Shown piece after piece: positions 1-23,200 of a DNA stretch of 23,200 nucleotides. The stretch spans positions 1 through 23,200 of IMG/VR virus record IMGVR_UViG_3300027232_000020; one strand, 5' to 3'. The first letter of the stretch is position 1; the number at the start of each line of letters is the position of its first letter. Origin of the DNA: a virus. The notes under the pieces were generated by a model, which saw only the letters and a list, made by a program, of their open reading frames with translations, was not told the origin of the DNA and searched no databases. The translations under genes were made by a program, and so were the position numbers.

Positions 1-2
1 AG

Positions 3-302
3 TATATGCTCTCGTTCACGGCGCAGATCACGTCCACAAATTCGAGCCAAGTGAATTTCTGGTTTTGGCCCCGCATCAACGGCGTAGACATCCCCACGTC
101 GGCCATGAGGACGAGCCTGTCGTCCAACGGTGCCACTGACATCGTCGCCCGCAGCGCTATCTTCCCCCTCTCGGCTGGCGACTATCTGGAAGCCTACTGG
201 GCGGTCGATAACACAAATGCCTCGCTGTCGGCCCATGCGGCCACGGCCTTTGCCCCATCAACGCCTGCGGCAACGCTAGCCATAACGAGGATACACGGTT
301 GA
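3..302 (+). CDS. C-terminal part of a virion (tail/fibre-like) protein
   Basis: The reading frame is already open at the left edge and ends at TGA 300-302, so only the last ~99 residues are visible; the true start lies upstream. The visible part is Ser/Thr/Ala-rich with alternating hydrophobic residues (for example FWFWPRINGVDIPTS and GDYLEAYWAVDNT). This suggests a beta-rich domain like those at the ends of phage tail or fibre proteins. An internal ATG at 6 exists, but nothing supports it as the start. The next gene starts with TTG inside the last codons of this one, so the two are translationally linked. Assignment to a tail or fibre is inference from composition and from its place at the head of a structural block. 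Confidence 0.6.
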   Translation, partial: YMLSFTAQITSTNSSQVNFWFWPRINGVDIPTSAMRTSLSSNGATDIVARSAIFPLSAGDYLEAYWAVDNTNASLSAHAATAFAPSTPAATLAITRIHG

Positions 303-655
303 CGCCCAACATCCACGACTACAGGGAGCAAATTGAGGCAGCGCTAAAGCACAGCGGCGGCACTCACATCTTCCAAGATATTGTGGACGCCGTGTCCGAG
401 GGGCGCATGCAGATGTGGCCAAACGGAGGCACTGTGGCAATTACTGAAATAATCGTGTATCCTCGGAAAAAGGTTCTGCATGTGTTTATCGGATCGGGAA
501 AGCGCGCAGAGCTTTTTGAGATGATAGACGTCGCGTGGCGGTGGGGGCAGGCCCTTGGCTGCAGCGCGATGACACTGGCGGGCCGCAAGGGCTGGATGAA
601 ATTGATGGGCAAGCATGGCTTTAAGCCTACGCTCTATGTGATGGAGAAGAGCTAA
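299..655 (+). CDS. GNAT-like small phage protein
   Basis: A 118-residue protein starting with TTG at 299 and overlapping the upstream stop by four bases. No in-frame ATG lies near the N-terminus. The layout resembles the small acetyltransferase-like proteins often found among podovirus virion genes: an N-terminal helix, a strand pair (TVAITEIIVYPRKKVLHVFI), then a glycine turn (IGSGKRAELFEMIDVAWRWG) and a C-terminal GRKGWMKLMGKHGF segment. In GNAT folds the glycine-rich turn binds acetyl-CoA, but the classical Q/RxxGxG/A motif is not clean here, so enzymatic activity is uncertain. The stop TAA shares one base with the ATG of the next gene. A purely structural role is equally possible. Confidence 0.6.
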   Translation: MTPNIHDYREQIEAALKHSGGTHIFQDIVDAVSEGRMQMWPNGGTVAITEIIVYPRKKVLHVFIGSGKRAELFEMIDVAWRWGQALGCSAMTLAGRKGWMKLMGKHGFKPTLYVMEKS

Positions 656-1257
656 TGTCAGGTGGTAAGGGTGGGTCGCAAACCACCAAAGTCGAGATCC
701 CGCAGTGGCTGGAAGACGCGGCACAGTCAAATATTGCTCGCGGCGAATACGCATCCACTCTAGGCCCAATTGCATACTATGGCCCAGATGTCGCGGCGCT
801 GACCCCAATGCAGGAAGCGGCCATGGCCAACACCGGGCAAGCCGCGTCCGCATTTGGCACGGCGGGCGGCGGACTTTCGCCATCCGCTGGCATGCCAGCG
901 GCCAACACCTATGCTGGCGGCGTGAGGGGGTATAGCTCCGGCGACATCTATGATCAGGCTCTCAGTGAGCTGCAAGCGCGTGCGCCGGGACAGTATGACG
1001 CTATTCGCGCCATGTTTATCAACCCGCAGACAGGCGCGGCCCCGTCGCGCAACTTCCCCACATACACACCATCGCCCGTGTCTGCCCCGGCAGTGGCTCA
1101 GGCTTACACAAATGAACCCGGAGGCAACTATGGCGGCGCTGGCCCGTCAGGGGCTGTCGGAATGGGTGGATATGGATTTGGCGACGCAATGAATGATATT
1201 TCTGTGGCAATGGGCGGCAAAGGCTTTGGCGCTGGCGCTAAAGGTTTCTGGGGCTAA
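655..1257 (+). CDS. Gly/Ala-rich virion-associated protein
   Basis: A 200-residue protein whose ATG overlaps the previous stop by one base. The N-terminus (MSGGKGGSQTTKVEIPQWLE) and the following LGPIAYYGPDVAALTPMQEAAM segment have the look of small structural proteins encoded beside the ejection genes of marine short-tailed phages. The second half is low-complexity Gly/Ala/Ser/Pro, ending in repeated GGKGFGAGAKGFWG-like runs with no predicted enzyme motif. A strong ribosome-binding site for the next gene (AAGGAGG) lies directly after its stop. The exact role is unknown; an internal or minor virion protein is inferred from context. Confidence 0.6.
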   Translation: MSGGKGGSQTTKVEIPQWLEDAAQSNIARGEYASTLGPIAYYGPDVAALTPMQEAAMANTGQAASAFGTAGGGLSPSAGMPAANTYAGGVRGYSSGDIYDQALSELQARAPGQYDAIRAMFINPQTGAAPSRNFPTYTPSPVSAPAVAQAYTNEPGGNYGGAGPSGAVGMGGYGFGDAMNDISVAMGGKGFGAGAKGFWG

Positions 1258-1268
1258 GGAGGCACAAA

Positions 1269-2132
1269 ATGGCAGGCGCAGCAAACCCGCAAGCGACATC
1301 GCCCGTAGGCGCTAACGTCTATCAGACGTCAGCAAACCTTTACAATCAAGCAGCGGCTGGCCCCAATATCGGGCAGTTTATGAACCCATACACGCGCATG
1401 GTGACTGGGCAGACGATGGCCGACCTTGAGCGCCAGCGCCAAATGGCCGTTAACACCACTGGCCAACAGGCGACGCAGGCTGGTGCGTTTGGTGGGTCTC
1501 GCCACGGTGTGGCCGAGGCATTGACCAACGCAGAGTTCGCGCGGCAGGGCGCGCAGACTTTCGGCAATCTGCAGCAGCAGGGCTTCAACACCGCGCTGGG
1601 GGCTGCTCAGGGTCAGCAGGGCATTCAGAGCAATCTGGCAAACCTTGGCTTTGGCTTCGGGCAGCAGATCGCGGGGCAGCAGGCGCAGCAGGGCGCGCTG
1701 CAGCAGGGCATCCAGCAAATGCTGATGGACGCAGCCAAGGGTCAATACGCTGGCTTTGCTGGCGCGCCACAAAACGCGCTGCAGACGATGCTGGCGTCCG
1801 TTGGCGCGGCCAATATGGGGCAGCAGACGCAGACGGCCAGCAAGCAGCCGGGGCTGTTTGATTACTTGGCGATTGCAGCCACAGCGATCCCAAAGGTCTC
1901 TGACATCCGCCTCAAGGAAAATATTCAGCCCGCAGGGAATGTCGGCGGCGTGCAATTTTACACTTGGGACTGGAACGACGAAGGCAAGCGCATTGCAAGC
2001 CCAAGCCAGCCGACGTTTGGAGTAATCGCCGACGAGGTCGCGATCTCGCACCCGCAGCATGTTATGCGCGGCGATGACGGCTACCTCCGCGTCCGCTACG
2101 CTGGCTTGATCCGCGAGCTGGAGGCTGCTTGA
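1269..2132 (+). CDS. Gln-rich virion protein with C-terminal S74-type self-cleaving chaperone domain
   Basis: A 287-residue protein starting at ATG 1269 behind a good Shine-Dalgarno (AAGGAGG, 6 nt away). Residues ~1-200 are Gln/Ala/Gly-rich and helical-looking, with many QQG repeats mirrored in the DNA as GCAGCAGGGC-type repeats. From residue ~211 the sequence switches to SDIRLKENIQPAG, then YTWDWNDEG, FGVIADEV and YLRVRYAGLIRELE. This is the signature of peptidase S74, the intramolecular chaperone domain that folds trimeric phage proteins and then cuts itself off before the Asp of the SD pair. Ser211 and Lys216 are five residues apart, matching the family's Ser-Lys dyad. The S74 part is short (~77 aa). 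Placement among ejection genes rather than on an obvious tailspike is unusual. Confidence 0.75.
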   Translation: MAGAANPQATSPVGANVYQTSANLYNQAAAGPNIGQFMNPYTRMVTGQTMADLERQRQMAVNTTGQQATQAGAFGGSRHGVAEALTNAEFARQGAQTFGNLQQQGFNTALGAAQGQQGIQSNLANLGFGFGQQIAGQQAQQGALQQGIQQMLMDAAKGQYAGFAGAPQNALQTMLASVGAANMGQQTQTASKQPGLFDYLAIAATAIPKVSDIRLKENIQPAGNVGGVQFYTWDWNDEGKRIASPSQPTFGVIADEVAISHPQHVMRGDDGYLRVRYAGLIRELEAA

Positions 2133-3571
2133 TGGCAATCGCCGACTGGAATACGATCCGCAGCAACATCTTCGCGGGGGAGAGCGGCGGCGATTATGAC
2201 GCGCTTTATGGGTATTCCAATCGGCCCGGTCGTCAATTTGAGAACACGCGCCTTACCGACATGACAGTTGACCAAGCCCTGAGCTTTTCCAACACGTCTG
2301 GGCCTTACGCCCAGTGGGTTAAGGGGCAAGTTGGGCGCGTGGCAACCCCCATGGGGGCCTATCAAGTGGTCGGCACTACGCTGCGAGATGCCAAGCGTGG
2401 CCTCGGCCTGCGCGGCGATGAGAAGATGACGCCGGACATGCAGGACAAGATCGGCCAGTGGATATATCAGACGCAAGGCACGGGCGCGTGGGAGGGCTAC
2501 AGGCCGGACGCGGGCGCTCGCTCCGTCGCCGCCGATGCGATGGCGGCACTTGGAAAGGGCAAGACGATGAATGGAATGGGACCGACGACACCGCAGCCGC
2601 AAGAGCGGAAGGGCTTCCTCGGGGGGCTGCTTTCTGATCCTGATCTTCTTGATCGGCTGGCCATCGGCTTCGCTGGCATGACGCTGAACCCGAATGTCGG
2701 TTTGCAGCAGATGGCGGCGCAGCGCATCGCTGGTCGCGCGGAGGAGCGGAAGGCTCAGACGGACACAAACAAGACTGTCCAGATGCTACAAAACATGGGC
2801 GCTGATCCCAAGCTGATTGAGCTGGCGCAGGCTGGCTACGCCAAGGAGGCCATCAGCATGGCGTATGCACAGCCGAAAGAAAAATATGCGACCATGACGG
2901 GCGAGCAGCTTAACGCGCAGTATGGCACCAAACTTGATCCTGAAAAGCTCTACAACATCAGCCCGACTGGACAAGTCACGCAGGTCGGTGGCGGCGGCGT
3001 CACGATCAGCAATCAGCAGGAAACAGAGTTTCAGAAGGCCGTGGGGAAAGGCATCGGCGAGCAGGCGCTTGATCTGCAGGCGGCAGGCTCAATTGCCCAG
3101 CGCAATAAGGGAAGCTATGCCGTCCTCGCTGATCTTCTGCAAAATGCCCCGCAGGGCGGGCAGGGCGCGTTTGTGGCCGCTGCGTCTAATCTCGGCCTAA
3201 AGCTGGAAAAGGCAAGTGACGTTGAGGCGGCTCAGGCTATTATCAGTCAACTTGTTCCGCAACAGCGCCAGCCCGGTTCTGGCCCAATGTCTGACGCCGA
3301 TCTTGAATTGTTCAAGCGCAGTCTCCCGCGCATCATCAACTCACCGAGCGGCAATCGCCTGATCTTGCAGACGCTAAATGCAATATCTGATTACGACATA
3401 CAGCGCGCCTTGATCGCCCAAGACCTAATGACCGGAGCCATCGACCAAAAAGAATACTATTCAATGCTCAATAGCCTTGAGAACCCACTAGCTCTGTTCA
3501 AGCAGCAGTCGTCTGGTGCGCCTCCCGGAATGAGCCGCGAAGAGGCAACAAAGCTACTCATGGGGCAATGA
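2132..3571 (+). CDS. Virion lysozyme-like / DNA-ejection protein
   Basis: A 479-residue protein; its ATG overlaps the previous TGA (TGATG). Residues ~5-130 form a lysozyme/transglycosylase-like domain: an early Glu in FAGESGGDYDALYGYSN as candidate catalytic acid, then a GRVATPMGAYQVVGTTLRDA segment and a helical region ending IGQWIYQTQGTGAWEGYR. Such domains let virion proteins cut peptidoglycan during DNA entry. The remaining ~350 residues are hydrophilic, Gln/Ala-rich and helical, with a central TISNQQETEFQKAVGKGIGEQALDLQ stretch. It sits between the S74 protein and the large ejection-type protein. Enzyme class (muramidase or lytic transglycosylase) cannot be decided by eye. Confidence 0.65.
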   Translation: MAIADWNTIRSNIFAGESGGDYDALYGYSNRPGRQFENTRLTDMTVDQALSFSNTSGPYAQWVKGQVGRVATPMGAYQVVGTTLRDAKRGLGLRGDEKMTPDMQDKIGQWIYQTQGTGAWEGYRPDAGARSVAADAMAALGKGKTMNGMGPTTPQPQERKGFLGGLLSDPDLLDRLAIGFAGMTLNPNVGLQQMAAQRIAGRAEERKAQTDTNKTVQMLQNMGADPKLIELAQAGYAKEAISMAYAQPKEKYATMTGEQLNAQYGTKLDPEKLYNISPTGQVTQVGGGGVTISNQQETEFQKAVGKGIGEQALDLQAAGSIAQRNKGSYAVLADLLQNAPQGGQGAFVAAASNLGLKLEKASDVEAAQAIISQLVPQQRQPGSGPMSDADLELFKRSLPRIINSPSGNRLILQTLNAISDYDIQRALIAQDLMTGAIDQKEYYSMLNSLENPLALFKQQSSGAPPGMSREEATKLLMGQ

Positions 3572-3572
3572 C

Positions 3573-5540
3573 ATGGCAGATCAGATGACGCCAGCGCAGG
3601 CGGACCAAATCCTTAATGCCGTGAAGGTTTTAGAGCAGCTTGAGCGTGACGGGAAAATCACGTCATCAGAACAAGAAGCTCTTGACCGATACCGCAAAAA
3701 GCAGCGTCCCGCCGAAGATGTGGCGCTCGAAACGGCTGCTAGGTATCAGGGCTTCAAGTCTGGCGCAATGATGGCCTTGGACGATGAGATTGCTGGCGCT
3801 CGCGCGGCTGTTTCGGATTTTGTGAAGTCGCGCGACACCAAGTCGGCCAGCGAGGCATACTATAAATACCGGGATTTACTTCGCCAGAAGGACGAGGCAG
3901 CGCAGCTCATCTCTCCCGAGGCTTACGCAAAAGGCGAGATGGCTGGCGCATTCAGTGGGGCGATGGCCCCCGCTGGAGGCGCGGCAAAGGTTACGCAGGG
4001 AATGGGTGCGCTCGGGAAAATAGTGTCTGGAGCATTGACGGGTGCAGCCATGGCTTCGCTGCCGTCCTATGGTCGCGGCACTGAAGGTCCAATCGCCGAC
4101 ATTGGAAATATTGATCCGAGAACAGCAATTACAGGAGCAGCAATAGGCGGTTCCTCCCCAATGCTTGGAGCCGCAGCCGGATACGGCGCGCGAGCGCTGC
4201 AGGATGTGGCTCGCTTTGGTCGCGCACTACCAGACATGACTGGTCGCGCCTCAAGGCGCGTGGCACGCAGCATCGGCGCGGCAGAGCGTTCCGGTCAAGA
4301 CATTGAAAAATACTTAGCAGAGATCGGTCCAGAGGGAATGATTGCAGACATCCCCGGCTCTCCGCGTCAGACCGCGCAAGGGATGGCAGCTATCGGCGGC
4401 ACGGGGGCAGACATCGTGCGCCGTGAGATTGAAACGCGTGCCGCTGGTGCTGGCCAGCGTATATCGGGTGAGATGGATGCCCGTATTGCTGGACCAACTG
4501 CCGCATTTGAGGCGCGCGCCGAGCAGGCACGCCGAAAGGCATCTGTGTTCGGCCCAATGTATGACGCGGCAAAACAATTTCCTGATCCAATCAATGTTGA
4601 CGCCCTCCGCAGCGGCATAACTATTGCGGCGCGAGACCAGTCAGGCCCTGTTAGGGCGGCTCTTGGCCGCGTTCTAAAAGACATCGGGCAGGAGGGGGAA
4701 ATCTCTGCACTTCGCCTGCACAACGCTCGCGCAGCCCTAAGCGACGCCAAAGAAGAAGCCTTTGCGGCAAAAAGCGGCGAAAAGGGCAAAATCCTCAAAA
4801 ATGTTCTTGAGGAGGTAGACCAGAGGCTGGATCAAATCCCCGGCTACGCGCAGGCCCGTAGCGGGTGGGCTGACGCTTCGAGCATTGAAAGGTCAATTGA
4901 TCAAGGCCGTGAAGTGTTTTCCGGCGGTCCAATGTCTGCCATGTCCCCGCAGGAGCTTGAAGTGAAGCTGTCTGGTATGTCTGACGCCCAGAAAGAGGCA
5001 TTCAAAAAGGGAAGCCGAGAATACATCGCCGCCCTTATGGGGACGAGCCGCAACGATGCTCCTGCCGCATGGGGCGCATTCGATAAGTCTTGGAACGCTG
5101 AGAAACTGCGCCTGATATTGGGTGACCAAGATGCAAGCGCCATCATGCGCCGACTAAAAGCGGAGGCCGAGTTTTCCAAAACCCGCAGCGAGGTTCTCGC
5201 TGGCTCCCAGACAGAGTTCCGCAAGCAGGCGGCGGCAGACTTGTCGTCGGCCAGAGAGATGGGCGCTGAAAGCGCTCCAACAATAACGGAGCGCCTCAAC
5301 AAGACACTCTCTGCCCCCGTCAACCGTGTCGTTGACGAGCTTCTTTTCGGCACGGCCAGAAGCACGCTGAACCGCGACATTGGGCGCATACTGTCCCTGC
5401 AAGGGGCGGAGCGCGATGCGGCGGTCAATGTCCTGCTTCGCGGTGCGCGCAACATGCAAGACAAGACGCGCGCACAGCAAATCATTGAGCAACTGTTTAG
5501 TGCGGGTGCGCTCTCTACAGTTCCAGTTGTAACGGAATGA
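3573..5540 (+). CDS. Large internal virion (ejection-type) protein
   Basis: A 655-residue protein starting one base after the previous stop. The N-terminal ~110 residues are charged and helical. Residues ~125-205 are Gly/Ala-rich and could insert in membranes (AGAFSGAMAPAGGAAKV and later GAAIGGSSPMLGAAAGYG). The rest is a long, mostly helical, Arg/Ala/Glu-rich body without Cys and without an enzyme motif. This profile fits the internal proteins that short-tailed phages eject to form a trans-envelope conduit. Position just before the portal gene and after the lysozyme-like protein supports that role. Function is inference; no specific family was recognised. Confidence 0.6.
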   Translation: MADQMTPAQADQILNAVKVLEQLERDGKITSSEQEALDRYRKKQRPAEDVALETAARYQGFKSGAMMALDDEIAGARAAVSDFVKSRDTKSASEAYYKYRDLLRQKDEAAQLISPEAYAKGEMAGAFSGAMAPAGGAAKVTQGMGALGKIVSGALTGAAMASLPSYGRGTEGPIADIGNIDPRTAITGAAIGGSSPMLGAAAGYGARALQDVARFGRALPDMTGRASRRVARSIGAAERSGQDIEKYLAEIGPEGMIADIPGSPRQTAQGMAAIGGTGADIVRREIETRAAGAGQRISGEMDARIAGPTAAFEARAEQARRKASVFGPMYDAAKQFPDPINVDALRSGITIAARDQSGPVRAALGRVLKDIGQEGEISALRLHNARAALSDAKEEAFAAKSGEKGKILKNVLEEVDQRLDQIPGYAQARSGWADASSIERSIDQGREVFSGGPMSAMSPQELEVKLSGMSDAQKEAFKKGSREYIAALMGTSRNDAPAAWGAFDKSWNAEKLRLILGDQDASAIMRRLKAEAEFSKTRSEVLAGSQTEFRKQAAADLSSAREMGAESAPTITERLNKTLSAPVNRVVDELLFGTARSTLNRDIGRILSLQGAERDAAVNVLLRGARNMQDKTRAQQIIEQLFSAGALSTVPVVTE

Positions 5541-5549
5541 GGACAAACG

Positions 5550-7763
5550 ATGGAACCTGAAGACCGCATCGCCGACGAAGACATCCGCGACATCCTCGAC
5601 GAGCTGGAAGACGCCGCAGAGGGCGAGACCGAAGAGATGGAAGGCCCAAAGCCTCTGGAAGATGACGAAATTGAGAGCATCTTCTCGGTCGCCGTTCAGG
5701 ATGCCATTGACTTCATTGAGAGCGATGTCAGCGAGGACCGCATCAAGGCGCAGCGCTACTTCGACGGCGAGTGCGACCTCGGATACGAGGATGGGCGCAG
5801 CCGGGTTGTCTCGACCAAAGTGCGCGACACGGTTCGTGCCGTGAAGCCGTCGCTCATGCGTGTGTTCCTGTCTTCCTCGAAGTTCGTGGAATACATCCCG
5901 CGCGGCCCGGAGGACGTGTTGCTGGCCGATCAGGCAACCACCTACATGCACTGGAAATTCCAAGAGATGGGCGGCTACCGCATCCTCTCGGACGCCTTCC
6001 ACGATGCGCTCATCAAGAAGATGGGCGTCGTCAAAGCCTATTATGAGGAAAAGAAGTCCACCAAGGTCTACACCTTCACTGGCCTCAACGACATGCAGTT
6101 CAATGCCATCATGGCAGACCCTGACATTCAAATCCTCGAACACAGCGAGACGACGGAAGCGTCGATGGCGCAGACGCCGGACATGGTCATGGCGCAGCCG
6201 CCAATGGTCAGCCATGACGTGAAGGTCGCCCGCACCACCTACGCTGGCGACCTCTGCGTGGACAGCATTCCGCCGGAAGAGTTCTTCTTCGACCGCAACG
6301 CCCGCTCCATCAGCGACTGCTACGTCTGCGGCCAGCGCACCGACATGCGCGTCGGCGATCTGGTGGCGATGGGCTTTGAGTTTGATGACGTTGTCGATCT
6401 GGACAGCTCAACAGACACTGACACCATCGTCGCTCAGGAGGAGGAAGCCCGTCGCGGCTACTCGATGAACCCGAATGACGACGAGAATGCAACCGATCCG
6501 TCCATGAAGAAGGTCATGGTCACGGAAGCCTATATGCGTATAGACGCCGACGGCCAAGGCGTGGGGACGCTGCATCGCGCGATACTCGGCGGCTCTAAAT
6601 ACAAGCTGCTCATGGTCGAGCCGTGTGACGAGATCCCCTACGCAATCTTCGAGGTGGACCCAGAGCCGCACACGATGCTTGGGCGCTCGCTGGCCGACAT
6701 CACGATGGATGATCAAGACGCCACAACGGCCATGCTGCGGGGCATCCTCGACAATGTGGCCATGGTGAATAATCCCAGGCTAGCGGTGGTAGAGGGACAG
6801 GCGAGCATCGAAGACATCCTCAACAACGAGGTGGGCGCGATCATCCGCCAGCGCGCTCCCGGCATGGTCCAGACATACGAAATACCGTTCACGGCGGGCC
6901 AGACGATGGGCGCGCTGCAATACATGGACGGCTTGGTCGAGCAGAAGACGGGCGTCACACGCGCCTCGGCGGGCCTCGATCCAGACGCATTGCAGTCCAC
7001 CACCAAGGCGGCTGTAGTGGCGACGATGCAGGCTGCGGCGGGTCAGGTCGAGGTGATGGCGCGTAATCTGGCCGAGGGCGGCATGCGCCAGCTCTTCGGC
7101 CTCCTCTTGCGCCTCACGGTCAAGCACGCCGACGGCGAGAAGATGATGCGGCTTAACGGCATGTTCCAGCCAGTTGACCCGCGCGTCTGGGACACCTCGA
7201 TGGACTTGATCGTGAATGTCGGGGTCGGCACTGGCCGCGAGGAAGAGAAGGCGATGGCCTACCGCGAGGTTCTCGGCCTGCAGATGCAAATCTTCCAAGC
7301 ATACGGCCCGACCAACGGCGTCGTCTCCCTGACTGGCATTCGTAATACCCTGTCCGACATGATGGCCACGGCGGGCATCCGCAACTCCGAGCGCTACTTT
7401 AACCCTATGAACCAGCAGATTGAGCAGCAACTCATGGCGGCGGCTCAACAGGCGGCTCAGGCGCAGCAGGGTCAGCAGGCAGACCCGAATGCAGCCTACC
7501 TGCAAGCCGAGCAGATGAAGGCTCAGGTGAAGATGCAGTCGGACGCCCAGCGCGCCCAGCTCGACATGCAGAAGGCTCAGGCTGACCATGGCCGCAAGCT
7601 GGAGCAGATGCGCGTCGATCAGGACTTGCAGCGGGATAAAATGGCTCAGGACTTGGCGCTCTCGAACGCCGAGCTTCTGGCAAAATATGGCATCAAGGCC
7701 AACGAGATGATGATCAAGGCCGAGCAGAGTGCAGTTCGTGACCAGAATGGGGTGATCCGTTGA
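5550..7763 (+). CDS. Portal protein (P22-type head-tail connector)
   Basis: A 737-residue protein starting at ATG 5550 behind GAGGA. After an acidic N-terminus the sequence reads DAIDFIESDVSEDRIKAQRYFDGE, then RSRVVSTKVRDTVRAVKPSLMRVFLSS, then PEDVLLADQATTYMHW. These are features of the P22-type portal family, which forms the dodecameric DNA channel in one capsid vertex. The length matches that family (~700-750 aa). The middle contains IPPEEFFFDRNARSISDCYVCGQR and a helical stem-like region near VEQKTGVTRASAGLDPDAL. The last ~120 residues are Gln/Ala/Met-rich and likely coiled coil, comparable to a barrel extension. The TTG of the next small gene overlaps the stop. A P22-type portal argues for short-tailed morphology. 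Confidence 0.85.
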   Translation: MEPEDRIADEDIRDILDELEDAAEGETEEMEGPKPLEDDEIESIFSVAVQDAIDFIESDVSEDRIKAQRYFDGECDLGYEDGRSRVVSTKVRDTVRAVKPSLMRVFLSSSKFVEYIPRGPEDVLLADQATTYMHWKFQEMGGYRILSDAFHDALIKKMGVVKAYYEEKKSTKVYTFTGLNDMQFNAIMADPDIQILEHSETTEASMAQTPDMVMAQPPMVSHDVKVARTTYAGDLCVDSIPPEEFFFDRNARSISDCYVCGQRTDMRVGDLVAMGFEFDDVVDLDSSTDTDTIVAQEEEARRGYSMNPNDDENATDPSMKKVMVTEAYMRIDADGQGVGTLHRAILGGSKYKLLMVEPCDEIPYAIFEVDPEPHTMLGRSLADITMDDQDATTAMLRGILDNVAMVNNPRLAVVEGQASIEDILNNEVGAIIRQRAPGMVQTYEIPFTAGQTMGALQYMDGLVEQKTGVTRASAGLDPDALQSTTKAAVVATMQAAAGQVEVMARNLAEGGMRQLFGLLLRLTVKHADGEKMMRLNGMFQPVDPRVWDTSMDLIVNVGVGTGREEEKAMAYREVLGLQMQIFQAYGPTNGVVSLTGIRNTLSDMMATAGIRNSERYFNPMNQQIEQQLMAAAQQAAQAQQGQQADPNAAYLQAEQMKAQVKMQSDAQRAQLDMQKAQADHGRKLEQMRVDQDLQRDKMAQDLALSNAELLAKYGIKANEMMIKAEQSAVRDQNGVIR

Positions 7764-7990
7764 CGCCAGAGCAGCGCAAAATGAACGCCGAGCGCCTTCT
7801 CAACGACGAGACTTTGCGTTTGGCCCTCGACATGATACAACATGACGCAGTTGGGGTATTCACTTACCCCAATTCCTCGCAAGAGGACATCATGGAAGCG
7901 CACCGGATGGTCCGGTCGCTGGACGCACTCCGCTCAAAGCTCGAAGCCTTCGTGGCTGACGGCAAAATGGCGGAACGTCGCAAACGATAG
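7760..7990 (+). CDS. Small conserved protein between portal and scaffold
   Basis: A 76-residue protein starting with TTG at 7760, overlapping the portal stop by four bases. It is charged and helical (MTPEQRKMNAERLLNDETLR...EDIMEAHRMVRSLDALRSKL), with no Cys and no membrane segment. Proteins of this size and style commonly sit between portal and scaffold genes in similar phages, but no function is known to me. Its stop is followed by AGGAGC, the ribosome-binding site of the scaffold gene. Confidence 0.6.
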   Translation: MTPEQRKMNAERLLNDETLRLALDMIQHDAVGVFTYPNSSQEDIMEAHRMVRSLDALRSKLEAFVADGKMAERRKR

Positions 7991-8000
7991 GAGCAGCACC

Positions 8001-8987
8001 GTGGCTAACACGACTGCAACTCAGGCGGTGGATGACTTTGAAGCCGCAACTTCGCTGATCTTGGATCAGCAACCCGTGGACCCTGAAGAGGAAACCTTGC
8101 AAGCCGACGCTGAAGAGCAGGCGACCGAGGAAGATGCTGCAGACGAAGCGGAGGCGGAAGACGCGGAAGCCGACGAGGACGACGCCGAAGACGCCGAGGA
8201 TGACGAAGACGACGAAGAGACCGAAGTCGATCAAGAACCAGCTACTCAGCTCCACACCGTAAAGGTGGACGGACAATCTAAGCAGGTCACGCTTGAGGAA
8301 CTCAAACGGGGCTATTCGGGTCAGGAGTATGTCCAATCGCAGATGCGCCAAGTCGCCGAAGGCCGCAAGGAGGTCGAGGCAATTTACGGGGCGCTGCAAC
8401 AAGAGGTGCAACAGGTTTCCGCACTTCGCCAACAGCTAGAGGCTGGGGGTATCCCGCGTCAGCCAACGCCGCCGAGCCGTGAACTCTTCAATTCTGATCC
8501 GATTGGCTACATGGAAGCCAAGATGCAGCACGACGAGGAAGTGGTTAAGTGGCAGGAGGACGTGCAGCAGTGGCAAGCGCTCTCTCAGCGCCAGCACCAG
8601 ATGCAGCAACAGGCGTTGCAGTATCAACTGGCTCAGGAGATGCAGAAGCTGCAGCAGGCTATCCCAGAGTTTGCGGACAAGGAGATTGCTCCGAAGATCC
8701 GCGACGCAGTCATCGCCACTGGGCAGGAATACGGCTTCGAGCCGGATGAACTTGCCTCGCTGGTGGACAGCAGAGCAGTCCGCGTCTTGCACGACGCCAT
8801 GAAGTATCGCCAGATGGTGGCGGCTCGCGGCGAAGCGCAGAGGAAGGTCGAAGCAGCCCGTCCGGTCGTCAAGCCCGGTGCGAAGCAGTCGGCCAAGAGC
8901 GGTAAGGTGAAGCAGGCGAAGCAGGTTGTGTCTCGGATGAAAGCCACTGGCAGCGTCGATGACGTCGCCAAATTCCTTCTGAGTTGA
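8001..8987 (+). CDS. Capsid scaffolding protein
   Basis: A 328-residue protein placed directly upstream of the major capsid gene. I chose GTG 8001 (MANTTATQAV...) because AGGAGC precedes it by 6 nt; an open frame further upstream overlaps the previous gene and lacks a site. Residues ~30-82 are extremely acidic Asp/Glu/Ala low complexity, matched in the DNA by GACGCCGAAGAC-like repeats. They are followed by a helical, Gln-rich middle (VEAIYGALQQEVQQVSALRQQ) and a basic C-terminal tail (KSGKVKQAKQVVSRMKATG). Acid-helix-basic layout is typical of phage scaffolds, where the basic tail docks onto the coat protein during procapsid assembly. Identity rests on this and on gene order. Confidence 0.75.
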   Translation: MANTTATQAVDDFEAATSLILDQQPVDPEEETLQADAEEQATEEDAADEAEAEDAEADEDDAEDAEDDEDDEETEVDQEPATQLHTVKVDGQSKQVTLEELKRGYSGQEYVQSQMRQVAEGRKEVEAIYGALQQEVQQVSALRQQLEAGGIPRQPTPPSRELFNSDPIGYMEAKMQHDEEVVKWQEDVQQWQALSQRQHQMQQQALQYQLAQEMQKLQQAIPEFADKEIAPKIRDAVIATGQEYGFEPDELASLVDSRAVRVLHDAMKYRQMVAARGEAQRKVEAARPVVKPGAKQSAKSGKVKQAKQVVSRMKATGSVDDVAKFLLS

Positions 8988-8995
8988 ACCCCATA

Positions 8996-9007
8996 AAGGA
9001 GATATAC
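8996..9007 (+). promoter_or_regulatory. Very strong ribosome-binding site of the capsid gene
   Basis: The 12 bases AAGGAGATATAC before the capsid ATG contain a full Shine-Dalgarno core. They are identical to the core of the phage T7 gene 10 leader, which drives very high capsid expression. The ATG lies at 9010, about 8 nt from the AGGAG core. Similarity to T7 is recalled knowledge and may simply be convergence on an optimal leader. Confidence 0.8.
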
Positions 9008-9009
9008 CA

Positions 9010-9984
9010 ATGGGCGTTACTGCAAATACCAACGAAACTTACTTAGTCAGTTCGATCCGCGAAGACCTTCAGCCAGCATTGATCTCGATCTCGCCGACTG
9101 AAACCCCCTTCATGTCGTCCGTGGGCCGCAAGTCGGTCACGAACACCTACTTCGAGTGGCCAGTCGTCTCGCTCGCAGCGGCCTCTACCTCGAACCGTGT
9201 GGTCGAGGGTGAAGCAGCCCCCGGCAACGACGCACCGACCAACGCTGTCAGATTGGGCAACTTCTGCCAGATTTCGGACAAGGTGGTTGACGTTTCTGAC
9301 ACCGCTGAAAGCGTGAACGGCGCAGGCGATGCACAGCGCAAAGCCAAGCAGATCGCCTACAAGCTCCGTGAGCTTAAGCGTGACATGGAGCAGATGTTGG
9401 TTGGCGACAACAACGCAGCCGTCGCAGGGTCTTCCGGCACCGCGCGCGAGACTGCATCGCTGTCGGCATTCCTCACATCCAACGTGTCGCGCGGCACTGG
9501 TGGCGCATCCGGCACCCTGTCAGGCACCACCTCTGGCTTCCCTAACGCAGCGGCAACTGACGGAAGTCTGCGGGCGCTAAGTGAGACAATGCTGAAGGAC
9601 GTGATTGCTTCGTGCTGGAATGCAGGCGCAGAGCCAACGATGGTCCTCTGTGGCTCGGGCGTGAAGCAGAAGATCAGCTCGACCTTCACTGGTTCGGCTA
9701 CTCGCTACCGCGACATCAGCGATAAGAAAATTGTAGCCTCCGTTGACCTTTTTGTCAGTGATTTCGGGGAGTTACAGATCATCCCCTCGCGTTTCATCCG
9801 CTCGCGTGATGTGTTCGTTCTGGACCCCAACTACGCTCGCGTTGCTTACCTGCAAACCACAAAGCAGAAGCCGCTCGCGCGCACTGGTCACTCCGACCGC
9901 ACCCTGATTTCGGTAGAATTTGGCCTCCAGGTCGATACCGAGGCTGGCCACGGTGTTATCGGCGACATCAACCCGGCGCTCTAA
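9010..9984 (+). CDS. Major capsid protein (SU10/DUF5309-type)
   Basis: A 324-residue protein behind the strongest ribosome-binding site in the window. The N-terminus (YLVSSIREDLQPALISISPTETPFMSSVGR), then TYFEWPVVSLA and GNFCQISDKVVDVSDTAESV, match the SU10-like/DUF5309 major capsid family of HK97-fold coat proteins. Later signature parts include a long helix (RKAKQIAYKLRELKRDMEQMLVG), VLCGSGVKQKISS and VFVLDPNYARVAYLQTTKQKPLARTG. The centre has a Ser/Thr/Gly-rich insert (GGASGTLSGTTSG). It follows the scaffold by 22 nt, the classical scaffold-coat order, and is followed by a GC-rich hairpin that may tune expression of downstream genes. Confidence 0.85.
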   Translation: MGVTANTNETYLVSSIREDLQPALISISPTETPFMSSVGRKSVTNTYFEWPVVSLAAASTSNRVVEGEAAPGNDAPTNAVRLGNFCQISDKVVDVSDTAESVNGAGDAQRKAKQIAYKLRELKRDMEQMLVGDNNAAVAGSSGTARETASLSAFLTSNVSRGTGGASGTLSGTTSGFPNAAATDGSLRALSETMLKDVIASCWNAGAEPTMVLCGSGVKQKISSTFTGSATRYRDISDKKIVASVDLFVSDFGELQIIPSRFIRSRDVFVLDPNYARVAYLQTTKQKPLARTGHSDRTLISVEFGLQVDTEAGHGVIGDINPAL

Positions 9985-9994
9985 GATGACCAAG

Positions 9995-10018
9995 CGGGGG
10001 CTGCTTCGGTGGCCCCCG
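9995..10018 (+). terminator. GC hairpin after the capsid gene (attenuator-like)
   Basis: CGGGGGC (9995-10001) pairs with GCCCCCG (10012-10018) around a 10-nt loop containing CTTCGG. No T-run follows on the + strand, so it is not a full intrinsic terminator. It could act as a 3' stability element or partial attenuator separating abundant capsid mRNA from downstream genes. The hairpin is seen directly; the role is inferred. Confidence 0.55.
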
Positions 10019-10041
10019 TCACCTTACTGAGAGGGCAAGAA

Positions 10042-10215
10042 ATGAAGATCAAACTTACCACCGACCGGGGCGTCTGGATCGACGGACACTCGCGCGGCAT
10101 GGGCTACGAAGCCAATCTGGATGAGGCAATTGCCGAGGCCATGATTGCCAATGGCTTTGCCGAAGAGGTAAAGCTCGCAAAGGCAACCAAGAAGGTGTTC
10201 GATGCTAAAGACTGA
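10042..10215 (+). CDS. Small conserved protein downstream of the capsid
   Basis: A 57-residue protein. ATG 10042 is preferred over a start at 10009 because AGAGGGCAAGAA lies just upstream and the extra residues overlap the hairpin. The sequence KIKLTTDRGVWIDGHSRGMGYEANLDEAIAEAMIANGFAEE looks like a small beta-plus-helix fold. Similar short proteins often lie between capsid and neck genes in phages, but no biochemical role is known to me. It overlaps the next gene by 14 nt. Confidence 0.65.
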   Translation: MKIKLTTDRGVWIDGHSRGMGYEANLDEAIAEAMIANGFAEEVKLAKATKKVFDAKD

Positions 10216-10498
10216 CTGGACGATCAAGGAAAATTTTGACCTCGTTGACGGCAAGATCCACATCAACCGACAGCAGGACGTGCAGAGCCTGATCGACCTC
10301 AACAAGCACGAGGCCGAGGTCAGCCCGAGCATGTTTGGTGCTGCGCGCGTCCGCAAGATCGGCTCGATCCCGCTGGTAGTGGCCGAGACTTGGTCGCGCG
10401 AGTGCGGCGCGGCTATAGGCTCGAAAGAGTTCGCCGAATATGCTAAAAAGAAATTGATGAGCGGCGACTTCGCGGCGTTCAAAATCAAGGATGCGTAG
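10202..10498 (+). CDS. Conserved phage protein of unknown function
   Basis: A 98-residue protein starting at ATG 10202 inside the previous gene. It contains DLVDGKIHINRQQDVQSLIDLNKHEAE, then RKIGSIPLVVAETWSRECG and a C-terminal KKKLMSGDFAAFKIKDA. This 'DGKIHINRQQDVQ...IPLVVAETW' layout recurs downstream of capsid genes in podoviruses, where it is generally left unnamed. It may be an assembly or connector accessory protein, but nothing in the sequence shows that directly. The next gene begins two bases after its stop. Confidence 0.65.
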   Translation: MLKTDWTIKENFDLVDGKIHINRQQDVQSLIDLNKHEAEVSPSMFGAARVRKIGSIPLVVAETWSRECGAAIGSKEFAEYAKKKLMSGDFAAFKIKDA

Positions 10499-10500
10499 AC

Positions 10501-10641
10501 ATGGATCAGAAAGTCATCGTTGGCATGTTCGCCGCTGCCGTGATGGCTATTCTTTCTTGGATGGCAAGCACGACCTTGGAATTAAAATTGTCTGTTCAGC
10601 GACTTGAGATTATCATGCAGCAAGACGCCCTAACAAAGTGA
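10501..10641 (+). CDS. 46-residue single-TM protein (holin candidate)
   Basis: ATG 10501 to TGA 10641 encodes 46 residues: MDQKVIVGMFAAAVMAILSW, one hydrophobic segment (~5-20), then an amphipathic STTLELKLSVQRLEIIMQQD tail. The start is two bases after the previous stop, and no other gene occupies the interval. Size, one TM and position before the endolysin fit a small class III-type holin or accessory lysis protein. Which of this and the next gene is the holin cannot be decided from sequence. Confidence 0.6.
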   Translation: MDQKVIVGMFAAAVMAILSWMASTTLELKLSVQRLEIIMQQDALTK

Positions 10642-10649
10642 GACCGTCG

Positions 10650-10874
10650 ATGGAAACTCTTGATCTCTTTCTCAAATACATCGTCGTCCCTGTCGGCGCT
10701 TTTGTTTGGATGATCCATACAAAGACCAACAATCACTATACAGAGATTGAGGTCTTGAAGGCGCAGGTTGAAGCCACGAAAGAGGCCCACAATCGTGAGT
10801 TTAAGGAGGTCCGCGACAATTTTAAGCGTGTGTTCGAAAAACTGGATGGGATCGAAGAGGCGCTGAGAAAATGA
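10650..10874 (+). CDS. Single-TM coiled-coil protein (holin or lysis accessory)
   Basis: A 74-residue protein from ATG 10650; a GTG at 10638 is an alternative start that would overlap the previous stop. The N-terminus (METLDLFLKYIVVPVGAFVWMIHTK) has one membrane segment. The rest (EIEVLKAQVEATKEAHNREF...FKRVFEKLDGIEEALRK) is a charged heptad-like coiled coil. The stop overlaps the endolysin ATG as ATGA. Such TM-plus-coiled-coil proteins are frequent directly upstream of endolysins; a holin or holin-modulating role is inferred from context. Confidence 0.6.
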   Translation: METLDLFLKYIVVPVGAFVWMIHTKTNNHYTEIEVLKAQVEATKEAHNREFKEVRDNFKRVFEKLDGIEEALRK

Positions 10875-11548
10875 TTAACCAAGCCACCGTCGATCTGGTC
10901 AAAGAGTTTGAGGGCTGCAAGCTGAAAGCCTACAAGTGTCCCGCTGGTGTGTGGACCATTGGCTACGGGACGACGGCTCGCGCTGGCGTTGGCATCGAGC
11001 CTGCTGCTGGCATGGAGATCACCGAAGCAGAAGCAGAATACTACCTGCAAAAGTCTCTGGAGAAATTCTCGACTGAGATTGCGGGTGCTATCACCAAGCC
11101 AATCAATGAGAACGAGTTCGGGGCCTTCGTCTCGCTCGCATACAACGTCGGCAACGCATTTAAGAGATCGTCTGCACTCCGCCACTTCAACGCTGGCGAC
11201 AAGGTGAAAGCCGCCAACGCCATGCTGCTCTGGAATAAGGCGGGTGGCAAGGTGCTTGCTGGGCTTGTCCGCCGCCGGGAGGCAGAGCGTAAGTTGTTCC
11301 TGACGCCAGTCTCCGTTGACGCACCAGCCGCAGACATGAAGCCAGATCGTAAGAGCGTGGCGCAGTCCACCACCGTGCAGGCGTCAGCCGTGCAGATCGC
11401 GTCAGGTGCTGGCGCGGGGATCTCGGCTGTCGGTATGCTCGACGGGATCGCGCAAATTGTGGCAATGATTGTTGCGGGCGTCATCATCGTGTCGGCTCTC
11501 TGGATCATGCGCGAGCGGATCAAGCACTGGGGGCAGGGTGTAAGATGA
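10871..11548 (+). CDS. Endolysin, GH24 lysozyme with C-terminal membrane segment
   Basis: A 225-residue protein that hydrolyses peptidoglycan to release progeny phage. The N-terminus VDLVKEFEGCKLKAYKCPAG and VWTIGYGTT is the T4/P22 lysozyme signature. Glu14, Cys23 and Thr29 have the E-8-C-5-T spacing of the catalytic triad, with Cys in the usual Asp place, as known in some lambdoid lysozymes. A second block, FVSLAYNVGNAFKRSS and NKAGGKVLAGLVRRREAERKLF, completes the domain by ~residue 145. After a Ser/Ala linker, residues ~188-212 (GIAQIVAMIVAGVIIVSALWIM) form a transmembrane helix ending in basic residues. A C-terminal anchor is not universal in the family and may restrain the enzyme until lysis. 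Confidence 0.85.
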   Translation: MINQATVDLVKEFEGCKLKAYKCPAGVWTIGYGTTARAGVGIEPAAGMEITEAEAEYYLQKSLEKFSTEIAGAITKPINENEFGAFVSLAYNVGNAFKRSSALRHFNAGDKVKAANAMLLWNKAGGKVLAGLVRRREAERKLFLTPVSVDAPAADMKPDRKSVAQSTTVQASAVQIASGAGAGISAVGMLDGIAQIVAMIVAGVIIVSALWIMRERIKHWGQGVR

Positions 11549-11736
11549 CCATGTGGACCGCCATACTACTCGTCTGCTCGCAGTATGCCTGCATCGCGGT
11601 AGGCGGTCCTGCGGTCCCCTCAGAGGCCGACTGCTGGGCCACGGTGGACAGCGGCATCAATACCGTCTTTGGCACCTACGGCCCGGACGTGAAGATCGTG
11701 GATGCTGTATGCCTGCAATGGGGAGCAGATGCGTGA
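11545..11736 (+). CDS. Small secreted or membrane Cys-containing protein
   Basis: A 63-residue protein; its ATG overlaps the endolysin stop as ATGA. The N-terminus MTMWTAILLVCSQYACIAVGG looks like a signal or anchor segment. It is followed by a short globular part with further Cys residues (CWATVDSG, AVCLQWG), so a periplasmic disulfide is possible. The stop codon overlaps the first base of the spanin gene. Similar small proteins occur inside lysis cassettes of alphaproteobacterial phages, with no assigned role that I know. Confidence 0.6.
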   Translation: MTMWTAILLVCSQYACIAVGGPAVPSEADCWATVDSGINTVFGTYGPDVKIVDAVCLQWGADA

Positions 11737-11969
11737 TGTTTATGTTTGGCCGAATACGGCTATTTTTTATTGGCGTGGCGTCCGGCTTTCTGGCGCTGCT
11801 CGCCATATTTTGGCAAGCAAGACGCGCCGGGGCCGCTGCCGCCAAAGCCGCAGCCAACGAGGCTAAGTGGGATGACTTGGCAAAAGCCAAGAAGACGGAG
11901 GATGAAGTCAATGCGCTGGACGATGACGCTCTGCGTGGGCGCTCTGCTAAGTGGGTGCGCCGCAAGTAG
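11736..11969 (+). CDS. Inner-membrane spanin (Rz-like)
   Basis: A 77-residue protein from ATG 11736 (a GTG at 11733 is a possible alternative). The N-terminus FGRIRLFFIGVASGFLALLAIFW is one TM helix. It is followed by an Ala/Lys-rich helix (AAAAKAAANEAKWDDLAKAKKTEDEV) and a DDDALRGRSAKWVRRK tail of the kind seen at Rz C-termini in related phages. The i-spanin sits in the inner membrane and spans the periplasm with the o-spanin to fuse the membranes at the last lysis step. The partner gene starts inside it in another frame, the hallmark of Rz/Rz1 pairs. Confidence 0.7.
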   Translation: MFMFGRIRLFFIGVASGFLALLAIFWQARRAGAAAAKAAANEAKWDDLAKAKKTEDEVNALDDDALRGRSAKWVRRK

Positions 11970-12111
11970 CGGCGGGTCATACTGTGACATCGCCGCGCCT
12001 ATTTACTTCGACGCTGAGCGCACCGTGATCTGGCTGTCAGAAAATGACGACACATTGCTGCGCGACATCATCATCAGCAACGAGACGTGGGCGGCTCTAT
12101 GCGATGGCTAA
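11902..12111 (+). CDS. Outer-membrane lipoprotein spanin (Rz1-like)
   Basis: A 69-residue reading frame from ATG 11902 (or ATG 11911) in a different frame from Rz and overlapping its last 68 bases. The sequence MKSMRWTMTLCVGALLSGCA carries a basic start, a hydrophobic stretch and a lipobox (LLSGC, Cys at residue 19), followed by a ~50-residue mature part with two more Cys (SYCDIAAPIYF and TWAALC). A lipoprotein encoded partly inside Rz is what is expected of the o-spanin. The mature part is not Pro-rich, unlike lambda Rz1. The next gene overlaps its end. Confidence 0.7.
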   Translation: MKSMRWTMTLCVGALLSGCAASSGGSYCDIAAPIYFDAERTVIWLSENDDTLLRDIIISNETWAALCDG

Positions 12112-12281
12112 AGACACTGAGCAGACGCATGCATGACGTATCATTTCGTGATACGTCTGAAAGCCTTTGCAGCCGCGCGTGGCGCTTGCAGTCGCATCCA
12201 TTCTGGCTGGCGTGGACTTATGTGTTCGGTCGAGCGCACTGTGAGCGCTCTTGGGCGCACTATCATGGCCGCGATCAGTAG
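12099..12281 (+). CDS. Small conserved phage protein near the lysis cassette
   Basis: A 60-residue protein from ATG 12099, overlapping the o-spanin stop by 13 nt and the next gene by 17 nt. It contains DTSESLCSRAWRLQ, FWLAWTYVFGRAHCERSWAH and a basic N-terminus. I recognise the layout 'ESLxSRxWR...W...FGRxHCxxS' from small phage proteins found near lysis genes, where ETLSARAYR-like versions are common, but no function is established to my knowledge. It could be membrane-associated through the Trp-rich middle. Confidence 0.55.
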   Translation: MRWLKTLSRRMHDVSFRDTSESLCSRAWRLQSHPFWLAWTYVFGRAHCERSWAHYHGRDQ

Positions 12282-12654
12282 CACTGGCGCCGGCCGGGCT
12301 GGCGAGTATTGGGTGGCCTACCAATTTGAACTGCGCGGAATTGAGATATACCGAGTTGACGGCCAGTTTGACCTGATCGCCAACGTGGGCGGCAGGCTTA
12401 CAAAGCTGGAGGTCAAGTCGGCCCTTTCCGTGCGAGATGCGTCATATTGTTTCTTCACGCCGCAACGGGATATTGACGAATACGCACTGGTCGCCTTGGA
12501 CATCGGCTTGATGCGAATATTGACCCGCGACCAAATAGGGCGTCGCATGACAACTCGCATCAAGCCGTCTGAGTTTTCTGCAGAGGCGCAGGAGGCCGAT
12601 ATTGCTGAATTCGTTAACAGACAGGCTTGCTCCACCCGCAATGGTGGCACTTAA
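12265..12654 (+). CDS. PD-(D/E)XK-like nuclease
   Basis: About 129 residues from ATG 12265; an upstream in-frame ATG at 12220 is possible but would overlap the previous gene fully. The start MAAISSTGAGRAGEYWVAYQFELRG provides a helix with Glu. A strand follows with the active-site Asp (QFDLIANVGG), and then LTKLEVKSA supplies the E-x-K pair. This is the PD-(D/E)XK core shared by archaeal Holliday-junction resolvases and small restriction-like nucleases. A hydrophobic YALVALDIGLMRIL strand follows. It may act on branched phage DNA or degrade host DNA. Its 3' end runs 41 bp into the convergent zinc-ribbon gene. Confidence 0.6.
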   Translation: MAAISSTGAGRAGEYWVAYQFELRGIEIYRVDGQFDLIANVGGRLTKLEVKSALSVRDASYCFFTPQRDIDEYALVALDIGLMRILTRDQIGRRMTTRIKPSEFSAEAQEADIAEFVNRQACSTRNGGT

Positions 12655-12820
12655 CGTATGCATTCCTCTTCTGTGTGTAGATGCTCAGGCATGGCCTGCT
12701 CGACTTGTTCCTGCTCGCGCTACATTGCGGGCAGAATGTTCGCCGCTTGCCTTCGGGCGGCGGCTTAACCCCAATCCAAGCGAGCGCCTTGATGATGTCG
12801 AGCGGGATTGCTTCGGTCAT
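12614..12820 (-). CDS. Stand-alone primase-type zinc ribbon
   Basis: A 68-residue protein made almost only of a zinc-binding domain. Cys30 and Cys33 (FCPQCSASRNK), a PCLSIYTQ strand, and Cys58 and Cys61 (VKCHHCGW) match the N-terminal ribbon of T7-type primase-helicases, which reads the priming trinucleotide on single-stranded DNA. No Toprim or helicase part follows. The gene ends right after the ribbon, so it is a free domain or a remnant. It is the last gene of the leftward operon and overlaps the upstream stop as ATGA. It might work in trans with the primase-helicase at 17923. Confidence 0.65.
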   Translation of the reverse strand: MTEAIPLDIIKALAWIGVKPPPEGKRRTFCPQCSASRNKSSRPCLSIYTQKRNAYVKCHHCGWSKPVC

Positions 12821-13128
12821 TGTTTACCCCTGTCTTCTTTCTGCTTTTCTCTCTTCCACAATTCGTCAACCAACTGAAATGCCTCCGCCATAATCTCTCG
12901 AAAAATGGGGTGATCCGAAGGATACGCGCGGGTCATTTGCAGCCTGACCATATCTGCCAGACATGGATAAACCCTCGCAATCAATGCCTCTGCATCCTCG
13001 GCACGCTTAATGGCGGCTCGGTATGGTTCGCTATTCTCAATAGCTGTGTCAGCAAGGCGGCGTGTGAGGTCGCCCATGTCTGCGTCGGTCATGGCTTTGC
13101 GGCCCTCGGGTAGCGTGTGGTCAGTCAT
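12817..13128 (-). CDS. Small helical protein of unknown function
   Basis: A 103-residue, strongly charged protein (DADMGDLTRRLADTAIENSEPY, AAIKRAEDAEALIARVYPCLAD, ending in KREKQKEDRGKQ). It is predicted to be all helical, with one Cys and no membrane segment. It is joined to its neighbours on both sides by ATGA overlaps, so it is translated within the leftward operon. I do not recognise the family. The RAAIKRAEDAEALIAR segment resembles helical parts of many small phage proteins and is not diagnostic. Confidence 0.6.
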   Translation of the reverse strand: MTDHTLPEGRKAMTDADMGDLTRRLADTAIENSEPYRAAIKRAEDAEALIARVYPCLADMVRLQMTRAYPSDHPIFREIMAEAFQLVDELWKREKQKEDRGKQ

Positions 13129-13310
13129 CCCATCTCTCCCTGATGATAATAGGCGTCAACAACTATGTCCCGCACGCACTCTGCAACTGACGAATAGCCG
13201 CCCTCGCTGGTATACATCATCAGCCAATAAAAAGCCGCGTTATCCATCCCTTGCAGGACGTCAGCCAGCGCGCCCATGCGTAGGCGGCGGTTGGGTATTG
13301 GGTCATCCAT
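13125..13310 (-). CDS. Small protein with GGYSSVAE module
   Basis: Start taken at ATG 13310 (61 residues), which overlaps the upstream stop by 8 nt; a longer frame reaches 13358 but would lie deep in the previous gene. The sequence MDDPIPNRRLRMGALADVLQG is followed by FYWLMMYTSEGGYSSVAECVRDIVVDAY. The GGYSSVAE...D segment is shared with the C-terminus of the helix-turn-helix protein at 13939-14313. It loosely recalls the helix-turn region of ParD/RHH antitoxins. Function unknown. Confidence 0.6.
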   Translation of the reverse strand: MDDPIPNRRLRMGALADVLQGMDNAAFYWLMMYTSEGGYSSVAECVRDIVVDAYYHQGEMG

Positions 13311-13503
13311 CCGACTTTTTCCGCTGGCTGGTAAGTTCTGCGTGCCGCTGGTTCGCAAAAATTCGCAGCTGAAGGGCCAAGTCGTCTCTTACGTCTGGCG
13401 ACCAGCGCAAGCGGTGCATCACCTTCTCCAAAATATGCTCGGCGGCGCGCTGTGACTTGCGCTCATAGGCGTCCTGTGCATCTTCACTCCATGTGTTTGA
13501 CAT
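13303..13503 (-). CDS. Small charged protein of unknown function
   Basis: A 66-residue helical protein (MSNTWSEDAQDAYERKSQRA, then HILEKVMHRLRWSPDVRDDLALQLRI). It starts inside the upstream gene (20-nt overlap) and its stop overlaps the next start by 8 nt. There are no Cys or membrane segments and no recognised family. The high content of Arg, Glu and Gln fits a soluble accessory protein of the early operon. Confidence 0.55.
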   Translation of the reverse strand: MSNTWSEDAQDAYERKSQRAAEHILEKVMHRLRWSPDVRDDLALQLRIFANQRHAELTSQRKKSDG

Positions 13504-13687
13504 TTTTTTCCTTTCTCATCTTTCTGATAACATCCCGGTGCATTACCACCACACAGTTCCCGTCTGGCAGAGGCTCGCTGCCCTCCTCCCACGGTGCGCG
13601 CGGCATCGTGATTGGCATTACGTGAAATCGGTCCGTGCTACTCGACGAAAGGCCTCGTTTATAGACGGTCCGCTTGGGGTTACTCAT
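13484..13687 (-). CDS. Small basic protein of unknown function
   Basis: A 67-residue basic protein: MSNPKRTVYKRGLSSSSTDR, a central PITMPRAPWEEGSEPLPDGN and a Lys-rich end (VIRKMRKEKNVKHME). The ATG overlaps the upstream stop by 8 nt (ATGAGTAA). Basic ends suggest nucleic-acid or membrane-surface contact, but no domain is recognisable. The start begins with the same MSN as the next gene in the operon, which may be chance. Confidence 0.55.
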   Translation of the reverse strand: MSNPKRTVYKRGLSSSSTDRFHVMPITMPRAPWEEGSEPLPDGNCVVVMHRDVIRKMRKEKNVKHME

Positions 13688-13952
13688 GGCCAGCCTCCCG
13701 AAGCAGCTTGCCGATCAGGGCGTCAACAACGGCCAGCGCGCTCGCCCCGTCATCGTCTGCGTCGATCATCTCCCACGTCAGCATGGCTGTTGCCTCGGCG
13801 CGCGGGCTGGTGCTTGCGTAGGCGTCAACGCGGATGCCACGGTATCTCAACTCGCCATTCCACCAAGCGCGCTGCTCCAGCAACGTCTCGGCGCGCTTGC
13901 AGCCAGCGTCAAGCCGACGCATCAGCATTTCAATCCGTTTAGCGCTGCTCAT
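13680..13952 (-). CDS. Small protein of unknown function
   Basis: Ninety residues from ATG 13952, which overlaps the upstream stop by 14 nt; an in-frame ATG at 13976 would lengthen the overlap without support. Segments are a basic helix (MSSAKRIEMLMRRLDAGCKRAE), a strand-like ELRYRGIRVDAYAST, and a C-terminal helix (ALAVVDALIGKLLREAGHE). No catalytic motif or membrane segment is visible. Unrecognised family. Confidence 0.55.
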   Translation of the reverse strand: MSSAKRIEMLMRRLDAGCKRAETLLEQRAWWNGELRYRGIRVDAYASTSPRAEATAMLTWEMIDADDDGASALAVVDALIGKLLREAGHE

Positions 13953-14313
13953 TCTTCTCACTCCATAAGAAAACATCGCTGATCATGACATCGACCGCAT
14001 ATTCGGCCAAGCTGGCGTATCCCCCGTCAATGGAGGCTAGAAAAGCCATCTCGGCGGTCTTGGTTGGCAGCTCGTCAATATGCCGCCCGAAATATCCGAC
14101 CCCCATTGAGTAGCGGCGGCAGAGCGTTTGAAGCGGTAGCTGCTCCGTGCGCTCCTTTCGCGGTCGGCTGCGGCCATTGCGGATGCCGCGCGTGATGATT
14201 GCGTAGGCTACCGAGTAGGTCACACCAGCGGCCTCTGCTACCTGCTTTGTGGTCAAATCTCCAAGCTCCCACAGCGCCAACACTTCCGGGGTCTTTGGAT
14301 TGGCTCCCTTCAT
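13939..14313 (-). CDS. Helix-turn-helix protein (possible operon regulator)
   Basis: A 124-residue protein. ATG 14313 is chosen over an upstream start because GGAGAAAAG sits just before it and the ATG overlaps the upstream stop. Residues ~20-42 (LTTKQVAEAAGVTYSVAYAIITRG) are a clear helix-turn-helix with the usual A-x-x-x-G core. A basic linker (RNGRSRPRKERTEQ) follows, and then a second part, SMGVGYFGRHIDELPTKTAEMAFL. The C-terminus (SIDGGYASLAEYAVDVMISD) matches the module in the gene at 13125-13310. It could bind DNA to control this operon or host genes; the target is not visible. Confidence 0.65.
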   Translation of the reverse strand: MKGANPKTPEVLALWELGDLTTKQVAEAAGVTYSVAYAIITRGIRNGRSRPRKERTEQLPLQTLCRRYSMGVGYFGRHIDELPTKTAEMAFLASIDGGYASLAEYAVDVMISDVFLWSEKNEQR

Positions 14314-14504
14314 CTCTTTTCTCCAATGTTGTCTGGCCGCATCTGTGGCCGGAGTGATGTTGATGGTGCCAGCGGCTTGATAGGTTCGTCCGGCTCGATC
14401 AGAACGCACTGCACGTCCATGATGGTTTCCATGAGGCGCTGATCTGTCACGAAGGCGTCACAGGCGTCGGTGGTGGCGAATGCCACGAAGGCGACCCACA
14501 TCAT
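14310..14504 (-). CDS. Small exported or membrane-like protein
   Basis: Sixty-four residues from ATG 14504 (ATG 14501 is an alternative; both follow GGGAGG by 8-11 nt). The N-terminus MMWVAFVAFATTDACDAFVT is hydrophobic and may be a short signal or peripheral anchor. The rest is DVQCVLIEPDEPIKPLAPST and a basic tail. The start overlaps the stop of the 30-residue microprotein gene as ATGA, and the end overlaps the HTH gene start, so all are translationally coupled. Family unknown. Confidence 0.55.
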   Translation of the reverse strand: MMWVAFVAFATTDACDAFVTDQRLMETIMDVQCVLIEPDEPIKPLAPSTSLRPQMRPDNIGEKR

Positions 14505-14593
14505 AGCAAGCCTCCCAGCAGCAGGATGTAGGCCATCAAGAAGATGGCGACGACGGCGACAAACTCGCCAACAATTTCAACGAAGCGCTTCAT
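14501..14593 (-). CDS. 30-residue membrane microprotein
   Basis: ATG 14593 to TGA 14501 encodes only 30 residues: MKRFVEIVGEFVAVVAIFLM then AYILLLGGLL. It has a basic start and one hydrophobic helix spanning almost the whole chain. It overlaps both neighbours by ATGA (14590-14593 and 14501-14504), which strongly supports translation: without it the two flanking genes would be separated by a ~90-bp gap that would be unusual in this operon. A host-membrane target is possible; the function is unknown. Confidence 0.6.
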   Translation of the reverse strand: MKRFVEIVGEFVAVVAIFLMAYILLLGGLL

Positions 14594-14793
14594 TGGCCTG
14601 CCTCATCTTTCAATCGGTTAAGTTCGTCCACGTATTGCCCGATGAAGTGGTCTTCGTAAGCCAAATCTTCGCTCACATACGCTGGTCTCACGCCGCTGCC
14701 GTAGCGCGCCAAGATGTCGTCATATCGGTCACGGTGCAGCTGGATCATGCGCTCAACAACTTCGATGCGGTCAGGGATGTCGTTGTCTGTCAT
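14590..14793 (-). CDS. Small soluble protein of unknown function
   Basis: Sixty-seven residues from ATG 14793, preceded by TTGGAGAAACCCC; a longer frame to 14823 lacks a site. The sequence MTDNDIPDRIEVVERMIQLH, HRDRYDDILARYGSGVRPAY and VSEDLAYEDHFIGQYVDELN is charged and helical. Its stop overlaps the microprotein start as ATGA. Not recognised. Confidence 0.6.
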   Translation of the reverse strand: MTDNDIPDRIEVVERMIQLHRDRYDDILARYGSGVRPAYVSEDLAYEDHFIGQYVDELNRLKDEAGQ

Positions 14794-14828
14794 GGGGTTT
14801 CTCCAATCTTGATTTCGGGGCATTTATT

Positions 14829-15011
14829 TCAGGCGATCTCAGCCAGCGCTTGCGCGGCTTTCTTAGCATCTTCGACCTGTTGCAGCGTCATGCCGCTGTT
14901 GGCGATTGCCATAGCGTGATCCAGCGCCTCCGCTACGCGGTCGTCGTCGGTGGCGGTTATGGCGAGGACGAGGGCCAGCGTGAGGGCTTCGGATTTTGTC
15001 TTGAGTTCCAT
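14829..15011 (-). CDS. Small Ala-rich helical protein
   Basis: Sixty residues from ATG 15011 (MELKTKSEALTLALVLAITA, DDDRVAEALDHAMAIANSGM, TLQQVEDAKKAAQALAEIA). It is all helical and acidic. The start is fixed by AAGGAGACAG 5-14 nt upstream. This leader is shared, nearly base for base, with the gene starting at 15435 and in part with the gene at 15686. The family is not recognised; the TLQQVEDAKKAAQAL helix is generic. Confidence 0.6.
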   Translation of the reverse strand: MELKTKSEALTLALVLAITATDDDRVAEALDHAMAIANSGMTLQQVEDAKKAAQALAEIA

Positions 15012-15051
15012 TGTCTGTCTCCTTCTGAGGGTTGGTGGGGGCCGAAGCCCC
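15012..15051 (-). repeat. Duplicated 40-bp leader with UUCG hairpin, copy 2
   Basis: This stretch matches 15437-15476 at 37 of 40 bases by eye. Read on the minus strand it is a GGGGC-TTCG-GCCCC hairpin (15038-15051), then a short linker, then AGAAGGAGACAG before the ATG. There is no T-run, so it is more likely an mRNA processing or stability element joined to a ribosome-binding site than a terminator. Confidence 0.7.
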
Positions 15052-15057
15052 AGTTGA

Positions 15058-15435
15058 TTAGATTTTTGCGGCCTTGAGGATGCCAGCCTTGCACGCGCTG
15101 CGGTTCCACTCTGTGGTTCCAATCACCTGCCAACACCAATGGCTTTCTGCGTCTGGGTGGCCTGCGTGCCACTGGTGAAAATACTCGCCCGTGCAAAAGC
15201 AGATTGCGTCTACGCCAAAATCTTTTGGGTCAAGGTCAACGTCCTGCCGCTTGATGGTATGACCAGCCTTTTTGTGCCACTCCCAGCGGTCGTCTGCGCC
15301 ACCGTGGCTGCCGGATAGCGTAACGTTGAAGGTCTCTCCGTTTTTCTCGACACGCGACCCGCCAGCGTAATCGGTCAGCTTCACTTGACCAAGCAGTTTG
15401 CCTTTGGTGCCTTTTGTAAAATCGAAAACTTTCAT
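15058..15435 (-). CDS. Unknown 125-residue protein of the leftward operon
   Basis: ATG 15435 is set by AAGGAGACAGGCAG directly upstream; a longer frame would read through the hairpin leader. The sequence starts KVFDFTKGTKGKLLGQVKLT, then DYAGGSRVEKNGETFNVTLS and GSHGGADDRWEWHKKAGHTI, ending with a Cys/Trp/His-rich part (ICFCTGEYFHQWHAGHPDAE, SHWCWQVIGTTEWNRSACKA). The first half looks beta-rich. The several Cys and His residues could bind a metal, but no standard spacing is evident. Function unknown. Confidence 0.6.
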   Translation of the reverse strand: MKVFDFTKGTKGKLLGQVKLTDYAGGSRVEKNGETFNVTLSGSHGGADDRWEWHKKAGHTIKRQDVDLDPKDFGVDAICFCTGEYFHQWHAGHPDAESHWCWQVIGTTEWNRSACKAGILKAAKI

Positions 15436-15436
15436 C

Positions 15437-15476
15437 TGCCTGTCTCCTTCTGAAGGGTGGTGGGGGCCGAAGCCCC
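15437..15476 (-). repeat. Duplicated 40-bp leader with UUCG hairpin, copy 1
   Basis: Partner of 15012-15051. On the minus strand it forms GGGGGC-TTCG-GCCCCC (15462-15477), a 6-bp stem closed by the very stable C(UUCG)G loop, placed between the stop at 15483 and the ribosome-binding site of the gene starting at 15435. Both copies keep the same distance from hairpin to ATG. Confidence 0.7.
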
Positions 15477-15482
15477 CTGTTA

Positions 15483-15686
15483 TTACTGCGGGAGCTTCCA
15501 AGTGAATGCCTTTTTGCCCTCGGCGTAACTGGTAACGCACTCATGCACGCTGATGGTCTTGCGGATGCAGCTACCGATAGAAGCGGCAGCATTGATGGCG
15601 TCTTCATGCGCCATCTCTGCGGTGGCACCCTTGCCGACTACGATGTTGCCGTTGAAGGTTGCTGCTTTGTGTTCGTAGAAGGTCAT
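15483..15686 (-). CDS. First gene of the leftward operon, unknown function
   Basis: A 67-residue protein (MTFYEHKAATFNGNIVVGKG, ATAEMAHEDAINAAASIGSC, IRKTISVHECVTSYAEGKKA). The start follows CCAAGGAGACAGACAG. The strand-helix-strand impression (FNGNIVVGKG-ATAEMAHEDAINAA-SVHEC) suggests a small alpha/beta fold resembling a double-stranded-RNA-binding-like or HicB-like topology, but I cannot assign it. As the promoter-proximal gene it should be the earliest and most expressed of the operon. Confidence 0.6.
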   Translation of the reverse strand: MTFYEHKAATFNGNIVVGKGATAEMAHEDAINAAASIGSCIRKTISVHECVTSYAEGKKAFTWKLPQ

Positions 15687-15822
15687 CTGTCTGTCTCCTT
15701 GGTTGGTTGCTTCTCCTGATCACACCTAATCACAGGAAAAAACACCAATCAACAACTTTTTGCAGGTTGACTGCATATTTTTTGCATATAGGGTGCATGT
15801 GATCAACACAGGAGGATCACCA
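15687..15822. promoter_or_regulatory. Divergent control region between leftward and rightward operons
   Basis: The 136-bp AT-richer spacer separates the minus-strand operon from the plus-strand replication operon. It should contain both promoters. TTGACT at 15767-15772 is a good -35-like hexamer for the + strand, but no ideally spaced -10 follows; TATAGG at 15787 is 14 bp away. Two tandem 10-bp direct repeats, TGATCACACC (15717) and TAATCACAGG (15727), lie toward the leftward gene and may be a second operator. Promoters are inferred, not proven. Confidence 0.6.
15761..15804 (+). promoter_or_regulatory. Four TGCA iterons at 11-bp spacing (operator)
   Basis: TGCAGGT (15761), TGCATAT (15772), TGCATAT (15783) and TGCATGT (15794) are spaced exactly 11 bp apart, one helical turn, and overlap the likely promoter of the rightward operon. 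A ribbon-helix-helix-type gene begins 19 bp after the last unit. RHH proteins bind such phased short repeats cooperatively, so autoregulation is likely. Confidence 0.65.
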
Positions 15823-15990
15823 TTGAAACAGTTCAAGACAATCGGCATTCAGGTGACGGAGGCCCAGTTGGCCGCGCTGGAAGCCGCTGCGGATCGGTTC
15901 GGGCTTGGCATCGGCCCCTACATGCGTATGACCGCGTTGCAGGCAGCGGCCAGTGCCGGGTTTCACCATGAGCAGCCACGGGCCGACTGA
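15823..15990 (+). CDS. Ribbon-helix-helix-type small regulator
   Basis: Fifty-five residues starting with TTG 15823; AGGAGG lies 7 nt upstream, which makes this start much better than any upstream codon. The sequence KQFKTIGIQVTEAQLAALEA then AADRFGLGIGPYMRMTALQA has the strand (KTIGIQVT), helix, turn and helix order of MetJ/Arc/CopG-type DNA-binding proteins. The polar residues of the strand would contact the major groove. It is the first gene of the rightward operon and directly follows the phased TGCA repeats, fitting a repressor of its own operon. The stop overlaps the next ATG (TGATG). Mobilisation-type RHH proteins are an alternative. Confidence 0.65.
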   Translation: MKQFKTIGIQVTEAQLAALEAAADRFGLGIGPYMRMTALQAAASAGFHHEQPRAD

Positions 15991-16373
15991 TGGTAAATGG
16001 TCGCGCCAAGGGAGCCAGCTTTGAGCGAGAGGTGGCAAAGCTACTGCACGCAGAATTGGGGATCAGCTTTAGGCGAAACCTGGAGCAATATCGCTCAGGG
16101 CAAAACGACGACCTGACGCCGGACGATGACAGCTTCCCGTGGTCAATCGAGTGCAAGCGCTACGCTGGCGGATCGTTTAGCCCAGCTTGGTGGCAGCAGG
16201 CGTCAGACGCGGCGCAGGCACAAGGCAAGCTGCCCTGCGTCATCTACAAGTTTGACCGCAAGCCGATCCGGGTGGCCATCCCGCTCGGCGCTATTTTTGA
16301 AGATACCGACGGCCACATAGTTGACGTTTCGCTAGAAGCCTTCGCATATATCACAAGGGAGTTGATGGAATGA
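15990..16373 (+). CDS. PD-(D/E)XK endonuclease, resolvase-like
   Basis: A 127-residue protein. KGASFEREVAKLLHAELGIS gives the N-terminal helix with conserved Glu. FRRNLEQYRSGQNDDLTPDD carries the Gly-x-x-Asp-Asp part, and SIECKRYAGG gives the E-x-K active-site pair. FSPAWWQQASDAAQAQGKLP then forms the following helix. This is a compact Holliday-junction-resolvase/VRR-NUC-like fold often encoded beside RecE-type exonucleases in phages. It probably cuts branched recombination or replication DNA before packaging. It overlaps both neighbours by start/stop fusion (TGATG and ATGA), so it is co-translated with the recombination genes. Confidence 0.75.
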   Translation: MVNGRAKGASFEREVAKLLHAELGISFRRNLEQYRSGQNDDLTPDDDSFPWSIECKRYAGGSFSPAWWQQASDAAQAQGKLPCVIYKFDRKPIRVAIPLGAIFEDTDGHIVDVSLEAFAYITRELME

Positions 16374-17167
16374 TAAAGACTGACATGACAAACGAGCAAT
16401 ATCACGCTCACGAAGCAATCAGCAGCAGCGACGTGAAGGCGGTGCATTCAACAAGCGCCTACCACTGGCTTTACAAGACCTACAAGCGGTCTGCGGCGTT
16501 TGACTTAGGCACCGCCGTCCACGCGCTGATCCTTGAGCCGCACGCTGACCTTATCGTGCGCGGGCCGGAAGATCGCAGGGGCAACAAGTGGAAGGAGGAG
16601 GCGGCGGCGGCTGAAATGAACGGCCAGCTATTGCTGACCGAGGCCGACTACGACAAGTCTCGCGCAATAGCTGACGCGGTCATCTCAACGCCAGTTGGGC
16701 AGACCATGCAGAGCGAGCGCACGATCAACGAAGCCAGCATCTTCGCGACGTGTTCGCATACCGGCTTGCAAATCAAGACGCGGCCAGACAGCTACTGGCA
16801 GGATCGCGGGATCATCTATGACGTGAAGACGACGCAGGATGCCTCACCGATCGGCTTTGGGCGTGAGGTCGTAAAGTATAACTACGCGCTGCAAGCCGCA
16901 TTCTACCTGCACGTCTGCCGGGAGGCCGGGTTGCCAGCCAAGCAATTTGTCTTTGCGGCAGTCGAGAAGGAGCCGCCGTATGCGACTTGCGTCCACATGC
17001 TGTCAGATGATTATATAGCGTGGGGCCACAGCCAAATGCTGGGGGCTATGGAGCAAATCAAGACAGCGCAAGACAGCGGCGAATACAACACTGGCTGGCC
17101 TGCCCTGAATATTCTGGACTTACCGCGCTGGATGAGTGCAGATGACGACTTCGACACCGAAAACTGA
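16370..17167 (+). CDS. RecE-like exonuclease (PD-(D/E)XK family)
   Basis: A 265-residue protein whose ATG overlaps the previous stop. The start EQYHAHEAISSSDVKAVHST and the AFDLGTAVHALILEPHADLI segment are typical of exodeoxyribonuclease VIII/Cas4-like nucleases. The catalytic core reads EASIFATCSHTGLQIKTRPD, then IIYDVKTTQDA (D-x-K) and YNYALQAAFYLHV (Q-x-x-x-Y). Such enzymes chew one strand of double-stranded DNA ends to leave single strands for annealing. No separate Red-beta or RecT annealase is visible; the next gene, a single-strand-binding protein, probably takes the exposed strand. AGAGGAG after the stop starts the next gene. Confidence 0.8.
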   Translation: MIKTDMTNEQYHAHEAISSSDVKAVHSTSAYHWLYKTYKRSAAFDLGTAVHALILEPHADLIVRGPEDRRGNKWKEEAAAAEMNGQLLLTEADYDKSRAIADAVISTPVGQTMQSERTINEASIFATCSHTGLQIKTRPDSYWQDRGIIYDVKTTQDASPIGFGREVVKYNYALQAAFYLHVCREAGLPAKQFVFAAVEKEPPYATCVHMLSDDYIAWGHSQMLGAMEQIKTAQDSGEYNTGWPALNILDLPRWMSADDDFDTEN

Positions 17168-17184
17168 GCCAAGAGGAGATCACC

Positions 17185-17850
17185 ATGGCCAATGAAGACT
17201 TTAAGAAAATCTTGATCCAGAACGTGGAATTGAAATATCCGCGACTTAATGAAACCTACCGCTTCAACACGGCGAAGCGGCAGTCGGAACCGTGCGCGCC
17301 AACTGCAAGCGGTGCAAGCTGGTCTATCGCGTGGACCATGTCAGCGGAGCAGGGCAACGCACTCTACAAGGAGCTGAAGGCTCACTATCTGGCGCGCCAA
17401 GCTGCGGGCGGGATCAAGGCCGAGTTTACCGGGATCTTCGGGATGAAGAAGCTGGAAGATGGAACCGTTGAGGTGCGGGCAAAGCGCAATGGAACCAAAG
17501 CCAGCGGAGAGGTGAACATGCCGCCAATTGTTATCGGTGGGGACAAACAGCCGCTGGCAGACAAGGGGATCTGGTCTGGGTCAAAGGGCAATGTGCGCTG
17601 CTTCGCGTGCCCAGTGACCGACCCAGAGGGCAAGGCCGGGGTTAGCCTCTTCTTGGACGCTCTACAGGTGACACACGCAGTCTACGGCGGTGGAGGATTG
17701 GACGACTTCGCAGACGTGGGGCCGACGAAGCAGGCAGGCGCTGTTGACGATCCCTTCGCCGCTGACGCACCAGAAGACGACCCCTTCGCCACTCCGTCAC
17801 CTAAGCCCACCCCGGCAAAGGCAGACTACGACGACGAAATCCCCTTCTGA
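17185..17850 (+). CDS. Single-stranded DNA-binding protein (DUF2815/gp2.5-like)
   Basis: A 221-residue protein behind AAGAGGAG. The N-terminal strand set (KKILIQNVELKYPRLNETYR), then SWSIAWTMSAEQGNALYKEL, and a core with NMPPIVIGGDKQPLADKGIW and KGNVRCFACPVTDPEGKAGV are characteristic of the DUF2815/T7 gp2.5-like OB-fold group. The C-terminus is long and acidic and ends YDDEIPF, a classical SSB tail used to dock replication and repair enzymes. It likely coats single-stranded DNA and may help annealing with the RecE-like exonuclease upstream. A strong hairpin follows its stop. Confidence 0.8.
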   Translation: MANEDFKKILIQNVELKYPRLNETYRFNTAKRQSEPCAPTASGASWSIAWTMSAEQGNALYKELKAHYLARQAAGGIKAEFTGIFGMKKLEDGTVEVRAKRNGTKASGEVNMPPIVIGGDKQPLADKGIWSGSKGNVRCFACPVTDPEGKAGVSLFLDALQVTHAVYGGGGLDDFADVGPTKQAGAVDDPFAADAPEDDPFATPSPKPTPAKADYDDEIPF

Positions 17851-17854
17851 CAAT

Positions 17855-17892
17855 AAAAAAGGCCCGCTGCCGGGGAGAAATGGCAGCGGGCC
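17855..17892 (-). terminator. Minus-strand intrinsic terminator between two plus-strand genes
   Basis: GGCCCGCTGCC (17861-17871) pairs perfectly with GGCAGCGGGCC (17882-17892) over 11 bp with a 10-nt loop. The A-run at 17855-17860 lies on the left, so the T-run follows the hairpin only when read leftward. On the + strand the hairpin is followed by TCAGTCGGG, with no T-run. It should therefore stop leftward transcription strongly, while on the + strand it can serve as a 3' stability hairpin. Confidence 0.7.
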
Positions 17893-17922
17893 TCAGTCGG
17901 GAGGAGGAGAAGAACGTGACCC

Positions 17923-20289
17923 ATGACAGTCAGCGATGGACCAATTATAATGAACACAACACCTAGTATCAAGCCGCTTGTTGTTTTGCTGAACAGAGGC
18001 GCACTTAGCACGCTGAAAGACAAGCCCGGCAGCACTTACGACGGGATCACGGCGCAGCAGATCGCGGCCATGGTCGCAACGCCGCAGTCAGTCAGCAAGT
18101 CCGAGGCACTCTTCATCATCCCATCCGAATATCGTGAACACGACGGCAGGTCGCACGAAGCGCAGCGCACGATGGGGCAATATCGCTATCTGGCCTTCGA
18201 TATCGATAGCGGCAACCACACGCTGGCAAAAATCAAGGACAGCTTTGAGGCTATATTCCCCGACGCTGGCATGATGATCTATTCGTCGGCTTCGGCCTCT
18301 GAGGAAGAGAAGAAGTGGCGCGTGTTGGTGCCGCTGAGGACAGCCATCGCCGGAGCCAATTACCCCGAAGCGACAATGGAGGCGGCTGACATGCTGCGGC
18401 ATCGCGGCATTACCTGCGACCCGTCGCTGACACGCTGCGGCCAGCCAGTCTACCTACCAAACGTCCCGCCAGAGCGCAGGGACGAAGCCGGAGAGCCGCT
18501 GTTTTATCAGTCAGAGATCGTCCGCAAGCGTGGCTACGAGTATCACGGCGGCGACATAGAGCAGGCCGTCCGGCAGGCCGAAATCCGCAGGCAGGCGTTG
18601 CAGGAACAGGCAGCGGCAGATCGTGAACGCAGAGCCGCAGAGCGGGCCGCACAGCGGGCATCCCGTGGCGATGAGATAAGTGCAGTGGAGGAATTCAACG
18701 CGCGCCACAGCGTGGCCGACATCCTGGCAAAATACGGTTACGCCAAGCAAGGCCGCAGCGATCAATACCGCTCGCCCAATCAATCATCCGGCAGCTATGC
18801 GGTCAAAGATTTCGGCACGCACTGGGTCAGCCTATCTGGCAGCGACGTGAGCCTTGGCATCGGACAGGTGAAAGATGGCTGGTGCTGGGGCGATGCCTTT
18901 GATCTTTTCTGCTTCTATGTCCACGGCGGCGACATGAAGGCGGCAGTCCGATCCTATGGCGCAGAAATCCGGGGGCCTCAGTTGACAACACCCGACGACC
19001 CGCTGGCCGACTTTGAATTCGTCAGCGAAATTTCGTCGGCACCGGAGGCCAATGAAACAACGCCGGAGCAGCAATCCAACGAAATTTCGTCGGATGATGA
19101 CTGGCAGTTGCCGGATGCGGGCGATGAGCCGCCGGAGCCGCAGCACTGGCCGACGCCAGCGACCAACTTCGACTCCAGCGTCCTTCCCCGCCGCGAGTGG
19201 ATTTACGGGCATGACTACATCCGCAAATACGTCAGCGTGCTTGCGTCGGCAGGTGGCATCGGGAAAACATCGCTGACCGTTGTTGAGGCGCTGGCAATCG
19301 TCACAGGCCGCAACCTGCTAGACACGCACGTGAAGCAGCAATGCAACGTCTGGATCGTCAACCTAGAAGACCCGCGACTTGAAATCGAAATGCGGATGCT
19401 GGCTGCAATGCAGCACTACAAGATCGAACCGTCAGAGGTGCGCGGCAAACTTTTCTATGATGGTGAAGATACCTTTGCCATGACGCTGGCCGCTGAAGGC
19501 AGGGACGGCTTAAAGACCAATGACGCGCTGCTTGAGATGATGACACGCAAGGTCAGGGAGCATAACATCGGCGTGGTCATCATCGACCCATTCGTCTCCA
19601 CACACCTTGTCAACGAGAATTCTAACAGCGGCATCCAAGCTGTCGTCGCCATGATCCGCAAGCTGGCACGCGACACCAATTCATCCGTCTCGCTGGTCCA
19701 CCATGTCCGCAAAGGCAACGGGGATGACGCCACCGTTGACAGTGTTCGCGGGGCTGGTGCGCTGATCGGCGCTGCCCGTGCTGCACGGGTCATCAACCGG
19801 ATCACTGAGGACGACGCGCTGCGAATGGGTGTGGACCAGAAGATCGCAAAGGGCATCTTCAGGGTGGACGATGGCAAAGCAAACCTTGCACCTCCCGCCG
19901 ACAAGGCTGTCTATCGCCGCATGATCGGCGTGCAGATCGACAACGAGGAGTGGGTGGGTGTCTGCGTGCCGTTTGAGATGCCTGATCCGTTTGATGACGT
20001 AGGGCCGAAAGAACTCCGCAAGGTGCAGGATATGGTTGCCGGAGCGGAAGCTAATGAAGACCCGTATCGCGCCAATGTGCAGGCGAAGCATTGGGTCGGC
20101 AACGCAGTGGCCACTGTCTTGGGGCTGGATGGCAGCGACAAGGCGCACAGGGCGCGCATCGGCATGATCATGAAGACGTGGATCGCCAACGATGCGTTGC
20201 GTGTGGAAACCACTGAGAGCAAGCGTGATGGCCGCGAGGTGCCATGCGTTTTCGTCGGCAACTGGGTCAAGCCAGAGGAGATGGAGTGA
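17923..20289 (+). CDS. Primase-helicase (AEP-like N-terminus, RepA/RecA-like ATPase)
   Basis: A 788-residue replication protein from ATG 17923; a later ATG at 17950 is possible. Residues ~85-140 carry YRYLAFDIDSGN (D-x-D, residues 93-95) and SSASASEEEKKWRVLVPLRT, the order seen in archaeo-eukaryotic-type primases of phages, though the usual His of the middle motif is not seen. Residues ~250-350 (HSVADILAKYGYAKQG...GDAFDLFCFYVHGGDMKAA) resemble a primase zinc-ribbon module without its cysteines. The C-terminal half is a RecA-type helicase: Walker A ASAGGIGKTS (~441-450), Walker B VVIIDPF (~551-557) and a sensor-like SLVHHVRKG. A charged Glu/Asp/Pro linker joins the halves. It probably unwinds and primes phage DNA. 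Confidence 0.8.
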   Translation: MTVSDGPIIMNTTPSIKPLVVLLNRGALSTLKDKPGSTYDGITAQQIAAMVATPQSVSKSEALFIIPSEYREHDGRSHEAQRTMGQYRYLAFDIDSGNHTLAKIKDSFEAIFPDAGMMIYSSASASEEEKKWRVLVPLRTAIAGANYPEATMEAADMLRHRGITCDPSLTRCGQPVYLPNVPPERRDEAGEPLFYQSEIVRKRGYEYHGGDIEQAVRQAEIRRQALQEQAAADRERRAAERAAQRASRGDEISAVEEFNARHSVADILAKYGYAKQGRSDQYRSPNQSSGSYAVKDFGTHWVSLSGSDVSLGIGQVKDGWCWGDAFDLFCFYVHGGDMKAAVRSYGAEIRGPQLTTPDDPLADFEFVSEISSAPEANETTPEQQSNEISSDDDWQLPDAGDEPPEPQHWPTPATNFDSSVLPRREWIYGHDYIRKYVSVLASAGGIGKTSLTVVEALAIVTGRNLLDTHVKQQCNVWIVNLEDPRLEIEMRMLAAMQHYKIEPSEVRGKLFYDGEDTFAMTLAAEGRDGLKTNDALLEMMTRKVREHNIGVVIIDPFVSTHLVNENSNSGIQAVVAMIRKLARDTNSSVSLVHHVRKGNGDDATVDSVRGAGALIGAARAARVINRITEDDALRMGVDQKIAKGIFRVDDGKANLAPPADKAVYRRMIGVQIDNEEWVGVCVPFEMPDPFDDVGPKELRKVQDMVAGAEANEDPYRANVQAKHWVGNAVATVLGLDGSDKAHRARIGMIMKTWIANDALRVETTESKRDGREVPCVFVGNWVKPEEME

Positions 20290-20978
20290 TGCTTCACTAT
20301 CACGGCACACCTCTCACGCCGAGAAACGAAATGCTGAAAATGGCTGGCAAACACTTTTGCGTCAGTTACGCGCACCCTTTTGACGGAGACTGGTGCCTTC
20401 AGAATGGCCAGTCCGTGATGTGGGACAATGGAGCATTTAGTCTACATACTAAGGGCAAGTCAGTCGATTGGTCAGGTTTTCACCAGTGGCTTGAATGCCG
20501 CCTTGGCCATCCGCACTGGGCCGTTGTTCCAGATGTTATTGATGGTGACATTGAGGACAATCTGAAACTCATTAACCAATGGCCACATCAGAAAAGCATG
20601 TCCGCCGTTGTTTGGCATATGGGGGAGCCAATAAGTCATTTGCATAGACTTTGCGATCTAGGCTTTGCAAAGGTTTGCTTTGGCAGTTCAGGTGCTTACT
20701 GGCAAGTTGGCTCTGAAGCATGGGAGCGGCGGTGCGATGAAGCATTTAACGCTCTGGCATCAAATGGTGCGCTTCCTTGGGTGCATATGCTTCGCGGTTT
20801 GGCGCTGTGCGGTGATCGTTGGCCGTTTGCTAGCGCAGACAGCGTGAACGTAGCACGCAACTTTAAGAATAAAGGCTCTGAAACTTGCCCAGAGAGAATG
20901 GCAAGGAGGATCGACGCTGTTCAATGTCCGGTGAAATGGACACAGCGCGCAACACAAATGGAGATGTTTGATGTTTAA
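20289..20978 (+). CDS. dpdA: DpdA-like DNA transglycosylase (TGT superfamily)
   Basis: A 229-residue protein; ATG 20289 overlaps the primase-helicase stop (TGATG). DpdA enzymes exchange guanine in DNA for a 7-deazaguanine base, which shields phage DNA from host nucleases. The TGT-like barrel is suggested by the ordered motifs MWDNGAFSL (Asp46), AVVPDVIDGD (Asp82), a glycine turn VCFGSSGAYW (131-138), PWVHMLRGLAL (163-173) and FASADSVNVARNF (Asp184, the expected nucleophile position). It lacks the four-ligand zinc site of tRNA-type TGTs and is much shorter than those (~370 aa), so action on tRNA is unlikely. The transporter gene that follows starts inside its last codons. The T-ending codon usage looks different from its neighbours, hinting at separate acquisition. 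The symbol reflects family likeness only. Confidence 0.72.
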   Translation: MLHYHGTPLTPRNEMLKMAGKHFCVSYAHPFDGDWCLQNGQSVMWDNGAFSLHTKGKSVDWSGFHQWLECRLGHPHWAVVPDVIDGDIEDNLKLINQWPHQKSMSAVVWHMGEPISHLHRLCDLGFAKVCFGSSGAYWQVGSEAWERRCDEAFNALASNGALPWVHMLRGLALCGDRWPFASADSVNVARNFKNKGSETCPERMARRIDAVQCPVKWTQRATQMEMFDV

Positions 20979-21519
20979 GTTTCTGCTCATTGCAGCATTC
21001 GCTGCAACCGTCCCAGCGGCAAACTGGATGATCGGCAATGTCGGGCAATGCATTCCGAATGGGCCATGCCTTATTCCTGTCGGTTTTGGTCTTATGGCTC
21101 CATCAGGTGTTTTGATGGTCGGCGCTGCATTGGCTTTGCGTGATGCTGTCCACTCAATTCTTGGTGCCAAGTTCGCGCTGATCGCCATCGCTCTCGGTGT
21201 GATCTTGTCCGCCGCCGTTGCACCTGCATCACTTGTTATAGCATCTGCCGCAGCGTTCTTGATGTCTGAATTGTCAGACTTTGCCGTCTATGCACCTCTG
21301 CGGCAAAAGAGTGTGCCAGCGGCGATCATTGCATCCGGCTTGGTTGGCTCCGTTGTAGACAGCGCGGCGTTTCTTTTGATCGCGTTCGGAAGTCTGGACT
21401 TCATTGCGGGGCAAGTCGTCGGGAAAATGGAGATGACGCTTGTATGCGCCGTTGCTGCGTTGATGCTCCGCCGCACCTTTTCCGCACCTCAAAAACAGGT
21501 GCGGAGTGCGGAGAAATAA
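20971..21519 (+). CDS. VUT/YhhQ-family queuosine-precursor transporter
   Basis: A 182-residue membrane protein; ATG 20971 lies in the last codons of the DpdA-like gene (8-bp overlap), and a TTG at 20968 precedes it. The family (COG1738, QueT/YhhQ/VUT) imports preQ0, preQ1 or queuine. Hallmarks visible are LMAPSGVLMVGAALALRDAV (an APSG...LRD signature), several TM helices (IAIALGVILSAAVAPASLVI; the helix around AAFLMSELSDFAVYAPLR) and the final SVVDSAAFLLIAFG with conserved Asp. About five or six TM helices fit the compact versions of the family. Pairing with a base-exchange enzyme suggests it feeds the phage DNA-modification reaction from the medium or host. Confidence 0.85.
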   Translation: MFKFLLIAAFAATVPAANWMIGNVGQCIPNGPCLIPVGFGLMAPSGVLMVGAALALRDAVHSILGAKFALIAIALGVILSAAVAPASLVIASAAAFLMSELSDFAVYAPLRQKSVPAAIIASGLVGSVVDSAAFLLIAFGSLDFIAGQVVGKMEMTLVCAVAALMLRRTFSAPQKQVRSAEK

Positions 21520-21618
21520 GCCGAAATTACCTCCGCCGCACCACCTGCATATATATATGCAAGGTGCGGCGGTGGTTCGGAAGGGTCTGGGAGTGAGTGC
21601 GGAAAATGAAAGGTGCGG
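21471..21618. repeat. CCGCACC/GGTGCGG repeat cluster
   Basis: Eight copies of the CCGCACC motif or its complement occur here: CCGCACC at 21471, 21482 (11 bp apart) and 21536; GGTGCGG at 21498, 21563 and 21612; AGTGCGG at 21505 and 21596. TCCGCACCT (21481-21489) and AGGTGCGGA (21497-21505) form a perfect 9-bp inverted repeat. The cluster starts inside the transporter's last codons and continues into the non-coding segment. An operator or replication-origin iteron role is inferred. Confidence 0.65.
21533..21572. repeat. 40-bp inverted repeat with central TA-rich palindrome
   Basis: CCGCCGCACC (21533-21542) and GGTGCGGCGG (21563-21572) are exact reverse complements. Between them TGCATATATATATGCA (21546-21561) is itself a perfect 16-bp palindrome, centred one base off the outer arms. 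The inner TGCATAT equals the unit repeated upstream of the RHH gene at 15772 and 15783. It could extrude a cruciform, melt easily, or bind a dimeric protein. Confidence 0.75.
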
Positions 21619-21685
21619 CAATGGTCAAAGTAAGGCTCAGTAGGCGAGTGGATCAAGCCGGAGGAAATGAATTGACGGCCCCTAA

Positions 21686-21892
21686 CCGCACTCACCGCAG
21701 TCATTCCGCAGTCATAAATGCTGACTGCGGTGAGCGTTTTCAACACGTTAGCTGGTGTTCACCGCAGTCGTTCCGCAGTCAGAAGGCAGGAAACCTGCCA
21801 ATTGGGCATAAAAAAACACCCCGCGAGGAGTGTTGCAAGAATGTCACCGCAGTCGTTTGCGTGAAATTCCTCCGGAATTTATACCACTGCGG
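21686..21892. repeat. CCGCAGTC iteron-like array
   Basis: CCGCAGTC occurs at 21695, 21706, 21762, 21773 and 21847, GACTGCGG at 21723, with near-copies CCGCACTC (21686) and CACTGCGG (21885). The pairs 21695/21706 and 21762/21773 are each 11 bp apart and lie in two copies of a 21-bp unit (21694-21714 and 21761-21781) that differ at one base. Phased spacing on one helix face suggests cooperative protein binding. Confidence 0.7.
21810..21834 (-). terminator. Minus-strand intrinsic terminator
   Basis: Read leftward, AACACTCC pairs with GGGGTGTT (one G-T wobble) around a TCGC loop and is followed directly by a run of Ts (A-run 21810-21816 on the + strand). This is a standard intrinsic terminator for leftward transcription, although no leftward gene is visible to its right inside the window. 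It may insulate the replication operon or end an antisense RNA. Confidence 0.65.
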
Positions 21893-22080
21893 CGGCGGTG
21901 TCAACACCCCTCAAGTGCGCGGACCTATGATGAGCGGCTTAAGCAGCCGCACTCGTCATCTCGACGGTCCCGACGCGCCCCGCCCGCAGGCAGGCCTCCG
22001 CTGTCGCTATGGCATGCAAGCGGTCGGGCGCACCGGACAGTCTCGAGTGGAAGTTAAGTTTATGGATGGGAGAGAATACA

Positions 22081-22683
22081 TTGGCGAGAAATAGTAAGCC
22101 AAAGTCAAAGCCACGTCGGCCAGAGCGGCAGAAGAAGTCAGACCGCCTGACAAACCCAGCCGCATCGGCGGTGGCCATCAAGATAGATATGATGATGGCT
22201 CCCCTCACGCTGGCCGTGGACGAGGCAGACCGCAGGTGGGGAATTGACCGCCTGCCCGAGTTGGTGGCCGTAGACACGGCGGCGAAGTGGGGACTGACGC
22301 TGGCGAAGCTAAGCGAGGCAATCGACGCAGAGGACGCGGAGAAGGCCGCACAGTGGACGGGGGCCGCTCTCCGGGGGTTGGCGTTCATGGAGGCAGAGGC
22401 AAGCGCTGGCGGCGCTCTGCGGGCGTGCAGCGACGTTTGGGAGGTAGAGCTGAACGGGGTGGTCTACGGGATTATGAGAGATGGCCGCGCGTGGCAGGAG
22501 ATCCGGGAACAGCGGCCAGACTTGCGGCTGCTGACGCTGCGGGAGGTTGCCGTGGCCGTCGAGTGGTGGTCAGAGTATGGCTTAGGGAAGATGCAGGCGG
22601 CGGTGGCTGACGCATTCCCGGCGGCGGAAGTAATCAGGAGCAGGCCGGGTGGCTCGCTGGAAGATGACATAGGAGAGTTGTGA
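22081..22683 (+). CDS. Unrecognised 200-residue phage protein
   Basis: The start is uncertain: TTG 22081 follows GGGAGAG by about 6 nt, while ATG 22066 in the same frame has no clear site; I favour TTG. The N-terminus is very basic (KPKSKPRRPERQKKSDRLTN). A helical core follows (IDMMMAPLTLAVDEADRRWG, then WGLTLAKLSEAIDAEDAEKA) and the end is RDGRAWQEIREQRPDLRLLT and TLREVAVAVEWWSEYGLGKM. A basic tail plus a helical body could bind DNA; a small-terminase-like role is conceivable but unsupported. The stop overlaps the next start (TGATG). Confidence 0.6.
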   Translation: MARNSKPKSKPRRPERQKKSDRLTNPAASAVAIKIDMMMAPLTLAVDEADRRWGIDRLPELVAVDTAAKWGLTLAKLSEAIDAEDAEKAAQWTGAALRGLAFMEAEASAGGALRACSDVWEVELNGVVYGIMRDGRAWQEIREQRPDLRLLTLREVAVAVEWWSEYGLGKMQAAVADAFPAAEVIRSRPGGSLEDDIGEL

Positions 22684-22940
22684 TGAATAGAAGTGAAGTG
22701 CTGGCAGATGCCGATCGGCTGATCCACGGCGAGCGCCAACAGAACTACGGCGACGCAGCGGACAGCTTCGGCGCGACTGCGGCCATGTGGTCGGCATATC
22801 TTGGCTGCGGCGTGACAGCCCGCGACGTGTGCAACATGATGGCGCTGCTGAAAATCGCCAGACTGCGCTTGGGGCAGCACGACGACAGCAGCGTCGATGG
22901 CTGCGGCTATCTGGCGCTGGGTGCGGAGGTGGCAGGCTGA
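22683..22940 (+). CDS. DUF6378-type phage protein
   Basis: Eighty-five residues from ATG 22683 (a GTG at 22680 also possible), preceded by AGGAGAG. The layout MNRSEVLADADRLIHGERQQ NYGDAADSF, AAMWSAYLGCGVTARDVCNM and MALLKIARLRLGQHDDSSVD matches DUF6378, a common small phage family: 'GxRQxxYG...F...AxxWsaYLG...tpxDVxxMMaLlKiARl...DswvDxaGYaALgaE'. The function of the family is not established; its helical His/Asp pattern has invited comparison with MazG-like nucleotide hydrolases, which I cannot confirm here. Start and stop overlap the neighbours. Confidence 0.75.
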   Translation: MNRSEVLADADRLIHGERQQNYGDAADSFGATAAMWSAYLGCGVTARDVCNMMALLKIARLRLGQHDDSSVDGCGYLALGAEVAG

Positions 22941-23128
22941 TGGTGTCGGCGGTGGTTGACGTGGGTGGCGTCCGCGATGACGTCGTGGCCGACGTTGCTG
23001 ACGCGATCCTCGACGCCATGGATGATGCCATTGACGAGGGGGCGACAGTGGCCGAGCTGCTGTGCGCTCTCGGTGTGGTTCTCGAGGAGATGCTGGGCGA
23101 AAATGTCAGCCCAGAGAGCATGCATTGA
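22940..23128 (+). CDS. Small acidic protein of unknown function
   Basis: Sixty-two residues from ATG 22940, which overlaps the previous stop (TGATG). The chain is acidic and helical (MVSAVVDVGGVRDDVVADVA, DAILDAMDDAIDEGATVAEL, LCALGVVLEEMLGENVSPES). It is repetitive in Asp/Val/Ala and has no recognised motif. It is placed in the same co-translated run as the DUF6378-type gene. Confidence 0.55.
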   Translation: MVSAVVDVGGVRDDVVADVADAILDAMDDAIDEGATVAELLCALGVVLEEMLGENVSPESMH

Positions 23129-23143
23129 GCGTGGAGGTTGGAA

Positions 23144-23200
23144 GTGGTGACGCTACCGAAGTTGCCGTTTGATTTGCCGCCAGCGACGGTGGACGAGACT
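23144..23200 (+). CDS. Start of a gene running off the right edge
   Basis: GTG 23144 follows GGAGG (23133-23137) at a good distance and opens a frame that stays open to the end (VVTLPKLPFDLPPATVDET, 19 residues). GTG 23147 is an alternative. Too little is visible to name the product. Confidence 0.45.
   Translation, partial: MVTLPKLPFDLPPATVDET

What the first reader, a model, noticed from the sequence alone, without database searches (positions are those of the whole stretch)
20289..21519. Two-gene DNA-modification module: DpdA-like transglycosylase plus queuosine-precursor transporter
Seen: a 229-aa protein with TGT-superfamily-like motifs (Asp46, Asp82, FGSSG turn, Asp184 in SADSVN) is followed, with an 8-bp overlap, by a VUT/YhhQ-type membrane protein (APSG...LRD, VVDSAAF). 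Known: DpdA-type enzymes put 7-deazaguanines into phage DNA and VUT/YhhQ proteins import preQ0/preQ1/queuine. Inference: this phage lacks its own preQ0 synthesis in this window (no FolE, QueD, QueE, QueC seen) and instead imports the base and swaps it into its DNA, a minimal salvage-type anti-restriction system. The DpdA version is unusually short and lacks a tRNA-TGT zinc site.
Basis: partly seen in the sequence, partly recalled or inferred. Interest (0 to 1): 0.88.

Follow-up and report, generated by a model that had tools for sequence, protein, structure and literature searches.

The report
Phage imports and swaps a DNA base
A phage carries two overlapping genes, one predicted to import a modified guanine-like base and one predicted to swap it into DNA, and in related phages the importer is sometimes replaced by the enzymes that make the base, which points to what it imports.

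Summary
Window 20289-20978 encodes a 229-aa DpdA-like protein (PHROG 887, E 1e-37); 20971-21519 encodes a VUT/YhhQ-family transporter (PF02592, above its cut-off); they overlap by 8 bp. Asp46, Asp82 and Asp184 are invariant in 61 of 61 aligned relatives, and the best solved-structure matches of the model are TGT-superfamily enzymes, including DpdA.

The pairing is not chance. In IMG/VR, 70 of 80 related dpdA loci have the transporter next door on the same strand, in either order. Of 80 transporter loci, all 78 that could be judged sit beside a TGT-like gene. In one phage (L076) the transporter is replaced in place by queD-queE-queC, while a close relative (about 86% identical DNA) keeps it. 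This implies that the imported base is preQ0 or something convertible to it. Transporters of the same lineage also sit in chromosomal Dpd islands.

DNA as target is inferred: related phage MED16 has 7-deazaguanine in its DNA. Protection from restriction is untested, and MED16 showed little. Short DpdAs and phage YhhQ were known separately; the systematic coupling and the transporter/biosynthesis exchange were not found in the literature I could search.

The parts
20289..20978 (+). dpdA-like gene, 229 aa: short TGT-superfamily protein (PHROG 887)
20971..21519 (+). VUT/YhhQ-family (PF02592, PHROG 4899) transporter gene, 182 aa, overlapping dpdA by 8 bp
20424..20426 (+). codon of Asp46 (DNGAF motif), invariant; proposed general acid/base
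   Evidence: role inferred from TGT/DpdA motif order
20532..20534 (+). codon of Asp82 (PDVIDG motif), invariant; proposed base recognition
   Evidence: role inferred
20838..20840 (+). codon of Asp184 (SADSVN motif), invariant; proposed nucleophile
   Evidence: role inferred

Best explanation
The two genes are a minimal salvage-type 7-deazaguanine DNA-modification module. The VUT/YhhQ protein brings a 7-deazaguanine precursor, most likely preQ0, into the infected cell. The short DpdA swaps it for guanine at some positions in DNA by TGT-type transglycosylation (Asp184 as nucleophile, Asp46 as general acid/base). The phage thus need not carry queD-queE-queC. Shown here by computation: conserved coupling, invariant catalytic-type residues, a TGT-like predicted fold and in-place exchange of the transporter for preQ0-synthesis genes. 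Inferred: that preQ0 is the base, that DNA is the acceptor, the roles of the residues, and that the benefit is evasion of host nucleases.
For: PHROG 887 match E 1.4e-37. 37.5% identical to MED16 DpdA, a phage whose DNA contains dADG (PMC8306585). Invariant Asp46/82/184. TGT-superfamily structures lead the structural comparison, DpdA 7ui4 Z 11.2. 70 of 80 dpdA loci have the transporter on the same strand, 55 abutting or overlapping, both orders. 78 of 78 judgeable transporter loci have a TGT-like neighbour from two PHROGs; phiLM21 adds a third. L076 has queD-queE-queC exactly where the syntenic L086 has the transporter. QueC was found only in that record among 40. Dpd-island transporters of Devosia and Microvirga nest within the phage transporters, away from housekeeping YhhQ. 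Actinophages with the pair infect M. smegmatis, reported to have no preQ0 genes (PMC6884629).
Against: No chemistry is known for this family with a transporter. Mycobacterium phage Orion has a DpdA but no modification in its DNA (PMC6884629), so DpdA alone does not guarantee it. MED16 modification is sparse and gave little restriction resistance. Fold evidence has a small margin: unrelated PdxJ Z 11.0, Foldseek not significant. Direct profile comparison with TGT and bacterial DpdA was not significant. L080, L081 and Mae-JY30 have dpdA with neither transporter nor Que genes seen.
Confidence: 0.72

Rival explanations
1. The enzyme modifies tRNA rather than DNA: the phage imports a queuosine precursor and changes tRNA anticodons to tune translation during infection.
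For: Related genes are annotated queuine tRNA-ribosyltransferase; the fold is that of tRNA-TGT.
Against: Zinc motif and C-terminal part of tRNA-TGT are missing; PF01702 does not match the window though it matches all 14 control genomes and all four prophage host genomes, which have their own TGT; related MED16 has modified DNA (PMC8306585); the transporter lineage is shared with Dpd islands.
Confidence: 0.1
2. The enzyme acts on a protein, as Cap10 does in type IV CBASS, or interferes with such a defence, using an imported 7-deazaguanine.
For: Cap10 (9ntn) is the best structural match, Z 13.0; Cap10 is a TGT-family enzyme remodelled for a protein (PMC11996544).
Against: The Cap10 margin over true TGTs is about 1 Z unit and identity is 7%; no Cap9-like QueC protein in the window and no PADLOC match.
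Confidence: 0.05
3. The module works as proposed but imports preQ1 or queuine rather than preQ0, so the base in DNA is different.
For: YhhQ-family members differ in specificity: E. coli preQ0 and preQ1, Chlamydia queuine (PMC11130926). dPreQ1 occurs in some phages (PMC6884629).
Against: Exchange with queD-queE-queC and no QueF in any of 33 phage records including that one point to preQ0.
Confidence: 0.1
4. The two genes are neighbours by chance or as co-travelling cargo, and the membrane protein does something else.
For: Both genes have lower G+C (50% and 54%) than the window (58%), as cargo genes often do. The NCBIfam queuosine-transporter model is below its cut-off.
Against: Both gene orders, several TGT-like partner families, two deep transporter lineages and replacement by Que genes are hard to explain without functional coupling.
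Confidence: 0.03

Closest known systems
Phage DpdA without preQ0-synthesis genes (third group in PMC6884629; MED16 DpdA, cluster DpdA/TGT_1, PMC8306585)
   Same: Short TGT-like enzyme, no preQ0 genes found, 37.5% identity to MED16 DpdA, same invariant Asp, His and Gly positions
   Different: No transporter beside the six enterobacterial, Pseudomonas and Vibrio relatives inspected; here it overlaps dpdA
YhhQ / QPTR (COG1738, PF02592), preQ0/preQ1 transporter
   Same: Vut_1 match above cut-off
   Different: Separate lineage from host housekeeping copies; 182 aa against 212-250 aa for those; below the NCBIfam equivalog cut-off
Bacterial dpd genomic islands (dpdA, dpdB and restriction genes)
   Same: DpdA-type enzyme with transporters of the same lineage in Devosia and Microvirga; YhhQ in about 9% of islands (PMC11888242)
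   Different: No DpdB or restriction genes here; island DpdA is 429 aa
Phages with full preQ0 synthesis (CAjan, Rosebush; PMC6884629)
   Same: 7-deazaguanine insertion into DNA by DpdA; L076 shows the synthesis genes in the transporter's place
   Different: They make preQ0; this module is predicted to import it
Cap10 of type IV CBASS (9ntn; PMC11996544)
   Same: TGT-derived fold; best structural match by a small margin
   Different: Acts with Cap9 on a protein N-terminus; 7% sequence identity

Membership tests
DpdA (TGT superfamily, phage type) | Sequence relation to a DpdA-like family | tested here: met
   PHROG 887 E 1.4e-37; MED16 DpdA E 2e-26
DpdA (TGT superfamily, phage type) | TGT-type barrel | tested here: met
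   Predicted model, TGT-superfamily structures on top, Z 11-13; small margin over PdxJ, Z 11.0
DpdA (TGT superfamily, phage type) | Catalytic-type Asp residues conserved | tested here: met
   Asp46, Asp82, Asp184 in 61 of 61; equivalence to TGT residues is by motif, not superposition
DpdA (TGT superfamily, phage type) | Inserts a 7-deazaguanine into DNA | not testable with these tools
   Only known for relatives such as MED16 (PMC8306585)
tRNA-guanine transglycosylase (PF01702) | Match to the family profile | tested here: not met
   No match in the window
tRNA-guanine transglycosylase (PF01702) | C-terminal zinc-binding Cys/His motif | tested here: not met
   No CxC or CxxC in the protein
VUT/YhhQ (PF02592) | Match above the curated cut-off | tested here: met
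   37.7 bits against 27.2
VUT/YhhQ (PF02592) | NCBIfam TIGR00697 queuosine precursor transporter equivalog | tested here: not met
   29.2 bits against cut-off 50.95
VUT/YhhQ (PF02592) | Transports preQ0, preQ1 or queuine | not testable with these tools
   Inferred from context and the exchange with queD-queE-queC
Bacterial dpd island | DpdB and restriction genes beside dpdA | tested here: not met
   The neighbours of the pair in the window are phage replication and recombination genes; no DpdB-like gene was seen beside it
Cap10 (type IV CBASS) | Encoded with QueC-like Cap9 and a CD-NTase | tested here: inconclusive
   No QueC family in the window; no PADLOC match for either protein; a CD-NTase was not searched for

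The most novel reading that the evidence does not exclude
Transporter-coupled salvage is a widespread, distinct mode of phage DNA modification, in which an importer and the preQ0-synthesis genes are interchangeable parts beside several distantly related short DpdA families (PHROG 887, 15826, 1279). It would allow modification even in hosts without a queuosine pathway, and would make a phage's DNA chemistry depend on preQ0 in its surroundings.
Probability: 0.5. Interest if true: 0.68.

Novelty: new variant of a known kind. Interest (0 to 1): 0.52.

Why it matters
It would explain how many phages that carry only DpdA get their base. The 2019 survey (PMC6884629) raised uptake as a possibility but saw no correlation of YhhQ with any phage group. 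It predicts that DNA modification of such phages depends on preQ0 released by neighbouring microbes. It also gives a likely function to PHROG 4899 (precursor transporter) and PHROG 15826 (short DpdA), both listed as unknown, and isolated phages exist in which to test it.

Tried and rejected
Pfam, NCBIfam and PADLOC gave no family for the 229-aa protein. Sequence searches of the PDB found nothing meaningful, singly or as profiles. Foldseek alone listed general TIM barrels without significance for the enzyme, and only weak ECF S-component hits (E 0.76) for the transporter. Direct profile-profile comparison with host TGT and bacterial DpdA was not significant; with PHROG 15826 only a short stretch around the first two Asp motifs aligned (E 0.002, probability 14%). 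No preQ1 riboswitch or other Rfam family in the window and no tRNA gene. MT837598, with a transporter relative but no P0001-family gene, was set aside because its other genes look bacterial. The 2023 paper on further phage 7-deazaguanines and the 2024 review are not held, so an earlier description of this pairing there cannot be excluded.

Full report
What is there. The two ORFs exist as described: dpdA-like 20289-20978 (229 aa) and VUT-like 20971-21519 (182 aa), overlapping by 8 bp. The dpdA start overlaps the stop of the 788-aa primase/helicase gene at 17923-20289. Around them are recombination and replication genes (RusA-like, exonuclease VIII, single-strand binding protein, primase/helicase) and, further left, portal and major head protein, so this is a tailed phage. 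Window G+C is 58%, dpdA 50%, transporter 54%.

Identity of the enzyme. It matches PHROG 887 (queuine tRNA-ribosyltransferase) at E 1.4e-37 but no Pfam, NCBIfam or PADLOC family. Among isolated phages the nearest relatives are 40-47% identical (Pam5, RHph_N3_2, RHph_X2_30, Mae-JY30, DMCA); then follows a large enterobacterial and Vibrio group including MED16, 37.5%. MED16 DpdA was reported to match Thermotoga TGT by HHpred (probability 99.18%), and MED16 DNA contains dADG at about 0.13% of G (PMC8306585). The AlphaFold2 model from 56 sequences is confident (pLDDT 88.5, pTM 0.85). VIA-align ranks TGT-superfamily structures on top: Cap10 Z 13.0, archaeosine TGT 12.2, bacterial TGT about 11.0-11.8, DNA preQ0 insertase DpdA 11.2; the unrelated barrel PdxJ reaches 11.0 and Foldseek alone is not significant. 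So the fold supports the assignment but does not prove it. The invariant residues (Asp46, Asp82, His110, Gly132, His166, Arg169, Asp184) fall at or just after the ends of predicted strands, as in barrel active sites. Equivalence to TGT catalytic residues is argued from motif and order (DNGAF beside DSGGF of host TGT and DCGAF of bacterial DpdA), not from superposition.

Identity of the transporter. Pfam Vut_1 is met above cut-off; the NCBIfam queuosine-transporter equivalog is not. The model is confident and has six long helices. By tree, phage and Dpd-island transporters are separated with full support from the housekeeping YhhQ-like proteins of the host genomes.

Is the pairing more than chance? 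From 80 IMG/VR loci found with the enzyme, 70 have the transporter on the same strand: 34 with dpdA first, 36 with the transporter first; 69 lie within 250 bp and 55 abut or overlap. Of the ten without it in the fetched DNA, six have under 900 bp of sequence on at least one side; for one of these, L056, a PF02592 match is present on the full contig. Of the four with room, L076 has queD-queE-queC, L032 has a queE-like gene, and L080 and L081 have neither nearby. From 80 loci found with the transporter, 70 have a P0001-family gene, 8 have instead an adjacent gene with the same motif series (DNG, PDVV or PDIV, GGST or GGTT, D.xDG) belonging to PHROG 15826 where scanned, and two are cut at a contig end. 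Several loci are near duplicates, and five are the window's own phage, so these are counts of contigs, not of independent events. In isolated phages a tblastn with the transporter finds 21 records; apart from MT837598, which looks bacterial, all have a DpdA-like gene next to it or one or two small genes away. The partners fall in three PHROGs: 887, 15826 and, in phiLM21, 1279. The enzyme tree needs at least three changes of gene order. The transporter tree has two deep phage lineages, and one of them (L030, L050) is found beside dpdAs whose close relatives carry the other.

The exchange. L076 and L086 are syntenic at about 86% identity over 4.3 kb upstream and 89% in dpdA. Between these blocks L086 has the transporter and a 78-aa ORF, while L076 has queD, queE and queC. 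L076 lies beside L086 inside the transporter-bearing clade. QueC was found in 1 of 40 related records, that of L076; QueD in that one and weakly in DMCA, which lacks the transporter; FolE in none of 48; QueF in none of 33 phage records. The simplest reading is that transporter and queD-queE-queC supply the same thing: preQ0, or something the cell can turn into it.

Hosts and Dpd islands. Four bacterial genomes carry prophage-like copies: Agrobacterium pusense, Devosia, Rhizobium subbaraonis and Microvirga alba, each with the transporter beside dpdA. All encode full-length TGT. Three have a full-length QueC; R. subbaraonis shows only weak partial matches. Devosia and Microvirga also have chromosomal Dpd-type islands (the Devosia one checked with PADLOC: DpdA, two DpdB, DpdF, DpdH, weak DpdG) in which queC is followed by a transporter of the phage lineage, about 54% identical to the window's. 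YhhQ in about 9% of dpd islands is already reported (PMC11888242).

What is known and what is new. DpdA-only phages, phage YhhQ homologues and the idea of uptake are in PMC6884629, which saw no correlation between YhhQ and any phage group. YhhQ is also noted in archaeal viruses that have the full pathway (PMC8651126). I found no description of systematic dpdA-transporter coupling or of a transporter/queDEC exchange in the held library, but two relevant papers are not held.

Limits. No chemistry is shown. The record is probably a fragment: a same-phage contig reaches 7.8 kb further right, where terminase and tail-type genes but no QueC match or evident Que gene are seen, while DNA to the left of the window is unseen. 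Restriction protection is a hypothesis; for MED16 the effect on the enzymes tested was minimal.

Noticed in passing
L086:5768-6004, L074:4987-5223, L080:5753-6001, L081:4814-5065 and about 20 loci in all: A recurrent 78-85 aa protein lies next to dpdA, with or without the transporter (weak PHROG 37496 match, unknown function); possibly a third component in some lineages, absent from this window.
   Followed up: partly
L002:17005-17265 (Pam5_29), L006:8723-8977 (DMCA_033c): Another small protein family follows dpdA in these two phages (PHROG 9572 match).
   Followed up: no
L135:2306-2905, L202:3479-4126, L204:3444-4064: PHROG 15826, listed as unknown function, appears to be a second short DpdA-like family paired with the transporter.
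   Followed up: partly
L192:1401-13269, L193:7671-12581: Chromosomal Dpd-type islands in Devosia sp. ZB163 and Microvirga alba, with queC directly followed by a transporter of the phage lineage; the only full-length QueC found in that Devosia genome is the island copy.
   Followed up: partly
L080:6001-6681, L081:5062-5757: Two related dpdA loci with neither transporter nor preQ0 genes seen; their source of the base is unexplained.
   Followed up: partly
L201 (MT837598.1): A record labelled Bacteriophage sp. whose genes around the transporter relative look bacterial (glnE-like, grpE-like), so probably not a phage.
   Followed up: partly
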